IMG/VR virus record: IMGVR_UViG_3300050132_000038
Span: 154,862-218,861 of that record
Direction: 5' to 3' (one strand)
Length of the DNA: 64,000 nt
Source: a virus
Positions within the stretch are counted from its first letter, which is position 1. Each line of letters starts with the position of its first letter. Shown here piece after piece: positions 1-64,000 of the stretch. The notes below the pieces were generated by a model, which saw only the letters and a list, made by a program, of their open reading frames with translations, searched no databases and was not told where the DNA came from. The position numbers and the translations under genes are program-made.

Positions 1-1
1 T

Positions 2-532
2 CAGCAACCCTCAGGCAAGCACAGGTCTCGCTTCTTCTACAAGCCTACTCGTTCCTTCACCACTTCTATAGAGCAGAGTAAGAAGTCTCAAGAGCGTGAT
101 GACTCAGCAGTCACTGTTCTGGATAAGGAAGTAGAGGCACGACGAAAGACCTACTCCAAGGAACTACCTAAAGCCCTGCAGTCTAACATTGCTCAGGTTC
201 GTGAGTTCTTTCTCAAGGAGATTGCCCCACTCACACTAGCGGCCCAGGCAGGCACAGCACAAGCGCGAGAGGTAGCCCAGCGTGTACTAAGCACCGAGAT
301 TGATAACACTGGGTTCTTACAATTTGAACGTATGGTGAGCCGGGCATCCACTATTAAGATGGCTCGGTTCATTGCTGCTTACCTAAAGCTCCCAGTACGC
401 ACAGTAGAAGAGCTACTGGAAATAGTCAAACCGCAGGTCCCCAAAGAAATGATACTAGTGAACAACGACCCACTAAATGAGCGTAGGATACCCAAGGCCA
501 AGGAAAAGCCAGAAACACCCCTAGGAGATTGA
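2..532 (+). CDS. C-terminal part of a hypothetical packaging-region protein, possibly terminase small subunit
   Basis: The frame is open from base 2, so the gene begins before the window; an internal ATG at 332 is not needed as a start. The visible 176 residues are charged and helical, with an acidic/basic middle and a lysine- and proline-rich end. I recognise no domain. It ends 31 bases before the large terminase gene, where T4-like phages keep the small terminase (gp16), and helix-rich composition would suit that role. The functional idea rests on position only; the reading frame itself is well supported by length and codon use. Confidence 0.6.
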   Translation, partial: QQPSGKHRSRFFYKPTRSFTTSIEQSKKSQERDDSAVTVLDKEVEARRKTYSKELPKALQSNIAQVREFFLKEIAPLTLAAQAGTAQAREVAQRVLSTEIDNTGFLQFERMVSRASTIKMARFIAAYLKLPVRTVEELLEIVKPQVPKEMILVNNDPLNERRIPKAKEKPETPLGD

Positions 533-563
533 CCTAGGGGTAGTACGTAGTAGAGGGTGTACC

Positions 564-2801
564 ATGAAAGCTGTAAACTATGATAAGGTAAATGATGCTA
601 CTTCTAGACTTGAGCGGATTAAGGCAGACTCCTTGTTCCCCGGACTCCTTAGTGATCGCCAACTAGATGAGATTCAGCAGCGTAGGGTTAAGAAAGAAGC
701 AATCAAGCGGAAGAAGACTGGCGTAAAGACAAAAGTAAAAGACGTTACGCCAAACGAGTATATAGTCAAAGGTGGCGGAGTCGATGATAACGGTATCATC
801 GTAGACGACTTCAATATTGTTCAATACATGAATGATGCAGAAGACCCAGCTACAGGTACACTCCGTGACTTCAACGTAGACACGCGTGATCTACACCACG
901 CTAAGAACTTCTACGACTTCACAATGAACATTCTAGCCCCAGATGCTCCTAAGTACAGCATCCCGTGGGCACGGCAGATGTGGATCGGTATCATGCTATT
1001 CGCTGAGGCATGTCCTTGCTGCTCGGACAAACGAGTGTTCGACGTTCATAACATCCCCAAGAATTTAGAACCTGACCGTATGCTTAAGCGTATGGTGCTT
1101 CTTGAGTACGGCATATGCCCCAAGTGTGGTCGGCACAAATGGGAGCTTATTAAGAAGCACGGGCTGCGGAACTACCGCCAGCTAGTGAACGTGTTGGGTC
1201 AGCGAAGCGGAAAATCAAGTAGTGCTGCTCAGTACTACGCATACCTAACCCACCAGTACTTGATGTTCCCTAACATAGCGGAACTCGCACCGTCTATGTT
1301 CCAGGCGTCAACGCAGTTGACATGTACTATGGTGAGTCTAAACTTCGCTAAAGCGTTAGGCGTCATGTGGGTACCGTACAAGAAGCTAATAGAGAACTCT
1401 AGTTGGTTTGGGCAGTATTTCCAAATTCTTGATCGTGGTAAGGAGCGTACTGGGCACGAGATGTACCGTAATAGCTCGCAGTACATAACGTTCTACCACA
1501 AGAACATTAAGTTCTACCCTTCTGGTCCTAATAGCACCACTTTGCGGGGCGACACGCGGATCGGAGCCGGTCTCGACGAGCTCGGCCTCTTCCCGCTCCC
1601 AAAAGGTAATGACGAGGAAGACGAGCAGAGTGAACGGGCTAACGCAGACGAAGCACACAAGTCATTGATGAACTCGTTACTCACTGCACAGACGATTAAC
1701 ACTAAGCTATTGAAGGACGGGTATTCCTCAGCACCGTCCCCTCTCCTGCTTTGCGTATCTTCCCCTATTAGCCAACGAGATAAGGTGATGCGGCTTTTGA
1801 AGGAGTCGAAGACAGAGATTGGCTCGCAGTTCATTCTAGGCGTTAATCTCCCTACCTGGGAAATGAACCCAGGTATGGATCGTGACTTCCCCGAAATTGT
1901 GATGGCCTACGCCTCCAATCCCGAGAAGGCAGAGCGAGACTTTGGCGCTAACCCTCCATCTGTTCACTCACGATTCATCTATCCTAAGACTATTGAGGAG
2001 GGTGTGTTCATTAATGGGCAGAACTCACATACGCTTACTCACCAGTTCGATAAGCCAGGTGAGATCTATGGCAAGCTAGATAAGTTCCGTAACTTTAGGT
2101 ATCCTGCATTGGTTACTATTGATGCAGGTGCAGTTGATAACTCCTTTACCTTGATTGGCGGTCATTACGACTTCGACAATGCAAAGACGGTTATCACCAC
2201 GGTACTAGAATGTGTACCCCAGGAAGACCGTAGGGTAAACTTCAATATGATGTATCTGCATATCATACTCCCGATACTACGGGATCTTAATGCAGTAGCT
2301 CTGCTAGCTGACCAGTGGCAGTCATTAGATCTATTGAATAGGGCTCAGGATGACATGGGATTAAACCCATTGGGTAAACCTCGATGCAGAGCACGTCAAT
2401 ACAGCCCACGTCGTAAGGACTTCAACACCACAGTAGCAATGCTACAGAACAAGAACTTGATACTACCTTCCGTTACTAAGCAGGAGCAGGAATTTGTTCT
2501 CAGCGGTCAGGTGGATAACTACAAGGTGGACATGCTGAATAAACCTGTACCCCACTTGATGCTACAGATGGTTACTGTTAAAGACGTTGGAGAACTTCGT
2601 TGTCCTGAGAAAGGTGACGGATTCACCGATGACATCTTTAGGGCATGTGTACTGTTTGCCTCTAAAATCCACGACGCCCGTATAATGGAACGCTTGGTGG
2701 AGGCAAAGCACTGGACTTACGGTGAAGCTAACCAGGCGATCATGCCAGCACCTGTCTATGTGTCTCGCGGCGGCCGCGGGGCTTTCCAAGGTCTTCGTTG
2801 A
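564..2801 (+). CDS. terL: Terminase large subunit (DNA packaging ATPase-nuclease)
   Basis: Motor that pumps DNA into the prohead and cuts the concatemer; it docks on the portal encoded at 5512. The 745-residue protein has a Walker A motif GQRSGKSS at about 212-219 and a Walker B-like segment AGLDELG at about 335-341. The RNase H-like nuclease half has the first aspartate in VTIDAG (D520), a second in LADQWQS (D583) and a third acidic pair in GFTDD (D689/D690). An unusual insertion before the ATPase core carries cysteine pairs (C150/C152/C153 and C185/C188) spaced like a zinc ribbon. GAGGGTG precedes the ATG. Family assignment is firm; the zinc-binding reading is inference. Confidence 0.93.
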   Translation: MKAVNYDKVNDATSRLERIKADSLFPGLLSDRQLDEIQQRRVKKEAIKRKKTGVKTKVKDVTPNEYIVKGGGVDDNGIIVDDFNIVQYMNDAEDPATGTLRDFNVDTRDLHHAKNFYDFTMNILAPDAPKYSIPWARQMWIGIMLFAEACPCCSDKRVFDVHNIPKNLEPDRMLKRMVLLEYGICPKCGRHKWELIKKHGLRNYRQLVNVLGQRSGKSSSAAQYYAYLTHQYLMFPNIAELAPSMFQASTQLTCTMVSLNFAKALGVMWVPYKKLIENSSWFGQYFQILDRGKERTGHEMYRNSSQYITFYHKNIKFYPSGPNSTTLRGDTRIGAGLDELGLFPLPKGNDEEDEQSERANADEAHKSLMNSLLTAQTINTKLLKDGYSSAPSPLLLCVSSPISQRDKVMRLLKESKTEIGSQFILGVNLPTWEMNPGMDRDFPEIVMAYASNPEKAERDFGANPPSVHSRFIYPKTIEEGVFINGQNSHTLTHQFDKPGEIYGKLDKFRNFRYPALVTIDAGAVDNSFTLIGGHYDFDNAKTVITTVLECVPQEDRRVNFNMMYLHIILPILRDLNAVALLADQWQSLDLLNRAQDDMGLNPLGKPRCRARQYSPRRKDFNTTVAMLQNKNLILPSVTKQEQEFVLSGQVDNYKVDMLNKPVPHLMLQMVTVKDVGELRCPEKGDGFTDDIFRACVLFASKIHDARIMERLVEAKHWTYGEANQAIMPAPVYVSRGGRGAFQGLR

Positions 2802-2806
2802 GTAGC

Positions 2807-2815
2807 AATTTCATA
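2807..2815 (+). promoter_or_regulatory. Candidate phage promoter motif AATTTCATA
   Basis: The nine-base motif lies between the TerL stop and the resolvase start, ending 24 bases before the ATG. The same sequence recurs in other gene-upstream gaps of this window (10425, 20796, 48769, and on the minus strand 35202-35210 and 62308-62316). No -35-like partner was recognised. Role inferred from recurrence and position. Confidence 0.4.
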
Positions 2816-2839
2816 CTATATAGAAGTATGGAGCTATAG

Positions 2840-3454
2840 ATGGCTAAGAAGAAGGGTAAAGAAAAGAAGGCTAACGCGGAATACGAGTTGAAGCCTGTAC
2901 AGTTTAAATCGGGTACCCGGTGTATAGTAGGCTTCGATCCAGGGTCTCGCAATATGGGAGTGGCGTGCGTAGCAGTTAATGAGGAGATGCAGGTCAAGGT
3001 AGTGGCGAACTCGATCATCACTAATCCAGTTAACGATCTGGTAGCCTTTACCTCTTCCAGTGAAAAGTTTATGGCTGAGGTAGATCGCTGGACTTCCTGT
3101 TACTCGCCGCACGCTCTTATAGCAGAACGATTCCAGACCAGGGGAAATTCCGGCCCGCTGATTGAGTACTGCTCAGCTATGCTGGCGCTAATTCGGGGTA
3201 TAAATAGAACGATACCCTTCAAGGCTATTACAGCTGCTACCTGGAAGAACGCTTGGCACCGACGCTTCGAGCCCTTGCAGCTAGACGATATGTACAAGTT
3301 GACTCTGACTACCCCGCACCAGCTAGACGCTATCTTCATTGGGATCTTTGGGCTAGAGCAGGGTCTACAGGTTGAGCTAGATTACGACCCATTCGATATT
3401 GTTAAGCAAGCAGAAGCAAGCTCTGCTGTGCGATTAATAAACAAGCGGAGATGA
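2840..3454 (+). CDS. RuvC-like Holliday junction resolvase
   Basis: Predicted structure-specific nuclease of the RNase H fold that resolves branched DNA, needed so that replicated, recombined phage DNA can be packaged. Acidic residues sit in the RuvC arrangement: D33 in IVGFDPGSRNMG, E96 in LIAERFQ and D163 in HQLDA. At 204 residues it is slightly longer than bacterial RuvC because of a lysine-rich N-terminus (MAKKKGKEKK). It directly follows the large terminase, a sensible pairing because packaging stalls at junctions. A promoter-like motif lies just upstream. RuvC-superfamily membership is well supported; exact substrate is not. Confidence 0.8.
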   Translation: MAKKKGKEKKANAEYELKPVQFKSGTRCIVGFDPGSRNMGVACVAVNEEMQVKVVANSIITNPVNDLVAFTSSSEKFMAEVDRWTSCYSPHALIAERFQTRGNSGPLIEYCSAMLALIRGINRTIPFKAITAATWKNAWHRRFEPLQLDDMYKLTLTTPHQLDAIFIGIFGLEQGLQVELDYDPFDIVKQAEASSAVRLINKRR

Positions 3455-3456
3455 AC

Positions 3457-3726
3457 ATGAGTATTACCTCAATGCTGCAAAAGAGCCTAGGCGCACAACT
3501 ACTACTTGATCCTGGTAAGGCCGCTAGAGTTGGCGATCGTATGGCAACTGAGGTTCACTGTCGGTGCGAAGTCGAGGCGGGCGCGTCCGACAACGAAATA
3601 GTAAAGCAGTTAACTCTGGCCGCGAAGCGGGCGCACAAAGGCCGCATCGTAACGTTCCGCGGAGTCGAGCTATACAATGTTGATGGTGGCAAGAAGATCG
3701 CAGTCGCCTGTGTTGGATTTATTTAA
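3457..3726 (+). CDS. Hypothetical protein
   Basis: Small protein of about 89 residues with no recognised domain. It has an H-C-R-C segment near residue 36 and a beta-rich C-terminal half. An ATG at 3451 would overlap the resolvase stop, but GGAG at 3447-3450 is better spaced for the ATG at 3457, so that start is chosen. It belongs to the packaging operon by spacing and strand. Confidence 0.6.
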   Translation: MSITSMLQKSLGAQLLLDPGKAARVGDRMATEVHCRCEVEAGASDNEIVKQLTLAAKRAHKGRIVTFRGVELYNVDGGKKIAVACVGFI

Positions 3727-3735
3727 GGAGCACAC

Positions 3736-3993
3736 ATGATTAAGATCCCTAAAGCATTTATGGATGCTCCGGCCACTAAGACCGAGGCTAAGAAAAAGCA
3801 GGAAGCTACTAAACAAGTACAGGCTAAGACGGAAGTGAAGTCCCGTGTTGATATGAGCGCAGAGGTAGCCGGTGCTGGCCTGTGTCCTGACTGCCGCAAG
3901 CCTATGATCCCTTCGCATGCTAACGGCCACAAGGTAGTAATCTGCCAACCGTGCCGAATCGTTATTCCGGTTAAGGACGAGGAGGTTGTGTGA
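3736..3993 (+). CDS. Small zinc-ribbon protein
   Basis: An 85-residue protein with a lysine- and glutamine-rich N-terminal half and a C-terminal CPDC...CQPC pair (about 19 residues between pairs), the layout of a zinc ribbon. AAGGAG precedes the ATG. Such small ribbons in phages often bind nucleic acid or RNA polymerase, but nothing here says which. It overlaps the next gene by four bases, so translation is probably coupled. Confidence 0.65.
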   Translation: MIKIPKAFMDAPATKTEAKKKQEATKQVQAKTEVKSRVDMSAEVAGAGLCPDCRKPMIPSHANGHKVVICQPCRIVIPVKDEEVV

Positions 3994-4796
3994 AGGCCCA
4001 GATGAAGAAAACAAACAAGCCCCATGCTCCCAAGGGTGGGGTAAAGAAAGACCTTAGGGTAACTGTGAAACCGAAGACACAGACTCAGAGCATGGAGTTT
4101 ACGATCTCCGAGGATCGAAAGAAAAGTGTAGTTAAAACTCCTAAGCTTAAGTCTATAGAAGAACCTATCAAAAAGAAAAAGAAGAAGCCAATCGTAGTCG
4201 ATGAACTCGATGACGTTGAAGACTATAGTGAGCCAAGCACCGCACTAGTCCCGGTATCCGTTACTCTGCCTAAAGCTCCGCTAGACCTAAAGAATATCTC
4301 GAAGCTAAAGACCAAGGGCATGCGGTCGATCATTGGGGATTCGGCTGAGGACATTCAACAGCTACTTGAAGTCGGGGATAATGATAACGCTACTGCTCTG
4401 ATGTTAAAGCGTATGCTACAAGCCTTAGTAGACTTGGTCCCCTACGCAGAGCATAACGTCCGCAAGAGCAAGGGTCAGCGTGGTGTGTACCAAATCAACT
4501 CATTGATTTCTTCTATTCGTGAGTTAATGATTGATCTCCAATCCGCACAGGATCGCGGGGCTATCGGAGAGGCTTTGAACGAGAAGGTGTTACGTCCTGC
4601 ATTCCTAGACGTGGCAATGGAGTTGGTTAAGGAAACCGCGATGCTGTCTTCAGATGTTAAAGACCTGCTCTCAGTTGAGGACTACAATAATAAGTTTAGA
4701 CCGTTAGTTCTGGCACAGCGTACTCGTATCGGTCAATTCGTACAGAAGCGCTACGAGGAGGCAGCCACCGCTACCAAACAATTCATGCAGCGCTAA
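3990..4796 (+). CDS. Hypothetical protein with basic N-terminus and helical C-terminal domain
   Basis: A GTG start at 3990 overlaps the preceding stop (GTGTGA); an ATG four codons later is an alternative. Residues 1-80 are lysine-rich and low complexity, including a run of six lysines at about 62-67. Residues 110-268 look all-helical and well folded. No family recognised. Position between packaging genes and the portal makes a head-assembly or packaging accessory role possible, but this is only context. Confidence 0.6.
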   Translation: MKAQMKKTNKPHAPKGGVKKDLRVTVKPKTQTQSMEFTISEDRKKSVVKTPKLKSIEEPIKKKKKKPIVVDELDDVEDYSEPSTALVPVSVTLPKAPLDLKNISKLKTKGMRSIIGDSAEDIQQLLEVGDNDNATALMLKRMLQALVDLVPYAEHNVRKSKGQRGVYQINSLISSIRELMIDLQSAQDRGAIGEALNEKVLRPAFLDVAMELVKETAMLSSDVKDLLSVEDYNNKFRPLVLAQRTRIGQFVQKRYEEAATATKQFMQR

Positions 4797-4814
4797 CCGC
4801 GTGCTGAGGTAACT

Positions 4815-5045
4815 ATGAAAGCGCAACTTATGTTAGACGAAGATGAAGTATCTATCGAGGATCTTATAGAGAAGTATAAGCTGTCTATAGACTACACTCA
4901 CAGAGACGGCGAGCTGCTTCCCTTCTGGACAGCTAATCTAATTAGTCCTCAAGGGGTTACTCTGGCTATAGCGGCAGGTAATACTCTTCGCGATGCCGTT
5001 GAGGGTATGGTAGGTATTATAGGCAGTATGGACCTTACCGTTTAG
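4815..5045 (+). CDS. Hypothetical acidic protein
   Basis: A 76-residue protein with an acidic N-terminus and a mixed alpha/beta pattern; no family recognised. TGAGG precedes the ATG at suitable spacing. It sits in the packaging operon between two co-directional genes. Confidence 0.55.
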   Translation: MKAQLMLDEDEVSIEDLIEKYKLSIDYTHRDGELLPFWTANLISPQGVTLAIAAGNTLRDAVEGMVGIIGSMDLTV

Positions 5046-5058
5046 GAATATAGAACGT

Positions 5059-5511
5059 ATGTTGGCGCATAAATTAAAGACCGCTGTGGAGAAATACTTC
5101 CTGAAGAAGCGGATGGCCGTAACCTTCGAGCTAGGGTTATGCAGGGGCGGAAGGCTACGCGCTGACGTACTCGCTGTATCCATGAGCCGCAAGATTATCT
5201 GTATAGAAACGAAGAGTGGGGTCCAGGATTTTCGTAGAGACTCCAAGTGGCCTAAGTACAAGGACTTCTGTGACCAGTTGTACTTTGCTGTTGACCATGA
5301 AACATACCTGAAAATTAAATCAGAGATCCCAAAGGGTATAGGCATCCTAGTTGTTAAGGAAGTACCTAACCGCACAAGCACTCGCACACTACTAAAGGCG
5401 TCCGTAGTGCAGAAAGCCAAGTGGGAACCTATAGATGATGAACTTAGAATGGACTTGTTTGTTCGCATGGTGTTCCGCACTGCTGACTCCAATAGATACA
5501 GGAAGAATTAA
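5059..5511 (+). CDS. MmcB-like PD-(D/E)XK nuclease
   Basis: 150-residue protein that matches the MmcB/DUF2 type of DNA-repair-associated nuclease fold. D36 lies in LRADVLAV, the ExK motif is IETKS (E50, K52), and the following DFRRDSKWPKYKDFCD stretch is characteristic of MmcB proteins (D-F-R-x-D-x-K-W-x-x-Y-x-D-F-C-D). MmcB in alphaproteobacteria is linked to mutagenic repair. Here it precedes the portal gene with no gap (its TAA abuts the portal ATG), so it may trim or repair DNA at packaging. Family call is good; role is inference. Confidence 0.75.
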   Translation: MLAHKLKTAVEKYFLKKRMAVTFELGLCRGGRLRADVLAVSMSRKIICIETKSGVQDFRRDSKWPKYKDFCDQLYFAVDHETYLKIKSEIPKGIGILVVKEVPNRTSTRTLLKASVVQKAKWEPIDDELRMDLFVRMVFRTADSNRYRKN

Positions 5512-7386
5512 ATGTTTGCCAGATCTCAAATCGTAGGTGTCAACGGAGGGGCTATCAGTTATGCTAACGGGGGCGACAGCGCTCCCTTAGCATCGACTAC
5601 AACCCGCGGATTCGCCCAGAAGCAAAAGATTACGGCTAGTGTGGGCGCAGGGTACGGCTCTGGTGGTGGTTCCTCCATGAGTATTAACTCATTCTACCAA
5701 TCAAGTTATCAATATTACCTTACCGGAATCCTCCCAGCCGATCCTCACCTTATAGACACATCGACACTGGCGCTGTTTTATCGTGACATCTATCTGTTCG
5801 ACAGTACAGCTGGTTCAGCTGTAGATATCCAATCTAGCTTTCCATTCTCTGGGTGGGAACTACGTGGTCTACCAGAAGACGAACTTCAACCGTTCAACAC
5901 TGCATTAGAGCGTTTGAATCTTCAAACCATGATGCCGTTTCTTAGTACTGCCTACCTTACTGACGGCTTTTTCTGCGGCTCTCTAATCTTTGATCCACGA
6001 TCTAAAGAGTTCATCGACACGTTAATTCACGATGCGCTGTCAGTAGCTGCCATTCCCTCCCCGTTCTTCAACATTGATCCGACAATCAACGTTCGGGTGG
6101 GTCAAGCAGCACAGCAGTTCATGCACGATACGTCAGAGTATGCACGGCGTTACCTGGATGCAATGCCGAAGGACTTCATCGAGATGCTGAAGAGCGGAGC
6201 ATTTACCCTAGACCCTGTTACCACGCTATTCATTCCTCGGCGTAGTACAACAGATCGGGCGTACACCTCATGGCTACATCGTATTCTTCCAATATACATG
6301 ATTGAGAAGACGCTGTTCCGTGGAACACTAGTTGAAGCACAGCGTCGCCAACGTGCTATGACTCATGTTACAGCAGGTGATGATACGTGGACGCCTAGCC
6401 CCCAGGAGCTGAATGCCTTAATTGGTGCATTCCAACAGGCTGAGATGGATCCTATGGGTGGTTGGATTGCTACTAGAGGTTCTGTTGCATCTAATGATTT
6501 GAGACCTGGAGGTGACTTCTGGAAGTTTACAGATATGGCGGATGTGCTTGTTCCCTACAAGCTGCGGGCTCTGGGTATCAGTGAAGGCTTCTTGTCCGGA
6601 GATGCCAGCTATGGGGTGGCCGAGTCTGCTTACTCTACTTTCCTAGAGAGCATGAATTCCTACCGGACTGGTTTAACTGAGAGAGTATTCTACTCCAAAC
6701 TGTTCCCATTGATTGCAGTAGTAAATGATCTGTACAAAGACGGAGCTGATAAGGCGAAGGCAGGTAAGATCGTAGAGTTCTTATTCAACAAGAGTAATCG
6801 TAGTAACCTGAAGATGCCTGAACTCCATTGGCACAAGGAGCTGGAAGCTAAGGGCGAAGAGAACATGGCAGAACTCTTGGAGACTGCTAGTCAGAAGGGC
6901 GTGCCAATTCCACTAAAGATGTGGATGGCAGCAGCGAAAATTGATCCTGATTTGCTCCTACGTGAGCTATCGGAAGACGCGGCTCTACGCAAGGAGCTAG
7001 AGCAATTCACTGGTAAAGATACTTCACATGAAGGGGAGGAAGAAAGCCATGAATTTGATGATGACTACCAAGGTGCAGGAGACGTTCGTAATGAAACTAC
7101 TGCAGGACTAGGTAAGATTATTCGCGGCCTACCTACACAATCTTTAGTACACGGTCATCCTTCGTACAAGCAACCACTGTTGGCCCGTGAATTCGGAGAC
7201 TCAGGTGATAACTTTGCACTTACCAAGACGGGTAAGATTAAGTATGTTCCTAACAGTAGGAACTTAAACAAGCAGATGAATGATAACATCTTGAAGATTG
7301 CAGCTAAGGCCGATAAGGATCCTAACTATCGTGCAGAGTTGAAGAAACGTAATCAAGAAAAACTTGGGCGCACGACCCTTCGTTAA
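5512..7386 (+). CDS. Portal protein
   Basis: Predicted to form the dodecameric ring at the unique capsid vertex through which TerL drives DNA. The 624-residue length and long helical regions fit myophage portals (T4 gp20 is 524). Residues about 70-130 (LALFYRDIYLFDSTAGSAVD, then FPFSGWELRG) match the start of the gp20-like core, and residues 290-370 contain the wing/stem region. A highly acidic stretch follows near residues 500-520 and the C-terminus is lysine-rich. Location after TerL and before tail genes supports the call. Confidence 0.82.
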   Translation: MFARSQIVGVNGGAISYANGGDSAPLASTTTRGFAQKQKITASVGAGYGSGGGSSMSINSFYQSSYQYYLTGILPADPHLIDTSTLALFYRDIYLFDSTAGSAVDIQSSFPFSGWELRGLPEDELQPFNTALERLNLQTMMPFLSTAYLTDGFFCGSLIFDPRSKEFIDTLIHDALSVAAIPSPFFNIDPTINVRVGQAAQQFMHDTSEYARRYLDAMPKDFIEMLKSGAFTLDPVTTLFIPRRSTTDRAYTSWLHRILPIYMIEKTLFRGTLVEAQRRQRAMTHVTAGDDTWTPSPQELNALIGAFQQAEMDPMGGWIATRGSVASNDLRPGGDFWKFTDMADVLVPYKLRALGISEGFLSGDASYGVAESAYSTFLESMNSYRTGLTERVFYSKLFPLIAVVNDLYKDGADKAKAGKIVEFLFNKSNRSNLKMPELHWHKELEAKGEENMAELLETASQKGVPIPLKMWMAAAKIDPDLLLRELSEDAALRKELEQFTGKDTSHEGEEESHEFDDDYQGAGDVRNETTAGLGKIIRGLPTQSLVHGHPSYKQPLLAREFGDSGDNFALTKTGKIKYVPNSRNLNKQMNDNILKIAAKADKDPNYRAELKKRNQEKLGRTTLR

Positions 7387-7396
7387 GGAGTTCACT

Positions 7397-7669
7397 ATGT
7401 ACAGCTTTCTAACAGTAGCACGTAGGGTAGACGTAGAGGCCGCAATCAAATCTGAGGACGTGTACTCTTTCTTCACCTTCAAAGGTAGCAAGCCAGTTGC
7501 CCTGAACTTCCGAGGCAAAGAGGAGTATATCGAGAAGGGCGATAAGTTTGGTGTACGTAAGTCCGCTAACGGTAAGCAGATTCGGCTAATCCGCCCGGGT
7601 GCGGAGACTCGCGTGTTTACGCTTACGATGGATCAGGCGAATGCGTTGGCCCGAGGTATAAAGAAATGA
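7397..7669 (+). CDS. Hypothetical protein
   Basis: About 90 residues, beta-rich and basic, ending ALARGIKK. The ATG at 7397 follows AAGGAG at ideal distance; an in-frame ATG at 7364 lies inside the portal gene and is less likely. The central KSEDVYSFFTFKGSKPV segment suggests a small barrel, but no family is recognised. It is co-directional with the portal gene. Confidence 0.6.
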   Translation: MYSFLTVARRVDVEAAIKSEDVYSFFTFKGSKPVALNFRGKEEYIEKGDKFGVRKSANGKQIRLIRPGAETRVFTLTMDQANALARGIKK

Positions 7670-7681
7670 AGGAGAAGTCTC

Positions 7682-8098
7682 ATGAGCTCTACAGTTGTTA
7701 GTCTCCAACCCAAGAAAGGATTTAAGCCTCAGTACTTTGGTGTAGTCTTCGACGCATACAACCCCCAGGTAGAAGCGCAGATGATGCGTGACTGCTTGGC
7801 AATGCAGAGGGTACTTCAAAATCATAAGCGCGAGCTAGTTATTGTGTGTGAGTCTGAAGCCCCTGACCGTATGCTCCGGGGTTTAAGTATTCGTAGAGTA
7901 CCTACGCCTACGCTAACAAAGTCCTGGGCGATGTACAAGACGAAAGCCGACTGGATGCCCGAACCAGAAGGTGCTGACGTGGTTGTACCCCGTGATCTGT
8001 ATCAACCACTGAAGAAGAATACACTTCGAGTATTAGACGAGGCACACACTAATGGGTACTATTTACCGCCTTTGGAAACATTCCTTAGGGCCGCTTGA
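7682..8098 (+). CDS. Exon 1 of an intron-split hypothetical gene
   Basis: The reading frame gives 138 residues with a plausible Rossmann-like alpha/beta pattern (VVFDAYNP, LVIVCESEA) but no recognised family. It appears to stop at TGA 8096-8098, yet that stop lies at the start of a group I intron. If the intron is removed with its 5' boundary near 8095 and 3' boundary near 8388, the frame continues into 8389-8499 and adds about 36 residues (exon 2). AAGGAGAAG precedes the ATG. The protein is real on codon use and RBS; the splice junctions are estimated, not proven. Confidence 0.7.
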   Translation: MSSTVVSLQPKKGFKPQYFGVVFDAYNPQVEAQMMRDCLAMQRVLQNHKRELVIVCESEAPDRMLRGLSIRRVPTPTLTKSWAMYKTKADWMPEPEGADVVVPRDLYQPLKKNTLRVLDEAHTNGYYLPPLETFLRAA

Positions 8099-8388
8099 CC
8101 GTGAGGTCATGTGATAAGGTTTTGAATTGTCTGGAAACTCCTTAGAGCCGTGTAGACCACAACGTAGCTATGAAATATGGGCAAGCGTGAGGGTTAAGAA
8201 CTATACGGATTGGGCAACCAGCAGCGAAGTCCCGAATAGGGAAACGTTCAACGACTAGAGCGCAAGCTCGTACCCTCAAGTGAGGGGAAGCGGAACCCGT
8301 CTCTGTGAGACGAAGATATAGTCTGACCGTCTAGGGAAATCCTAGAGCAGTTCATAAGAGAACGCTTGAGTACTAACGACACTCAGGG
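8096..8388 (+). ncRNA. Group IA self-splicing intron, about 293 bases, without internal ORF
   Basis: Core helices can be paired by eye. P3 is TGAGGGT 8188-8194 with ACCCTCA 8272-8278. P7 is GACTA 8253-8257 with TAGTC 8319-8323, in the classic context AAGATATAGTCTG. Between P7 and P3 is a GAGC-GCAA-GCTC hairpin (8257-8268) typical of the P7.1 insertion in IA introns. P9 is CTAGG...CCTAG (8331-8345) around a GAAA loop. J3/4-P4 reads TTGGGCAACCAGCAGCGAAG. A TGACC-GTGA-GGTCA hairpin lies at the 5' end, and a 7-bp hairpin (8365-8387) near the 3' end. Boundaries are set by reading-frame continuity and the final G; they may be off by some bases. Confidence 0.85.
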
Positions 8389-8499
8389 AACACAGTGCAA
8401 GGAAGATTGAGTCCAGAAACAGTTTCACTACTTAGACCAGCACCTAATGGTTTTTCTGTAGGCTACGGTGATAACTGGTTGAGCGCGCTCTATAGTTAG
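8389..8499 (+). CDS. Exon 2 of the intron-split gene
   Basis: An open frame starting at about 8389 encodes NTVQGRLSPETVSLLRPAPN and continues to a TAG at 8497-8499, with protein-like composition and no start codon or RBS of its own. Joined to exon 1 ending LETFLRAA it gives a protein of roughly 174 residues. No other gene explains this stretch. The join is inferred. Confidence 0.55.
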   Translation, partial: NTVQGRLSPETVSLLRPAPNGFSVGYGDNWLSALYS

Positions 8500-8503
8500 G
8501 GTC

Positions 8504-8614
8504 GAACACCCTACAATTTCACAGTGAGCATAAAGCGAAAAGGTTTAGCGGCCCTGTCATGCCAATACATGACTAGCTTTATGTCTCACTTCTTAAACCT
8601 ATTGGGGTTGCCAA
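8504..8614 (+). promoter_or_regulatory. Conserved structured leader of the homing endonuclease gene (copy 1)
   Basis: About 110 bases upstream of the GIY-YIG gene are homologous to the leader at 16437-16550. GTGAGCATAAAGC (8524-8536) pairs with GCTTTATGTCTCAC (8576-8589), with one bulged base. Inside is GTCATG (8556-8561) with CATGAC (8568-8573); copy 2 has a different but equally complementary pair here. The only Shine-Dalgarno-like element is GGGG just before the start. A near-match to the AATTTCATA motif (AATTTCACA) lies at its 5' end. Likely regulates or insulates endonuclease expression. Confidence 0.6.
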
Positions 8615-9721
8615 ATGTCTTCATCTAAAGAGCATACTTATGCTTTCCGTGTGCCATCGTCCTCACTTTTCGATAAAGCACTCACCAAATTAGTAAAACA
8701 AGTAGAGACGAAGGCTGCCTCTACTGACTCCGAGCTCGACCCAGATCCAATCTACTATGTGTACGTACTGCTTGATCCACGAAAACCTGGAGCATTTGAG
8801 TACACACTTCCCGGTAGCAAGCTAATCGCTTTTAAGTATCAACCCTTCTACGTGGGTAAGGGTAAAGGCGACAGGCTGAAGACTCATGTGAAGTCTACTC
8901 GTAAGCGTGTGGCTAGGGGTCGGAAGCTCACACATAAAGAAAACACGATTAAGAAGATCGAAAGTTTGGGTCTTAAAGTAATTGAGAAGCGTATAAGTTT
9001 CGACCTCCCTGAGGCAGTATCATTTGCCAAAGAGATAATGTTAATCTCCACAATTGGTAGAGTCGATCTGGGTACAGGATTACTTACTAATTGGTCAGGC
9101 GGCGGTGAGGGCGTTATAGATTTATCCCCTGAGACGATTCGGAAACATAGTGAATCGCAGAAGGCCGTACGTGCTGCGTTAACTCCTAAGCAAAATGCAA
9201 AGCGTAATAAGCTCACCAGCGAAAGCGTAGCAGCTGAGTGGAAAGCTAGATCACCTGACGCTAAGAAAGTCCACGCACAGAAGACCATTGCCCAGATGGA
9301 AGCACTAACGGATAAAGAGCGGCGACAACTTACTGCCCCTGCCCGTAAAGCATACAAGAAAGTTCTAGATTCCCTAACTGATGAAGAGCGCAACAAGCTA
9401 TTAGGTAGTGGATCTAAAGCTTGGTGGGCCTCTATGACAGACGAGGAACGAGAGTCACAGAACAAGAAGGCAGGTACTGCTCTGAGTAAGAGTCTACAGG
9501 CGAGATCCCCTGAGGCAAAAGCCAAGCACTATAACAATCAGCGTAACGCGCAGCTAGCTCGAATAGCTAATATGACTCCGGAAGAGCGGGAAGCTGAACG
9601 AGCACGAAAGCGCGCCCAACTTGACGCGCTACCTATACAGCAGTGTCCTCACTGTGGATATGAGGGTAAGGGGCCTAACATGAAGAAGTATCATTTTGAT
9701 AGATGCAAGTATAAGTCTTAA
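8615..9721 (+). CDS. GIY-YIG homing endonuclease (copy 1)
   Basis: Predicted site-specific DNA endonuclease that spreads its own gene. The GIY half is YYVYVLLDPRK (47-57) and the YIG half is FYVGKGKGDRL (78-88), with the catalytic-type arginine R87. Residues 170-330 are a lysine-rich helical linker with repeated T-x-E-E-R segments. The C-terminus is a zinc-finger-like CPHCGYEGKG...HFDRCKYK. The start codon is set by the conserved leader rather than an RBS. It is free-standing: it lies after exon 2 of the intron-containing gene, outside the intron. It belongs to the same subfamily as the proteins at 16551 and 54165 (shared LLDPRKPG and PFYVGKG). Confidence 0.88.
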   Translation: MSSSKEHTYAFRVPSSSLFDKALTKLVKQVETKAASTDSELDPDPIYYVYVLLDPRKPGAFEYTLPGSKLIAFKYQPFYVGKGKGDRLKTHVKSTRKRVARGRKLTHKENTIKKIESLGLKVIEKRISFDLPEAVSFAKEIMLISTIGRVDLGTGLLTNWSGGGEGVIDLSPETIRKHSESQKAVRAALTPKQNAKRNKLTSESVAAEWKARSPDAKKVHAQKTIAQMEALTDKERRQLTAPARKAYKKVLDSLTDEERNKLLGSGSKAWWASMTDEERESQNKKAGTALSKSLQARSPEAKAKHYNNQRNAQLARIANMTPEEREAERARKRAQLDALPIQQCPHCGYEGKGPNMKKYHFDRCKYKS

Positions 9722-9743
9722 TGTATACCTAAGGAGAAAACTC

Positions 9744-10025
9744 ATGGCAATGTTCCGCAAGAAGCCTGTCGTAGTAGAAGCCATTACCTTTGATGAACTA
9801 GTAGCGTATGGTATAGACTCAGGTGCAACTATTGTCGATAGAATGCCTTGGTCGTTCCGATACAACGGTCACCCTATTACTCACGAGAACGACAACTGCT
9901 ATTTGATCCTTACCTTAGAAGGTACTATGAACTTCACTAGGGAGGATATGCTAATCACCGGTGTTCAAGGTGAGATATACCCGTGTAAGCTCGACATCTT
10001 CAACGCTACATACGAGCCCACCTAA
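9744..10025 (+). CDS. PGDYG-type phage protein
   Basis: 93-residue protein with the layout of the PGDYG family (named after a Pro-Gly-Asp-Tyr-Gly motif): KPVVVEAI at the N-terminus, TLEGTMNFTREDMLITGVQG in the middle and EIYPCKLDIFNATYEP at the end. The proline-glycine of the name motif is replaced here by R-E-D. The family is common in phages and has no established function. AAGGAG precedes the ATG at 9744; an in-frame ATG at 9696 lies inside the endonuclease gene and was rejected. Confidence 0.75.
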   Translation: MAMFRKKPVVVEAITFDELVAYGIDSGATIVDRMPWSFRYNGHPITHENDNCYLILTLEGTMNFTREDMLITGVQGEIYPCKLDIFNATYEPT

Positions 10026-10034
10026 GGAGAAATC

Positions 10035-10289
10035 ATGTCCCTAAAACTAAAGGCGGCGTCAAGACTGTTAGCTGCGGAGTACACGGGTGGCATTTCAGTA
10101 GGTGACTTCGTTGAGGTCGTTCCGCAGGTTCATGGTAGGACTTACGGTCGGGTGCGTGAGATCAAAGGTGACAGATTGGTGATCCTCCTAGCTGATAGCA
10201 AGTCTAATCTCCGCTTCGGTCATGGGGTAGTAGAGGAGATCCCCCGTGCACAATGTACCCGAGTCAATGTCACTGACCTCCCAAGTTAA
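10035..10289 (+). CDS. Small protein with N-terminal tag motif and SH3-like body
   Basis: 84 residues. The N-terminus MSLKLKAASRLLAAEYTGG matches the tag shared with proteins at 61647, 61889 and 63105. Downstream, residues 20-75 look like a small beta barrel (VGDFVEVVPQ, GRTYGRVREIKGDRLVILL), as in KOW/SH3-like domains. If the tag is a head-targeting propeptide, A-A-E at 13-15 would be a T4-type protease site and the barrel would be the mature product. AAGGAG precedes the ATG. Tag meaning is inference. Confidence 0.65.
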   Translation: MSLKLKAASRLLAAEYTGGISVGDFVEVVPQVHGRTYGRVREIKGDRLVILLADSKSNLRFGHGVVEEIPRAQCTRVNVTDLPS

Positions 10290-10370
10290 CCCTCAATTTT
10301 ATTATGTAAGTCCCATACGGCGTACTCTGAGTTTTCTTCGGGAAGGGTGCTTGAAGTACGATTCGTAATT

Positions 10371-10417
10371 TGGGGCAGCTGCTAATAGGTGGGACCTTAG
10401 GCTGCCCTAATTTTTTA
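10371..10417 (+). terminator. Rho-independent terminator
   Basis: GGGCAGC (10373-10379) and GCTGCCC (10401-10407) form a 7-bp stem followed by TAATTTTTTA. It closes the packaging/portal operon before the tail operon. The first 80 bases of the gap, 10290-10370, show no gene. Confidence 0.75.
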
Positions 10418-10424
10418 GTTACCA

Positions 10425-10433
10425 AATTTCATA
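10425..10433 (+). promoter_or_regulatory. Candidate promoter motif AATTTCATA upstream of the tail operon
   Basis: Directly after the terminator and 106 bases before the tail operon start. It is followed by TACGG-TATT-CCGTA (10434-10447), a short inverted repeat. Position between a terminator and a new operon is what a promoter would need. The remaining 90 bases up to 10539 contain no ORF with an RBS. Confidence 0.45.
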
Positions 10434-10539
10434 TACGGTATTCCGTACATAGTACTTCATATAGCCCTGGAGCCCTGGCTGGCTTCCAAGAGGTTCGCAA
10501 GTCGGCCGTTCTCCAGTGCTCTGCTTTTAGGAGCACACA

Positions 10540-11505
10540 GTGTCCCTCTCAGATGCAATAAGCAGTGCTACAGCTTCATTCAATCCTAGTGCGTTTGCTT
10601 CAACGTTTGCTCCTGCGGCCGCTACTGGTGCTTTGTCCTTCTTAGGATCTAAGTTAGCGAGTGTAGCAGGCCCAGGTGCTCTTGGTACACTAGGTGCAGG
10701 TATGGCTCCTGGCAACGATTTGGCTGGCATACAAGCACGTAGTGATCCACTCCTATCCTTCTGTTGGTATGCACAGCTACCCACAATAACTCCTAACCCA
10801 ACTAGTAGCAATACAGTCAATCAGAACACTGGATCTATACTAGGTGGTATTCAGGCAGCAGCCTCATCTATAGCAGGTGCCGCAGTGTCTAGCTTGGCCT
10901 CTACTCTAGGTGGTTCCGTGTTTGCCTCAGGGTCAGCTGTTAGTCTTCCTTGGTACTACGTTGAAGAAGCACAGCTACCCTTCAGAAACTTTAGCTCGAA
11001 GCCCATCTTTAGGGAAGGTCGTGATAGACACTACGTAGATAAGTACAGTGTAGATAACCTAACACTCCACTTCTATCTGGACTCGTCGAACACAGTACTA
11101 CAGTATTTGCAAGCATGGCAGAACGCAATGATCTCCCCCTTTGCGGCTAACTCAGCAGCTACATCGGGTGGCGGATTCGGTAGACCCTCGCAGTACAAGC
11201 AGCCGATTTACATTTACATTTTAGACGTTACGAAAAGCCAGATGGCTATTGTTGAGTACACCGAATGTTGGCCTACTAATCTTAGTGCCTTACAGTTAGA
11301 CTCCGGTGCCTCTAACAGATTGATAGCGCAAGTCCCTTTCTCAGTTGGTGACGTGTTTGTAAACATAGTAGGTGTAGCCCAATCGCTAGTTAATGGGGTT
11401 CTAGCCAACCCCTCACAATTCAAAAACCTGTTAAGTGCAGCAGGATCAAAGGTAATGGGGAATGCAGCTTCCTCAGTTAGCAGTTCCATCGGGTCCATGA
11501 TCTAA
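10540..11505 (+). CDS. Tail tube-like / baseplate tube protein
   Basis: 321 residues starting at GTG with AGGAG eight bases upstream. Residues 1-130 are alanine-, serine- and glycine-rich and may be membrane-active or disordered. From about 137 the protein resembles the gp19-type tail tube fold: LPWYYVEEAQLPFRNF, a hairpin VDNLTLHFYLDSS, a helix LQYLQAWQNAM, then ECWPTNLSALQLDS and a beta-rich IAQVPFSVGDVFV. That order matches tail tube and gp54-like tube-initiator proteins. First gene of the tail operon. Whether it is the main tube or an initiator is open. Confidence 0.6.
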   Translation: MSLSDAISSATASFNPSAFASTFAPAAATGALSFLGSKLASVAGPGALGTLGAGMAPGNDLAGIQARSDPLLSFCWYAQLPTITPNPTSSNTVNQNTGSILGGIQAAASSIAGAAVSSLASTLGGSVFASGSAVSLPWYYVEEAQLPFRNFSSKPIFREGRDRHYVDKYSVDNLTLHFYLDSSNTVLQYLQAWQNAMISPFAANSAATSGGGFGRPSQYKQPIYIYILDVTKSQMAIVEYTECWPTNLSALQLDSGASNRLIAQVPFSVGDVFVNIVGVAQSLVNGVLANPSQFKNLLSAAGSKVMGNAASSVSSSIGSMI

Positions 11506-11528
11506 CCCTTCCGCCGTAGGAGTACTAA

Positions 11529-12632
11529 ATGAATAACGAAACAACAACTACAACGCAGAACTTTGCGTTTCCTCCTGAGCGACAAGCTCAGATTGAAGCC
11601 TTAACTAAAGCACGGCAAGCCCAGTCTCAACCGTTTCAACGGCAAGACCCGCGTCAGCAGGCAGCCCAACAGTCTAATCAACAGCCACAGCCACAGCAAC
11701 CGTACCAGCATCCTTATTTAGGTCAGCAGGTTGCACAACAGCCAGTAGTACATCAGTCCCCTGTAGCACGTCCTGGTATTACTATGCCTGTGTCGAAAGA
11801 ATTCCCTTCGGTGCCTAACGTAATGCCCGGGTTCACTGCACCTGTTGCTGATCCAGAAGGTGTTTCGTTAACCTTACCGTCGAAGTTTGCTTACTACGCA
11901 TTTAAGGATGTGTACGTTAAACCGTTTAAGGGTAAGCACCTTTCCAAGCTGAGTCGCGCACACGCAGAGGGCTCACTGCAGCAACTAGTCGAAGCCGTGT
12001 CCTCGGTGTTGAGCACCACGACTCCTGGTGTAGGTCCATTAGGTTTTGAATTAACGCTTCCTGACTTCACCTATGTGTTGTACTGGTTGCGTCAGAACTC
12101 ATACACTAAATCGTCCTTCATTCATAAGACTCAGTGTAATAACCCTGCACACATCGCACAGGTTCGAGAAGGTAAGCTAGCTCCTGAAACACTCCAGATT
12201 GCTGAGATCATTCGTAAGGGTGATCTTACTGTTGTGGAATTGGATCAACTGCCAGACCCTGATTACTTCAAGTTCCCTGCTGACGTCCCCTTCTACTTCA
12301 CTCCGCCTACAATGCGTACTGCTATTGAGTTCGCAGAAAGCCCGAGGATGCAGGCGGAAGATCATGAGGAGTTTGAGTACTTAGCCCAGCTTGGTTCCTT
12401 CATTCAGCGTACATCCTTCCTAACCGATCCACAAACTTACTGGACAGTAGATCAACGGGCGCAGGCTATGGAGGAAGCAGAAGGCGGAGAGATTCAACTG
12501 ATTAAAGAATTTGAAGAGGCTCTGAAAGGCTACGGCGTGGAAGAGAAGATTAACGTAACTTGCAAGGTGTGTGGCGCATCCAGGATGACGAAAGTCGTTC
12601 TCGATGCGCATTCATTTCTTTCCGCTAACTGA
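11529..12632 (+). CDS. Tail/baseplate assembly protein (gp26-like or tape-measure chaperone)
   Basis: 367 residues. The first 100 are glutamine- and proline-rich and low complexity. The rest is a folded domain with KTQCNNPAH near residue 200 and a CKVCG pair near the C-terminus, spaced as in the T4 gp26-type baseplate hub assembly family, whose members have paired cysteines. It lies just before the tape measure gene, where tail chaperones are found. The next small ORF overlaps its end in the +1 frame. Assignment rests on layout and the cysteine pattern only. Confidence 0.5.
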   Translation: MNNETTTTTQNFAFPPERQAQIEALTKARQAQSQPFQRQDPRQQAAQQSNQQPQPQQPYQHPYLGQQVAQQPVVHQSPVARPGITMPVSKEFPSVPNVMPGFTAPVADPEGVSLTLPSKFAYYAFKDVYVKPFKGKHLSKLSRAHAEGSLQQLVEAVSSVLSTTTPGVGPLGFELTLPDFTYVLYWLRQNSYTKSSFIHKTQCNNPAHIAQVREGKLAPETLQIAEIIRKGDLTVVELDQLPDPDYFKFPADVPFYFTPPTMRTAIEFAESPRMQAEDHEEFEYLAQLGSFIQRTSFLTDPQTYWTVDQRAQAMEEAEGGEIQLIKEFEEALKGYGVEEKINVTCKVCGASRMTKVVLDAHSFLSAN

Positions 12633-12798
12633 CCCTAAAGAGATACTGGATAGGCACACGCTCATAGCTCAGGAGTTTCACTTTGCTGTGGATGACGAAA
12701 TGCCTATCTACAGGTTCATGCAGCTCTCGGAGATTGCGTACTCTAGGGCTGAAGCACGGAAAGAAGCAGCAAGGAATGGCCAACAGTACATAGGCTGA
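12604..12798 (+). CDS. Small protein overlapping the tail chaperone gene
   Basis: 64 residues in the +1 frame relative to the preceding gene, overlapping it by 29 bases. Composition is protein-like and helical (SRAEARKEAARNGQQ). The arrangement recalls the paired tail-assembly chaperones in front of tape measure genes, which are often linked by frameshifting. I see no clear slippery heptamer, so separate initiation at the ATG 12604 is preferred. It fills the space up to the tape measure gene. Confidence 0.5.
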   Translation: MRIHFFPLTDPKEILDRHTLIAQEFHFAVDDEMPIYRFMQLSEIAYSRAEARKEAARNGQQYIG

Positions 12799-12817
12799 CT
12801 AAGTAAGGATACGTGTC

Positions 12818-14908
12818 ATGGCTGACAAACCAAAAACCCCTAAGTTTAGAAGTGACGCAGAACGGAAGAAATGGGACGCGCTGCAGCACAACGCTGGCCA
12901 CTCTATATCTAAGATTGCCGAGGGTAAGGGCCAACCTCAAGACTTCCAGAAAATTGAGAAGACTCTTGAGGGCCTAAGTAAGTTAGCCAAGCGCGTATTC
13001 TCCGATGCAGTGAAGGCAGCTGAAGCACAGGTTAACATAGTACAAAAGGCTAACCTTAAGAAGACTAAAGAAGATCAGGCAGAGTTCTCCAAAGCAGTAG
13101 GGGAAGTTCTTAAGGAGCAGATGCCTGAGATCCTTGCTAAGATCAAAGACATTATTGAGATTGAGTCTCTGGATCAAGACACCCGTTTCGAGAAGACTCT
13201 TAGCTCTCAGTTGAATTCCTTTGCTTCGTTCCTGCCTCCTAAGGATATTCCCACCACAGACGATGTGATGGCTATCCACGAGGCTTCGCTAGAGCAGCAA
13301 GGTACTACCGATGATCGTAAGTGGGACAGTCGCCAACGTAAGCTAGTTGACTCCATTACTGATAGTGTGGCAGCTGTTATCAAAGCCACCATCCTTAGTG
13401 CGGCTATGGCTAGTGTTAGTCCTGCAGCTGCAGCTAGGTACAGCACACCGTTACTAGGAGCACCTCAGGCATCCTCAAGTAGGGCAGCTTCTCAAGATTG
13501 GGACTTAGACGATGAACCTACAGTAGGTCGTCGTGGTTCGTCTATGCTGAGTGGGGCACATACTAGGGACACAGCTAGTTCTCCTTGGGAATTGACGGAC
13601 GATGAACCTAGAGCTCAGACCAAATATAATACCGGGCTAACCACTGTGCATGACGTAGGGAATGCGCTGGTGAAGTCTGGTGCTCCTGGCGGTGGCCAGA
13701 GTACGGCACTAACCTCTATAGCGCAAAGCTTAGGCACCCTAGCCCTAGCTGGCCCGGCTACGGCAGCTACAGCAGCTACCACAGGAGCACCTGCAGCAGC
13801 CGGTGCAGCTGCTGAGGACGATGAAAAGACCGCAGATGTATGGTGGAGATCGTTTGGTACGTGGATTGGTGATAAGTATGAGTCTGTAGCCTCTAAAGCG
13901 GATACTGCTAAGGGTTGGCTAGCCGCTTTGGGTACTGGCTTGATGAGCATACTATTAGCTCCTCAGTTATACGAAACAATAGCGAAGAAGGCCAAGGAAC
14001 TATTGACCTGGGATAACATTAAGAAGAGTGCCGAAGGTGCGTGGAACTTAATGTACGACAAGGGCAGTGAGCTTATAAAATGGGTCACTGATAAACTCGG
14101 ACTAGGACCGGCTATCGATAAAGCAAAAGACGTATTTAAAGATATATCGGATGCCGTAGGTTGGGTCGCCAGTAAGTTAGGGTTCAGCAGTAAGAAAGAA
14201 CCTACGAAGTTTAACTCTCGGCAGGCCACCGGAGGTAAGGGAACGACTGCCGGAGGGGGTGGTGGGGGTCGACAAGCAGTACAACCACTCACACAGGCAC
14301 AGCAAGCCTCAGTTAACAAGAGTAATGCTGCAACTCTTGCTAAAGGTGAGTCATCTGTTGCTAGCGGAGCAAAACTGGTAGGTAGCGCCATAGGGAAAGG
14401 GGTATCCGCAGTAGGTCGTGGTGCAGCCACAGTTGGTAAGGCCCTGGTGGGTAGTAACGTGCCTGAATCCTCAATAGGCGGAGGGGACATAGGGGCACTG
14501 GGTACAGCTCTGGCTCCTGGATTAAAGTCTGCGGGTTCCTCTGTTGCCTCGGGAGCTAGCGCCTTAGTAAACGCTAAGAGTAGCACAGGCTTCGTCTCCC
14601 GACAGGGCGGGGCACGCCCTCCAGTAGTCAGCCAACCTGTTCCTACTTTGCCCACCTCGAGTGCTCCTGCTACCAGCTTTGGTACCTCAGGTATTACTAA
14701 AACCACTAGTGTCCCAGGTACTGCCGTAAGAACTACCCCAGCTGTTACTCATCCAGTTGCCGGGGCGGGTACTACTAGTACTGTAGGCGGGGCCTCAGGT
14801 GCTCCTAAAACTAATAGCACTAGCACGGTCGGCCTTGATTCATTCAAGATTAGCTCTGGAGTAGATGATTCATTAGCCTTAATGAATATGAGTGTTATCA
14901 CAGGCTAA
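12818..14908 (+). CDS. Tape measure-like tail protein
   Basis: 696 residues, co-directional and before the lysozyme-bearing tail protein. Residues 1-190 are charged and helical. The middle has a hydrophobic segment near 360-385 (LAALGTGLMSILLAPQL), as tape measure proteins usually do. The C-terminal third is alanine-, glycine-, serine- and threonine-rich low complexity. It would set tail length and leave with the DNA. It is short for a tape measure, so either the tail is short or this is one of two internal tail proteins. AAGGAT precedes the ATG. Confidence 0.55.
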   Translation: MADKPKTPKFRSDAERKKWDALQHNAGHSISKIAEGKGQPQDFQKIEKTLEGLSKLAKRVFSDAVKAAEAQVNIVQKANLKKTKEDQAEFSKAVGEVLKEQMPEILAKIKDIIEIESLDQDTRFEKTLSSQLNSFASFLPPKDIPTTDDVMAIHEASLEQQGTTDDRKWDSRQRKLVDSITDSVAAVIKATILSAAMASVSPAAAARYSTPLLGAPQASSSRAASQDWDLDDEPTVGRRGSSMLSGAHTRDTASSPWELTDDEPRAQTKYNTGLTTVHDVGNALVKSGAPGGGQSTALTSIAQSLGTLALAGPATAATAATTGAPAAAGAAAEDDEKTADVWWRSFGTWIGDKYESVASKADTAKGWLAALGTGLMSILLAPQLYETIAKKAKELLTWDNIKKSAEGAWNLMYDKGSELIKWVTDKLGLGPAIDKAKDVFKDISDAVGWVASKLGFSSKKEPTKFNSRQATGGKGTTAGGGGGGRQAVQPLTQAQQASVNKSNAATLAKGESSVASGAKLVGSAIGKGVSAVGRGAATVGKALVGSNVPESSIGGGDIGALGTALAPGLKSAGSSVASGASALVNAKSSTGFVSRQGGARPPVVSQPVPTLPTSSAPATSFGTSGITKTTSVPGTAVRTTPAVTHPVAGAGTTSTVGGASGAPKTNSTSTVGLDSFKISSGVDDSLALMNMSVITG

Positions 14909-14911
14909 CCT

Positions 14912-16372
14912 ATGAACTCTCTAACAGACGCAGCAGCACTAGTACCTACGCCTAGAGAGCGCACTAGCGATTCTACTAAGGACCTAGAAGACCAGATTGA
15001 TAACGCAGATCTCTCTACACTATTAGCAGCCTTGGAAACTCCAGCAGTGGAAGAACACTTGACTGAAGGTGTTCAGGGGTTGGTGAACAAGTATCAGAAG
15101 AAGCAAAGCCCACCCCTTGCTGCCATTACTCTAGGGGTTGTTGAAACCTTCAGGGAGATGCAGGACTTAGAGGAGAAGTTCTCAAACGTAGAGGGTGAGG
15201 GCATTCACCTACTGAAGCGTGTAGCTAAGTGGGGAATACATAAGATCGTTAAGTACGTGTTCAAACTAGCATTAAAGCTAACGCTCAAGTTTGTACGCTG
15301 GATAGTTAAAAAGGTAATCGTGCAGGGTCTAAAGGCTCTAGTGGAATGGGTTGTACGCCCCATTCTTACGGAAGCCTTAGGATTCATCGGAGTCAACCCT
15401 GAACTGTGGCCGTTCATCGCAATAGCAGGGGGTGTTGCTGGTATCGGTCTCGCTAGTTGGAAGATGTTTTTCGATAAGCCAGCCTCTGACAAGACGGACT
15501 CTATAGATCCCACTACTGATGAGTTCCTGTCAGGTGCTCTACGTGATGTGCAGAAGGGGGAGACCGCCGGAGAGCCTACAGGAGAAACTACTGTAGCAGC
15601 TCAGGGTCAGGGTATGGTTGCTGCACCTCCTATTGCAGCAGGGTCTGTGGCAGTACCCCCAACGGGTGACGATAAAGCTATCATGGCAATGATTATGCGC
15701 CATGAGGGAGTAAAGCTGACGCCCTACAAAGACTCATTAGGATTATGGACAGTCGGTGTAGGTCACTTAATTGGAGATGGGCATAGCTTACCCCCTGAGT
15801 GGAACCGCACGTTCACTATGGATGAGATCCAGGCCTTGTTTGCCCAGGACTACCTCAAGCATAAGAAAGCTGCTATGAACATTCCAAACTTTGCACGCCT
15901 AAGTTCCGGCGGGCAGGCAGCCCTTATTGATATGACGTACAATATGGGTCCGACTTGGTGGCATGGCTGGCCGACCTTTACTAAGTTCATGCAAGATCTG
16001 GACATAGCAGACGCAGCTGCAAGTCTGGAAAGCAGTAAGTGGTACACACAGGTTGGCGCACGTGCTCAGGAAGTGGTGGCACTGTTGAAGTCCAGTACGA
16101 TTAACAGCGGAAGTACAGTAGCAGCCTCGGCTAATAAGCTTAGTGGTGCGCCTCCGGCCACCGCACCTACTACACAGATTGCTAGTAGTACACGCTCAGC
16201 TCCTAGTTATCCAGTGAAGCAGACCACCGCAGTTACCGTGGCATCGACTAATGTGCCTAGCGCACAGAGTACCCAGCAGTCCTCCGGTGCTTCAGGTGGT
16301 ATTGTTAATCCACCACCAGCAGATAAGAATTACATCCAGGGTGCTAAAGGCACTCTGATAGCAGTAAGTTAA
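14912..16372 (+). CDS. Tail-associated lysozyme (GH24) with amphipathic segment
   Basis: 486 residues; cuts peptidoglycan locally during infection. Residues 107-190 are a long basic-hydrophobic stretch ending in a likely membrane segment (LWPFIAIAGGVAGIGLA). The GH24 domain spans about 255-395 with E265 (RHEG), D274 (YKDS) and T280 (WTVGVG), exactly the T4 lysozyme spacing E11-D20-T26. The last 90 residues are serine-, threonine- and alanine-rich. In T4 the lysozyme is part of the spike gp5; here it is a separate tail protein after the tape measure, so it may act as the far end of the tape measure. Confidence 0.85.
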   Translation: MNSLTDAAALVPTPRERTSDSTKDLEDQIDNADLSTLLAALETPAVEEHLTEGVQGLVNKYQKKQSPPLAAITLGVVETFREMQDLEEKFSNVEGEGIHLLKRVAKWGIHKIVKYVFKLALKLTLKFVRWIVKKVIVQGLKALVEWVVRPILTEALGFIGVNPELWPFIAIAGGVAGIGLASWKMFFDKPASDKTDSIDPTTDEFLSGALRDVQKGETAGEPTGETTVAAQGQGMVAAPPIAAGSVAVPPTGDDKAIMAMIMRHEGVKLTPYKDSLGLWTVGVGHLIGDGHSLPPEWNRTFTMDEIQALFAQDYLKHKKAAMNIPNFARLSSGGQAALIDMTYNMGPTWWHGWPTFTKFMQDLDIADAAASLESSKWYTQVGARAQEVVALLKSSTINSGSTVAASANKLSGAPPATAPTTQIASSTRSAPSYPVKQTTAVTVASTNVPSAQSTQQSSGASGGIVNPPPADKNYIQGAKGTLIAVS

Positions 16373-16382
16373 GGAGTACCTA

Positions 16383-16427
16383 ATGTCGAATATAAATCCG
16401 AACTACATGGTGACTATCGCCCCTTAG
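16383..16427 (+). pseudogene. Displaced start of the gene now at 17615
   Basis: A 14-codon reading frame with a good RBS (AAGGAG) encodes MSNINPNYMVTIAP and then TAG. The gene beyond the homing endonuclease, at 17615, begins MSNINPAYQVTIMQS. Ten of the first twelve residues match while many codons differ synonymously. This is best read as the recipient's original gene start, cut off when the endonuclease element arrived with its own recoded start. Confidence 0.75.
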
Positions 16428-16436
16428 ACAACTTGC

Positions 16437-16550
16437 TACCCTGTCAATTTAATAGTGAGCATAGAGCGAAAGGGCCGGCCAGCCTCCGTCAGATCCATAT
16501 CATCTGACTAGCTTTATGTTTCACTTCTTAAATCGATATGGGGTTGTCAA
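16437..16550 (+). promoter_or_regulatory. Conserved structured leader of the homing endonuclease gene (copy 2)
   Basis: Homologous to 8504-8614. GTGAGCATAGAGC (16455-16467) pairs with GCTTTATGTTTCAC (16511-16524) using G-U pairs, and the inner GTCAGAT (16488-16494) pairs with ATCTGAC (16502-16508). The inner stem differs in sequence from copy 1 but stays complementary. The stretch CACTTCTTAAA and the GGGGTTG(C/T)CAAATGTC around the start are also conserved. Confidence 0.6.
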
Positions 16551-17612
16551 ATGTCCACGAACTACCAGGAGCTCGCTGAGCTCTACTTCCACGAGTACGA
16601 CCAAAATTCCCTTGAAGACCCGTATGAAAAGAAGCGGCGCAAAGTCTTTAAAGAATTAGCAGCCGCTATAATAACCTCGGAATTCCCAGAGCTAGAAGCT
16701 CAGATCGCAATAGCTGCCTGGAACTTAACCGCAGAGTTAGCCGTTACTGGTAACAAAGGTAAAGGACGTAGACTTAAGTTAGATAAAATCTTCTACGTGT
16801 ACGTTCTTATGGATCCCCGTAAGCCAGGCCAGTGGATTATAGATCTCCCAGGTGGGAAAATTATTGAGCTTCCTTTCCTACCTTTCTACGTAGGAAAAGG
16901 GTACGGTGGTAGAATGAAGGCACACGCCCGACACGCCAGAGCTAAGCCCACTCCTGTAGCAGGTGAGCATAAAGCTAACACTATTCGTAGTCTTCATCGC
17001 CTTGGCCTAGAACCTATAGAGAAACGAGTCAGTGGATTCTCTATAGAGGCCGTAGCACTAATGAAGGAAGTGGGGTTAGTGAAAGCTGTTGGTCGTGGTA
17101 GGAATGGACCACTTACTAATCTTAGTGACGCCGGGGAGGGCCTAAGCGGCTACAAGCCCACTGAGGAAACTAAAGCTAAAATAGCTGCTAAGCTAGATCA
17201 GATCGTAGCCAAAAGAAAAGCTACCTATGCGGGCAAGAGTCAAGAAGAGTTAGACGCTATCAACGAGAAGAATAGCCTAGCGCATCGTGGTAAGAAACAG
17301 AGTGTTGAAACACTTGAGAAGCGAGTAGCACAATTACGTGGTACCACCCGCCCGACGGAAGTAGGTACTAAAATTAGTGCTTCTAAGATGGGGCATGAGA
17401 CCTCAGTAGAAACACGGGCAAAGCAGAGCGCTGCAAAGAAAGGTCGACCGGCGCTCAATAAGGGTACTACTCATACTGAGGAAACTAAAGCTAAGATGCG
17501 CGCAGCTAAAGCTGCTCAGCCTATAAAAATTTGTGAGCACTGTGGCACAGAAAGTAAAGGTACTGCCTTTACTAGATGGCATGGTGACAACTGTAAGTTT
17601 AAGAAGGATTAG
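16551..17612 (+). CDS. GIY-YIG homing endonuclease (copy 2)
   Basis: 353 residues. GIY half FYVYVLMDPRK (81-91), YIG half FYVGKGYGGRM (112-122). The helical linker contains modular DNA-binding repeats of NUMOD3 type (GYKPTEETKAKIAAK and a related THTEETKAKMRAAK near the end). The C-terminus has CEHCGTESKG...HGDNCKFKK, a zinc-finger-like module also found in copy 1. The gene sits between a displaced copy of a gene start and the intact gene at 17615, ending two bases before it. Function as a mobile nuclease is well supported. Confidence 0.88.
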   Translation: MSTNYQELAELYFHEYDQNSLEDPYEKKRRKVFKELAAAIITSEFPELEAQIAIAAWNLTAELAVTGNKGKGRRLKLDKIFYVYVLMDPRKPGQWIIDLPGGKIIELPFLPFYVGKGYGGRMKAHARHARAKPTPVAGEHKANTIRSLHRLGLEPIEKRVSGFSIEAVALMKEVGLVKAVGRGRNGPLTNLSDAGEGLSGYKPTEETKAKIAAKLDQIVAKRKATYAGKSQEELDAINEKNSLAHRGKKQSVETLEKRVAQLRGTTRPTEVGTKISASKMGHETSVETRAKQSAAKKGRPALNKGTTHTEETKAKMRAAKAAQPIKICEHCGTESKGTAFTRWHGDNCKFKKD

Positions 17613-17614
17613 TT

Positions 17615-18511
17615 ATGAGCAATATTAACCCTGCGTATCAAGTCACAATTATGCAAAGCCATGTTCCAGCAGGGCAGACACCAATTATAGTACAGGCACC
17701 CTTACCTGAGACCTTTGCCTTCGACTCCAATGCTAGTTACGCTCAATCACTACCTCAGGGTCCTACCTCTGGTGCAGTTGCTCAGGTAGCCTCGGCCTTT
17801 GGTATTCGATTAGCAGTACCAGCAATGACAGCCCAGTTGTGGCAGGGTGCCTCAGAGACTACCTTAACCCTTGCTCTTGAATTTCATACAGAGAGTGATC
17901 CAGTAGCAGACGTACAAACACCTATTCTCAACTTGAATAGGTTGACCATGCCCTCTGTTAGTTCTAGTACAGGGATGTTGCAGTCTCCGGGGCCTTCCTT
18001 GAATGTGTCGCAGATAACTACACTGGTTAAGAATGCCGGTACGCAGTTAGTTAACACCGCAACGGCCGTAGGTAACGGGCAGGTGCAACCTACCGCAGCG
18101 TCGATGACAAACACCTCTGTTAGTGCTAACCAAGGTTCTAACACTCCGGTTACTCAGTCGAACACACAGAACCCGCAGTTGGGTAGCTCTCAGTATTGGA
18201 AGTCACAGGTAGCCAATCAGATTTCAATTCGGATTGGTAACTATATGTTCTTTGACTCGGTTGTTATAACAAACGTCCAGCAGACGTTCATGTCAAACAT
18301 AGATGCTGCAACCGGATTGCCGCATCATGCTACGGTGAACATAACGTTCAAGCCGTTCTTCATGCTGACTCAAGAAGACCTGTCCTCCGTGTTCATTAAC
18401 AATCAGTCGAAGGCGGGCCTACCAACTACTAGTAACATAGGTAGTGGCATTATGGGCCCTCCTGTCTCCTTGTCCCAAGCTGCACTACTAGCACAGACTA
18501 CTATTCGATAG
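17615..18511 (+). CDS. Baseplate tail-tube-like protein (gp48/gp54-like)
   Basis: 298 residues, beta-rich with a serine/threonine-rich central linker (about 140-190). The C-terminal half, around QISIRIGNYMFFDSVVITNV and ATVNITFKPFF, has the alternating pattern of the tail tube/gp48-type baseplate fold. It lies between the tape measure region and the gp53-like and hub genes, the usual place for tube cap proteins. The 5' end has been replaced by homing-associated recombination (see 16383-16427). No strong RBS is visible; translation may be coupled to the endonuclease two bases upstream. Confidence 0.55.
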   Translation: MSNINPAYQVTIMQSHVPAGQTPIIVQAPLPETFAFDSNASYAQSLPQGPTSGAVAQVASAFGIRLAVPAMTAQLWQGASETTLTLALEFHTESDPVADVQTPILNLNRLTMPSVSSSTGMLQSPGPSLNVSQITTLVKNAGTQLVNTATAVGNGQVQPTAASMTNTSVSANQGSNTPVTQSNTQNPQLGSSQYWKSQVANQISIRIGNYMFFDSVVITNVQQTFMSNIDAATGLPHHATVNITFKPFFMLTQEDLSSVFINNQSKAGLPTTSNIGSGIMGPPVSLSQAALLAQTTIR

Positions 18512-18520
18512 GGGTACGAG

Positions 18521-18865
18521 ATGGCTATTGATACCGATTACGACTGGACTAACTACACAGTAGTAGATAACACAGGTACCGACTGGGATGTGTTCAGTTC
18601 AGCTTACAAGAATTTGAGGTTCAACGTACCAACCAACCAGCAGGTACAGCTCACTGCCTCGACAGCAGCTAACCTTCCAGGGCTTGCTTATCTGTACTAC
18701 GGGGATACGTCCTTGTGGCGTGCCCTCTTGGCGTACAACGGCTGGTCTGATCCGCTCTCGGAGGTTGCGCCGGGAGTAGTAATGAACATTCCTACAAAGG
18801 CAGCACTCCTGCAATACCTGTCTTCACAGAAGGCTACTAACGTCCCTGTGACAATTACGATCTAA
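18521..18865 (+). CDS. Baseplate wedge protein, gp53/LysM-like
   Basis: 114 residues. The segment PGLAYLYYGDTSLWRALLAYNGWSDP and the closing PGVVMNIPT resemble T4 gp53-type baseplate proteins, which carry a LysM-like fold (W-R-x-L-x-x-x-N ... G-x-x-L-x-I-P). In T4 gp53 joins wedges to the hub. Here it lies between the tube-like gene and the hub gene. GGGGTACGAG precedes the ATG. Confidence 0.7.
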   Translation: MAIDTDYDWTNYTVVDNTGTDWDVFSSAYKNLRFNVPTNQQVQLTASTAANLPGLAYLYYGDTSLWRALLAYNGWSDPLSEVAPGVVMNIPTKAALLQYLSSQKATNVPVTITI

Positions 18866-18873
18866 GGTATAGT

Positions 18874-19995
18874 ATGTCCTATATTATTAAGGATCGCATA
18901 GAGATCAGCATTAGCATCAACGGTACTGACTACCCTATAAGCCCTGGCACAAACACGTTAAACTTTTTGCAGATGGGGTGTTCAGCGCGTCAGAAGCTTC
19001 CCACCTGTCACTTCATGGTGACAGACAATACGAAAGCCTTGGACAAGGTGTTCCTGCAGGATGGTATACCCCTCACAATAACTACTAAGGCGTATAAGTT
19101 CCCGACCCACACTTATACCTTCCGCCTGTTCCATAAGAGGAAGACGTTCGATGGTTCTTCCTTTAGGTATGAGATAGACGGCTATTGGGACTCCCCTATC
19201 TACTGGGCAGGTACTTCCGAAGCAGGGATGCAGGGAACCTCCAGTACGGTGTTGCAGACCATTGCAACACTGAGCGGCCTACAGTACAGGGGGATTACCA
19301 CTAATGATCCACAGCTATGGATGCAGCGTAATCGTAGCTATGGTGACTTCGTTAAAACCGTTTATCAACACGGGTACATCTCTGATAGCTCATACACCGT
19401 AGCCGGAGTGGATTTAACCGGAACCCTAATCTATGTAGATGCTAACAATCTGCCTAAGCCTACGACTACATTAGTAGCGTATCAGAACATCGAGGGCATG
19501 TACACCGTAGCGGATTACAAGGCAACTACTAAGTCTGGATTGAACAATAACCTAACGGGTTACAATAACGCTAGGTACACACAGAGTCAGACAGGGGTGC
19601 TCTCGACGGCTAACGACCAGCTAGCATTCACGCCGGACACTACTTCACCGGCGTTCAACACCACAGTGAAGACGCAGGCTGCTCGTGGTTATCAGAGCTA
19701 CGGCCCGATCGATGTAGGTAACGTTCATTCAAAGTACGAACGTGCTGCCTACCAGAACATGCGGTATGCTAACCTACTTTCAATGGACGTGGACTTCCTG
19801 GTGTACACTCCGACCCCGCTAACGTTGTTCGACAAGTTTACGTTCAGCTTGGAGACGGAGAATCACAAGCAAGATCCTGCATACTCCGGCGTATACACGG
19901 TATCAGGGTATGCTATGTTTGTACAGGGCACCACATATGCGCAGAAGATCAGCGCGTGCAGATCTGGCGTGGACGTCCCCTATACCAACGGATAA
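18874..19995 (+). CDS. Baseplate hub protein (gp27/gpD-like)
   Basis: 373 residues with the size and order of the hub family that carries the spike (T4 gp27, P2 gpD). The N-terminal beta domain (IEISISINGTDYPI, LPTCHFMVTDN) is followed by the tail-tube-like barrel with RSYGDFVKTVYQHGYIS near residue 155-170, and a C-terminal ring domain (DFLVYTPTPLTLFDKFTF). It directly precedes the spike gene, as in most contractile-tail systems. Confidence 0.75.
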   Translation: MSYIIKDRIEISISINGTDYPISPGTNTLNFLQMGCSARQKLPTCHFMVTDNTKALDKVFLQDGIPLTITTKAYKFPTHTYTFRLFHKRKTFDGSSFRYEIDGYWDSPIYWAGTSEAGMQGTSSTVLQTIATLSGLQYRGITTNDPQLWMQRNRSYGDFVKTVYQHGYISDSSYTVAGVDLTGTLIYVDANNLPKPTTTLVAYQNIEGMYTVADYKATTKSGLNNNLTGYNNARYTQSQTGVLSTANDQLAFTPDTTSPAFNTTVKTQAARGYQSYGPIDVGNVHSKYERAAYQNMRYANLLSMDVDFLVYTPTPLTLFDKFTFSLETENHKQDPAYSGVYTVSGYAMFVQGTTYAQKISACRSGVDVPYTNG

Positions 19996-20006
19996 CGGAG
20001 AACTTC

Positions 20007-20789
20007 ATGGGATTGAATAGTACCAACGATGCAGTAAAGCATGGCGAGGATTATGGTGACGGCTACTACTTAGGAACCGTTACTAACAATGTAGATCCTC
20101 TAGGTATCGGTCGAGTGCAGGCTAGTGTACCCGGCTTGTACAATCCGGCCAAGGGGCCTGTGCCTTGGGTTGGCCCTATTAAGGATTCCCCATTTGGTTT
20201 CGGAACAGGACCTAAAGGCCCCTACGGTGTGTACGGCAGCCCTTACGTAGGTTCCCAACTCATGGTGGAGTTGCAGAAAGGTGACGAGAACAACGCCCTG
20301 TACTCCCCTATACCAACTGCCCCTTCTGCTAACCCGGCGTTCGCTAATCCGTTGACCTGGGGCTTTCAAGATCCCTCGGGTAACATCCTCGTGGTCAACA
20401 TGGAGACCGGGTTATGGATGTGGACTCATAGCTCTGGGGATACCATTAGCTATGATGCAGCTGGTGACCGAGTAGTGGTGGTGAAGGGTAATGCCACGGA
20501 GAACATTACAGGGAACCTAAACATCACAGTGCAGGGTAATGCCTCCTTCGATGTCACCGGCACCGCTACGTACACTGCTGCAGAGCACCAGTTCATGGGT
20601 CCTGTTACTATGAGCGAAACACTGATGGTGGCCTCTAGCATTACAGACATGACGGGGTCTGGTAATACAGCTACCGTTATGGATATGCGTACATTCTTCG
20701 ACGAACATATGCACGACGTGGATAATGTCATGCCTGGCAACAGTACACTGACCACAACTACGCCTACCCCTCAGATTCCTAATGTGTAG
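20007..20789 (+). CDS. Baseplate spike protein (gp5/gpV-like)
   Basis: 260 residues. Residues 1-100 form an OB-fold like gp5/gpV (YYLGTVTNNVDPLGIGRVQASVPGL, then a phrase SQLMVELQKGDENN). Residues 130-215 are a beta-helix needle with repeated short strands (ATENITGNLNITVQGNASFD). The end, FFDEHMHDVDNVMPGNST, is the histidine-containing tip typical of gpV, where an H-x-H motif can hold iron. No lysozyme domain, unlike T4 gp5. The ATG at 20007 follows CGGAG; an in-frame ATG at 19956 overlaps the hub gene and is less likely. Confidence 0.85.
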   Translation: MGLNSTNDAVKHGEDYGDGYYLGTVTNNVDPLGIGRVQASVPGLYNPAKGPVPWVGPIKDSPFGFGTGPKGPYGVYGSPYVGSQLMVELQKGDENNALYSPIPTAPSANPAFANPLTWGFQDPSGNILVVNMETGLWMWTHSSGDTISYDAAGDRVVVVKGNATENITGNLNITVQGNASFDVTGTATYTAAEHQFMGPVTMSETLMVASSITDMTGSGNTATVMDMRTFFDEHMHDVDNVMPGNSTLTTTTPTPQIPNV

Positions 20790-20795
20790 TTCGCA

Positions 20796-20804
20796 AATTT
20801 CATA
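20796..20804 (+). promoter_or_regulatory. Candidate promoter motif AATTTCATA
   Basis: In the 39-base gap between spike and wedge genes, ending 24 bases before the GTG start at 20829. Identical spacing to the copy at 2807, which strengthens the case that the motif is functional. Confidence 0.45.
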
Positions 20805-20828
20805 GTAACAAAACACTAGGAGTATATA

Positions 20829-21245
20829 GTGGCAGCCCTAACAAATTTTCAAATCTCTCTCCAAGGTGCGACCTGGATTGATGTAAACTCATTGTTTACG
20901 ATGAACACCTTACCTGATAGGTTACCCGATGCCTTGAGTCTACAGTACGGAAGTTTATATAATTTGTTCAACTGTAGCATCGGGGAAAGGAGTAGGACGT
21001 TCCAGCCCCAGTACGGTATGTATTGGAAAGAAGCACTTCAGGAGCCAATAGATAACATCACGGCCACCAAGATGCAGATCGGTATGATACAAGCACTAGC
21101 TAGATGGGAGCCTCGGATCACCGTGGACGTCGCTAACTCCTACGTGACTCCTGACCTTTCACTACCAGGCTATCAAGTGCAGGTTGCCTTCATGTTGAAC
21201 CTCACCTCACAGCGCCAAGCAGTTTCGTTTGCAGTCACTACTTAG
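20829..21245 (+). CDS. Baseplate wedge protein gp25-like
   Basis: 138 residues from a GTG start with AGGAG upstream. The pattern matches the gp25/gpW family: NLFNCSIGERSRTFQPQYGM at about residues 47-66 and EPRITV near 97-102, the paired segments around the conserved glutamate-proline-arginine core. gp25 forms the sheath-nucleating handshake at the wedge. Followed by the gpJ-like wedge gene, the usual order. Confidence 0.85.
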   Translation: MAALTNFQISLQGATWIDVNSLFTMNTLPDRLPDALSLQYGSLYNLFNCSIGERSRTFQPQYGMYWKEALQEPIDNITATKMQIGMIQALARWEPRITVDVANSYVTPDLSLPGYQVQVAFMLNLTSQRQAVSFAVTT

Positions 21246-21275
21246 CAGAACAATATAGTCCACTGAGATTCTATT

Positions 21276-23084
21276 ATGGCGACATCGACCACAACTAGTG
21301 TAACCACTCCTGCCCAAGTACTTTCGTTAAGTCCACTAACCGCGGAAGTGACGGACTTTACCGGACAGTTCCATACGTACCTGCAGAACAACCCGACGTG
21401 GGTGGGCAACCTTACGACGCAGACTTCTGAGACCCTAGTTGAGCTGTTGTCTACGATTGGTACATACGCCCAAGCACGTATCACCCGTAAGTACGAGGAT
21501 GCGTTTGCGGAGACTGCTCAATCAGACGATGCTATTCTATCTATCACACAGATGCAGGGCCTCCGTATTACGCGGTACCTTCCTGCACAAGTATCAGTTA
21601 CACTGACCTCGCCTACTGAGATTTCATTCAACCCTCTAACTCAGTTCCAGGGGGCAGGCTCTTACTTCTTCAATCAGCAGCAGATAACGCTGTACGCTAA
21701 CACTCCCCTCACTGTTACTTTGTGCGAAGGTCAGATCTATGCCTATTCCATGAATGGTTTGGGCACAGAGAGACAAACCTATGTAGGGGTTCAGCCTGGG
21801 TTCGTTGTATCAGATCAGGATGTGCTAGTCCAGCTGAACGGAGTTACCATTCCTAAAGCTTATGGTGGCTTATGGAACTTCGACGGTCTTCCTGGCTACG
21901 CAGATTTAACAATGAGTGACGGTCGTCTCCTCCTGCAGTTCGGTAACTTAGGTGGCCTATCCACTATCGGACAGTTCGGTACTATTCCTAAAGCTACCGA
22001 TACCGTAGTGGTTAGTTATCCTGTAACTCAGGGCGCAACAGGTAACGGTATCGTCTCAATGGGTAACCCTGTTACTGTAGTCGGGTTCCCTATGGTAGCC
22101 GGAACATTCCTCGATAATCCTAGTGGCGGTTCTAACGCTAAACCAACTCTAGTCTACAAGAACGTGGCTTCGGGTGGATTCGGAACATATAGCTCAGGTG
22201 TTACCAAGTCACAGTACCTGAGCATACTCGCTACTTATCCAGGTATTGTTGATATTGTGACGCAGGCGCAGCGGGAGATTAACCCGATGGCGGTGCAGTG
22301 GATGAACGTTATCCGCATCTCTGCACTGACCAACAGCCCGTGGTCGCAAACACAGATTCAGGAGTTCCTGACGTACGCACAATCAGTAACGCAATACGCA
22401 CCGTACTTCATTTGGGTTGCACCGACAGCAGTTCCGCAGACTGTTAATGTTTCGGTGTACGTATTTAACACTGCAGTACCGTCACAGGTGCAATCAGCAG
22501 TGCAGACAGCGATGGTGAACCTATTCGCTATCAAGCCAGGTATCTTAGCCACTGACTTCTTCCTGTCGGACATTGAGAACGCGGTGTTCGCTGCTGCTCC
22601 TGGTTTGGTATCCTACGTAGTGGTGAATGAACCTACAGGGCCGATGATTGTAACTGCTCCTCAATCTCCAATGCCTACTTACACACTGGTTATGGACGGA
22701 GGAACATTGGGACCTCTGGTATACGCCTATGCCATATCGACCACTCTGATGAACGGTCAAGTTGGGACTCCCGTGAATTGGGTATTTCCGCAGGTTACAT
22801 CTATGGCAGATAACTACGCAGTTACCCTGACCTGGCCCCCAGTAGTGAATGCAGCTTCGTATCAGATCTGGGGGCGCTCTGCTGCTATGGTAGGACTACT
22901 TGGAACAGTAGAGGCTAATATGCCCTTAACCTTTACGGATACAGGGATGGTTATGCCTACTGGTAGCCCACCGAACGGCGTGGCGGATGTGCCCATACAA
23001 TTTAATTCACTGGCAAGTTTAACGGTGAACGTGTATCCGTCGACGAGGCAAGCTAAACTCGGTAATACATTGTTTGGGACTTGA
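21276..23084 (+). CDS. Baseplate wedge protein (gp6/gpJ-like)
   Basis: 602 residues, in the gp25-J-I order of contractile tails. Features include an N-terminal helical region with RKYEDAFAETAQSDDAI near 71-87 that matches the gpJ signature (family members have A-x-P/D-x-x-A-I), a beta-rich middle, and VTQAQREINPMAVQWMNVIRI near 330, typical of gpJ/gp47. A fibronectin-like C-terminal domain follows (residues 480-560; YAYAISTTL, AVTLTWPPVVNAASYQIWG). It would form the inner baseplate ring. Confidence 0.8.
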   Translation: MATSTTTSVTTPAQVLSLSPLTAEVTDFTGQFHTYLQNNPTWVGNLTTQTSETLVELLSTIGTYAQARITRKYEDAFAETAQSDDAILSITQMQGLRITRYLPAQVSVTLTSPTEISFNPLTQFQGAGSYFFNQQQITLYANTPLTVTLCEGQIYAYSMNGLGTERQTYVGVQPGFVVSDQDVLVQLNGVTIPKAYGGLWNFDGLPGYADLTMSDGRLLLQFGNLGGLSTIGQFGTIPKATDTVVVSYPVTQGATGNGIVSMGNPVTVVGFPMVAGTFLDNPSGGSNAKPTLVYKNVASGGFGTYSSGVTKSQYLSILATYPGIVDIVTQAQREINPMAVQWMNVIRISALTNSPWSQTQIQEFLTYAQSVTQYAPYFIWVAPTAVPQTVNVSVYVFNTAVPSQVQSAVQTAMVNLFAIKPGILATDFFLSDIENAVFAAAPGLVSYVVVNEPTGPMIVTAPQSPMPTYTLVMDGGTLGPLVYAYAISTTLMNGQVGTPVNWVFPQVTSMADNYAVTLTWPPVVNAASYQIWGRSAAMVGLLGTVEANMPLTFTDTGMVMPTGSPPNGVADVPIQFNSLASLTVNVYPSTRQAKLGNTLFGT

Positions 23085-23086
23085 AG

Positions 23087-24352
23087 ATGACGACACCACT
23101 TCCACCATCATTATACGAGTACACACTCTCACCTCCCACTACTGATAGCAAGGAGAATATTAGGCTAGGCTACAGGACCCCAAGATCCCTGTTGGCTCCT
23201 CCGTACATCTACCAAAATCCTTATTTTGTAGCCCTGCTGGATGCGGTAGACTATGTGTTCGAGACCACCGTCGATATTCCAACAGAAGTTTTAGGTGACC
23301 TACGTAAGATGTGGGTCACTAATCCGATGTTGGAAAACAATCAGATTGCTAACTCAGAGTTGATCCCCTTCGAGGCATGGTCGCAACCTGAGTGGGAGAT
23401 TTTGGTTAAGCAGGTCAATATGTTGGGCATGAAGTTGCAGTCAGCTTCGGTATTGACCAACGATAACTATCAGTCTATAGCTAGGTGGGTTGGTCAATAC
23501 TGGTTTGGTAAGGGGACCTCAGCATTCATTAATTTTATAAATTATTGCCTGAGTTCTAGCCTAGCTATAGAACAGCTGTGGACCGCAGACTACATTACGT
23601 TTTACCCTACAGGAGATTCCCGCATAGGAACTCCAATATGGGAGGGAGGCACTTGGTATCCTACTCCTAATGTAGCAATCACGGCTTCGGGTGGTCTACA
23701 ATCACTAGATGTGCAGACGTTGACCACATTCTTCTACGAGATTGCGAATTACAATATAGTGTTGCATGACATAGCACTAACGTTTGATATTCCAATCACT
23801 ACCACACCTACGGGTACCAATGCCCCTGTAGTAGCGTTAGGATTGAATATGGTTCAAGCGGTGCCGATCTCTAACTTGTACAGCTACGGTGCGAACTCTC
23901 CAGAGCTTACCATAACAGACGAAGTCCCCACCGCAGCGTGGACGACCAATCCAGGTAATATTGACCTTACTGGTGTGTATATGCTGGCAGCCCCTACGTC
24001 ATGGATTCAAGATACTATGGGGCGCGTCTTTCCGCTGTATGACGGCCCACAGCAAGTACCTGTACTAGAGACAGAACTCCCTACTACCCTATGTGGGCCC
24101 GTAGTAGCTGGAGCAACCTCTGTTATATATGGCCCTGTTATGTGGCAGGCTATTCCGACCGGCACGTATAGCGGCGGACGCCTTCCGGTGTTCAGCACAA
24201 TGCCTGTAGCAAAGACCGCAGACCTAGGAGAGGCCCCTACTAATCTAGTAGGGTTCCCCACATGCCTATTAGTTAATCCTACAGGCTTTGCTGAGTTTGT
24301 GCTAGGCTCCGGTTTATACAGTCCGTATTGGACAGGTTCCCCAGTACTCTAA
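23087..24352 (+). CDS. Baseplate wedge protein (gpI/gp7-like)
   Basis: 423 residues following the gpJ-like gene. Residues 20-165 are helical with alternating aromatic positions (PYIYQNPYFVALLDAVDYVF, then NMLGMKLQSASVL, WVGQYWFGKGTSAFINF), the pattern of the tail protein I family, which holds the fibre attachment site. The C-terminal 200 residues are beta-rich and phage specific. A TTG at 23081 overlaps the preceding stop; the ATG at 23087 is preferred although neither has a strong RBS. Confidence 0.65.
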   Translation: MTTPLPPSLYEYTLSPPTTDSKENIRLGYRTPRSLLAPPYIYQNPYFVALLDAVDYVFETTVDIPTEVLGDLRKMWVTNPMLENNQIANSELIPFEAWSQPEWEILVKQVNMLGMKLQSASVLTNDNYQSIARWVGQYWFGKGTSAFINFINYCLSSSLAIEQLWTADYITFYPTGDSRIGTPIWEGGTWYPTPNVAITASGGLQSLDVQTLTTFFYEIANYNIVLHDIALTFDIPITTTPTGTNAPVVALGLNMVQAVPISNLYSYGANSPELTITDEVPTAAWTTNPGNIDLTGVYMLAAPTSWIQDTMGRVFPLYDGPQQVPVLETELPTTLCGPVVAGATSVIYGPVMWQAIPTGTYSGGRLPVFSTMPVAKTADLGEAPTNLVGFPTCLLVNPTGFAEFVLGSGLYSPYWTGSPVL

Positions 24353-24364
24353 AAGAGAAATCAG

Positions 24365-25480
24365 ATGGCATACGAACTTCCCACCTTCTATGATTCAATG
24401 GCCCAAGTAATCCGATCTATGGATACTGGAGATCAGATTCCCCCTATGCAGGTGCCCCTTAGTGCCACCATGGGAAACATTCTACAGATCCTTAGTGATG
24501 GCCTATACGTGGGGTCAACCTTAGCACTCCCTTCTGTGGTGTACATCAACAATGTAACTGGTGTAGACGCTCCCGGTAACGGCACTATGGCTATGCCATA
24601 CGCTACAATCGACTACGCTGTGTCTCAGTTGACAATGGCTTCGGTCAATCACCAGTTATCGACCTCCACCGTATTGGCATTGCAGGCAGGGCAGACCTTC
24701 CCTATAGTAAACGACATTAATCTGTATGGAGGAACCTTAACGTTTGCGTTCTACGGTGATATGAACTACGGTGCCTACTCTAGTCCGCCAGTAGGTACGG
24801 GTGCTATCCCTGCGATAATGACTGATCTCATGCGCCCGGTCCTTGTCCCTGCGGTGTCTCTGACGAGCACTAACCTTTGGCACATGTCTGGGGTTAATCT
24901 GTACGGAGGTAATATCTCACTGTTAGGTGTAGAGCTTGAGCTACCTATGGCACCCTCTGGTCCTTCTATCTCGTTGTACTCAGATGCAGCAGACTTTGTA
25001 CGTTCAATGAACTATGCAACGCCTGGGTACCTAGATTTGCAAGGGGCTATAGTAAACCAGCAGGATCCAACTGCCTTCTGGGGAGTTCTAGGCGTCCACG
25101 CTAGGTCTACCTCATTCTCCTTGATTCAATACGCATCGCAATTTCAGGTAGCAGGGATGCTTATCGACTTGGCTAATATGTCGACCAGTCCTGAGCTGAT
25201 GGCGCGTCCGTACTTCATTAAGTTCTACCCGGACTTTATTGGTAGCAATCAGCAGCAGGGTGTTCTGTATGATACAGCAATTACGGCAACGTCTGCCTCA
25301 GGTCTGCTTAAAGTTTTGTGGGCGGATACACAGAGCTATACAATTGAGAGCACTAAGACTAACCTCATGTCCTTCCCAATTGCTTATGATCTAGTGTACG
25401 GCCTCCGCAATTATTTTTATGGAATTACGTATGATTCACTAATGCGTCCAGTGAACGTAATCCCCAGTCGAACAATCTAA
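24365..25480 (+). CDS. Tail fibre or baseplate-attached beta-helix protein
   Basis: 371 residues, beta-rich throughout. The segment VYINNVTGVDAPGNGTMAMP followed by YATIDYAVSQL is the start of a right-handed beta-helix of the kind used in tail fibres and spikes (GxDxxGxGTxxxPYxTI). Two repeated phrases INLYGGTLT and VNLYGGNIS support stacked coils. It sits between the gpI-like wedge and the collar-bearing fibre, so it is probably a receptor-binding or short fibre protein. Confidence 0.65.
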   Translation: MAYELPTFYDSMAQVIRSMDTGDQIPPMQVPLSATMGNILQILSDGLYVGSTLALPSVVYINNVTGVDAPGNGTMAMPYATIDYAVSQLTMASVNHQLSTSTVLALQAGQTFPIVNDINLYGGTLTFAFYGDMNYGAYSSPPVGTGAIPAIMTDLMRPVLVPAVSLTSTNLWHMSGVNLYGGNISLLGVELELPMAPSGPSISLYSDAADFVRSMNYATPGYLDLQGAIVNQQDPTAFWGVLGVHARSTSFSLIQYASQFQVAGMLIDLANMSTSPELMARPYFIKFYPDFIGSNQQQGVLYDTAITATSASGLLKVLWADTQSYTIESTKTNLMSFPIAYDLVYGLRNYFYGITYDSLMRPVNVIPSRTI

Positions 25481-25496
25481 CCTTTGAGGTTCTTTC

Positions 25497-27281
25497 ATGA
25501 GTGGCACGCCCGTCTTCCAGATCACCTCAATTGGTTTAGCTACTGCTTCAATAGCTCTACCTACAGGCCCCTATATAAATATCACAAGCTTTGCCATCGG
25601 GAGTGGGTATGGTTATACCCCCTTACCTACTGATACCGGGCTGAGTGGTACTACGCTATTCTCCGGAACTCCCACCTCCTACCAGAACGTAGGTGGGGAT
25701 ACAATCGACATTCTGTGCTCGATACCTCCTAATGCCGGGCCTTTCCAGTTCGGGGAGATTGCACTGTATCTTCCTGGTAACGTAATGTTCGCCAAGGCGG
25801 TGTTCCCCACACCGCAGACCAAATTCAGTGCCCTAGGCTCTAACGTTGTTTCCTCGTATGAGCTCCACTGCTTGCTGACGTTGGCTCAGGGAACAGCGAT
25901 CTTCCAGGTCACTACGTCTAGTCCTACTACCCTGTTACAGGTGTTCAACTGGTCGGATATTTACCCACCAAGCTTGAGTGCTAATCCCACGGTACCCTTA
26001 CTACAGGTTATGGAGCTCTCGGAGTACGGTGATTCAACACTACTCTCTAACTCTAGTGCTGGGACGTGGACGATTGACAGCACGTATGGTCGATATTCTC
26101 AGTACAACGATACGCCGTACTTTCAAGTAGCTAATGCCTCGACCACTTGGATTGAAGTACTAGCAACTGAGTTACACCCACAGGATATAACAAGTGTTAG
26201 TGAACGGTTTGTTATTGAAACTTCCAGTGGGTACTTCCGTTCTGTAAATAGTGTAGTAGCGTCGGGTATGAACTACCGGTTTAACTTGAACGGAGCCCCA
26301 TTGCAAACTGTACCTATGGCCGGTTCCAACATAACGGTTTATCGTGATGACCTGGCAAAGGGTACTTCGTACTACTCACAGATTCTTGATCCACTGAACT
26401 ACGACATCACTAACTATGCCGCAGACACGGGTACAACTAATGCGTACGCAGCTACGTATAAGCAGAAGACTCCGGTACCACAAGTCGGGATGATTCGTTC
26501 TTTCCTAGTAGCCAATCCTAATACAGGTGCCTCTACTTTTGCACTAGACGGAGGGGCACCCTACCCGGTTTACGGTATGAACAATACGCCGTTACAGGGT
26601 GAAGAAATGAATGGTCGAGTTTGGGTAGAGTTCTCGGCTACTAGTAACTGGATTCTAATTAACAGTAGTATGGGTCCCCTACAGATTCCCAATGCACTGT
26701 ATAGTCAGCAAGCAGTTACCCTAGGGCAAGCGCAGGCGTTATCTCCTCCAGGGCAGATCATATATATGGCTGCGTCTACGCCCCCTACCGGGTTTCTCGT
26801 TGCCAACGGGTCTGCCGTGTCGCGTACTGCTTACGCTAATTTATTTGCTACTATCGGTACCTACTACGGTACTGGTGACGGAGCAACGACGTTTAACCTT
26901 CCTGACTTACGCGGTGTCGTCCCCCGAGGATGGGATGACGGTCGAGGACTAGACACTGGACGGGTCTTTGGTACGTACCAAGCTGACATGTACATGTCTC
27001 ACAATCACGGAGTTAATGACCCGACGCACAATCACTATGTTAATGACCCAGAACATACGCATACTATGACGATGGGCAGTCTTGCTCAGTCGGGTAGCTC
27101 TACCTACTGCTATGTACCCAGTAGTCTGTATGGGTTTCCTAATCCCCACACAGAAACTACTAGCCCTGCTGCTACGGGTATCTACCTTAGTGCTGCTTAC
27201 ACTGGTATTAGTATTCAATATTCGGGCGGTAATGAGACCCGAGGAAAGAATTTTTCACTGCTAGCCTGTGTGAAGTTCTAA
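25497..27281 (+). CDS. Short tail fibre with tail collar domain
   Basis: 594 residues. The N-terminal domain (to about 130) carries GSGYGYTPLPTD and GPFQFGEIALYL, also found in the 1233-residue fibre at 38301, so both probably attach the same way. At about 418-475 is a phage tail collar domain (IIYMAASTPPTGFLVANG, then TFNLPDLRGVVPRGWDDGRG). After it comes a histidine-rich stretch (SHNHG, THNHY, EHTHT) like the metal-binding tip of T4 gp12. The end (NFSLLACVKF) is the usual collar-fibre terminus. Adjacent assembly factor downstream. Confidence 0.85.
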   Translation: MSGTPVFQITSIGLATASIALPTGPYINITSFAIGSGYGYTPLPTDTGLSGTTLFSGTPTSYQNVGGDTIDILCSIPPNAGPFQFGEIALYLPGNVMFAKAVFPTPQTKFSALGSNVVSSYELHCLLTLAQGTAIFQVTTSSPTTLLQVFNWSDIYPPSLSANPTVPLLQVMELSEYGDSTLLSNSSAGTWTIDSTYGRYSQYNDTPYFQVANASTTWIEVLATELHPQDITSVSERFVIETSSGYFRSVNSVVASGMNYRFNLNGAPLQTVPMAGSNITVYRDDLAKGTSYYSQILDPLNYDITNYAADTGTTNAYAATYKQKTPVPQVGMIRSFLVANPNTGASTFALDGGAPYPVYGMNNTPLQGEEMNGRVWVEFSATSNWILINSSMGPLQIPNALYSQQAVTLGQAQALSPPGQIIYMAASTPPTGFLVANGSAVSRTAYANLFATIGTYYGTGDGATTFNLPDLRGVVPRGWDDGRGLDTGRVFGTYQADMYMSHNHGVNDPTHNHYVNDPEHTHTMTMGSLAQSGSSTYCYVPSSLYGFPNPHTETTSPAATGIYLSAAYTGISIQYSGGNETRGKNFSLLACVKF

Positions 27282-27303
27282 ACGAATATAAGGATAATAA
27301 ACA

Positions 27304-27798
27304 ATGACTACCAAAACCGTTTATAACTATGACTCTAAGTCCTTTCGCTATCTCGGGGAGGGTACTGCCTTTGAATCCCCGCTGGAGGAGGGGGTCTACC
27401 ACTATCCAGCTAACTCAACCACTGTTGCAGTACCCGAGTATACTCCACAAGTTGCTCATGCTGTATGGAATGGTGAACGTTGGAACGTAGTAGCTCTCAG
27501 CACCCCAGAGCCAGGTTCAGCTGAGAGTGAGATGACTTCTTGGCAGCAGTACCAGATGAACGTGGTCAAGGTACTATCTCATAGTGACGCAGTAATGACA
27601 GGTATCTTGGATGCAGTGATTCTAGGACTGAACACCTTTGATAGCCCAGATGTAGTGGCGTTCGTGCAGTGGCGCATGAAGTTGAAAGCAATACTTAATA
27701 TCCTCGAAGGAGATGCTAATATAGAGGTTCCGAAAATGCCACCACTACCAAAGGGGCTTACTCCCGAGGCCTTCAACGTATTACCAAAGAAGGGGTAG
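27304..27798 (+). CDS. Tail fibre assembly protein-like
   Basis: 164 residues. The N-terminal part (VYNYDSKSFRYLGEGTAFESP, with PEYTPQVAHAVWNGERWNVV) is the pattern of Tfa/DUF4376-like fibre chaperones. The C-terminal half is helical. It follows the collar-bearing fibre with a 22-base gap, as such chaperones usually do. AAGGATAATAAACA precedes the ATG. Confidence 0.65.
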   Translation: MTTKTVYNYDSKSFRYLGEGTAFESPLEEGVYHYPANSTTVAVPEYTPQVAHAVWNGERWNVVALSTPEPGSAESEMTSWQQYQMNVVKVLSHSDAVMTGILDAVILGLNTFDSPDVVAFVQWRMKLKAILNILEGDANIEVPKMPPLPKGLTPEAFNVLPKKG

Positions 27799-27800
27799 TC

Positions 27801-28313
27801 ATGAACAAACCTGTGTACGCACGCATTCTCTATGATGAAGTTAAGAATGCTAACCCAGAAGGTGGTCTCTATGTGTGGTGCACGCCTGACTCTAGATCAA
27901 CGCTGAAACTGCAGAAGCTTATGGCAGGTGCTCCTTTTAAAACTCGGAATACTACACAGCTGCATTGTACGATTATGTACCACCATGATGTACTTCCTGA
28001 ATCAGTTGATGTACCTGAAGACCGGGAGATGACAGGATTACTAAGGGAGTTGGTGATCTGGGATGAACCTAACGGAGAGTCGATACTGGTGGGTGTTTTG
28101 CACTCCGAAGACCTACAGGAGCTCCACCAGGAATTAGAAGGGCAGGGATTAAAGCATTCTTTCGAGGACTATACTGCTCATATTTCACTAGGTAAGGATT
28201 TACAGAAAGATGAGCAGACCTTAGCCTGGATTCAAGAGAAGAATGAACTGCTAGATGGGCTGCCAATCGTTATTGATTTTGATGCTTGCTTGAAGGGTAG
28301 TTCGATCGTGTAG
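27801..28313 (+). CDS. 2H phosphoesterase-like protein, candidate anti-CBASS nuclease (Acb1-like)
   Basis: 170 residues with two H-x-T/S motifs: LHCTIMY (H55, T57) and AHISLG (H127, S129). These are the hallmark of the 2H phosphoesterase superfamily. T4 gene 57B, known as Acb1, degrades cyclic oligonucleotide signals of CBASS immunity; it carries such motifs and lies beside the fibre chaperone gene 57A. This gene has the same neighbour type (a fibre assembly gene three bases upstream) and similar size. The fold call is good; the anti-CBASS role is inferred from context and motif. Alternatives are RNA ligase-like or cyclic phosphodiesterase activity on RNA ends. Confidence 0.65.
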   Translation: MNKPVYARILYDEVKNANPEGGLYVWCTPDSRSTLKLQKLMAGAPFKTRNTTQLHCTIMYHHDVLPESVDVPEDREMTGLLRELVIWDEPNGESILVGVLHSEDLQELHQELEGQGLKHSFEDYTAHISLGKDLQKDEQTLAWIQEKNELLDGLPIVIDFDACLKGSSIV

Positions 28314-28330
28314 TCTAACCAGACGTACAA

Positions 28331-28366
28331 AGAGCCACACTACTTTTGATTAGGTAGTGTGGCTCT
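28331..28366. terminator. Bidirectional terminator between convergent operons
   Basis: AGAGCCACACTAC (28331-28343) and GTAGTGTGGCTCT (28354-28366) form a perfect 13-bp stem with a 10-base loop. A run of T is short on the plus side (TTCTGCATT). It separates the plus-strand tail operon from the minus-strand fibre operon. Confidence 0.8.
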
Positions 28367-28393
28367 TCTGCATTCAACCTGCTGTTGCAGAGC

Positions 28394-28819
28394 TTAACCA
28401 CTGAAGGTGTACGGTATGTAGGCCAGAAAGCCTGATACCGTTGAACCCGCAGTAGGATTAACAATGGTGACACCTGATAGCATGTCATCCGTTAAATATA
28501 GCTGAGTCATGTACACGGTGTACATTGCAACCACAGGGGACTCTAGTGTTCCCGTAGTCTTAGTCAAGTTGAGAACTAGCGGTCCTCCGTTGGATGTAAT
28601 TAGCAGCCCGGCACTGCCCGTAGGCAATACTAGGCTAGTAGTAACACTAAACTGCTGGAGTACAGCCCCCTCTGTAGCATCGAATGACGTGTAGAAGTTA
28701 CCTATGTTCCGCATGATCTGACCTTGCCCTAAGCTCCCCTTGACAGCGAAGTTCAGAGTGTTAGTCGGAGTAGCGGGTAGGCTAATGATATTACCCGTGG
28801 TGCTGAATACTGAACTCAT
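28394..28819 (-). CDS. Hypothetical beta-rich virion protein
   Basis: 141 residues, rich in threonine, serine and glycine with alternating hydrophobic positions, as in fibre or decoration proteins. No family recognised. Last gene of the minus-strand fibre operon and overlapping the preceding small zinc-finger gene by four bases. Structural role is inferred from composition and neighbours. Confidence 0.5.
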   Translation of the reverse strand: MSSVFSTTGNIISLPATPTNTLNFAVKGSLGQGQIMRNIGNFYTSFDATEGAVLQQFSVTTSLVLPTGSAGLLITSNGGPLVLNLTKTTGTLESPVVAMYTVYMTQLYLTDDMLSGVTIVNPTAGSTVSGFLAYIPYTFSG

Positions 28820-29046
28820 CTAATCCTCCCTGCAATGGTTAGGAGCCTCCTCTCGTTCGCGTAATCTTTGGCGCACTCAGAATCGCAGAAAGCTTTTGGT
28901 GAATGTACATCCGACCCACAATAGTAGCAGGCTCCTGTGAATGGTAGGCTTGGCTTCTTTGCTTCCCTCCTAATACGTTGTATCTCATACTCTCTGAGCA
29001 AGTCCTCGGTCTCAGCTGAATGATCTATGCTGTCTGAAAATCCCAT
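28816..29046 (-). CDS. Small zinc-finger protein
   Basis: 76 residues from the ATG at 29046, which follows GAGGAG; an earlier in-frame ATG at 29085 lacks an RBS. The C-terminal part has CYYCGSDVHSPKAFCDSECA (C-x2-C, then C-x3-C), a compact zinc finger common in small phage and DksA/TraR-like proteins. Function unknown. It lies among fibre genes. Confidence 0.6.
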   Translation of the reverse strand: MGFSDSIDHSAETEDLLREYEIQRIRREAKKPSLPFTGACYYCGSDVHSPKAFCDSECAKDYANERRLLTIAGRIR

Positions 29047-29071
29047 GATGTTTCTCCTCAGTATGGCTAAG

Positions 29072-29359
29072 TTATTCTTCTTCATCTTCTTGTTCTACAC
29101 TGGAGATATGGGTGTCGTGATCTCCGGCTTGATTCGAGGGCATTATAGAAGCCTCCTTCTTCAACGTAACTACCAATCGGTGTGCTGCATTTAACTTGAA
29201 ATTGGTAGCATTCAATAGGATCTCTGATTTAGGATGCACTTCGGGCTCCAAGTCTACACCAGTTGGCAAGTAAGGTTCATCTAGGTTGTGATTAGGTGCT
29301 ACCGTATTGAACGAATAATCTTCTGCTGTTATCTTTAGTGTACTTCGTATCTTTTTCAT
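29072..29359 (-). CDS. Hypothetical protein
   Basis: 95 residues, N-terminal basic, C-terminal very acidic (EQEDEEE). It starts two bases after the upstream fibre stop. An internal FKLNAAHRLVV stretch resembles the N-terminal tag of four other proteins but lies mid-protein and may be chance. No family recognised. Confidence 0.5.
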   Translation of the reverse strand: MKKIRSTLKITAEDYSFNTVAPNHNLDEPYLPTGVDLEPEVHPKSEILLNATNFKLNAAHRLVVTLKKEASIMPSNQAGDHDTHISSVEQEDEEE

Positions 29360-29360
29360 A

Positions 29361-30443
29361 CTAGAGCTCCGCAGAACAGCCTATAAAGAGATAGCCTTCA
29401 TTGGGTGCACTATTTCTAGACGTTACTGGGTAATACGGAGAGAGTCCAGTAAACCCGGTTACCTGAGTCCATAAACCATAGGTAGTAGCTGCCCCGTTAG
29501 CCAAGACGGGAGGATTTGCTTCCCAATTGGCAGCACCTGATCGTATCCAGGCAGGCAAACCCGGTATCAAAGATACAGTCGGTATAGCTCTCATAGGAAC
29601 TATAAATTTCTCTGCTACACCGACTACCGTGGCAGCTTCTACAGAACCAAAAAGTCCATTACCTGCTAGTTGGTAGTACCTCTGGCATAACCCTAACTCC
29701 GTTGTATACAGTCTGTTCTCAAAAAGGGTTGCTACGGTCCCTGCTTCTAGCTGGAGATCAGTAACCGCTATGTAGTTACCTATCGTCATTCCCCAGTTAG
29801 TAGAACTCGTAGCTGAGAACCAATTTCCTGCCTGCCACGTGTTCAAAGTTGACGTCGTATAGTTCCCGGCATTCAATGCTCCTATAAGCACGCTTAATCC
29901 CATCATATTAGAATTAGGGACGTTAAGCGTTAGAGGTAGCACACTGATAGGTATTACTACTTTTACGGGTACACTGGCAACTGCCATAAAGGTTGAAACG
30001 TAAGAGTTAGTAGCGTTACTATCCTGTATAGTAACGCTATACATACCACTAACATCGGTCTCAAATATAAAGGATATTGCTACAGGCTGACCGAGTAGGT
30101 CATAACAGTTAAGCCCTTCTATCCGCTGATATACACCATACGTGTAGTAAGCAGTACCTAGGGTAAACGGTGTAGTTACTGTTTGGACTACTGCATTCCT
30201 CAGCACTCCATTGTAGGTAATGGCACCCTGGCTCTGTGTGAACGCACCAGTGGCTAGGCCATCAACTGCGAGGTATCTATCAGGACCTGCGTACCCTTGC
30301 GTCATCGTTTGATTAAAGGTCATGCTAGGACGTTGAGCTACGTTACATGCCCCATTTATAATACGATTACGGAACGCTACCTGAGTGGTAGCCAAGTTTG
30401 ATAGTGCTTGCGCGTCCTGCGCTATATTAGCTGAAATTCCCAT
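29361..30443 (-). CDS. Tail fibre / receptor-binding protein (paralogue A)
   Basis: 360 residues. FRNRIINGACNVAQRP near the N-terminus is a typical opening of a fibre jelly-roll carbohydrate-binding module, and IAVTDLQLEAGTVATLFENR with LGLCQRYYQ marks its end near residue 250; the last 100 residues are a variable tip. The protein at 37174 is a clear paralogue with the same sequence of motifs and a different tip. Such duplicated fibres often target different glycans. It follows a small assembly-type gene and a 1094-residue fibre. Confidence 0.75.
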   Translation of the reverse strand: MGISANIAQDAQALSNLATTQVAFRNRIINGACNVAQRPSMTFNQTMTQGYAGPDRYLAVDGLATGAFTQSQGAITYNGVLRNAVVQTVTTPFTLGTAYYTYGVYQRIEGLNCYDLLGQPVAISFIFETDVSGMYSVTIQDSNATNSYVSTFMAVASVPVKVVIPISVLPLTLNVPNSNMMGLSVLIGALNAGNYTTSTLNTWQAGNWFSATSSTNWGMTIGNYIAVTDLQLEAGTVATLFENRLYTTELGLCQRYYQLAGNGLFGSVEAATVVGVAEKFIVPMRAIPTVSLIPGLPAWIRSGAANWEANPPVLANGAATTYGLWTQVTGFTGLSPYYPVTSRNSAPNEGYLFIGCSAEL

Positions 30444-30452
30444 GAGTAATCC

Positions 30453-30842
30453 TTATGTTGCAGGGGTAGCGTTAGGATCAACGAAGGCCGGGATCAATGC
30501 TAAAGCCTGGGCTACTGTTGGCATTGCTATCGTCCCTGCCTTGATCTGAGCCAGCATTGTGTACGCAGTATTCCACACCGTTGATCTCCAGGTTAGGAAC
30601 GCCATACCCTCTGCTTGGAATGGCTGTCCTACTGCTTGGGCTGCGTAACTGCAGGCCGAGATAATATCGTTGTAACCCTTCGACTGAGCAGTTGTATCCA
30701 ATAAGTTTTGTACTGCTGATATAATCGAGGGCTCCAGGAGAGCTTGAGCCGCTGCAGCTATCTGAGCTTCCGTAGCCGCTACATCTCCTGGAACACAATC
30801 ACCTTCGTATATTTGCCCTTGTGTGTTTATCCATTGTGTCAT
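30453..30842 (-). CDS. Tail fibre assembly-like protein
   Basis: 129 residues, helical, alanine-rich. ALLEPSIISAVQNLLDTTAQSKGYND and FLTWRSTVWNTAYTML resemble DUF4376-type fibre assembly proteins (a helical domain that ends many fibre chaperones). Located one base after the 1094-residue fibre stop. A frame shifted by +1 also remains open for 106 codons here but has poor protein composition. Confidence 0.6.
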   Translation of the reverse strand: MTQWINTQGQIYEGDCVPGDVAATEAQIAAAAQALLEPSIISAVQNLLDTTAQSKGYNDIISACSYAAQAVGQPFQAEGMAFLTWRSTVWNTAYTMLAQIKAGTIAMPTVAQALALIPAFVDPNATPAT

Positions 30843-33800
30843 TTACCACCTCCTGCGAGTTAGTACACGGTAATATCCAGTGGTAATTACTGTACCAGTA
30901 CCTGCAACAGTTAGCCCTACGTAATCAGCATCTGTCCATATAGCTGCACTATTTCTGGTGGTAATACCTGCCTGCCAGCCTGTGAGCGCATACCAGTAGT
31001 CAATAGCATAGCGTTCGTTAGTACCTACTGCGTCATCCGCTATGCGAACTTCCGTAGCAAATGCAGTGTACCCTAAGTTATGATTTTTGTTGTACATAGT
31101 ATTAGTCGCTACCATAAACAACCCACTATCGTACTGGCCCTTCAACGCATAGCTAATAGCACTAGTAACTAGCGTGGTGCTAGTCATTGCCTCCCCTACA
31201 TACACCCTGTTCTTCTGAGTAAACATAGGATTAGCTAAGGCTGTTGTAGATGGTCCACTCACCTGAGTCATCGTCATGTTAGGAACTGAGAAGAAGTCAG
31301 ACGAGTAACCGACGGTTGCTATGTTGGGAGCGACAGTAGGAACCGCGTAGGTCATACCATTCGGATGCTGGCAATACGGTAGGAATTCAAACTTGTCGAT
31401 GTAGCCTGCAAACCACTGGGTATTGTTAGCTCCCGCGCCGACTGCTATGTATGAGACTGGACATACCTTTATAGTACTGGCGAATGTAAAATCGAGCAGC
31501 CCGTTAACGTATCCATAGTACTTACCGTCTACTGAGTCGTATACGAGCTCTGTAAATTGCCACATTCCGCTGTTAATGGTGTTAGTTCCCGGCGTACCAT
31601 TCACTATATCCCAGGTAGTCCCTGTAGATGATAAATAGTATTGAATCTTACTCTCGTACACTACGATTTGAGCCCCATAGTTTGTAGTCGTACTTGAGCT
31701 AGCATCAAAAATATCCTGAACAGTAGTAGTCGCGGCGTTAGTGGGCCAAATCCAACATCTTAAAGACCAACTACCGTTCCCCAAACTCTTGAAACCTGAG
31801 CTCAGTATATAGTTAGATGTACCATTCAAAGCAAAGTTAGTACCAGTACCTCCTAGTGCCCCTGTACCAAACTTATACTGGGTATTCTGAATAGTTGCAC
31901 CACCCATCGCAGTCCACATGTTCCCGAAGTCATCCAGGATCATCGTAGAGCCAGAGGTACCATTAAACTGCAACACTGATTGAGCACTTTGATTGTAGGA
32001 GTACCCGTACTGCACGGGAGCTAACGTAGAGGTCCACGTAACCGAAGTAGGGCTTGTGTAGTCAGCACTAATGAACGATGTGTTGCTCATAGGTAGTGTA
32101 ACTATGTTAGGCATATCCGCACTAATAGTTGCCCCATAGTTAGTAGCCCCTGCAGCAAATGAAATCACCATAGGCTGCATAGTGGCCGAAAGATTCACCG
32201 TCATCCCTGTACCCGGGGTCAACATCGAGGCATAACCTAAACTATTAGTCACCCCCATCTGCACGGTCTGTCTTGTGTAGCCTAGAGCTTGTGCTTGGGC
32301 TAATGGAACTAGCTGATTAGAGGAGGTAGCTACCGGACCCATCACTGGCCCAGTAAAGGTACCGCCAGTTATAGGTACCATATTAGCAACAGTAGAAGAC
32401 TGCTGACTAATGATCTTAATCTCAGCTCCTAGCATCGCTGGAACATTCAGCATCACCGAGGTGCCATTACTTGCCGTGTAGTCAGTACTCAGTAATAATG
32501 TTCCATTCTCAAACACCTGTACAGCACCCGGAGTGTACCCTACGTTGAACGTTGTCTGCCCCGCAGTTGCGATGAATTCATAAATCGAGATTGCACCAAT
32601 AGCAGAGAATGCGCTAAACGCTATCACTGATATTTCATCGTTCAAATTCAAACCAAACGGAAAGGTGATGTACGCACCTGTGGTCGCTACATAGTCCGTA
32701 GCAGGTAACTCTAGACCCATTCGCGTGACGATGATGTTGCCAGGAGTGTAACTCACATCAATCTGTGTCTGGCCTTGCGTGGTAGCGATAAAGTCATACT
32801 TCGTTAGCGTGTTAGCACCCGCAGATGACGCCAGAATAACGTTTGTACCATCTGAGTACGCAATGATCGACTTACCTTGCGGAGCCACCGCGGTCATACC
32901 TCCACCAGATATAGGTGTCAACTGGAACATAGTCAACACACCGTTACCTGTACCAAACAGCATTGCAGTTACAGTACCTAACCTGCCTTCTGCATCTAGG
33001 TAGGTGCCCGTCCAGGTCAACGTATTACCAGTAGTTGGTGGCAGTGCTAACGTTACCAACCCTCCTGTAGTTATCATGTAGTCAGTGATCGTTACTGCAG
33101 TCGCAAATGTCTCAATGTATGAGGTTGCAGCCATCCCGGTCTCGACTTGACCTCCCCACAGGTACGTGCTCCCTGTCAAAGCTGGGTTAGTACTCATGCA
33201 GGGATAGTACACGAAGTTGAATGCGCCGGACACCAACGGAGTTACCTGCAACGCAATACGGTACCAGCCATTCATCAACGGGTAGACCTGCCCCATAGAA
33301 ACCGTGGGTACTCCAGCAGTCCATGTTATCTGAGAACTAGTAATCGTATCCCCGGTATCATAACATTCAAACGTACCCGTAGTAGACGTCCCCTCTTTAA
33401 CATAGATGGATGCAGTGTATGTAGTACCGGCAACTCCGTTAAAGCTGGAGTTCGATATGTACGAAGGATTCGTAGTATCGTTATCTGTAACCATCCATGC
33501 GGTAGCAGTTCCATCTGGTGCAGTGAATCCCCCCGTGATGGTCGTGGATCCGGTTAGCATCCATGGTGCTGTGGATAACGCCTGAGACTCGAACAGCATG
33601 TTGGTCCTGGGCGTTTTATACAGTAGCTGATTACCATCCCAGTTGTTGAGATAGACCATTGAGGTCTCAACGGTGTAGACCGCCCCCGCCACACCTGTCT
33701 GCAATGTTAAGGAATACGCACCACTTGTATTATTGGCGAATACCCATATACCTGAGGTGTACGGTAGCTGCACCGTACTATTCCCCATAAGCGTACCAGT

Positions 33801-34127
33801 AAAGTTAATGATGCCTGAGTTGTACTGGGTAGGCGTGAGTACAGTAGAGATCGTGGTAATGGGTACTGTCTCTTCGCTATTTTTGAGATTCAAAGCTAGC
33901 TGCGCTATGTTCCCTGTGGTAACTTGTCGAAGACCCATCCCTAGGCTAGACGGTACAGTTTCCATACCCGACAATGGGCCTACTACAGGGGGCGCTGTAC
34001 CGTTAGCAATCTCATCTAGAAAATACTTAACGGTGTTTCCGTTGTACCCTACATCGGCAGCACCACGAGTAGGGTCCGTTTCGTTAGCAATACCAAGTAT
34101 ATCGGCAGGAGATAAGAGCCCTGTCAT
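30843..34127 (-). CDS. Long tail fibre with glycan-binding domains
   Basis: 1094 residues. The N-terminal region (residues 1-110) has VGYNGNTVKYFLDEIA. Around 180-350 is a jelly-roll glycan-binding module (RTNMLFESQALSTAPW, then SIYVKEG, WYRIALQV). Next are two repeats of about 65 residues with Y-T-P-G-x-I/V (SYTPGNIIVTRMGLEL and GYTPGAVQVFENGTLL). A LamG/concanavalin-like domain spans roughly 750-920 (YVNGLLDFTFA, AVGAGANN). The end is RVLTRRRW. AAGGAG precedes the ATG. Long fibre role is well supported; attachment partner unknown. Confidence 0.75.
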   Translation of the reverse strand: MTGLLSPADILGIANETDPTRGAADVGYNGNTVKYFLDEIANGTAPPVVGPLSGMETVPSSLGMGLRQVTTGNIAQLALNLKNSEETVPITTISTVLTPTQYNSGIINFTGTLMGNSTVQLPYTSGIWVFANNTSGAYSLTLQTGVAGAVYTVETSMVYLNNWDGNQLLYKTPRTNMLFESQALSTAPWMLTGSTTITGGFTAPDGTATAWMVTDNDTTNPSYISNSSFNGVAGTTYTASIYVKEGTSTTGTFECYDTGDTITSSQITWTAGVPTVSMGQVYPLMNGWYRIALQVTPLVSGAFNFVYYPCMSTNPALTGSTYLWGGQVETGMAATSYIETFATAVTITDYMITTGGLVTLALPPTTGNTLTWTGTYLDAEGRLGTVTAMLFGTGNGVLTMFQLTPISGGGMTAVAPQGKSIIAYSDGTNVILASSAGANTLTKYDFIATTQGQTQIDVSYTPGNIIVTRMGLELPATDYVATTGAYITFPFGLNLNDEISVIAFSAFSAIGAISIYEFIATAGQTTFNVGYTPGAVQVFENGTLLLSTDYTASNGTSVMLNVPAMLGAEIKIISQQSSTVANMVPITGGTFTGPVMGPVATSSNQLVPLAQAQALGYTRQTVQMGVTNSLGYASMLTPGTGMTVNLSATMQPMVISFAAGATNYGATISADMPNIVTLPMSNTSFISADYTSPTSVTWTSTLAPVQYGYSYNQSAQSVLQFNGTSGSTMILDDFGNMWTAMGGATIQNTQYKFGTGALGGTGTNFALNGTSNYILSSGFKSLGNGSWSLRCWIWPTNAATTTVQDIFDASSSTTTNYGAQIVVYESKIQYYLSSTGTTWDIVNGTPGTNTINSGMWQFTELVYDSVDGKYYGYVNGLLDFTFASTIKVCPVSYIAVGAGANNTQWFAGYIDKFEFLPYCQHPNGMTYAVPTVAPNIATVGYSSDFFSVPNMTMTQVSGPSTTALANPMFTQKNRVYVGEAMTSTTLVTSAISYALKGQYDSGLFMVATNTMYNKNHNLGYTAFATEVRIADDAVGTNERYAIDYWYALTGWQAGITTRNSAAIWTDADYVGLTVAGTGTVITTGYYRVLTRRRW

Positions 34128-34142
34128 GAATTACTCCTTAGT

Positions 34143-34802
34143 TCACCAAGTAAAAATTTTATTAGCCAAGTTCAGGACTGGAAGTCTAGAGCTCACGGTA
34201 TCGGTTGACCCATTGATAATCTCAGTTACCCGAGTAAACGAATCAGAATCCGCCAGAGCATTCAGCTTATTAGTCATCCAGAACCACCCAGCGGTTAGCA
34301 TTCCGTCTGTGTACTGACTTACCTTATCTGGGTTATTCAGGTAAACTGTAGCATCGTTATATAGGTAGGCCGAGGCTGCCTTGTAGTTATCGAGAAACGT
34401 TAGATCGAATCCTCCGCGACCACGATAAGCATAGCCGTCACCCGATGTAGCATTGCCATTACCATCTCGACTAGCATACACGAGATTAGCTAGCTTCTCA
34501 GGGGCTTCCACGAAGTCTGGTGCATACTCTTTACCGGGTGCATCCTCAGCTAAAGAAAACCGTGACGGCCACACTTCTACTAATCGCTCTGGGGTAGAGT
34601 AAACTAGATCCTCTTCCCAAACAGTGAATCCCCCTGTCTCGAACGACGACTGCGCCATGAAGTATCGAACTCGAATTGCTGAATCGCTAATTTGAAAACG
34701 ATCTAGCGTCTGGTTAATCGCAACCACTAGCTGTGCTCGATCAGCAAGATTGAGGTGGGTAGCAAACGCTGCTAGTTGAGAATTACTGATGTTGAATTTC
34801 AT
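34143..34802 (-). CDS. Endolysin, GH19 chitinase-like
   Basis: 219 residues; degrades peptidoglycan glycan strands at lysis. The GH19 signature is AQSSFETGGFTVWEEDL (catalytic E55, second acidic residues near 63-64), then GYAYRGRGGFDLTF near 123-136 and a C-terminal W-x-W-M segment (AGWFWMTNKLNALAD). It has no cell-wall binding domain and no signal peptide, so release depends on the holin gene directly upstream, which it overlaps by four bases. Confidence 0.85.
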   Translation of the reverse strand: MKFNISNSQLAAFATHLNLADRAQLVVAINQTLDRFQISDSAIRVRYFMAQSSFETGGFTVWEEDLVYSTPERLVEVWPSRFSLAEDAPGKEYAPDFVEAPEKLANLVYASRDGNGNATSGDGYAYRGRGGFDLTFLDNYKAASAYLYNDATVYLNNPDKVSQYTDGMLTAGWFWMTNKLNALADSDSFTRVTEIINGSTDTVSSRLPVLNLANKIFTW

Positions 34803-35164
34803 TTTGCGCGGTCCTCGGGCTCACCAACTTTGAGACCGTCAACAGTTGGTTCGTACTGAACACCAAATTTTAGTTTCCAGAGGATCTCTAACTCGCGTGT
34901 CATGTGATTGCCCATAAGCCCTGAGGTAGCGATCAACACAGCAGAGAGCGGGCCACTTATATTAGTCCATTGGCACAACCAGAAGGTAATGAGGCCCATG
35001 AACCCTGCAGTCACGACATCCCTAATCAGGATGACAAAGCTAAAAGCCGCAGGTGACTTATTAAGATACTTCACTGCACCTCCAGCGCAGGCCAGCCCTA
35101 CTACCCACGCGTAGGTCACCCAAGGGTAGCCACCAAAGGGGTTGGTCTTGTCGTTTAATTCCAT
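34799..35164 (-). CDS. Holin (LydA-like)
   Basis: 121 residues with three membrane segments: about 16-32 (VTYAWVVGLACAGGAVKY), 42-64 (FVILIRDVVTAGFMGLITFW) and 70-85 (SGPLSAVLIATSGLMG). The C-terminus is charged and cytoplasmic. Size, topology and overlap with the endolysin gene support holin; the RxMxRELE tail matches LydA-type phage holins. First gene of the minus-strand operon; a promoter-like motif lies 37 bases upstream. No spanin was recognised nearby. Confidence 0.75.
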   Translation of the reverse strand: MELNDKTNPFGGYPWVTYAWVVGLACAGGAVKYLNKSPAAFSFVILIRDVVTAGFMGLITFWLCQWTNISGPLSAVLIATSGLMGNHMTRELEILWKLKFGVQYEPTVDGLKVGEPEDRAK

Positions 35165-35201
35165 CGTTCCCTCTCATTAAGTCTAAAAGTATTATTGTTA
35201 T

Positions 35202-35210
35202 TATGAAATT
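35202..35210 (-). promoter_or_regulatory. Candidate promoter motif AATTTCATA for the lysis/fibre operon
   Basis: Minus-strand copy in the divergent gap between the holin gene and the plus-strand exonuclease operon, followed by ATAACAATAATA. Points toward the holin gene. Confidence 0.45.
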
Positions 35211-35220
35211 GAACAACGCA

Positions 35221-35228
35221 TGTAAATA
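35221..35228 (+). promoter_or_regulatory. Candidate promoter motif TGTAAATA
   Basis: Plus-strand motif 21 bases before the ATG at 35250. The same octamer precedes other replication units at 42060, 43066, 50046 and 58082. It resembles the T4 late promoter core TATAAATA. Confidence 0.35.
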
Positions 35229-35249
35229 TGGGTTAACCCAGGAGTAATT

Positions 35250-35546
35250 ATGCTTATCGCCGGAATACTAATCGAGAGGAAGGTCCACCTGCTTACCAAC
35301 AGTCGTGAGCTTACCTCATTCATCAAGAACTATGTAGCTCTCAACATCGAAGGCTTAGATCCTGCCGAGATCGATGTGAACTTCATTGCCACTGACTTGT
35401 GTAAGAATCTGGACTCTGCCTTCAACACTAAGTTTCTAGTCAATCGTTTAGACGCAGATACAGGAGAGCCTGTAGACGATCTATCGGTACTGGCTATGCT
35501 TGAAGTCTGTAGCCCTTACGATGTTCCGTCTACAGGAGTTCATTAA
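35250..35546 (+). CDS. Hypothetical protein
   Basis: 98 residues, alpha/beta, no recognised family. AGGAG lies upstream of the ATG. It ends one base before the exonuclease start, so the two are probably co-translated; a replication-linked role is possible from this. Confidence 0.55.
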   Translation: MLIAGILIERKVHLLTNSRELTSFIKNYVALNIEGLDPAEIDVNFIATDLCKNLDSAFNTKFLVNRLDADTGEPVDDLSVLAMLEVCSPYDVPSTGVH

Positions 35547-35547
35547 T

Positions 35548-36438
35548 ATGGAGAGGATTTACGTAGCAGATGGTAACTGGCTACTTCATCGAGTGGCGTT
35601 TACTTTGAGGACCTCGCGCCCTATAGGTGAAGTGCTGCCGTATAAGTTCCTTGCGTTGGTCATGAAGGACGCATTAGCAGTTAAGGCTGACTATACTCTG
35701 GTTGCCTTCGACGGCCCTGACGTATTCCGATATAAAGTATATCCTCAGTACAAGTCAGCTAGACGTGAGAGTAAGGGCGCACCAGTTGACGCAGAGAATG
35801 CAGAACCAGTAAATGATCTGTACCAATATCTCCCTGACGTCTATGCGCTGCTTCATAAGCTAGGGATTATCTTCTTCCAGCCTAAGACGCATGAGGCAGA
35901 CGATGTTCTGTGCTCTGTTGCTAAAGCATACGGTAACGACTACAAAGTGATCTGTGGTACAGTTGATAAGGATGCCTATCAATATCTAACGCCTAAGGTA
36001 CGGCTCTACGATTCCTCTGCAAAGGGTAAAGACGGTAAATCTAAACCTCGCTATATAGATGTCGCTTACGCTGAAAAGAAAAAGGGAGTTAAGGTTTCAC
36101 AGATGGTGGACTACCAAACTTTGATAGGTGACTCGGGCGACTCAGTGCCACCTATCAAAGGTATCGGCCCAGCTAAAGCCAAGAAGATACTGGAGACTTA
36201 TGGATCAATCAAGAACTGGCATAAGCAGTGTAAAGAAGACCGAGAGTTCATTACTGCTGAAGCTGATAACATTAGACGTAACCGCAAGTTGGTCAAGCTA
36301 GTGGAAGATGTACTCCCACCTAACGAGTTAAAAGAGTGGAAGCTCCGGAAGAATCAGTCGGTAGACAAATCCCTGAGCCGGAGCTTCCATGAGTATCTTA
36401 ACTGGTTGTACCCAAAGTCAAAAGGTCTCTGGGGTTAG
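35548..36438 (+). CDS. 5'-3' exonuclease, FEN/T4 RNase H-like
   Basis: 296 residues; removes RNA primers and flaps behind the replication fork. The metal-binding acids fit the family: D8 (YVADGN), D55 (VAFDGPD), E116/D118/D119 (HEADDVL), D140/D142 (TVDKDAY) and D195/D198 in LIGDSGDSVPPIKGIG, followed by the helix-three-turn-helix GPAKAKKIL. The ATG at 35548 follows AGGAG. It is an isolated replication gene between two minus-strand fibre clusters. Confidence 0.88.
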   Translation: MERIYVADGNWLLHRVAFTLRTSRPIGEVLPYKFLALVMKDALAVKADYTLVAFDGPDVFRYKVYPQYKSARRESKGAPVDAENAEPVNDLYQYLPDVYALLHKLGIIFFQPKTHEADDVLCSVAKAYGNDYKVICGTVDKDAYQYLTPKVRLYDSSAKGKDGKSKPRYIDVAYAEKKKGVKVSQMVDYQTLIGDSGDSVPPIKGIGPAKAKKILETYGSIKNWHKQCKEDREFITAEADNIRRNRKLVKLVEDVLPPNELKEWKLRKNQSVDKSLSRSFHEYLNWLYPKSKGLWG

Positions 36439-36458
36439 GCTGAAGGCCGTACTTAGTA

Positions 36459-37157
36459 CTAGGCTGAAGGCCACACAATAGCTTGAACAGCGGCTACTGC
36501 ATCTGCTTCTGTAGTAGTCACTGTTACAGCCTGCACCTGCTGTTGTAGGTTGCTATTCTGCTGAAGTATAGCTCCGATCTTGTTGTTACCGTCTATGCCT
36601 ACCTGCCGCATCTGGGATGCAGTATGCGCTGCCCATGTCCAGGCTCCGGTACTATCCTGGCACCAGAAAGAGACAGTCCACACATTCCAAATCACTGAAC
36701 CATCATCGACCGGCGCTACACTCCAGTTCTGAGGGCTAGTGCTGGAGGTTCCCGGAGTAGTACAAATGAAGCCTTGCCCGTCCATAGTTATAATCTGCCC
36801 TTCAGGAACTACTGCACCGGCAGCCCAAGCAGGGCTAGTCAAAGCAATGGTAGCTGCGGAAGCTCGGCTATTCATGTTAAGCTGGTCTAACTGCTGGGCT
36901 GGGTAAGTATGGACTGTCCCTAAGGCTGACGAAGTGAATCCTTTGTAGATTTCATTCGAGGTAGCTGCATTAAGGATACCTGCCTGGGTAGCCTGCGCCT
37001 GAGCCAGAGTAGGTCCCGGTACCGGGGTAACTACGTTACCCGCAGCTACCCATTTAAGATAAGCTGCGTAATCCGAATTGCCCGGGCAATTCGGAATAGT
37101 TGCTCCATCCGAACGAAGAATAGAAGTCGAGTTTGCCACGAGTGTGTAAGTGTACAT
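36459..37157 (-). CDS. Tail fibre assembly protein-like
   Basis: 232 residues. The N-terminus (YTYTLVANSTSILRSDGATI, then NSDYAAYLKWVAAGNVVTP) is the pattern of fibre-associated chaperones in which a short beta strand precedes an Y-x-x-Y-L-x-W-x-x-x-G-N segment. The middle and end are variable, with a helical C-terminus. It follows the second fibre paralogue by 16 bases. Its coding end carries a 12-base repeat also found over the stop codon of the convergent exonuclease gene. Confidence 0.6.
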   Translation of the reverse strand: MYTYTLVANSTSILRSDGATIPNCPGNSDYAAYLKWVAAGNVVTPVPGPTLAQAQATQAGILNAATSNEIYKGFTSSALGTVHTYPAQQLDQLNMNSRASAATIALTSPAWAAGAVVPEGQIITMDGQGFICTTPGTSSTSPQNWSVAPVDDGSVIWNVWTVSFWCQDSTGAWTWAAHTASQMRQVGIDGNNKIGAILQQNSNLQQQVQAVTVTTTEADAVAAVQAIVWPSA

Positions 37158-37173
37158 GGTGTTCCTTTGTTAA

Positions 37174-38259
37174 TTAAAGTTCTGCGTCAAAGTTAATCCA
37201 GCCTAGTGTAGAAGATCCAACATATATCTCCCCTCCTTGACCACCCGTCCATGTGGCTCCGCTAGCGTTTAATACTACAGTTACCCCTTGAAGGGACATC
37301 CACACTGTGGACGTGCTTGTAGCTGGCGCCAGCTCGGTATAGGTAGCTCCCCAGATATTAAAGTATGTTAGTGTAGGTATTGTCCGCATTAACACTGGAA
37401 ACATTACGGGAACGTACATTTGGGTAGTAGTAACCACAAAACCGGAGGCTACACTAGCAGAGAGTGTTGGAGTCAACACGTTACTAATACGATAGCAATA
37501 GCGTTGGCATAGTGCAAACTCTATACCGGAATGTCGGGTCTCAAACGTAGTGGCGGAGGTCCCTGCTTCTAGCTGGAGATTGGTCAGTGCTATATAGTTA
37601 CCGGTAACTGCTCCCCAGTTAGTAGCACCCATAGCCGTGATATACGCTCCAGTTTGCCACATACCAAGAGTCGAAGTCTGGTACGTACCCGTGTTAAGGA
37701 ATCCAATAGTGCACTGTAAACCTGTAGCGGGACTATTTGGTGTCCCTAACGTTAGTGGTAACATTGATATTGGTATTAGCACTTTCACTGGAGTACTTGC
37801 AACCGCTAGGAATGTAGTAACAAAAGAATTTGTACCAGTGCCATCTATCAGCGCGACACTATACGTACCACTAACGTTGGTCTCAAATATAAAAGATACA
37901 GTTACTGGTTGTCCCAATAAGTCATAGCAGTTGAGCCCTTCTACTCGTTGCTCGATGCCTGACCAATAGTTAGTAGTAGTTGTGCTAACTATAGGGGCGT
38001 TGACTGTTTGGACTACTGCGTTGTGCACGATCCCGTTGTACATTATTGTACCCTGGGACTGTGTGAACTCCCCACCTGCGGTCTCGCCGTTAACTGCAAT
38101 AAATCGATCAGGTCCACCATACCCTGAAGTGGCTGTAGTGGCTGCAAACGCTGGTCGTTGGGCTATATTACAACTCCCATTGATAATCCGATTGCGGAAG
38201 GCCCATTGCTGAGTTACAAGTTCCGGTGTTAAATTTGCAATGTTATTTGTCGCTGACAT
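37174..38259 (-). CDS. Tail fibre / receptor-binding protein (paralogue B)
   Basis: 361 residues. Matches the protein at 29361 through most of its length: FRNRIINGSCNIAQRP, VEGLNCYDLLGQPV, PISMLPLTLG, IALTNLQLEAGTSATTFETR and FALCQRYCY. The last 110 residues differ, which suggests different ligands. AAGGAG lies upstream of the start. It follows a 1233-residue fibre and precedes a fibre assembly gene, so the two fibre clusters have the same plan. Confidence 0.75.
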   Translation of the reverse strand: MSATNNIANLTPELVTQQWAFRNRIINGSCNIAQRPAFAATTATSGYGGPDRFIAVNGETAGGEFTQSQGTIMYNGIVHNAVVQTVNAPIVSTTTTNYWSGIEQRVEGLNCYDLLGQPVTVSFIFETNVSGTYSVALIDGTGTNSFVTTFLAVASTPVKVLIPISMLPLTLGTPNSPATGLQCTIGFLNTGTYQTSTLGMWQTGAYITAMGATNWGAVTGNYIALTNLQLEAGTSATTFETRHSGIEFALCQRYCYRISNVLTPTLSASVASGFVVTTTQMYVPVMFPVLMRTIPTLTYFNIWGATYTELAPATSTSTVWMSLQGVTVVLNASGATWTGGQGGEIYVGSSTLGWINFDAEL

Positions 38260-38300
38260 TTGTACTCCTTACTTAAACGTAGTTCGCTAAACGTAGTTCG

Positions 38301-41300
38301 CTACGCTGGTTCAAAGATTTCATAAGCAATCATCGAGGTATCGGTTGCGCTAGAACTAGTTATGGTGAATGACGAACCGATCGTTCTGCCTGATACTCGT
38401 ACCCACCCTGGTGTACCTCCATCCATCTGCCCAGTCAAGAATATACGACTGTTAGCAGTAACTGACGTATTGGACACCGTAATAGTGCCAGCTACTAGAG
38501 TCACCACACCCTGCTTGCCGTTAGTAACCTCCGACGCCCTGAACCCCATCTGGGCTGCACTGTACATAGTTGCTCTAGCACTTCCAGTGACCTGCAGCTG
38601 TTCTGCTGTAATCATAGGGACCGCATTACCTAACTGCATAATACCCGCAGCATAGTTAGCAGCCGTACCCATCATGTACAAATTCCAGTTACCCGGTACA
38701 GATGGCAAATTCCCGACGAACCCCATGTTATGAACAGCACCTATCAGCGTTGCATCTGCGTAGTACCCGTATTGGCTAGTTACTGTTGAACCTGTACCAA
38801 ACGTTCCCTGGGTGGCCGAGTAGTGATACAGTGTAGGTAACGTAAACGTTGATGCTGCAGTAGCGCCCATCGTTTTATAGTACGTAGCACTTGTTGTTGC
38901 TGTAGAAGGAACCATCGTCTCCGCAATGGCAGACACAGGCATCGCCGTTATACTGCTCTGCATACCGAACGTAGTTATATCAGTAGCGGTTAACGTTGTA
39001 GCCATTACCGGACCATTAAATGATCCGGCGTATATAGCACCACTAACACCTAAGCCGCCTGTAATAACCTCACTACCAGTCGTCATAGACGTTGAAGGGA
39101 CGTTAGCTTCAAGCATTAACACACCCATGCTATTAAAGCGCCCTGCCTCCGTCTTCGTCACCGACCCACTAGGCGTCACCATGAATGCCACAGCAGTTGG
39201 GTTAGAGGTATCGGTGAATGCACCCTCCGCTACTATATGCACGCTACCAGTTACTAGCGGTTGATACTCAGTAGTACCAAACCCAATACCCCCGAAAGCC
39301 GCGATCACATCTGTGCTCTGTACTGCAGTAGGTATAGCAGCTGTTCCTCTAGCTCCTCGACCTATATAACCAGACGTAGGGTTCATCGTATTATACGAGT
39401 CCAACACCATCTTAGTATTTGTGTCATCAGCTTCGGTAGCTCTAAGCATTGTCCCTACTGGTGCTGGCATCTGGCTGCCGATCGGGGTAACGTTAGCACT
39501 AACAGAAGAAGTCATACCAGCATTAACTGCCCCACTGACACCAAGACCTCCTGTTACAACACCACTACCAGTGAGAACCGAAGTAGAAGGAAGATTAGCC
39601 TCTAACATCAAGACACCCATAGAATTTAACCGCATCTTCTCGGTTCTTACTATGGAGCCTGTAGGAGTTACCTGCCAGGCTATAGCAGTAGCCATAGAGG
39701 TATCGGTGAAGTTCTCCTCAGCCACAAACTGCATAACAGCAGTGCTACCCATCTGGAACATAGTAGTACCATAACCATGTCCGGCTACCAGCCCAATAAT
39801 ATCCGTGTTCTGGATTGCCATAGGCGCTGCCGCAGTGCCCCGTGCTCCACGTAAAGAAACACCGGCCATAGGATTACCCGTGCTCACATAGGCGTCCACA
39901 TCTATCTTCGTTTCTACGCCGTCTGCATTGACCAGCCGAAACACAGTACCCGTAGTAGGTACAGGTAGCATAGACGCTTGGGTGAAGTTAAGATTCACTG
40001 AAGATAGCGATCCTACATTCAGTTCGCCTTCAACACCAAGTCCACCTACTACTGTTACTGCTCCAGTGGTAGTCGAGGTAGATGGAGTGTTATTGCTAAC
40101 GTTCAACGTGGTAAACTTTCCAGCTAGGAACCCGGCCTCTAGCTGACTGAGGAAGTATCCTACCGTGGTGAGCCCTAAGTCCATTGAATTATACCCAACT
40201 AGGGTAGCCCCTGTTGATGAAGCCAACATAGACTTCGGCACAGCATTACTAATACTGAAGATCGTAAACGACGAAATGGTTAGCACTGCACCGATCTGCA
40301 CCTGAGCAATTAACGCTGCATTAATAAGCGTAATGTTCAAGCTGTCAGTAGCCGTATAGTCTACGTTCGGGACTAATCTCAATCCCGCAATGAACACCTC
40401 TATGTAACCAGGAGTATAGCCAGTAGTAAGGAACGTAGTCTGATTCATCATGGTAGCCGTAATCGACTGCTCCATGTGAGTCATCGTGGTAGCTACTTCG
40501 TTCCAAAGGCTCCAGGTGTTCCCTGTTAATCCCCGGAAGTACATAGTCGAGGAAGTGGACACCCGCTGAATAACATCTCCAGGTCCCACCATAGTCAGGG
40601 GTACAACTTCTAACGTGGCTTCCGTTGCCACACCCAAAGGCAAATTCAGGATAGTCCCCACCGTCGAACTGGTTATGTAGTACAACCCAGTTGTCATCAT
40701 CGTGTTCAAGTCTGTATTAGCAGACAAGGCCACCGGATTAACTAAACCTGTGTACGTAGGGATATAAACTTCCACGTCACCTGTGCTAGGATCCGGATAT
40801 TGCATGTTCACCGACTTAACCGGATTGAACGCTAGATCAATCGTACCATCCGTCGCAATGGTAAGGTGCATTTCCGACGTAGCTGGTGCTTTTACTCCAC
40901 CCAACGTAGTGGTAGTAGCAGGCATTAGCGTGTATGGTGCCGGGTAATTCAGTAGGTCGTAATAGTTACCGGTAATGGCAACCTTAGCGATATCGTAGAT
41001 GTCTGAGGCCGTCAGCATCACATCGCCCATCTGCCCATTAACCATCTGCACAGGTGCTTTGGTTTCGTCTACACTAAGTAATCCGGTTGAATCTACCAGA
41101 AGACCGTAGCCCACCATTATAGCGCCCAGCTTCGTCGTGGTAGCCGGGGGCAGATTCATCACCTGGGTTGACAGAATCTGACGACCGAAGACCAGGAATT
41201 CATCACCTACCGCAGGCAACATTGCTAAGGGAGTAGCGAAACCTAGGGTAACTGTGTCTCCGCTGATGACTGCCGTCTCCACGTAGCGGACAATACCGTA

Positions 41301-42002
41301 CAGAGCACCAGTACTAAACTGCAACAGCACTTCACCGAAGTACGCAGGACTCATACCCATTACGTACTGCGACATTGCAATCGTTACGGATTGACTGTCC
41401 ACCGCAGTGATGGTGGCGGTGGTCTGCTGGGCAAAGTCGTAGGCATCAAAGTTCCATAGCCCATTCGTATCTGTATAAGCAAAGAATGCGGACTGATAGC
41501 TAGATGCACCCTGTACAATGTAGGCGTTAGGAACAGCACCGGCAGACGGGGGTAATTGATCTGCGGTTTGCAACACCCCCATGCGGAAGCTATTGCTACT
41601 CTGGTTCAAATTCAACCAGATGTTATAGTTCGTTCCTACTACCGAGACATAAACATCTATAACGATAGAGTTACCTGGGTCAACCGAGGTCAAAGCTAGC
41701 TTCTCGATAAGCTCGGATGAAGTACCCAGAGCAAACAGAGTAGTCCCTACATATAATCCGATCTCACCGAATTGGAAAGGACCAACTGGGTAGTCGATGA
41801 AGCACGACCACTTTACGATGTTAGCGTTAACGGCTAGGGGTAGGCTAGGAGTTCCAGCATACACTTCCGTACCGTGCAGCATCGTGTCGGTAGGCTCTGG
41901 AGTGTAGTTATAATCAGAACCCAACTCGAATGAGGTGAGTGTAATTGGGCCGGTAGCATTCTGTAAAAGCATCGCCCCGGCTGTCGTAAGTTGTATGAGC
42001 AC
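38301..42002 (-). CDS. Very long tail fibre with tandem repeats
   Basis: 1233 residues. The N-terminal attachment-like domain (GSDYNYTPEPTD, GPFQFGEIGLYVG at about 74-86) is shared with the short fibre at 25497. A Y-T-P-G repeat (TTGYTPGYIEVFIAGLRLVP) is shared with the fibre at 30843. The C-terminal half has at least two tandem repeats of about 125 residues, each with RGARGTAA and RxNSMGVLMLEAN before GGLGVSGA. RBS AAGGAG-like (AAGGAGAAC) precedes the start codon, which is GTG in this frame (first residue M by convention). Long, repetitive and low in charge, as in fibres or tip adhesins. Confidence 0.72.
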   Translation of the reverse strand: MLIQLTTAGAMLLQNATGPITLTSFELGSDYNYTPEPTDTMLHGTEVYAGTPSLPLAVNANIVKWSCFIDYPVGPFQFGEIGLYVGTTLFALGTSSELIEKLALTSVDPGNSIVIDVYVSVVGTNYNIWLNLNQSSNSFRMGVLQTADQLPPSAGAVPNAYIVQGASSYQSAFFAYTDTNGLWNFDAYDFAQQTTATITAVDSQSVTIAMSQYVMGMSPAYFGEVLLQFSTGALYGIVRYVETAVISGDTVTLGFATPLAMLPAVGDEFLVFGRQILSTQVMNLPPATTTKLGAIMVGYGLLVDSTGLLSVDETKAPVQMVNGQMGDVMLTASDIYDIAKVAITGNYYDLLNYPAPYTLMPATTTTLGGVKAPATSEMHLTIATDGTIDLAFNPVKSVNMQYPDPSTGDVEVYIPTYTGLVNPVALSANTDLNTMMTTGLYYITSSTVGTILNLPLGVATEATLEVVPLTMVGPGDVIQRVSTSSTMYFRGLTGNTWSLWNEVATTMTHMEQSITATMMNQTTFLTTGYTPGYIEVFIAGLRLVPNVDYTATDSLNITLINAALIAQVQIGAVLTISSFTIFSISNAVPKSMLASSTGATLVGYNSMDLGLTTVGYFLSQLEAGFLAGKFTTLNVSNNTPSTSTTTGAVTVVGGLGVEGELNVGSLSSVNLNFTQASMLPVPTTGTVFRLVNADGVETKIDVDAYVSTGNPMAGVSLRGARGTAAAPMAIQNTDIIGLVAGHGYGTTMFQMGSTAVMQFVAEENFTDTSMATAIAWQVTPTGSIVRTEKMRLNSMGVLMLEANLPSTSVLTGSGVVTGGLGVSGAVNAGMTSSVSANVTPIGSQMPAPVGTMLRATEADDTNTKMVLDSYNTMNPTSGYIGRGARGTAAIPTAVQSTDVIAAFGGIGFGTTEYQPLVTGSVHIVAEGAFTDTSNPTAVAFMVTPSGSVTKTEAGRFNSMGVLMLEANVPSTSMTTGSEVITGGLGVSGAIYAGSFNGPVMATTLTATDITTFGMQSSITAMPVSAIAETMVPSTATTSATYYKTMGATAASTFTLPTLYHYSATQGTFGTGSTVTSQYGYYADATLIGAVHNMGFVGNLPSVPGNWNLYMMGTAANYAAGIMQLGNAVPMITAEQLQVTGSARATMYSAAQMGFRASEVTNGKQGVVTLVAGTITVSNTSVTANSRIFLTGQMDGGTPGWVRVSGRTIGSSFTITSSSATDTSMIAYEIFEPA

Positions 42003-42021
42003 GAACCGTTCTCCTTATGCG

Positions 42022-42067
42022 AATTTCATTTTGTACACGTCATGAAATTGCCTGTCTTGTGTAAATA
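42022..42067. promoter_or_regulatory. Divergent promoter region with paired motifs
   Basis: The 99-base gap between the long fibre (-) and the nuclease gene (+) contains AATTTCATT on the plus strand (42022-42030) and AATTTCATG on the minus strand (42041-42049), arranged as an inverted pair, followed by TGTAAATA on the plus strand (42060-42067). Both motif classes are thus present, each facing the gene it would serve. Confidence 0.45.
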
Positions 42068-42101
42068 GACAGATGGACCTAGCTCCTACTGAGAACTGAA
42101 A

Positions 42102-43070
42102 ATGATTGAACTACACGCTATAAAAACTGGCTCCAGGTTTGGGAAACGAAAAGATGTAGCCACCAAGAAGAAGCCTGATACGGTAGTCACCGATCTAATT
42201 AAGGAGTATGCGGATGCCATAGCGAACGTTACGCACTCCAGCAGAGTTAGTCCTGGACGTGTCTTGTACCTTCGCCCCTCCCAGATGCCCTTCTGCCCGA
42301 TTGAGTTTTTTATCAATCATGCAAGCAAGGGTATGTATCGCTCGATGGGCATGGCAGGTGCTATGTATGTCAACATGGGCACCGTAGTCCACACTGTCCT
42401 CCAGCAATACTTGACCAAGAGCGGGAAGATCCTCGGCAACTACAAGTGCCATGAGTGCGGGACATTCCATAAACTTTCGTTCAAGACGGAGTGCTGTGAC
42501 TTCCCTACTGAGTACCACGAGGTTGAGATCTCCGTTGGTGGGATCTCCGGACACATAGATGCCATCTACAAATGGAAAGGGAAACTTTTCATCCTTGACT
42601 TCAAGACCACTGGCTTGAAGTTGGCAGTCAAGAAAGAGAAAGACCCTGGAGCAACCTACCGGGAGCAGATTGAAACATACGCTTATCTGTTCGAGCTGCA
42701 ATACGACATGAAGATCTCGGGTATCATGGATGCGTTTATCATTCGTGATAATCCTAGTGCCGACCCTGCCGTGTGGTATCGTCCATTCACCGACAAGACT
42801 AGAGCGAAGGTAAAGAAGCGGTTAGCTCTGTACAAGAAGATGCACAGACAAACACTCGATGCTTCGACACTGAAAGAAGCTATGGCACTCCTGCAGTACG
42901 GTCGGTGTGCTAATGAGTACTGTGAGTTCTGTACGTCTTGGACGTCCGATGCTACTGTGGAACACAAGATGAAGGAGGCAGTGAGAATTGGTAACGCTAC
43001 CAAGAATACACCGATTAGAGGAATGGCGGAGCGTGCTCTTGCTCGTGAGAAGAAACGTCGAGCACTGTAA
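42102..43070 (+). CDS. Cas4/RecB-like PD-(D/E)XK nuclease with Fe-S cysteines
   Basis: 322 residues; likely a DNA exonuclease in replication, recombination or host DNA breakdown. The nuclease core is GHIDAIY (D153), ILDFKTTG (D166, K168) and QIETYAY (Q189, Y193), with H97 upstream. Cysteine C65 and the trio C269, C274, C277 (CANEYCEFC) match the four-cysteine Fe-S arrangement of Cas4/AddB-type nucleases. A separate pair CHEC (116-119) with CC (131-132) may be a zinc knuckle. No cas genes or repeats are nearby. First gene of the replication block. Confidence 0.82.
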   Translation: MIELHAIKTGSRFGKRKDVATKKKPDTVVTDLIKEYADAIANVTHSSRVSPGRVLYLRPSQMPFCPIEFFINHASKGMYRSMGMAGAMYVNMGTVVHTVLQQYLTKSGKILGNYKCHECGTFHKLSFKTECCDFPTEYHEVEISVGGISGHIDAIYKWKGKLFILDFKTTGLKLAVKKEKDPGATYREQIETYAYLFELQYDMKISGIMDAFIIRDNPSADPAVWYRPFTDKTRAKVKKRLALYKKMHRQTLDASTLKEAMALLQYGRCANEYCEFCTSWTSDATVEHKMKEAVRIGNATKNTPIRGMAERALAREKKRRAL

Positions 43071-43103
43071 ATAGTACAGATGGCATAACTAACGGAGCAA
43101 TAG

Positions 43104-43328
43104 ATGGCAACGAAGAAACCAATACATGAAGCAAAGACGATTACTGTAACTGTGGCTCGCACAGTCCAGCTGAAACAATATGAGCCTGTTGTTGTTACGG
43201 TATCCGAAACTCACGAAGTACGGGAAGGTGAGAGCACCCGTGAAGTTCGTAACGCTGCGTACAACTCAGTAAGCGCTTCGGTTGTTCGTTACGTAGAGCA
43301 TGAAGTTGATAACTACTCTAAGGACTGA
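43104..43328 (+). CDS. Hypothetical protein
   Basis: 74 residues, beta-rich N-terminal half (TITVTVARTVQLKQYEPVVVTV) and helical end. No family recognised. GGAG lies upstream of the ATG; a TGTAAATA motif is 30 bases before the start. Confidence 0.55.
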   Translation: MATKKPIHEAKTITVTVARTVQLKQYEPVVVTVSETHEVREGESTREVRNAAYNSVSASVVRYVEHEVDNYSKD

Positions 43329-43330
43329 TT

Positions 43331-43837
43331 ATGGGAATGTTTGATTATATTCAATGTGATCGGTTAGCTCCGGGAGAGCCGGAAGCTTTCCAGACAAAGG
43401 AGCTAGATTGCGATCTTGATATGGTGAAGATCACGAGCGACGGTCGCCTGGTTGTAACTAGCAGACAGAAATGGTTCGCGGCTACTAAAGAAAATACGTA
43501 TGTAGACGTCTATGAGGACCTTAATTACACCGGCAAGATTGAGTTCTGTGGAGACGCTGCTGGAACGTTTGGAGAGTACTACGCGCAGTTCCTAGACGGT
43601 CAACTGATTGGCATTTGGAAGCTCCGTACCTTCAGTGAGCTCTACACGTACTACAGCTGGGAACGAGAGCAGGAGTACAAAGCAGAGTGGGCAAGGCGTA
43701 AGGCACTCCCTATAGAAGAACAGGAAAGGCTGAGAAAAGAAGCTGCGGATAAATTAGGGGAGTCTATATCCTCCTATATCTTTGCCACCGCTAACCGTAC
43801 CGGCTTCATACGTAAATTCCTTAACAAGTCTAATTGA
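43331..43837 (+). CDS. Conserved phage protein of the MGMFD type
   Basis: 168 residues. The opening MGMFDYIQCDRLAPGEPEAF and FQTKELDCDLDMVKI belong to a family of unknown function common in phages and some bacteria. The C-terminal half is a charged helix. Starts two bases after the preceding stop. Role unknown; position suggests replication-region accessory. Confidence 0.65.
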   Translation: MGMFDYIQCDRLAPGEPEAFQTKELDCDLDMVKITSDGRLVVTSRQKWFAATKENTYVDVYEDLNYTGKIEFCGDAAGTFGEYYAQFLDGQLIGIWKLRTFSELYTYYSWEREQEYKAEWARRKALPIEEQERLRKEAADKLGESISSYIFATANRTGFIRKFLNKSN

Positions 43838-43839
43838 AC

Positions 43840-44961
43840 ATGGCAACTACAAAACCCACTCCCCAACAAGACGATGATCGTAGTTTCCATGTTAAATATA
43901 GGCCGGACTCGCTATCAAAAATAATCGGGCATGAGACTGCAGTTACTCGATTGCGGGGCATGCTCGAACGTCCACCCGCAGCACTTCTTATCGTGGGGCC
44001 CACCTCGGCAGGTAAGACCACCTTGGCCCGGGCATTCGCAGCGGAAGTAAACGGCCGCCCTGTGTCCTCGCAGCAAGATTACAAAGAGATCAACGCGGCA
44101 TCGACCCGTGGTATAGACGACATGCGTGAGCTTGAGAAGCTGTCCAAGTTCAAGCCAATGAACAAGAAACGCATAATCGTAATTGACGAATCGCAGGCGC
44201 TAGTAGCGAACCCTGCGGCAGCCGCTGTTTTGCTAAAGCCACTGGAAGAACCTAGCCGCGATACCATCTGGATTTTGGCGTCGATGGACCCATCAAAGTT
44301 TACGTCGGGTAATGGTAAAGCGATCTCCAACCGCTGCAAAATTATTTCTCTTGAGCCACACACCCCAAGTGATCTATTGAAGCAAGCACTGAGGATCTCT
44401 AAGGGTGAGAGCATGACTTATGTTCTCGACGAAGAGCGGGCCTTATTGAAGTCAGTAGTTAGGGCATCGGGTGGGGAGATGCGAACACTGGCTAACGTTA
44501 TGGAAAATCTATTCGACTACTATAACGGGCTAGAGAAAAAGCCGAAGATGTTGACTAAGGATCACATCACAGAAGTTCTATCATCCTCCGAATCTAGTGA
44601 TGATAAGCTAGCTGTAGATATGATGGTTGCTTTGTATAGCTTCAAGTACGCGCAGGTTCAACGTTGTTTGATTGACGTTGCCGATCCCTTTAGCTTCCTC
44701 AGAAAAATCGGATACCTATCATCCTTCCTGCTGAACAACACAGTACTAGAAGGAGCTAGACACAGTAAGGTTTGGTGGTCCCCAGCAAACAAAGAGTTGG
44801 TTAGCCGAACGAAAAGCCTTAACTTGAACCTCGGGGTTATAGCAGCAGTGAATGCCACCCTGGTTCGCGTGCAAGGTCAGGCAGCATCTTTCCAAGTACC
44901 GGCGACTGAACTCCTCTCAGCAGAGTTGTACTTTCTTATCAAGCAGCTATCAACGAAATGA
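43840..44961 (+). CDS. Sliding-clamp loader large subunit (gp44 / DnaX-like)
   Basis: 373 residues; AAA+ ATPase that opens and loads the sliding clamp encoded at 50084. It starts KYRPDSLSKIIGHE, has Walker A GPTSAGKTT (53-61), Walker B IVIDESQ (113-119), sensor 1 ILASMDPSKF and SNRCKIISL (the S-R-C arginine-finger type motif). The C-terminal collar is helical. A TTG at 43834 overlaps the preceding stop; ATG at 43840 is chosen. The next gene overlaps its stop, as gp44 and gp62 do in T4. Confidence 0.9.
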   Translation: MATTKPTPQQDDDRSFHVKYRPDSLSKIIGHETAVTRLRGMLERPPAALLIVGPTSAGKTTLARAFAAEVNGRPVSSQQDYKEINAASTRGIDDMRELEKLSKFKPMNKKRIIVIDESQALVANPAAAAVLLKPLEEPSRDTIWILASMDPSKFTSGNGKAISNRCKIISLEPHTPSDLLKQALRISKGESMTYVLDEERALLKSVVRASGGEMRTLANVMENLFDYYNGLEKKPKMLTKDHITEVLSSSESSDDKLAVDMMVALYSFKYAQVQRCLIDVADPFSFLRKIGYLSSFLLNNTVLEGARHSKVWWSPANKELVSRTKSLNLNLGVIAAVNATLVRVQGQAASFQVPATELLSAELYFLIKQLSTK

Positions 44962-45308
44962 CATCTGAAAAACTTGAGATTCTTAAGAAGCTTAGACAAT
45001 TAGAGTTCTTCATCAAGGATGGTAAATACGGTGTACGTACCTACTCCCTAAGCCCTATTCGGGTACACTCTCGGAAACTCGATAGTGTTGAAGCAGTGCT
45101 TGTCTACGCGCAGACTGTAATTAATGAGTGCGGGGGCAGGACACACGAGATCGGTAGTGTTAACGAGTTTGTGACCGCACACCTTAGTGAAGGTTCCACC
45201 TGTATTATCGAATTCCTGTGTGTGCCCGAATTGTGCGAGAAGTTCCTTCTCGAGCACGGACATGCTACTTCGTTAAGTGAACTAAGTAATCTTTTAACCT
45301 CAAAATGA
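44958..45308 (+). CDS. Hypothetical protein, possible small clamp-loader subunit by position
   Basis: 116 residues. Overlaps the clamp loader gene by ATGA, where T4 has gene 62. It is shorter than gp62 (187) and I see no diagnostic motif. Composition is alpha/beta with two cysteines near 82-95. The functional idea is from position alone. Confidence 0.5.
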   Translation: MTSEKLEILKKLRQLEFFIKDGKYGVRTYSLSPIRVHSRKLDSVEAVLVYAQTVINECGGRTHEIGSVNEFVTAHLSEGSTCIIEFLCVPELCEKFLLEHGHATSLSELSNLLTSK

Positions 45309-45315
45309 GAAAATT

Positions 45316-45693
45316 ATGGCACACGGAATGGCACTTGTAGTAAGTAGGGACCCGCTCAGCCTCATGGCGCAGCACATTATTGATTACGATCAGCCAGAGA
45401 GTACGTACAAGGGAAAGAACTGTGATGGTGCAGGCTTGTTCAGAGGGCTCCCGAGCAAGAAAACTAAGAAGCTTAGAGCCTCACTTCTGAGCAACGACCT
45501 TGACACTGAGAAATTAGACTTTTCGTTTCTAGCAGGTATCGTTACTGATAAGGGTTGGTATAAACTAGAGGACAACGGTACGCCAGATGAGGGCTACGCT
45601 CCGATCAAGAATTTAACTATTAAGAAAGCCCTGAAGATGCTGAAAGATCTTCCTACAGGTACTTTGCTGACTTCTTTTGACTGCCACTTCTAA
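45316..45693 (+). CDS. Hypothetical protein
   Basis: 125 residues, lysine-rich, no recognised family. It sits between the clamp loader unit and the Rad50-like gene with spacing of a few bases on both sides. GAGAAAATT precedes the ATG. Confidence 0.55.
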   Translation: MAHGMALVVSRDPLSLMAQHIIDYDQPESTYKGKNCDGAGLFRGLPSKKTKKLRASLLSNDLDTEKLDFSFLAGIVTDKGWYKLEDNGTPDEGYAPIKNLTIKKALKMLKDLPTGTLLTSFDCHF

Positions 45694-45698
45694 GTAAT

Positions 45699-47945
45699 AT
45701 GAACCACCTGCACAGCATTCAGCTACAAGATAGCGGCCCCTTCAAATCTGTTTCCTTCAAAATCCCCAAAGGTCTGACTACCATCTATGGCTTGAATCGT
45801 GCGGGTGGTCCTCAGTCGAAGAATAGCAACGGGGTGGGCAAGTCGTACCTCTTCTCTCAGCTATCTGAAATTATCTACGAAGACCCAATCGTAGGTACGA
45901 AGCAGGACCGAGTGAAGGAGGGGACACGAGCCTTCTCCTTCACTTCTGCCGTCAACAAGAAGAAAGTGACGGTCATTCGTTATATGAAGGGTCGGTCCGA
46001 AAAGATGAAGATCAAGGAGGACGGGGTTGATAAAGAACTCCGTACTCCTACCATTGCTAAGAACTACCTAAGAAAAGCCTGGCCGATTACTCAAGAGGAA
46101 TATAACACGTTTGTCCACCTGGATGCACGTATTCCCCACCCTCTGGTAATGGGAACCACCACCCAGCGTAAGAACTTCTTCACTTCCTTCTTTGGGTTAG
46201 ACAAACTTGATGCAGAGCGCAAGCTATTCGTCTCAGAATTAAACAAGTTGCAAAAGACGAAGGTAGCCTTCCAGGAGTTGCGTTCCCAGTATAACAAGTC
46301 GAAGGAAGACCTACTCTCCGCAGAAGACTTAGCGAAGTATAAGACTAAGGCCCAGTCATATAAGGCTAAACTCGAAGCCCTTCAAGATCAGTTCCGAGAG
46401 ATCCAGGAAACAGTTCGCCTAGTTCACTTCGCTCAGTCGGCATCCTCGCAAATTAAGGTCTTGAACGTAGCGTGTCATTCAGATATATCAGAGGATGAAT
46501 TCAACAAGGCAGTAGAGACGAACCTGTGGGAACTCAAGAAAGCTCGCAAGGACTTAGAAGACGCGGAAGCCTGGGAACAATACAAGCGTGATAACCAACA
46601 CTATGTAGAAGCCTACGAAGCTCTGTCTGAGCCAACTCGTAAAGCCATGAAGGAACACGGTAAGGAAGTACGCAAGGTAGCAGCTACTACTGCTAAAGAG
46701 CTCCGTGGAATTAAAACGGAGATGGATGAGTTGAAATCTGAGACAGAGAGTCTTGAATCTGAAATCCAGACTCTGGAGAAAGTAGAGAAACCAGAAGGTA
46801 ACGAGGAGGATGCCGCAACTAGTCTTCGTGCCTACAAACATCAGCTGGAGCACGCTGAACAATTCTCAGAAGGTAAGTGTGAGACGTGTGGTCAGGTAGT
46901 ACAGATTAAGAATCCTGCTGTTCTACGTAAACGAGTGAAAGCACTGACCCTGTTGATTGCACAGCATAAGGACTACCGGGAATACGTAAAGGCTCGCAAG
47001 TTCCAGAAGGAGTTGAAGCTCAAGATTGACGAAGCTAACACCAACTACGATGCACGTTCTGCTGACTTAGTGAAGCTCAAGCCTTGGGCTAAGATCAATG
47101 ACGAGCTGCAGAATCTGCCTAGGAAACCTAAACCCTTCGAAGGTAAGAAACTTCAAGTCGTAGTGCTAAAGCGTATGCTAGAAGAGATCCTAGAGCGTAA
47201 GCAGTTGCTTGAGTTCTGTAAGCCGCACCTTGACTCGATTATAGCATTCACCAAGCTAACCTCTAAGGACATAGAGGCGGCCAAGGCAGGTGATGATCTG
47301 CACGGCCGCATGAATCAATTACAAGAGCTGCTGTCCAAAGCACAGGCCAAGCTGGAAGTCCATCGCACGGTGGCCTCTCGTCTACTAGAAACACGAGAGC
47401 GTCTAGTTGAACTACGAGAACAGTTGAAGGATGAACCCGCGCTTAAGCACCTGGTGCAGGGATACCAGGACAAGAACCTAAAGAAGATGGCTGTCACTTC
47501 TATTAGTGCACGGTTAATGCAATTAGTAAACAAATACGCGCGTGCCATCTTCCCAGAAGATTATACATTTGAATTTCAGTGGGGCACACAGATCTCCTTA
47601 CTAGTCCATCGTAAGTATGGCAAGAAGACCCTTACCTCTGATGTACGAAAGTTAAGTGGTGCTGAGTCGAAGCTGTTTACCATCGTCTTAGTGTTAGCCT
47701 TGTTAGCCTTTGTACCGTCACACAAGAGATGCTCTGTACTGATACTTGATGAACCATCCGCCAATCTGTCCAAAGAAATGACCGAAAGCCTTCAAGCATT
47801 AGTGCCGGTACTTTTAACCCTCATACCAAGTATTGTAGTAATAACGCCGAAGTCGGATGAACTCTGGGAGGGTGCAAAGTGCTTCACTGTGGTGAAGACG
47901 AACGGTGTATCCGTAGTTAAAGAAGGTATGCCGCACATGCAGTAG
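45699..47945 (+). CDS. Rad50/SbcC-like recombination ATPase (gp46-like)
   Basis: 748 residues; SMC-family ATPase that would work with an Mre11-type nuclease (T4 gp47) in end resection for recombination-dependent replication. N-terminal Walker A GLNRAGG...NSNGVGKSY (31-50) has an 8-residue insertion that is unusual in this family. Two coiled-coil arms (about 180-390 and 410-620) flank a zinc hook CETC (394-397). Near the C-terminus come the signature KLSGAESKL and Walker B LILDEPSANLS. No Mre11-like gene is adjacent, although T4 places gp47 next to gp46. Confidence 0.88.
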   Translation: MNHLHSIQLQDSGPFKSVSFKIPKGLTTIYGLNRAGGPQSKNSNGVGKSYLFSQLSEIIYEDPIVGTKQDRVKEGTRAFSFTSAVNKKKVTVIRYMKGRSEKMKIKEDGVDKELRTPTIAKNYLRKAWPITQEEYNTFVHLDARIPHPLVMGTTTQRKNFFTSFFGLDKLDAERKLFVSELNKLQKTKVAFQELRSQYNKSKEDLLSAEDLAKYKTKAQSYKAKLEALQDQFREIQETVRLVHFAQSASSQIKVLNVACHSDISEDEFNKAVETNLWELKKARKDLEDAEAWEQYKRDNQHYVEAYEALSEPTRKAMKEHGKEVRKVAATTAKELRGIKTEMDELKSETESLESEIQTLEKVEKPEGNEEDAATSLRAYKHQLEHAEQFSEGKCETCGQVVQIKNPAVLRKRVKALTLLIAQHKDYREYVKARKFQKELKLKIDEANTNYDARSADLVKLKPWAKINDELQNLPRKPKPFEGKKLQVVVLKRMLEEILERKQLLEFCKPHLDSIIAFTKLTSKDIEAAKAGDDLHGRMNQLQELLSKAQAKLEVHRTVASRLLETRERLVELREQLKDEPALKHLVQGYQDKNLKKMAVTSISARLMQLVNKYARAIFPEDYTFEFQWGTQISLLVHRKYGKKTLTSDVRKLSGAESKLFTIVLVLALLAFVPSHKRCSVLILDEPSANLSKEMTESLQALVPVLLTLIPSIVVITPKSDELWEGAKCFTVVKTNGVSVVKEGMPHMQ

Positions 47946-48029
47946 AGTAACCCACTAACTAGAACTAGCGTTGATGACACGTAGTACAACGTATCATAGC
48001 ACCCCTAGCCTCACTGACGGAGCAACCCC

Positions 48030-48764
48030 ATGCCAATCCTACAAGCATACGGTATTATAGATTATTCACCCCTCCAAATCTCTGAGGCCCTCAAGAGTTT
48101 AAACCTTAGTCATACCCTAGAGGGAGGTACTCGGCGTCTAGTTCACGATGGTCTATGTAAGGAACAACCAGTATGGCCGGTTGTAGTTGACCGAGTTAAA
48201 AACATACACAGGGTAAATGGAGAACGTCTTGTCCTCTTCGTTACCGACTGTAGAGCTTTGCTGTCCACGACAAACCTCAGTACCTTCCTATGGCCGGATC
48301 ACCGAGGCCACTGTTTGCAAGCTTCAATTAAGAGCGCATTGATTTCAGCCCATAGAGTTAATAGCAACTGGTCTCTAGTATCCAAGGAGCCAACAACACT
48401 TGAGTTTGTGAACTCCGCTACCAAGCCAAGCTTCTTGAACCTGATCCAGACACAAATTTATCGTGTGACGCCCTACGCCCTACGGAAGGAAGTACAGCAG
48501 GTCATCATTGCCTACCTAGCTGGTATAGAGTCGTACACTGTTATGCACCGTAAACTTAAATCTTCCTTGAAACTTCAAACTCTGTACGAGCTGCTTCATC
48601 TACAGAAGGCTAAGGACTTGAGGGAGGCCGTGTTGATGGTAGGGGATGTAGAGGAGGTGGCTAAGGCTACAGGGTTTGCTCCCTTTGAGCTTCGCTATAT
48701 TCATGCGAGCTCCGCTAAGACAGCTAATGAAGCTCGGGCTGCTGGTAAGTCTAAGGGTCGATAA
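48030..48764 (+). CDS. Hypothetical protein
   Basis: 244 residues, mostly helical in the second half, with arginine/lysine-rich segments and no recognised family. It has an 84-base leader after the Rad50-like gene, which contains no gene. A GGAG lies before the ATG. It could be a recombination or replication partner because of its location. Confidence 0.55.
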   Translation: MPILQAYGIIDYSPLQISEALKSLNLSHTLEGGTRRLVHDGLCKEQPVWPVVVDRVKNIHRVNGERLVLFVTDCRALLSTTNLSTFLWPDHRGHCLQASIKSALISAHRVNSNWSLVSKEPTTLEFVNSATKPSFLNLIQTQIYRVTPYALRKEVQQVIIAYLAGIESYTVMHRKLKSSLKLQTLYELLHLQKAKDLREAVLMVGDVEEVAKATGFAPFELRYIHASSAKTANEARAAGKSKGR

Positions 48765-48768
48765 GTTC

Positions 48769-48777
48769 AATTTCATA
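48769..48777 (+). promoter_or_regulatory. Candidate promoter motif AATTTCATA
   Basis: Exact copy of the motif, 29 bases before the ATG at 48807 and immediately after the preceding stop codon. Confidence 0.45.
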
Positions 48778-48806
48778 CAGTCCCCTTAGACTAACCGAGG
48801 TTCTCA

Positions 48807-49181
48807 ATGGCTTTTATTAGACTTACCCTTTTACCGATCACCCCAAACCAACCAGAACTCCTAATGGACGTTCTTGACACCGATTTCGTTTTCTCGAACG
48901 GTCAGTTTCAACCGGTACAGGTTGCTCCTACCATTACGTTGATGGGTGTTCCGGTTAGCTACGCTATCACTCCGTTCGATACGCTGCAACAGGCCGTCGC
49001 TGTCACCAACCAACAACTCCAAGAAGTGAAGATCATCTATCGTCAACCTGTAGATACCTCTGAGTACTCTGATACCTCGGCATTAGTTGAACCCGACCCT
49101 ACTAACGGTATGGGAGTGTACGGTATTACGTTGAACGAAACACGTATCACCTTCGCCCCAGTTACTATTGCCACTTCGTGA
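48807..49181 (+). CDS. Hypothetical beta-rich protein
   Basis: 124 residues, beta-rich with many proline and threonine residues (LTLLPITPNQPELLMDVLD). No family recognised. With the next gene it forms a two-gene unit preceded by the motif otherwise seen before structural genes, so a virion role is possible. Confidence 0.55.
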   Translation: MAFIRLTLLPITPNQPELLMDVLDTDFVFSNGQFQPVQVAPTITLMGVPVSYAITPFDTLQQAVAVTNQQLQEVKIIYRQPVDTSEYSDTSALVEPDPTNGMGVYGITLNETRITFAPVTIATS

Positions 49182-49212
49182 GCTGAAGCTCCAACTTCGT
49201 AAGGACCACACA

Positions 49213-50037
49213 ATGTCGAAGATCCAATTCGGGTTGCCTTTAACGGCGCCCTCCACGCAGACCATCATTCCTATCTTGGACACCTACGGTAAAGCCTTTG
49301 GGTTCTTCCCGATCGCCTCTTTTACTTTCGAGGGGTCGGAAACTACCTACGAGCTCCCGGATGGTACAGTGGCAATCACTACCGTGACGTTGCCCCCTAA
49401 GGTCACTAACAGCTACGACATGAATCCAGTGTCCCAGTATATGGCTGCGGTGTACTCTCCATTGCAAACTCCCTTGCAGCCGTGGCTTGGCTTTAAGGAG
49501 TTCGTTAACGCCTATTCCAATCAGAGTGTTGGCTATTACTCGTGGTGGTCGATGCCTACCTCTGGGTGGCTGCAGCACTTTGGGTATGGTACGTTCATTG
49601 AAAGCCTTAAGTTCAACATGGATAAGTATGTGTATGCAGCACCTGCCGGTCAAGGAGCTCCTACTGTGACTGACGCAACAATGCGGTGGGCTACTACTAG
49701 CAACCTCGCAGCTTTCTCCTCTGGATCTTTTATTGATTTCAACTGGCTTCAGCTCTTCAATGCTACTCTACAGCAGACTCCTGGATACACCCCTGGCCAA
49801 GAAGTTATCCCTCTGTCGATCTCTACCGTTAGTAATCCAGCAGGTGGTTTCTTCAAGGCTTCAGTTGTTCAGGCTCAGGGTGCTCAGATCATTGTGCCAG
49901 GAGGTGCTGCAATGTTTGATACGGTGCGTATTCTACGCCTAGCCGATCCGACTGCTGGAACCTACTTATTCGACTTCGCGGTGTCGGACAACCTAGGCAA
50001 CACAACCCCGGTGACGCTTACCCTTACCGTAGTCTAA
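49213..50037 (+). CDS. Hypothetical protein, possibly structural
   Basis: 274 residues from the ATG at 49213 (AAGGACC upstream). Threonine-, tyrosine- and tryptophan-rich; ends in an immunoglobulin-like strand pattern (TYLFDFAVSDNLGNTTPVTL, TLTVV) as in Ig-like or BIG/PKD-type repeats found on phage virions. N-terminal two thirds show no recognised fold. A surface decoration or Ig-like virion protein is a reasonable guess. Confidence 0.55.
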   Translation: MSKIQFGLPLTAPSTQTIIPILDTYGKAFGFFPIASFTFEGSETTYELPDGTVAITTVTLPPKVTNSYDMNPVSQYMAAVYSPLQTPLQPWLGFKEFVNAYSNQSVGYYSWWSMPTSGWLQHFGYGTFIESLKFNMDKYVYAAPAGQGAPTVTDATMRWATTSNLAAFSSGSFIDFNWLQLFNATLQQTPGYTPGQEVIPLSISTVSNPAGGFFKASVVQAQGAQIIVPGGAAMFDTVRILRLADPTAGTYLFDFAVSDNLGNTTPVTLTLTVV

Positions 50038-50045
50038 TATAAGAC

Positions 50046-50053
50046 TGTAAATA
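50046..50053 (+). promoter_or_regulatory. Candidate promoter motif TGTAAATA before the sliding clamp
   Basis: Octamer 30 bases before the clamp ATG. Spacing is the same as for the copy at 43066. Confidence 0.4.
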
Positions 50054-50083
50054 TAAGATTTGAAACCCTTCCCGAGTACTACT

Positions 50084-51154
50084 ATGAACGTTACGATCTC
50101 CGCTCCAATTTTGCAGGAAGCACTTCGAGTTGCTCTCCGTCTTAGTCCGCCTGTTAGTGGTAACGTCACCATCATGGCCGACGGCGCTAAGTTGTTCCTC
50201 CACTCTGCCGGCGAGCTCTCCCGTTGTTCGATTCTCCTTCCCTGTGAAGTAAAAGGTAAAGCACTGTTTGCCATCGGCACCGAAGCCCTACGTGATGCAA
50301 CCAAGGGTCACGATGAACTGTCCATGACCTATGATAAGACGATGTTGAATGTTAAGAGTGGTCGTTACTCGGCATCTCTTACCACTGTTGACGCGATTGC
50401 TATGGAAGAGCAGGCTGAGGAGAAGGGTCAAGTATGGAAACTAACTGTTGACCAAGCTCAATGGTTGAAGACCGCAGTGTCTCAAGTACAGTTGAAGCCT
50501 ACAGCTAACATCACAGCATTCATGCCGGTCTCTGTTAAACTCAGCGATAAGGGAGCATTCGTTTCCTGTTACGATAACCAGCACATGGCATTCATCAATG
50601 ATAAGGAAGTCAAAGGCGACTTGGACGTCACGCTCCCTATCGAGACCCTAAATGCGGTGTTGGATACGTTCAATAAGCTGCCCTTCAAGATGACGGTCAC
50701 CCAGTCGTCGCTCTTGGTAAAGAATAAAATCGTGGACGTTACGCTTTCCTTACCTTCCACTGAGGACGATGCACAGATTGGAACCTCAGCCGTTATGGGT
50801 AAAGCTAAGGAAGCGTTGAAGGCCGATGGTACGCAGATCGAAGTTGCTAAGTCTGACGTTACCGCCTTCTTGGAAAACGCACGGTCGGTGTCCACCAAGG
50901 AACGTTCGGAAGTTCTGATTACTACTGAACCAGGTAAACTGAATCTGGTAGTCAAGACGACTAACGGTACAGCCAAGTCCACTATCAAAGCAGCGGTGAA
51001 GTCGAAACAATCGTTCGCTATTGATTATGAATTTTTGAGTGAGGCCGTATCGAAGTGCCCTGAGTCAGTTGTATTCAAGGTGGTATCGGAAGCGTTCGCA
51101 TGTTTCAGTACTAAAACTTCCCATGTTTTGGTTGCCCTTAATCAGCAGAGCTAG
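50084..51154 (+). CDS. Sliding clamp (beta-clamp, DnaN-like)
   Basis: 356 residues; ring that tethers the polymerase to DNA. The size and threefold beta-alpha-beta pattern (about 120 residues per domain) fit the bacterial beta-clamp, not T4 gp45 (228 residues). The first domain begins MNVTISAPILQEALRVALRL with GNVTIMADGAKLFLHSAG; the last ends ESVVFKVVSEAFACFSTKTS and VLVALNQQS, in place of the usual L-P-M-R. The lost L-P-M-R-type end is unusual for DnaN. A TTG upstream at 50060 is in frame but has no RBS; ATG 50084 is used. Clamp loader is at 43840. Confidence 0.75.
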   Translation: MNVTISAPILQEALRVALRLSPPVSGNVTIMADGAKLFLHSAGELSRCSILLPCEVKGKALFAIGTEALRDATKGHDELSMTYDKTMLNVKSGRYSASLTTVDAIAMEEQAEEKGQVWKLTVDQAQWLKTAVSQVQLKPTANITAFMPVSVKLSDKGAFVSCYDNQHMAFINDKEVKGDLDVTLPIETLNAVLDTFNKLPFKMTVTQSSLLVKNKIVDVTLSLPSTEDDAQIGTSAVMGKAKEALKADGTQIEVAKSDVTAFLENARSVSTKERSEVLITTEPGKLNLVVKTTNGTAKSTIKAAVKSKQSFAIDYEFLSEAVSKCPESVVFKVVSEAFACFSTKTSHVLVALNQQS

Positions 51155-51163
51155 GAGTAAGTA

Positions 51164-51616
51164 ATGGGCCTCTTCGACAAGCTAATAGAAAAGCAAGGAG
51201 GGGCTATTACCAAAGCCCCTCCGGTTCCCGACGTAGAGGATTTCATCGTTAAGCTGGACAGTGATCCGCACTTCTTCTATACTACCGAAGCAGGCTGTAC
51301 CCTGTATCTCCAGAAGGTGAAGCAGGGTACAGTTCTCCAGGTGGGACCTAGGATCCCGATCCTCTGCTTATTCAAAGCACATTGGCTAATGCTTGACGGG
51401 CAGAAGGTAGGCTACGTATTCGACTCCGAGTTTCAAGTCTCAAATAAGGGTGGGTACATAATGGCCTACCTCGAGAAGGGTGTTGGTAAGGCTTCGACTG
51501 TAGAGGTCTTGGTTAAGACTGATACGCTCGTGATTTACTCGTTCCCGAACCGTGGGACTTTAATCGTGAGTCCTCATATAGGAGAGGATATGAAAAGTGT
51601 CTTGGACGAACAATAA
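51164..51616 (+). CDS. Hypothetical protein
   Basis: 150 residues, beta-rich. Opens MGLFDKLIEKQGGAITK, recalling MGMFD-type small phage proteins. No family recognised. AGGAG precedes the ATG; overlaps the next gene at TAATG. Confidence 0.55.
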   Translation: MGLFDKLIEKQGGAITKAPPVPDVEDFIVKLDSDPHFFYTTEAGCTLYLQKVKQGTVLQVGPRIPILCLFKAHWLMLDGQKVGYVFDSEFQVSNKGGYIMAYLEKGVGKASTVEVLVKTDTLVIYSFPNRGTLIVSPHIGEDMKSVLDEQ

Positions 51617-52167
51617 TGGCTAGAGCACCGAAGGAAGAATTTAGCGTTGATAATCTGCTTAAGACAATTCGCGCTGATCCAAAATATAAGAAGTTCAAGT
51701 TGGTTGTTCAGCGAGCAAGCGAACGTCTAAAGATTGAGAATGATCGCAACGAGGCACTAGCCCTACACTTGGCCAGAACCTCAGGCACACTGTACGGCAA
51801 GAAGCAGTATAGCGCACGTTCCCTACTCGAAGCAGAAGCTAACGACATGGCAGCACGGAGCCGTTGGGTACACATTCGGGTGCAGGCTTCAATTCATTTG
51901 AATCTGTTAGATGAAGCCTGTGACGCGATCAAGCGGCATATCTTTACTCAGTACTACGACGAACTTCGAGGCTTCTCTAACGAGCAACAACGAAAGGCTT
52001 TGGTAGAACGAGTTCAGGGTGTGGCAATGGACTTGATTACGGACGGTAAGTCCCTACTGGAAATGCTGGACCAGTTGATAAAAGATGTGGACCAGTCGAA
52101 CTTTAGCATGGGCCGCATGGTAGACTTGCTTGAACTAGTAATGAATGCAAAAGGAAAAACCTTATGA
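51616..52167 (+). CDS. Hypothetical helical protein
   Basis: 183 residues, all-helical and charged, with many arginine and glutamate pairs. No family recognised. Start overlaps the preceding stop (TAATG). Placement between the sliding clamp and a helicase suggests a replication or recombination factor, but nothing more specific is visible. Confidence 0.55.
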   Translation: MARAPKEEFSVDNLLKTIRADPKYKKFKLVVQRASERLKIENDRNEALALHLARTSGTLYGKKQYSARSLLEAEANDMAARSRWVHIRVQASIHLNLLDEACDAIKRHIFTQYYDELRGFSNEQQRKALVERVQGVAMDLITDGKSLLEMLDQLIKDVDQSNFSMGRMVDLLELVMNAKGKTL

Positions 52168-52586
52168 CGTACCTCACAGTAGACGCACGGCCCAACCAGT
52201 CATTAGTTATGCTGGTGGATGATACCGACTGGAACATTCTGTGTGCTACCCAAACAGATAACCGTGGGGCAGCTACTACCTATGTTAGTTCTGCTGCTAC
52301 CTACACAGATTTTCTACAGATCTTGAGTTTCATGCAGACCCAGAACCTGGCGAAGTCAATCGTACTTACTAATCAGGTGGCGCTATCTGTACTCCCATTG
52401 ATTGCACAGACCTACACTAACAGCGCGGTGCCTGCCGGAATGCACTTCACGTTGAAGGCTTCGGTCAATGGTTACAATGGGAATGCAAATGTAAATAGCT
52501 ACAATGCAAGTGACGCAGCACTGAAGAGCTTGGATATTAGTTCCCTGGCTAATGCCAATAGCCTCACACTAACGATCACTCCCTGA
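52164..52586 (+). CDS. Hypothetical protein
   Basis: 140 residues, beta-rich with asparagine repeats (NGYNGNANVNSYNAS). No family recognised. Overlaps the preceding gene by ATGA. The composition is more like a virion protein than an enzyme. Confidence 0.5.
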   Translation: MTYLTVDARPNQSLVMLVDDTDWNILCATQTDNRGAATTYVSSAATYTDFLQILSFMQTQNLAKSIVLTNQVALSVLPLIAQTYTNSAVPAGMHFTLKASVNGYNGNANVNSYNASDAALKSLDISSLANANSLTLTITP

Positions 52587-52623
52587 TCGCTTCTTAGCTT
52601 CACTGACTTACATCGAGTACACT

Positions 52624-54168
52624 ATGATTACCCTACAGGCTCGCGAGGCCATATACATCAAAAGAGAATCAATCCCTCGGGAGCTACGTGAGGAGTTAAT
52701 CGATAAGTTCACCTTTAGGTTCTATGAGGAGAAGGCGTGCGCCCAGTGTGAGTTCTATCAGGAGCGGCTAGAAGCCCCTGGTAGGCATCTCGAGACGTGC
52801 GATGAATGTGCAGCGTATAAAGGTGGAGCGCAGTTAGCCCAGGAAGTTAAGCTGGGCGATTCACGTTACATTAAGACGCCTATTGGAGACTCAGCTGGCT
52901 TGGTCAAGGTGTTGAACAAACATGACATTGAGTTCAAGGTAAAGAAGCACTACCCTCAGCACGAGATGAAACGGAAGTTCAAGTTCACTGGTGTTCTTAA
53001 GGACTTCCAACGAGAGGCGGTGGATGCTATCAAGAAAAAGAAGCGAGGTGTTGTTAAGGCACCGCCGCGATCTGGTAAGACTGTGTTGAGCACCGCTGCC
53101 ATTTGTGAGATTGGTAAGAAGACAATCATCATGGCTTCACAGCGTGACTGGCTTGTAGGATTCCAAGAAACCTTCATTGGTTCAGGTACCCAAGCACCGC
53201 TAACCAACTGCAAGCCCTCTCAGATTGGATTCGCTAAGACGCTAGAGGATTTCAAGAAGTACGATGTATGTCTGGTAACGGTACAGACCTTCTGGAGTGA
53301 GAAAGGCCAGAAGCTACTCCGCAAGATCAGGGATTGGTTCCCGGTTATCGTGGTCGATGAAATCCATACAGGCGGTGCTCCAAAGTATGCACGAGTGTTG
53401 GCCTCGATCAATTGCGAATACAAGATTGGTTTGTCCGGTACACCTAATCGTAAGGACGGTCGCTTCTCGTTGATGCGTGCCCTCATGGGTCCGAATCTAT
53501 ATGAGGCTAAGGTAGAGCGGTTACGCCCACACGTTAGATTAGTACGCACAGGCTATGTGCAGAAGAGTAAGGGGCAAGTGCCTTGGGTTCGCATGGTATC
53601 CTCCATCGAGAAAGACCCAAAGCGTTTGAAGTTGATAGCGCAGTGGGCGGTGAAGGACGCTAAAGCCGGGCACATGATTATCATACCCCTGGCGCAGATC
53701 ATTCCAGTCAAAGCATTGGTTATGGCTATAAATAAACTGGCAGGGAAGACAATAGCAGTAGCCTTCTGGGGCGGCTTGGGCAAGGACAAGAATGGCAACA
53801 AGCTCCGTGACGTCTATATCCAGAAAGCTCGCGAGTACAAGATCAAGGTGATCGTGGGTAATGCGAAGATGGTATCCACAGGTATAAACATCCCTAGAGC
53901 ATCGTGTCTATACGATGTGACGCCGAGTTCAAATTTGGAGAACTGCGAGCAACGAGTGTCGCGCATATTGACGCCGTACGCTGATAAACCCTTACCGGTA
54001 GTGCGCTACTTTTTGGACTCAGTGGGCGTACGTAGAAATTGTTTACGCAATGAATGGTATCATTGCGTACTACCAAAGTTTAGACCTGTTGTCTCAGAAG
54101 TAGATACGCAAGTTTTAAAATCCTATCTTTCCGGTAAAGAGTCTAGACAGGAGTACACAGAGTTATGA
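52624..54168 (+). CDS. SF2 DNA helicase, UvsW-like, with replaced C-terminus
   Basis: 514 residues; ATP-dependent translocase that remodels branched DNA or RNA-DNA hybrids. An N-terminal zinc module has C39, C42, C59 and C62. Helicase motif I is APPRSGKT (146-153), motif II DEIH (245-248), motif III SGTP (271-274), motif VI EQRVSRI. The last 50 residues (from about VGVRRNCLRNEW) are AT-richer than the rest and duplicated in diverged form at 55417-55563, on the far side of the inserted endonuclease. So the end of this gene was probably brought in with the endonuclease. Confidence 0.85.
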   Translation: MITLQAREAIYIKRESIPRELREELIDKFTFRFYEEKACAQCEFYQERLEAPGRHLETCDECAAYKGGAQLAQEVKLGDSRYIKTPIGDSAGLVKVLNKHDIEFKVKKHYPQHEMKRKFKFTGVLKDFQREAVDAIKKKKRGVVKAPPRSGKTVLSTAAICEIGKKTIIMASQRDWLVGFQETFIGSGTQAPLTNCKPSQIGFAKTLEDFKKYDVCLVTVQTFWSEKGQKLLRKIRDWFPVIVVDEIHTGGAPKYARVLASINCEYKIGLSGTPNRKDGRFSLMRALMGPNLYEAKVERLRPHVRLVRTGYVQKSKGQVPWVRMVSSIEKDPKRLKLIAQWAVKDAKAGHMIIIPLAQIIPVKALVMAINKLAGKTIAVAFWGGLGKDKNGNKLRDVYIQKAREYKIKVIVGNAKMVSTGINIPRASCLYDVTPSSNLENCEQRVSRILTPYADKPLPVVRYFLDSVGVRRNCLRNEWYHCVLPKFRPVVSEVDTQVLKSYLSGKESRQEYTEL

Positions 54169-55415
54169 TAATAACTAAGGCGCAAGAGAAGGCGCTAGAG
54201 CCTTACGAGAAGCGGTGGAGACACTCTAAGTACCCTGAGGTAGACGGGCAGGTACTAGCTATTGCTTACAATCTACTAGATGACGCAAATACCAGGGGGC
54301 ATACACTCTCTTTGAAGAAAGAGTTCTACGCCTATGCCCTACTGGATCCTCGAAAGCCGGGTCCCTATACGTACTGGATTGCGACTAAGCAAATAACATT
54401 CTCCTACGAACCATTCTATGTTGGGAAGGGGAAGGGCAATCGTATGTACAACCACGAGAACGCTGCTCATAAGTACAGGGAGAAGAACCCACATAATCCT
54501 AGTTCCAAGGTAGACACTATACTAGCTATTCAGGCGGCAGGATTAAAGGTGATAACTTATAAATTCTCCGATGCTCTTATAGAACCTATCGCCTTAGGTA
54601 AGGAAGAGATCCTTATAGAGGCCTTAGGTCAATTAAACGACAAATCTGGAATACTTACTAACATAGCATCAGACGGCAGGGGCTTTACCTGCAGTGCAGA
54701 TCGACGAGAGCATGCACTATCCGCCTGGAATAGTAAGCCAGCAAAAGAGAAGAAACGTATTACTGCTAAAAGAGTACAGTCCATGCTAACTCGCCCAGAT
54801 GGGGCGAAACTAGATACCCGGCAACGTAAACAGGAAACCTGGTCGAAGAAGAGTGACGAAGAACTGGAAGAAATTCGACAAAAGAAAATTCTTACGCACG
54901 CTAGTAGAGACCCGGCAGAAGTGCTCGTAAGCACTGCCGCCACTGTAGCCAACACAGACTACGAAGAAGCAAATAGGAAAAGAGCAGAGGCATACGCTAA
55001 GAAAAGCGATGAGGAGAAATTAGTAATAAAGAATAAAAGAGCCGAAACAATGGCGAGAAAGAGTGATAAAGAAAAGCTGGAAATCAGAGAAAATCTACGT
55101 AATGCTGCCGCGCGGAAGACATCCGAGGATAAAGAGGCTGACGAGGAAAAGAGGCAAGCCACTCGGGATTCTCGTACAGCTGAATATGAAGCTGACTATA
55201 GAGCTAAGCTCAGGGCGGGTGCCGCGAATAGCAAAGTTACAAAAATAACGGACAGACAGGTTGTAGAAATATTTCTCAAATGTCAAAAGTATAAGGATAC
55301 CCTTAATGTTAGAAAGAAGTTTGCAGAACGCTTCGGGGTTAGTTTAAAGACTGTTAGTGACATAGCGAGTGGCAAACAACGTAAGTTTGTTCTACAGGCA
55401 CACGGACTTATATGA
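54165..55415 (+). CDS. GIY-YIG homing endonuclease (copy 3)
   Basis: 416 residues. GIY half FYAYALLDPRK (54-64) and YIG half FYVGKGKGNRM (84-94). A long charged linker with repeated A-x-K-S-D-E-E-K segments (about 180-330) is followed by a helix-turn-helix-type end (VTKITDRQVVEIFLK, KKFAERFGVSLKTVSDIASG). Unlike copies 1 and 2, it has no structured leader and no C-terminal zinc finger: its ATG overlaps the helicase stop (ATGA). The AT-rich codon use matches the replaced helicase C-terminus just before it. Confidence 0.87.
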   Translation: MIITKAQEKALEPYEKRWRHSKYPEVDGQVLAIAYNLLDDANTRGHTLSLKKEFYAYALLDPRKPGPYTYWIATKQITFSYEPFYVGKGKGNRMYNHENAAHKYREKNPHNPSSKVDTILAIQAAGLKVITYKFSDALIEPIALGKEEILIEALGQLNDKSGILTNIASDGRGFTCSADRREHALSAWNSKPAKEKKRITAKRVQSMLTRPDGAKLDTRQRKQETWSKKSDEELEEIRQKKILTHASRDPAEVLVSTAATVANTDYEEANRKRAEAYAKKSDEEKLVIKNKRAETMARKSDKEKLEIRENLRNAAARKTSEDKEADEEKRQATRDSRTAEYEADYRAKLRAGAANSKVTKITDRQVVEIFLKCQKYKDTLNVRKKFAERFGVSLKTVSDIASGKQRKFVLQAHGLI

Positions 55416-55416
55416 A

Positions 55417-55563
55417 ATGCAGGTGCGTAAACGCTGCCTTGCTAATGAGATCCATCGAGTACTGATCCCTAAGTTTAGGCCAGTCATTCAGGATAAGGAC
55501 TTTGAAGCCCTCAAGTCATATCTGAAGTCTAAGCCAGCTAACACTCAACACTACGAGCTATAA
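55417..55563 (+). pseudogene. Displaced original C-terminus of the helicase
   Basis: A 48-codon frame (MQVRKRCLANEIHRVLIPKF, then RPV, KSYLKSK and HYEL) matches the final residues of the helicase at 52624 (VGVRRNCLRNEWYHCVLPKF, RPV, KSYLSGK, EYTEL). It has no RBS of its own and follows the endonuclease stop immediately. Codons are diverged rather than identical. It appears to be the recipient's own helicase end, stranded by the insertion. Whether the fragment is still translated is unknown. Confidence 0.8.
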
Positions 55564-55565
55564 TA

Positions 55566-55829
55566 ATGGTTACGATTACTAAAGAAGATTTGGAATGTCC
55601 TGAGTGGTTGAAGCAGCACTTAGGGGAAACTCGTGAGCAGTATCGCCAACGACTGGAGTCCTATTGTAAGTTCCCTGGGGATGAAGCAAATGTACAACTC
55701 TTCGTTATGGACATTGAGGAAGAAGAGGATGAGCGGCTGCATTTTAAGATAAAGACCTACATTACAGCTTCACGTAAGAAGATGAACAAGCGTAAGAAAC
55801 AACGTAGGGCTACTACAGGGAGACGCTAA
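55566..55829 (+). CDS. Hypothetical protein with basic tail
   Basis: 87 residues: helical, acidic in the middle (EEEEDE) and very basic at the end (NKRKKQRRATTGRR). Its final 14 residues are identical to the end of the next gene product because of a 49-base repeat. It starts two bases after the stranded helicase end, where the helicase's native downstream neighbour would be. Confidence 0.6.
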   Translation: MVTITKEDLECPEWLKQHLGETREQYRQRLESYCKFPGDEANVQLFVMDIEEEEDERLHFKIKTYITASRKKMNKRKKQRRATTGRR

Positions 55830-55833
55830 TGAC
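55785..55833 (+). repeat. 49-base direct repeat, copy 1
   Basis: Covers the end of the 87-residue gene, its stop and the next start. Copy 2 (55925-55973) differs at one base. The two copies are 140 bases apart. Confidence 0.85.
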
Positions 55834-55969
55834 TACTCATTTACGGATGCGATGGAGGTTCAATACAAATGCTAACTGGTTTTACGATAGTGCTCTCCTA
55901 CGTCGTAGGCAGCGTATGGCGTTCAACAAGCGTAAGAAACAACGTAGGGCTACTACCGGGAGACGCTAA
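55829..55969 (+). CDS. Small arginine-rich protein
   Basis: 46 residues beginning MTTHLRMRWRFNTNANWFYD, then LRRRQRM and the repeated tail NKRKKQRRATTGRR. Start and stop overlap both neighbours (TAATG on each side), so it is part of the operon. The net charge is strongly positive, which suggests nucleic-acid or membrane binding. No family recognised. Confidence 0.5.
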   Translation: MTTHLRMRWRFNTNANWFYDSALLRRRQRMAFNKRKKQRRATTGRR

Positions 55970-55973
55970 TGAC
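55925..55973 (+). repeat. 49-base direct repeat, copy 2
   Basis: Covers the end of the 46-residue gene, its stop and the start of the gene at 55969. One base (A to C in the threonine codon before glycine) separates it from copy 1, so the duplication is recent. Confidence 0.85.
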
Positions 55974-56715
55974 CTATAAGGTACTCCGACAGATAAACGT
56001 CACCAACGTATTCCCTACCGAGCAGGCTCCTCCGGGTTTGAATTACTATGTACCCATAAAGGAACTTCCGTACTCCTACGTATGGGACTGGGATTTTTTC
56101 CTTAACGCGGTGTATAATGAAACCCCGGGCATGGCAGGTCTCAAGACTGTTAGGGCGTTTGGCCCTGAGTGGGCTAACCTAGAGTACCTACCTGGGATAG
56201 AGCGTGACCAAGTGCAGGCCCTAGGATACAATCCTATCTTCAACATGCACTACGTAGGTAATGTAGTATGGGGCAATGAGGTTCAAGGGAGCCCTTGGCG
56301 TCTTCCCGATCTTATGTCAGGACACGAAGTAGTAGAGGATGTAAGTACCGCTGTTAACTATTTGATAGCAAAGAAGCAGTTCGAGTTGTTCCCTGAACTG
56401 GGTCAGCAGCTTAACATGACAGCAGCTAAGGTCTCCCATGTTATACGCGGTCACCAAGAACTTCAGAACCTCTACAGCATAGACCCTAATGATCCGTACT
56501 GCTACAAGATAGTAGAGGATTGGGGATGGCGCATAGAAGTTCCTATACTACCTCTCATGGCGATTAAGCCAATTGTTTTGGACATTCGGTATGAAACGAA
56601 GACTGGTAAGGTAGCGTTCGTCATGCCTAACGATTGTAAAGAGACATACGCGATGTGGAACCTTCTATTCCTAGGTGGTGCTCCTCGTGACCTGGAGATT
56701 CTATGCGCGAGATGA
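55969..56715 (+). CDS. Hypothetical protein, weakly tail-sheath-like
   Basis: 248 residues. The stretch GYNPIFNMHYVGNVVWGN (about 86-103) resembles the C-terminal sheath motif in which I-N-P-I...G-x-x-V-W-G-x-R-T occurs, and RLPDLMSGHEVVEDVSTAVNYLIAKKQFEL fits the helix that follows it in sheath proteins. However, the residues are far fewer than in a complete sheath (600-700), and the neighbours are replication genes. It may be a sheath relative reduced to its last domain, or an unrelated protein. Confidence 0.5.
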   Translation: MTYKVLRQINVTNVFPTEQAPPGLNYYVPIKELPYSYVWDWDFFLNAVYNETPGMAGLKTVRAFGPEWANLEYLPGIERDQVQALGYNPIFNMHYVGNVVWGNEVQGSPWRLPDLMSGHEVVEDVSTAVNYLIAKKQFELFPELGQQLNMTAAKVSHVIRGHQELQNLYSIDPNDPYCYKIVEDWGWRIEVPILPLMAIKPIVLDIRYETKTGKVAFVMPNDCKETYAMWNLLFLGGAPRDLEILCAR

Positions 56716-57494
56716 AAGCTGGACCTGCAAAGAAGACTGCGCCGTATAAGAGAACACCACGTATTCCTAAGTATGATCCTTCGCAGGAAGCAACTGCAGA
56801 AGACCTACAGGCAGCATCGGCTAAGGCTAAGGTAGCTACCAGTGAACGTCGAGTAGTCCCTGGACAGAAGCCTACCCAGTGGGGACCCAAGGTTGGTGAA
56901 CTCCCAAAGCGTATTGAGGTTAAGCAGAGTTCGGGTCTGCGGGAAGTTGTACCGGGTTCAGTATGGAGGCAATCGGCATTCAAGTGGGATCCCTTAACGT
57001 TCGCTTGTGAGTCGGAGAAGTTGAACGAGCATATAGTTGAGCCTCGTGTACAGAACGATTCGTTACTACGGTTCATGCGAGACCCTGATACCCCTATGGT
57101 GTACGGTGTATCAGGTAATCCTGACGACCAGAAAGCTAAGTTGTTTGCGGCCTATCTAGTAAACATTCACCAGCAAGCACTAGGGCTTAAGGCAAACGTT
57201 GTGTGGCATACGGTGTACGGAGGTTTCGATAATCCGTTACTCAAGGAGTATGACCCAGTAGACGGTAAGACTGATCCGACTATGCTGGTGCTCTCTAACC
57301 TGACACCTAACGCTACGGGGTTGAAGTTGGATAAGACTCGAGACTTGATTGAACGATTTGCGACAATCCCAATTGTTATTGTCTCAGCAGGTGAAGACCC
57401 AATGAGCTTTCTTACAACAAAATTGTTTTCGCCCGTAAATGCACTGGCCTACTTCAGTGAGAAGCTGGTTAAACGCCGTATCGAGATCATTTAA
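56703..57494 (+). CDS. Probable helicase loader with degenerate ATP site
   Basis: 263 residues. Residues 1-90 are basic and disordered. Residues 120-263 follow a RecA/AAA+ order: a stretch at the P-loop position (VYGVSGNPDDQKAKLF, no GKT/S), a Walker B-like strand TMLVLSNLT (193-201) and a sensor-1-like IPIVIVSAGEDPMSF. That order matches DnaC-type loaders with a lost nucleotide site. It lies three genes upstream of the DnaB-like helicase. It overlaps the preceding gene by 13 bases. Role as loader is inference. Confidence 0.5.
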   Translation: MREMKAGPAKKTAPYKRTPRIPKYDPSQEATAEDLQAASAKAKVATSERRVVPGQKPTQWGPKVGELPKRIEVKQSSGLREVVPGSVWRQSAFKWDPLTFACESEKLNEHIVEPRVQNDSLLRFMRDPDTPMVYGVSGNPDDQKAKLFAAYLVNIHQQALGLKANVVWHTVYGGFDNPLLKEYDPVDGKTDPTMLVLSNLTPNATGLKLDKTRDLIERFATIPIVIVSAGEDPMSFLTTKLFSPVNALAYFSEKLVKRRIEII

Positions 57495-57763
57495 TGGACC
57501 TCCCTAATTTCACCTACCTCGGACAAGGGTTCTACGTGTGTCGAACCCAAGCAGGATTCAAACAGGCACTCCGCCATTACGCGGGTACGGACTATCCGGA
57601 TTTTGCTAGAGCCGATGACATAGTAGGATACCCTGATACGTACCCCTCAGTGGTAGCGTTGAGTATAGGCTACAGAGGTTCACAGTATATCCGAGCCAAC
57701 TGTATGCACGTTAACGAGATGCGTACCAAACTTGATAAAGCTGATCCTAAGGAGATTATTTAA
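57494..57763 (+). CDS. Hypothetical protein
   Basis: 89 residues, no recognised family. The aromatic-rich FTYLGQGFYVCRTQAGFKQAL start may form a small alpha/beta fold. TAATG overlap at both ends places it in the loader-helicase operon. Confidence 0.55.
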   Translation: MDLPNFTYLGQGFYVCRTQAGFKQALRHYAGTDYPDFARADDIVGYPDTYPSVVALSIGYRGSQYIRANCMHVNEMRTKLDKADPKEII

Positions 57764-58086
57764 TGGCACATGATCTAGCGTTGTACAGGAGTATAGGAAC
57801 GAAACTCATAGCGGCTTACGTTACTACAGTGACCTCCTTTAGGATAATCGACAATCAACTGTGGGACGAGTTACGTGCCAAGCTCCTTCAGGTAAGCCAG
57901 GCTATTCCGGAAGCTCTAGAGATTACAGTTACCTGTGACGCTTCTAATAACCCACCTAATGTTGTTGACCGACCTGACGTAGTAGCCGAAGTGTATATAA
58001 GGGTTACTGAGGATCTAGGTGCCCACTTTGAGCTATCGACCTCTGGGTGTAGTGTGACTTCCTGGAAATTTCCACCTTACCTGTAA
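57763..58086 (+). CDS. Hypothetical protein
   Basis: 107 residues, alpha/beta, no recognised family. Starts at a TAATG overlap and ends before the 48-base leader of the DnaB-like helicase gene. Confidence 0.55.
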   Translation: MAHDLALYRSIGTKLIAAYVTTVTSFRIIDNQLWDELRAKLLQVSQAIPEALEITVTCDASNNPPNVVDRPDVVAEVYIRVTEDLGAHFELSTSGCSVTSWKFPPYL

Positions 58087-58089
58087 ATA
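58082..58089 (+). promoter_or_regulatory. Candidate promoter motif TGTAAATA before the replicative helicase
   Basis: Overlaps the stop codon of the preceding gene and lies 45 bases before the ATG at 58135. Confidence 0.35.
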
Positions 58090-58134
58090 AGTAGACATTA
58101 GGTATTAGACTCATAGAATAATTGGAGCCAAGAG

Positions 58135-59475
58135 ATGCTCAAGATTGTAAGCCCCTCAGCCGAGTTAGCCGTATTGAGAGGGATGACCCACAAGAACAAG
58201 AAGATAGCCGGAGCACTTCTCTCCACTACAGATAGTTCGTACTTCTACAGTGAAGAATCTATAGAGGTCTACGAGGCTATCAAGAAGCACATGCAAGAGT
58301 CGGGGGAGTCCCCGACATATAGATTATTAATTGAAGACCCAGATCTTTCTGAGGAGGCACGATCCCATTTCCGGTCCTCCGTCGCGACAGTACAAACCAC
58401 AGCCGATGCAGACAAGGCAGCACGCATACTAAACAAGTATCGTCAGCGCCGAGGTATGTATAACTTAGCAGCACATATCAACTCGAAGATGCAGGGATCT
58501 CGAGTTGACCTTGACGGGCTACTAGAGGAAACAGCAACAGCGTTCAACGTGATCCGCTCGAAGAAGACTACTTCTGAGGCATTCTTGCATTTTGGTCGTA
58601 ACAACAATGCCGACGCGGTAATTAAGTCGTTACTGTATGATGACAATTCTGAGAACGTCATACCTACGGGTATTAAAGCATTCGACACTGTAAGTGGGGG
58701 ATTTGCCAGAGGATCACTTGTGACCTTGGGTGCTAACTCAGGAGGAGGCAAATCAGCAGTTGCCTCCGCCATGGCAGTGAAGATGGCGAGTTTAGGGTAT
58801 AAGGTACTGCTAGTGCCTCTTGAAATGTCAGAGCGAGAGATGTCCGGTCGCATCATGGCGAACATCACTAAGATGAATTTGTCAAAGATCCTACTTGGAC
58901 GGTTAGCCAGCGGAGAGAAGGATCTAGCATATAAACGCTATAAAAGGTGGAAGACCCGAGTTAAAGACGCTGGTGGTCGATACACTATATTCAAGCCGAA
59001 AGAGGATATGACTATTGAGGAGATCATGGCCTCAATAAGTGCATACACGGTCGATGTAGTTATCATCGACTATATATCACTACTTAAGGGGGTGGACGGC
59101 GATGACATGTGGCAAGCACTTGGTGCCGTAGCCAGATACGCAAAGATCAATGCCGAGGTAGAGAACCGGGTTTCGATCTTACTTTGTCAGGTGTCTGATG
59201 AGGGGAAGATCCGTTATGCCCGAGCGATCTCCGAGCACTCTAGTAATAGCTGGATCTGGATCAGCTCGAAAGAGTCAAAAGAGACCGGGATCACTAAGAT
59301 CGAGCAGCCTAAGTCTCGAAACTCTCTGTCCTTCCCCTTCTCTATTAAGATTGACTTCGAGCACATGCGTACTGAGGATGTTGCCCTAGAAGACAACAGC
59401 GGCCTAGGTGAGGTCAAGCCTGAGCAGGGTAAGAAGAAGCGCACAGACATTCCCAATTTAGCGAGCGATATATAG
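58135..59475 (+). CDS. Replicative DNA helicase (DnaB/gp41-like)
   Basis: 446 residues; hexameric 5'-3' helicase at the fork. The N-terminal domain (to about 150) is helical. The RecA-type core has FDTVSGGFARGSLVTLGA, Walker A GANSGGGKSA (199-208), LLVPLEMSEREM, Walker B VVIIDYISLLKG (308-319), and SILLCQVSDEGKIRYAR followed by a serine-rich loop. The residues match phage gp41 and DnaB rather than RecA. Upstream genes include a probable loader. AGCCAAGAG precedes the ATG. Confidence 0.9.
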   Translation: MLKIVSPSAELAVLRGMTHKNKKIAGALLSTTDSSYFYSEESIEVYEAIKKHMQESGESPTYRLLIEDPDLSEEARSHFRSSVATVQTTADADKAARILNKYRQRRGMYNLAAHINSKMQGSRVDLDGLLEETATAFNVIRSKKTTSEAFLHFGRNNNADAVIKSLLYDDNSENVIPTGIKAFDTVSGGFARGSLVTLGANSGGGKSAVASAMAVKMASLGYKVLLVPLEMSEREMSGRIMANITKMNLSKILLGRLASGEKDLAYKRYKRWKTRVKDAGGRYTIFKPKEDMTIEEIMASISAYTVDVVIIDYISLLKGVDGDDMWQALGAVARYAKINAEVENRVSILLCQVSDEGKIRYARAISEHSSNSWIWISSKESKETGITKIEQPKSRNSLSFPFSIKIDFEHMRTEDVALEDNSGLGEVKPEQGKKKRTDIPNLASDI

Positions 59476-59511
59476 CAGTATTGATTACCCAACTACTTAA
59501 TGAGGTTAATC

Positions 59512-59808
59512 ATGCCAGAGCAACGTGTTGAAGTTCGTCCCTTCGGTGTCCGTTATATCTGTGATGCTTGCAAGCAAGGGGAGATGATGGCGCTCTCCGG
59601 AGCCCAGGCTCTTTTTCAAGAGGGTGAGAAAGTATTAGTACGGCATGTGTGTAACGTGTGCCGCACACTCATGGCGTTCCCTGAGAAGTACCCTACAGTT
59701 AGGTATGAAGATGTCCCACAACAAAGCTACGGTCAACAGGGTTACGGACTTCCGCAACAACAGGCGCCACAGGGAGCAGGTAATCAATTGGCGCCTCAGG
59801 CTAAATAG
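59512..59808 (+). CDS. Zinc-ribbon protein with glutamine-rich tail
   Basis: 98 residues from the ATG at 59512 (TGAGG upstream); an earlier ATG at 59500 lacks an RBS. CDAC near residue 20 and CNVC near 54 form a zinc ribbon. The last 30 residues are Q-, G- and P-rich (QQSYGQQGYG). The layout suggests nucleic-acid binding. It follows the helicase gene. Confidence 0.6.
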   Translation: MPEQRVEVRPFGVRYICDACKQGEMMALSGAQALFQEGEKVLVRHVCNVCRTLMAFPEKYPTVRYEDVPQQSYGQQGYGLPQQQAPQGAGNQLAPQAK

Positions 59809-59820
59809 TGTGTAAACGTT

Positions 59821-59891
59821 ACCCGATAAACCCGTTCATTGCAGGTAGGCTACGACGCTGTAGCCCCTATCCTACGGGGTCAAAATCGGGT
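59821..59891 (+). promoter_or_regulatory. Structured intergenic RNA element
   Basis: The 115-base gap between 59808 and 59924 contains ACCCGAT (59821-59827) pairing with ATCGGGT (59885-59891), enclosing GGCTAC (59848-59853) with GTAGCC (59860-59865) and a CCCC/GGGG pair in the following bases. It may be a leader or terminator-like element for the small-gene operon. No tRNA cloverleaf fits. Confidence 0.4.
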
Positions 59892-59923
59892 TTGTAGGCA
59901 AATACCCATGAGGGAGGCTAAAA

Positions 59924-60214
59924 GTGCAAATTAGCAGTATTGAAGCTCTATCTAGTCAGCTAGAGGAATTGCAGCGGGAGAACGCGCTCTTAAGGTCAAT
60001 GGTTCCAGCAACAGATCGGAAGAAGGCAATTGCTTTGTTCTACGAATCGCAGACCTCTAACGTTAAACCCTTCGATCCGTTAAAGATTAAGAAGTTCCTT
60101 AGGGAAGCTGTACGTAGGACTCCGTTGGAAACACCGGAAGATCTGGAAGTCATTATTCGAGAAGGGTTGTGCTCTGCCCATCGTTTCCTAAAGGCGGAGT
60201 ACCTCAATGTCTGA
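59924..60214 (+). CDS. Hypothetical protein with coiled-coil start
   Basis: 96 residues from a GTG start (GGGAGG upstream). Residues 1-30 (SIEALSSQLEELQRENALLR) are a leucine-zipper-like coil. No family recognised. It overlaps the next gene by eight bases; the next protein starts with a similar coil. Confidence 0.5.
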   Translation: MQISSIEALSSQLEELQRENALLRSMVPATDRKKAIALFYESQTSNVKPFDPLKIKKFLREAVRRTPLETPEDLEVIIREGLCSAHRFLKAEYLNV

Positions 60215-60488
60215 CCTACTACACCTGGCTACACAATTAGTTGAACGAGTTAAACACCTGGAAGCGGAGAATCAACGACTAAGGGAAGTCCCGAAGTATC
60301 CAGGGCACATGGGAGGCAACCCTGTTACTGCTCAGGTTAGTGAGTATAACTACGATATGGAAAGCGCACCCGTAGGAGGTAAGCTGATCGTACTCAATCA
60401 TAGTGGATGCGCTACCTTCTCAGTGTTGACTTCAGACGATAAGCAATACTTTCAAGCGTGGGCCCCAATGCCTAAAAGGAAGAAATGA
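60207..60488 (+). CDS. Hypothetical protein with coiled-coil start
   Basis: 93 residues: coil LLHLATQLVERVKHLEAENQ (4-23) followed by a beta-rich domain (GGKLIVLNHSGCATFSVLTS). The coil resembles that of the preceding protein, so the two could pair. Ends in PKRKK. Overlaps the next gene by ATGA. Confidence 0.5.
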   Translation: MSDLLHLATQLVERVKHLEAENQRLREVPKYPGHMGGNPVTAQVSEYNYDMESAPVGGKLIVLNHSGCATFSVLTSDDKQYFQAWAPMPKRKK

Positions 60489-60739
60489 AAATTCGAGAAC
60501 ACCGTGGTAGTCGTGCTGAGTCTATGTCTACTGAGCGAGAATGTGAGCCTACTATGGAAGCTTTAGCGTGTGCAGTTCAAGCTACCACGGCGTTTACAGG
60601 TCGAGGTATTAACGCAAGGGATGTACGGGTAACTCCATACGGCGTGGACATCTTTACCGGGAAGTTGATGTTCGTTGTTACCGTGGTAGGGTACGGCGTG
60701 TGGGGCTCCTGTGACATGCTACCAGGGAGGAAGACATGA
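60485..60739 (+). CDS. Hypothetical protein
   Basis: 84 residues, unrecognised. Basic N-terminus and a beta-rich end (LMFVVTVVGYGVWGS). Overlaps both neighbours by four bases. Confidence 0.5.
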   Translation: MKIREHRGSRAESMSTERECEPTMEALACAVQATTAFTGRGINARDVRVTPYGVDIFTGKLMFVVTVVGYGVWGSCDMLPGRKT

Positions 60740-61164
60740 GAATCCTAGAGCTACCTGAGTACGATTCACCGAGGATCGATTACTTACACGGCGGGCATCT
60801 ATCGTTGTTCATTAGTCGTGGGGATATGACTAGGGTTGAGCACGTACTGCAGCATGGCACCACATCAACTCAGCCTTTCGATAAAGTCATAGATGTACAG
60901 GTGGTGCTAAAGAATAAGGGAGCAGACGTTATTGTAGTTCGCAGTGTCTGCTCGTTGTGGCTAGCTGAACCTGATAGGCATTTTGAGAACATCGGGTATA
61001 GTGTTACCCGAGTTACCACAAAGCATTGGGCTACTAATGATGAACTCCCTAGTGTGTTTGCGGAGATTAAAGAGCTTAGGGAATTCTATGCTCCAGCTAC
61101 AAGGGTAGTGAATGAGCGGCAGGATATAGTATCAGGCCTCGGGGACATTAATCTTAGATGCTAA
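60736..61164 (+). CDS. Hypothetical protein
   Basis: 142 residues, alpha/beta, with strands VIDVQVVLKNKGADVIVVRS in the middle. No family recognised. GGGAGG precedes the overlapping start. Part of the small-gene operon. Confidence 0.5.
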   Translation: MRILELPEYDSPRIDYLHGGHLSLFISRGDMTRVEHVLQHGTTSTQPFDKVIDVQVVLKNKGADVIVVRSVCSLWLAEPDRHFENIGYSVTRVTTKHWATNDELPSVFAEIKELREFYAPATRVVNERQDIVSGLGDINLRC

Positions 61165-61173
61165 GGAACACAA

Positions 61174-61374
61174 ATGAAAGTTGAAATTGACGGCGTTAGT
61201 CACGAGATGATAGGCCGCGGCAAGCTCATAGAGCTATTGAGAAAGCTTGACGATGACGCCTTAATTGCAATTAAGGATAACCATATGGTTGTTGTCCACG
61301 GCGCCGAACAGGAAAGCATCGCAACGATCTTTCTGGATCAAGAGAAGACTGTATACTACGACGAGGGATTCTAA
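61174..61374 (+). CDS. Hypothetical protein
   Basis: 66 residues, unrecognised, acidic end. AAGGAAC precedes the ATG. Directly adjacent to the next gene (ATG follows the TAA). Confidence 0.5.
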   Translation: MKVEIDGVSHEMIGRGKLIELLRKLDDDALIAIKDNHMVVVHGAEQESIATIFLDQEKTVYYDEGF

Positions 61375-61605
61375 ATGAGAGTTGATATTGAACGAGTCAG
61401 GGAGCTGAAAGCAGAGCTTAGGAAGATCAATGACTGCAAGCTAGAGGATCTTCAAGTCTTTGAGAATGGTAAGGAGATTGTACCCAGCCCTAAGATGCTA
61501 AATCGGTGGCGGTACATGGGGTTAAACAACACCGACTACATCCTCATGGAGTACTATAAGGAAAACGACGAGCCTGTAGAGAAGGCATGGATTATAGTCG
61601 AGTAA
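61375..61605 (+). CDS. Hypothetical protein
   Basis: 76 residues, unrecognised; charged N-terminal helix and a tyrosine-rich end. Last gene of the plus-strand replication block, 10 bases before the terminator stem. Confidence 0.5.
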   Translation: MRVDIERVRELKAELRKINDCKLEDLQVFENGKEIVPSPKMLNRWRYMGLNNTDYILMEYYKENDEPVEKAWIIVE

Positions 61606-61615
61606 CAAAGTAGAA

Positions 61616-61643
61616 GAGGGACACCAATTGCTCAGTGTCCCTC
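61616..61643. terminator. Bidirectional terminator between convergent operons
   Basis: GAGGGACAC (61616-61624) and GTGTCCCTC (61635-61643) form a perfect 9-bp stem with a 10-base loop. On the plus side it is followed by GATTTACTCTTTT. It divides the replication block from the minus-strand accessory operon. Confidence 0.75.
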
Positions 61644-61646
61644 GAT

Positions 61647-61883
61647 TTACTCTTTTCCGCCTTCTGGTTTACCGCCTTCCTTCTTACGCTTCACTTGCTC
61701 TTTGGTACGTTCTAGTTGTTCCTGCGTATCCAAGATAGACTTCTTGTCCCCAAAGCTTTGATCTTCAGTTGGCTTCTCCTTCTGAATTTCCAAACGCCTC
61801 TTCAAAGATTCCTCTGCGGGATCTTTCTGTGCTTCACCCTCGGCGGCTAACAACCGTGCTGCTGCATTCAACTTGATTTTCAT
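61647..61883 (-). CDS. Small tagged protein, lysine- and glutamate-rich
   Basis: 78 residues from the second ATG (61883), which AAGG upstream serves better than the ATG at 61892 overlapping the preceding stop. N-terminus MKIKLNAAARLLAAEGEAQK is the clearest copy of the shared tag, with A-A-E at 13-15. The rest is a charged low-complexity helix rich in K and E. If the tag is cut off during head maturation, a small hydrophilic internal peptide would remain in the capsid. Function unknown. Confidence 0.6.
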   Translation of the reverse strand: MKIKLNAAARLLAAEGEAQKDPAEESLKRRLEIQKEKPTEDQSFGDKKSILDTQEQLERTKEQVKRKKEGGKPEGGKE

Positions 61884-61888
61884 TTCAG

Positions 61889-62287
61889 TCATCCTAAGGT
61901 TTGAATAAACTGTTGTACGTCGTCCGTAGAAGTCGGCATGTACAGATACGAGTGATCGTCATCTACACAACATACAAGAGGACAGCGCTGCCCTGAACCA
62001 TACCCTAGAACAATACCACTAGGGCAGGTCTTGAGACATTCAATAGACGACACATCCACCTCTGCTACTTCAACGTAGCCTTCTGCCTGCAACCTCTTGT
62101 ATAGTGCTTCGTAGCTATCCTGATCGAACTGCACGCAGCACTCTTCCATGTTATCGAAGAAGCCTTTGTCTTCTAGCTTCTGCCACTTCACAGAATCCAA
62201 ACATTTAATGAGATCGGTGAACTCATCTAGTGCTTGGCTATCAACAGCTGCCCTAAGTCGTGATGCTGCGTGTAGTTTGACCTTCAT
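61889..62287 (-). CDS. Tagged cysteine-rich protein
   Basis: 132 residues. N-terminus MKVKLHAASRLRAAVDSQAL carries the shared tag. The remainder has nine cysteines or so, including CC pairs at about 47-48 and 112-113, and a SSIECLKTCPSG segment. No family recognised; metal binding or disulfides are possible. AAGGA precedes the ATG and a promoter-like motif lies 20 bases upstream. Confidence 0.6.
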   Translation of the reverse strand: MKVKLHAASRLRAAVDSQALDEFTDLIKCLDSVKWQKLEDKGFFDNMEECCVQFDQDSYEALYKRLQAEGYVEVAEVDVSSIECLKTCPSGIVLGYGSGQRCPLVCCVDDDHSYLYMPTSTDDVQQFIQTLG

Positions 62288-62307
62288 TAGAAATCCTTAA
62301 AATATGT

Positions 62308-62316
62308 TATGAAATT
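62308..62316 (-). promoter_or_regulatory. Candidate promoter motif AATTTCATA in the accessory operon
   Basis: Minus-strand copy overlapping the stop codon of the papain-like protease gene and lying 20 bases before the tagged protein at 62287. It could give an internal promoter. Confidence 0.4.
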
Positions 62317-63037
62317 AGGATACGCTCTCAATGGCGTACATCCCATGAGCCAAGCTAGGACTCAGTACGTAGGCAAACGGCATCCAGCAGTAACCATTGA
62401 TCCCCCAATCAGGTCCCCAGCTGTTACGGATTAGAAACATCTGCTTCGCCAAGTCGTAGCCTACTATACACACGCAATGGCCACCTAGCATTTCCTCCGT
62501 AGAGTTCGGCATAGGCACAATACCAGAGGCCGCTACCTCTTGCGATTCAAACGCGGGGTACACAAGGAACCCTAATACTACTGGATAGCCATTAGACAGG
62601 GGGGTCATCACAGAGGTTTGATCCTGGGCTACACGCGAATACTTTAACGCCTTACGTTTAGTTGCATCGGCGTAGGCAGCATCTGAGGGCTTGGTGTAGA
62701 GGTCATCCTTTGAATACGGCCACAAGGATAGCTCACAGGCCCCGTAGGTCAGAAGGACGTTTATTCCATCCTCTACGAAGGCCCCGTCATCTGAAGCTAC
62801 AGAGCCGTTTAGGACTCGTTCATTGTAGTACACAAACTGCTGAGACAGAGAGATCGTAGAGTTGTGCTGTACGTTTTCTAGGTACTCCATTGCACTGATA
62901 ACGGCAAAGGCAACACAGCTACTCATATCACCCTGATTGGCTATGGGGCTACACTTCGGCCTCAAGTCTACTACAGACGGTAGGGAGGACTGGGTAATAC
63001 CCAGAGCGTATCTAGCGGGAACTGGTAGGTAGTTCAT
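62315..63037 (-). CDS. Papain-family (C1A) cysteine peptidase
   Basis: 240 residues from the second ATG (63037), which has GAGG upstream; an ATG at 63049 is possible. The papain catalytic set is complete: Q35 and C41 in NQGDMSSCVAFA, H187 in GGHCVCIVGYD and N205 in IRNSWGPDWGINGYCW. VVDLRPKCSPIANQG is the usual lead-in. There is no long inhibitory prodomain and no clear signal peptide. Papain-type enzymes are rare in tailed phages. It lies between tagged proteins and may act on host or viral targets, possibly after delivery with the DNA. Confidence 0.88.
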   Translation of the reverse strand: MNYLPVPARYALGITQSSLPSVVDLRPKCSPIANQGDMSSCVAFAVISAMEYLENVQHNSTISLSQQFVYYNERVLNGSVASDDGAFVEDGINVLLTYGACELSLWPYSKDDLYTKPSDAAYADATKRKALKYSRVAQDQTSVMTPLSNGYPVVLGFLVYPAFESQEVAASGIVPMPNSTEEMLGGHCVCIVGYDLAKQMFLIRNSWGPDWGINGYCWMPFAYVLSPSLAHGMYAIESVS

Positions 63038-63104
63038 TAGGAACCTCATTGAGTTCTAACGGGGTCAATGAGGCTAGGACTACAAGGTAGTCAAGGATAA
63101 CAGA

Positions 63105-63596
63105 TCAGTCGTACAGGCTAGACGGACGGACCTTCGACCGCTTCAGAGGCTTCTTCGGTGCAGGTTCAAACGTCGTAACCCTATAGTCTCCGTCGGACGT
63201 TTTCTTGATCGTTACAGAATGATCTCCCTTGCTGTAGTGCGTTCCGTCGGACCCCCAGTCCTCTTGCTCAAAGCCTTGTTTAATTAAATCTTTAGACATT
63301 GAGTCCACGGCTTTCTGATCGGTGTACCCCTCGCCAGAACGTTCACCATCCCGGACTACGTATTCCCCTAAGTCGATCTTGTGCTTCTTACCTAAATCGC
63401 CACTGAAGCTGGCGGCTGGCGTAGGCTTTATTGGTGCAGGTTTTGTAGGCACTGTCTTTACCGGAGCAGCCTTACCTCCACCCTTACCATACTTACTACC
63501 AGGATGCTCTTTGAGGTACTTCTGTTGACGTTCTTTAGGCCAGTCTTCAAAGCCTGACTCTACCAAACGGGCTGCGGCATTGAGTTGAATTTTCAT
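63105..63596 (-). CDS. Tagged protein with basic repeats
   Basis: 163 residues. N-terminus MKIQLNAAARLVESGFEDWP carries the shared tag but lacks A-A-E. It continues KERQQKYLKEHPGSKYGKGG, a W-x-x-x-x-Q-x-x-Y-L-x-x-H-P-x-S-K-Y phrase that I have seen as a recurrent element in phage proteins but cannot name. A proline/lysine/alanine linker follows (residues 45-70), then a small alpha/beta domain (VDSMSKDLIKQGFEQED, SVTIKKTSDGDYRVTTF). AAGGAAT precedes the ATG, six bases after the molybdenum-enzyme stop. Confidence 0.6.
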   Translation of the reverse strand: MKIQLNAAARLVESGFEDWPKERQQKYLKEHPGSKYGKGGGKAAPVKTVPTKPAPIKPTPAASFSGDLGKKHKIDLGEYVVRDGERSGEGYTDQKAVDSMSKDLIKQGFEQEDWGSDGTHYSKGDHSVTIKKTSDGDYRVTTFEPAPKKPLKRSKVRPSSLYD

Positions 63597-63601
63597 TTGG
63601 G

Positions 63602-64000
63602 CTATTCCTTAGGGAGTATAATTTTGTCCATCGTAATCGGAAGATCACGAACTCGTACACCAGTAGCATTGTAAACCGCGTTAGCAATGGCTGCTACTAT
63701 GCCAGTGATACCGATCTCACCGACACCACGAACACCCATCGAACTAATATGGGGATCGGGCTTGTTTAGAAACGTTATATCGAGATCACCTATATCCAAG
63801 TTAACCGGCACATGGTAGTCAGCTAGATTAGCATTAACGAAGTGCCCACAGTTGGTATCGAATATAGTCTCTTCTTCCAGTGCGGCACCAATGCCCCATG
63901 TTATGCCGCCCATCATCTGGGAGTGAGCAGTCTTCTGGTTTAATATACGACCTACATCATAGACGGCTACAACCCGTGGAATACAGATGGTCCCCAGATC
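63602..64000 (-). CDS. C-terminal part of molybdenum hydroxylase large subunit (xanthine dehydrogenase / aldehyde oxidase family)
   Basis: The frame is open to the edge, giving 132 residues of a longer protein whose start lies beyond 64000. The sequence follows the family's C-terminal domain: RVVAVYDVGRILNQKTAHSQ, then MMGGITWGIGAALEEETIFD, NADYHVP-type NLADYHVPVNLDIGDLDITF, and VRGVGEIGITGIVAAIANAV with the catalytic-type glutamate in GVGEIG, followed by YNATGVRVRDLPITMDKI. The enzyme family uses a molybdopterin cofactor with Fe-S and FAD partners to oxidise purines, aldehydes or aromatics. Codon use (ATA, TTA, GTA, CTA) resembles the phage genes next to it and the next gene starts six bases after its stop, so it looks resident. 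Partner subunits are outside the window. Confidence 0.88.
   Translation of the reverse strand, partial: DLGTICIPRVVAVYDVGRILNQKTAHSQMMGGITWGIGAALEEETIFDTNCGHFVNANLADYHVPVNLDIGDLDITFLNKPDPHISSMGVRGVGEIGITGIVAAIANAVYNATGVRVRDLPITMDKIILPKE

Follow-up and report, generated by a model that had tools for sequence, protein, structure and literature searches.

The question raised by this locus is whether a molybdenum hydroxylase gene read at the very end of a viral sequence belongs to a phage genome and, if so, which enzyme it encodes and how that enzyme would act. The DNA analysed, hereafter the window, is a stretch of 64,000 nucleotides forming the last 64 kb of a virus record of 218,861 bp (G000:C1:154862-218861); plain positions refer to the window and those prefixed G000:C1 to the record. 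An earlier note, made from the letters alone, had read the minus-strand frame at 63602-64000 as the C-terminal domain of a xanthine dehydrogenase/aldehyde oxidase-type molybdopterin subunit. This frame is real, comprising 132 aa with an open 5' end, and its family match is far above chance, with hits to PF20256 (MoCoBD_2, 8.6e-18) and NF041671 (PaoC C-terminus, 168.6 bits). The first 127 bp of the record are identical (100%) to the last 127 bp of the window, so that the gene cut at position 64000 can be read on from the record start. The rest of the subunit was found there with the frame continuous over the junction, giving a protein of 730 aa plus stop that extends from a GTG start at G000:C1:1921 to the stop at window position 63602. 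The FAD and 2Fe-2S subunits, which had only been guessed at, were both located 5' of this gene on the same strand:

63602..64000, minus strand: C-terminal 132 codons of a PaoC-like molybdopterin (Mo) subunit, in a continuous frame (Pfam/NCBIfam; PDB 5Y6Q, 5G5G/5G5H)
63874..64000, no strand assigned: direct terminal repeat of 127 bp inside the Mo gene, closing the record as a circle
G000:C1:128-1921, minus strand: remainder of the Mo subunit, at the record start, outside the window
G000:C1:1918-2892, minus strand: FAD subunit, 324 aa, upstream of the Mo gene, outside the window (FAD_binding_5, CO_deh_flav_C)
G000:C1:2893-3375, minus strand: subunit with two [2Fe-2S] clusters (Fe-S subunit), 160 aa, first gene of the operon, outside the window (Fer2, Fer2_2)

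The FAD and Mo genes overlap by 4 bp, and the gap between the Fe-S and FAD genes is 0 bp. The Fe-S subunit has the eight cluster cysteines (Cys 39, 44, 47, 59, 98, 101, 142 and 144), the FAD subunit carries a four-Cys [4Fe-4S] insert of the PaoB type (Cys 115, 126, 135 and 154), and the full Mo subunit contains the MoCoBD_1 (3.8e-56), MoCoBD_2 and hammerhead (Ald_Xan_dh_C) domains of Pfam. The family's catalytic glutamate, described earlier as intact within a GVGEIG motif, is indeed present, Glu693 of the phage protein aligning with the catalytic Glu692 of PaoC; the roles of this residue and of the cluster cysteines are those that we take to be established for the family. Where a column is conserved in 97% or more of the 82 bacterial homologues compared, the phage residue agrees at 93 of 96 positions in the Mo, 86 of 89 in the FAD and 52 of 53 in the Fe-S subunit, similar to left-out bacterial control lineages. 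Judged by these features, the three genes constitute a complete operon of the PaoABC type, in the order Fe-S, FAD, Mo.

Among NCBIfam models, PaoC scores highest for the Mo subunit, which it matches in two parts (502 and 169 bits against a cut-off of 1180), and PaoA for the Fe-S subunit (233 bits against 322). Since these models are the best and yet remain below their curated cut-offs, the enzyme is a relative of PaoABC rather than PaoABC itself. It shares with E. coli PaoABC (YagTSR; PDB 5G5G/5G5H) the subunit order, the four-Cys insert, the catalytic glutamate and an MRAPG motif, but lacks the twin-arginine (Tat) signal and a paoD gene, and its Mo subunit has Tyr at the position of PaoC Arg440 and Gly at that of Leu246. 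Its best structure match is the aldehyde oxidase PDB 5Y6Q (526.6 bits), with 5G5G/5G5H also among the best; 5Y6Q has the same TYP motif at the Arg440 position, although it is a bacterial enzyme and far from identical.

The record encodes a head protein, a head protease, a tail sheath and other phage proteins. The head protein is 75% identical to those of Burkholderia phages BcepSauron and BcepSaruman (Sarumanvirus) and 60% identical to that of Achromobacter phage Motura. On this protein, the order of virion genes and the N-terminal tags described below, the carrier is assigned to the BcepSauron/BcepSaruman group of jumbo phages. These two phages differ from it in giving no match to the operon (tblastn with the FAD subunit) and in having only small genes after gp074, their phrog_17573 homologue.

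One N-terminal tag, M(K/R)(I/V)(Q/K)LNAA(A/S)RL, is common to about 13 otherwise dissimilar ORFs, mostly in the virion module; it often continues with YLxEHPxSKYA and is also found in relatives, including BcepSauron. Besides the tagged genes listed below, it occurs at G000:C1:4649-4867, 4950-5558, 6117-6977, 16727-17023, 24321-24575 and other sites. A role in capsid targeting or in processing is conceivable.

The surroundings of the operon contain the following features:

58135..59475, plus strand: DnaB-like replicative helicase gene (PF03796, 4.7e-19; phrog_19, 3.1e-65) of the opposite module, a landmark of the insertion site
61614..61644, no strand assigned: hairpin where the cassette converges with the plus-strand module (about -20 kcal/mol for each strand)
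61647..62287, minus strand: two tagged genes (61889-62287 and 61647-61892), end of the cassette
62315..63049, minus strand: papain-like (C1) cysteine protease gene (PF00112, 1.1e-20), in the operon's cassette
63105..63596, minus strand: tagged phage gene (MKIQLNAAARL...), starting 5 bp past the Mo stop, downstream border of the operon; no match in Pfam and PHROG searches
G000:C1:3388-3419: hairpin (-22 kcal/mol, z -6) separating the Fe-S gene from the nearest tagged gene upstream of it, outside the window
G000:C1:3438-3788: tagged phage gene (MKIQLNAAARL), upstream border of the operon

BcepSauron and related viral contigs share the conserved gene order head protein, sheath, tube, phrog_17573 gene. 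Some relatives, L099 and L111 among them, have the opposite-strand helicase module directly after the phrog_17573 gene in convergent orientation, and in L096, L112 and L139 one or two tagged genes occupy this site. Here the site holds four tagged genes (one upstream and three downstream of the operon), the three-gene operon and the papain-like protease. By this comparison of gene orders, the operon is inserted where the end of the virion module meets the helicase module. The view that the hydroxylase is phage cargo is thus upheld: tagged phage genes flank it on either side, its codon use is phage-like, and the record is circular and from a known jumbo-phage lineage.

The further suggestion of the earlier note, that the enzyme shares an operon with phage genes, stands only in part. 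A tagged gene does start 5 bp from the Mo stop, on the same strand and with phage-like codons; however, a strong hairpin stands between the cassette and the final gene of the virion module upstream of it, which means that they are not simply one transcription unit. Strong hairpins frame the cassette at both ends, and several relatives have similar ones ending the virion module. The upstream hairpin ends 12 nt 5' of the Fe-S start, which leaves no space for a promoter between them. Expression must rely either on read-through or on a promoter within or before the hairpin. No clear Shine-Dalgarno sequence was found at the start of the Fe-S gene, and with the hairpin so close its expression may be low or conditional. 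A scan for consensus promoters was uninformative, giving 5 sites where 6.9 were expected.

A tree of the concatenated subunits (83 taxa, 1198 columns) places the phage operon next to a sister group of 25 Burkholderiaceae operons with a support of 100; support was 98 for the Burkholderiaceae group without the phage and 100 with Massilia added. These nearest relatives, paoABC-like operons of Caballeronia, Paraburkholderia and Trinickia, have identities to the phage proteins of 55-63% (Mo), 62-68% (FAD) and 63-71% (Fe-S). They differ from the phage operon in their Tat signal, in a MocA-like gene that adjoins the operon in L007, and in a GC content of 62-72%, compared with 49% for the phage operon and 48% for the window. 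The codon use of the phage operon correlates at 0.955 with phage late genes and at 0.374 with the Burkholderiales homologues; the phage set consisted of long ORFs, so these values are approximate. The relatives of the phage and the origin of the operon point to a host within Burkholderiales, an inference made without any direct host link.

A Tat signal is present on the Fe-S subunit in the Burkholderiaceae group, in Massilia and in the next relatives Nostoc, Hymenobacter and Sinorhizobium. The phage subunit has none: its first residues already belong to the mature domain, and between its ATG and the TAG and TGA stops that lie upstream in frame there is no start codon. The simplest account is that the signal was lost on the phage branch. 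PaoB and PaoC of E. coli lack export signals and leave the cytoplasm with PaoA, whose Tat signal exports the whole trimer; without Tat all three subunits are cytoplasmic (PMC4273604). As the phage Fe-S subunit lacks this signal, the enzyme should reside in the cytoplasm of the infected cell, unlike the periplasmic PaoABC. Because one signal peptide sets the location of the whole PaoABC trimer, its loss on the phage branch is a specific and testable sign of adaptation.

Searches of the whole phage record for XdhC (PF13478) and of the phage for a MocA-type protein (PF12804) gave no match, and the operon includes no PaoD-type chaperone gene, while XdhC was found in all seven of the searched bacterial genomes that carry the sister operon. 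The E. coli enzyme made without PaoD is inactive and without MCD (PMC2997495). Given this need for PaoD and the lack of XdhC and MocA in the phage, maturation must be supplied by the host. PaoABC acts on many kinds of aldehyde, with a preference for aromatic substrates, and makes no use of NAD+ (PMC3958847). Of the activities proposed in the earlier note, altered aldehyde chemistry therefore accords with the PaoABC-type assignment; altered purine chemistry is the weaker part, the purine-binding Glu being replaced by Gly, and nothing in the analysis supports nucleotide modification.

Our best guess is that the enzyme would serve cytoplasmic aldehyde oxidation during infection, its substrate, activity and benefit being inferred. 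In the proposed scenario, a BcepSauron-like jumbo phage would have acquired its paoABC-type operon in complete form from a bacterium of the Burkholderiales, and retained it until its composition became phage-like. The trimer would then be built in the cytoplasm, for which the host would supply molybdopterin-cytosine dinucleotide and an XdhC/PaoD-type chaperone. Its Mo site would hydroxylate aldehydes, possibly also aromatic heterocycles, and electrons would pass through two [2Fe-2S] clusters, a [4Fe-4S] cluster and FAD to a host acceptor, probably not NAD+. Clearing of reactive aldehydes, or a shift in redox balance, may favour phage production. This account as a whole, from capture of the operon to a cytoplasmic aldehyde-oxidising trimer that aids infection, is considered probable, with no expression, activity or host data behind it.

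Several other explanations have to be weighed against it. An assembly chimera, in which a bacterial operon was joined to a phage contig and falsely closed at a shared 127-mer, is suggested by the end of the record inside the Mo gene and by an overlap of typical assembler k-mer length, and reads are absent. It is nevertheless scarcely tenable, given the tagged phage genes at both outer borders, the phage-like GC content and codon use, a best bacterial Mo match of just 56-63% identity, and a gene order on both flanks of the site that is common to relatives. Misassembly is thus not supported by flanks, composition or gene order, and the host flank of a prophage is ruled out by phage genes on both sides within a closed circle. 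The same tagged neighbours and the nearby virion module could mean that the virion carries the enzyme into the cell at infection, as with the surrounding tagged internal proteins. We regard this as very improbable: none of the three subunits is tagged, the start of the Fe-S subunit is explained by homology, and the packaging function of the tag is itself a guess. That the operon is a passenger, recently acquired or decaying and without function for the phage, would fit its restriction to one known phage and its absence from all 43 related records, but is unlikely: codon use is fully ameliorated and, although the proteins differ from those of the nearest bacterium by about 40%, all three frames are open and retain their conserved columns to the degree seen in bacterial controls.

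The remaining alternatives concern the reaction rather than the operon. A true xanthine or hypoxanthine dehydrogenase, acting in purine salvage or in the release of nitrogen from host nucleotides during infection, would belong to the same superfamily; XdhA models match the truncated Mo subunit with 285 bits, and the Arg partner of the purine site (the Glu/Arg pair being E802/R880 in the bovine enzyme) is kept as Arg314 or its neighbour. The PaoC/PaoA models score better (502 versus 285 bits), however, the top structures are aldehyde oxidases, the position of the purine-binding Glu is Gly, and the FAD subunit has the PaoB-type four-Cys insert. Canonical xanthine oxidation is accordingly the less likely, disfavoured prediction, and we rate this explanation as improbable. 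A more speculative proposal, offered with little conviction, is that a periplasmic detoxification enzyme was moved to the cytoplasm for phage-host conflict, where it would remove or make reactive carbonyls or reactive oxygen, or oxidise modified bases or signalling molecules, the host Mo cofactor being limiting.

Other carriers were sought. Scans of viral contigs with single proteins and with the Mo alignment revealed no other virus with the operon, although near-identical records may have been outside their reach, and 43 records of the same phage group, many of them fragments, contained no FAD gene. Scans with the FAD and Fe-S alignments matched solely L012 and L013/L162. L013 is located at the edge of a Mu-like prophage beside bacterial genes, and the only INPHARED match to the FAD subunit, MT835675 (an unverified scaffold of about 74% GC), looks like bacterial DNA. 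In L012 (IMGVR_UViG_3300047494_000241), an 8.8-kb piece, paoAB-like genes at 6997-8612 (plus strand) still have the Tat signal and adjoin terminase, portal and head genes of a small phage; whether it represents a prophage flank or a second phage case is not resolved.

Records labelled as Acinetobacter phages (KT588073 and others; PHROGs 25833 and 23553) contain xanthine dehydrogenase genes of the same broad enzyme family, but these are about 25% identical, of the XdhA type, and located in records of 64-90 kb, none a jumbo phage. A single xanthine dehydrogenase match is listed in one table of virome enzymes (PMC6008428). No description of a complete PaoABC-type operon in a phage was found in the open-access literature, subscription papers being outside the search. 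What is new here is a known enzyme type that is carried by a phage and should have been relocated by the loss of its export signal, the annotated phage xanthine dehydrogenases being distant from it.

Where phages carry metabolic cargo, it is usually a single soluble enzyme of small size. An enzyme with three subunits that requires a Mo cofactor, three Fe-S clusters and FAD is among the most demanding for a phage to ask of its host and, if active, would bring the aldehyde chemistry of Burkholderiales within the reach of phages.

A homologue of the papain-like protease lies near the head gene in L146, and a 542-aa protein of the virion module of the phage itself (G000:C1:14268-15896, minus strand) contains an SprT-like metalloprotease domain.
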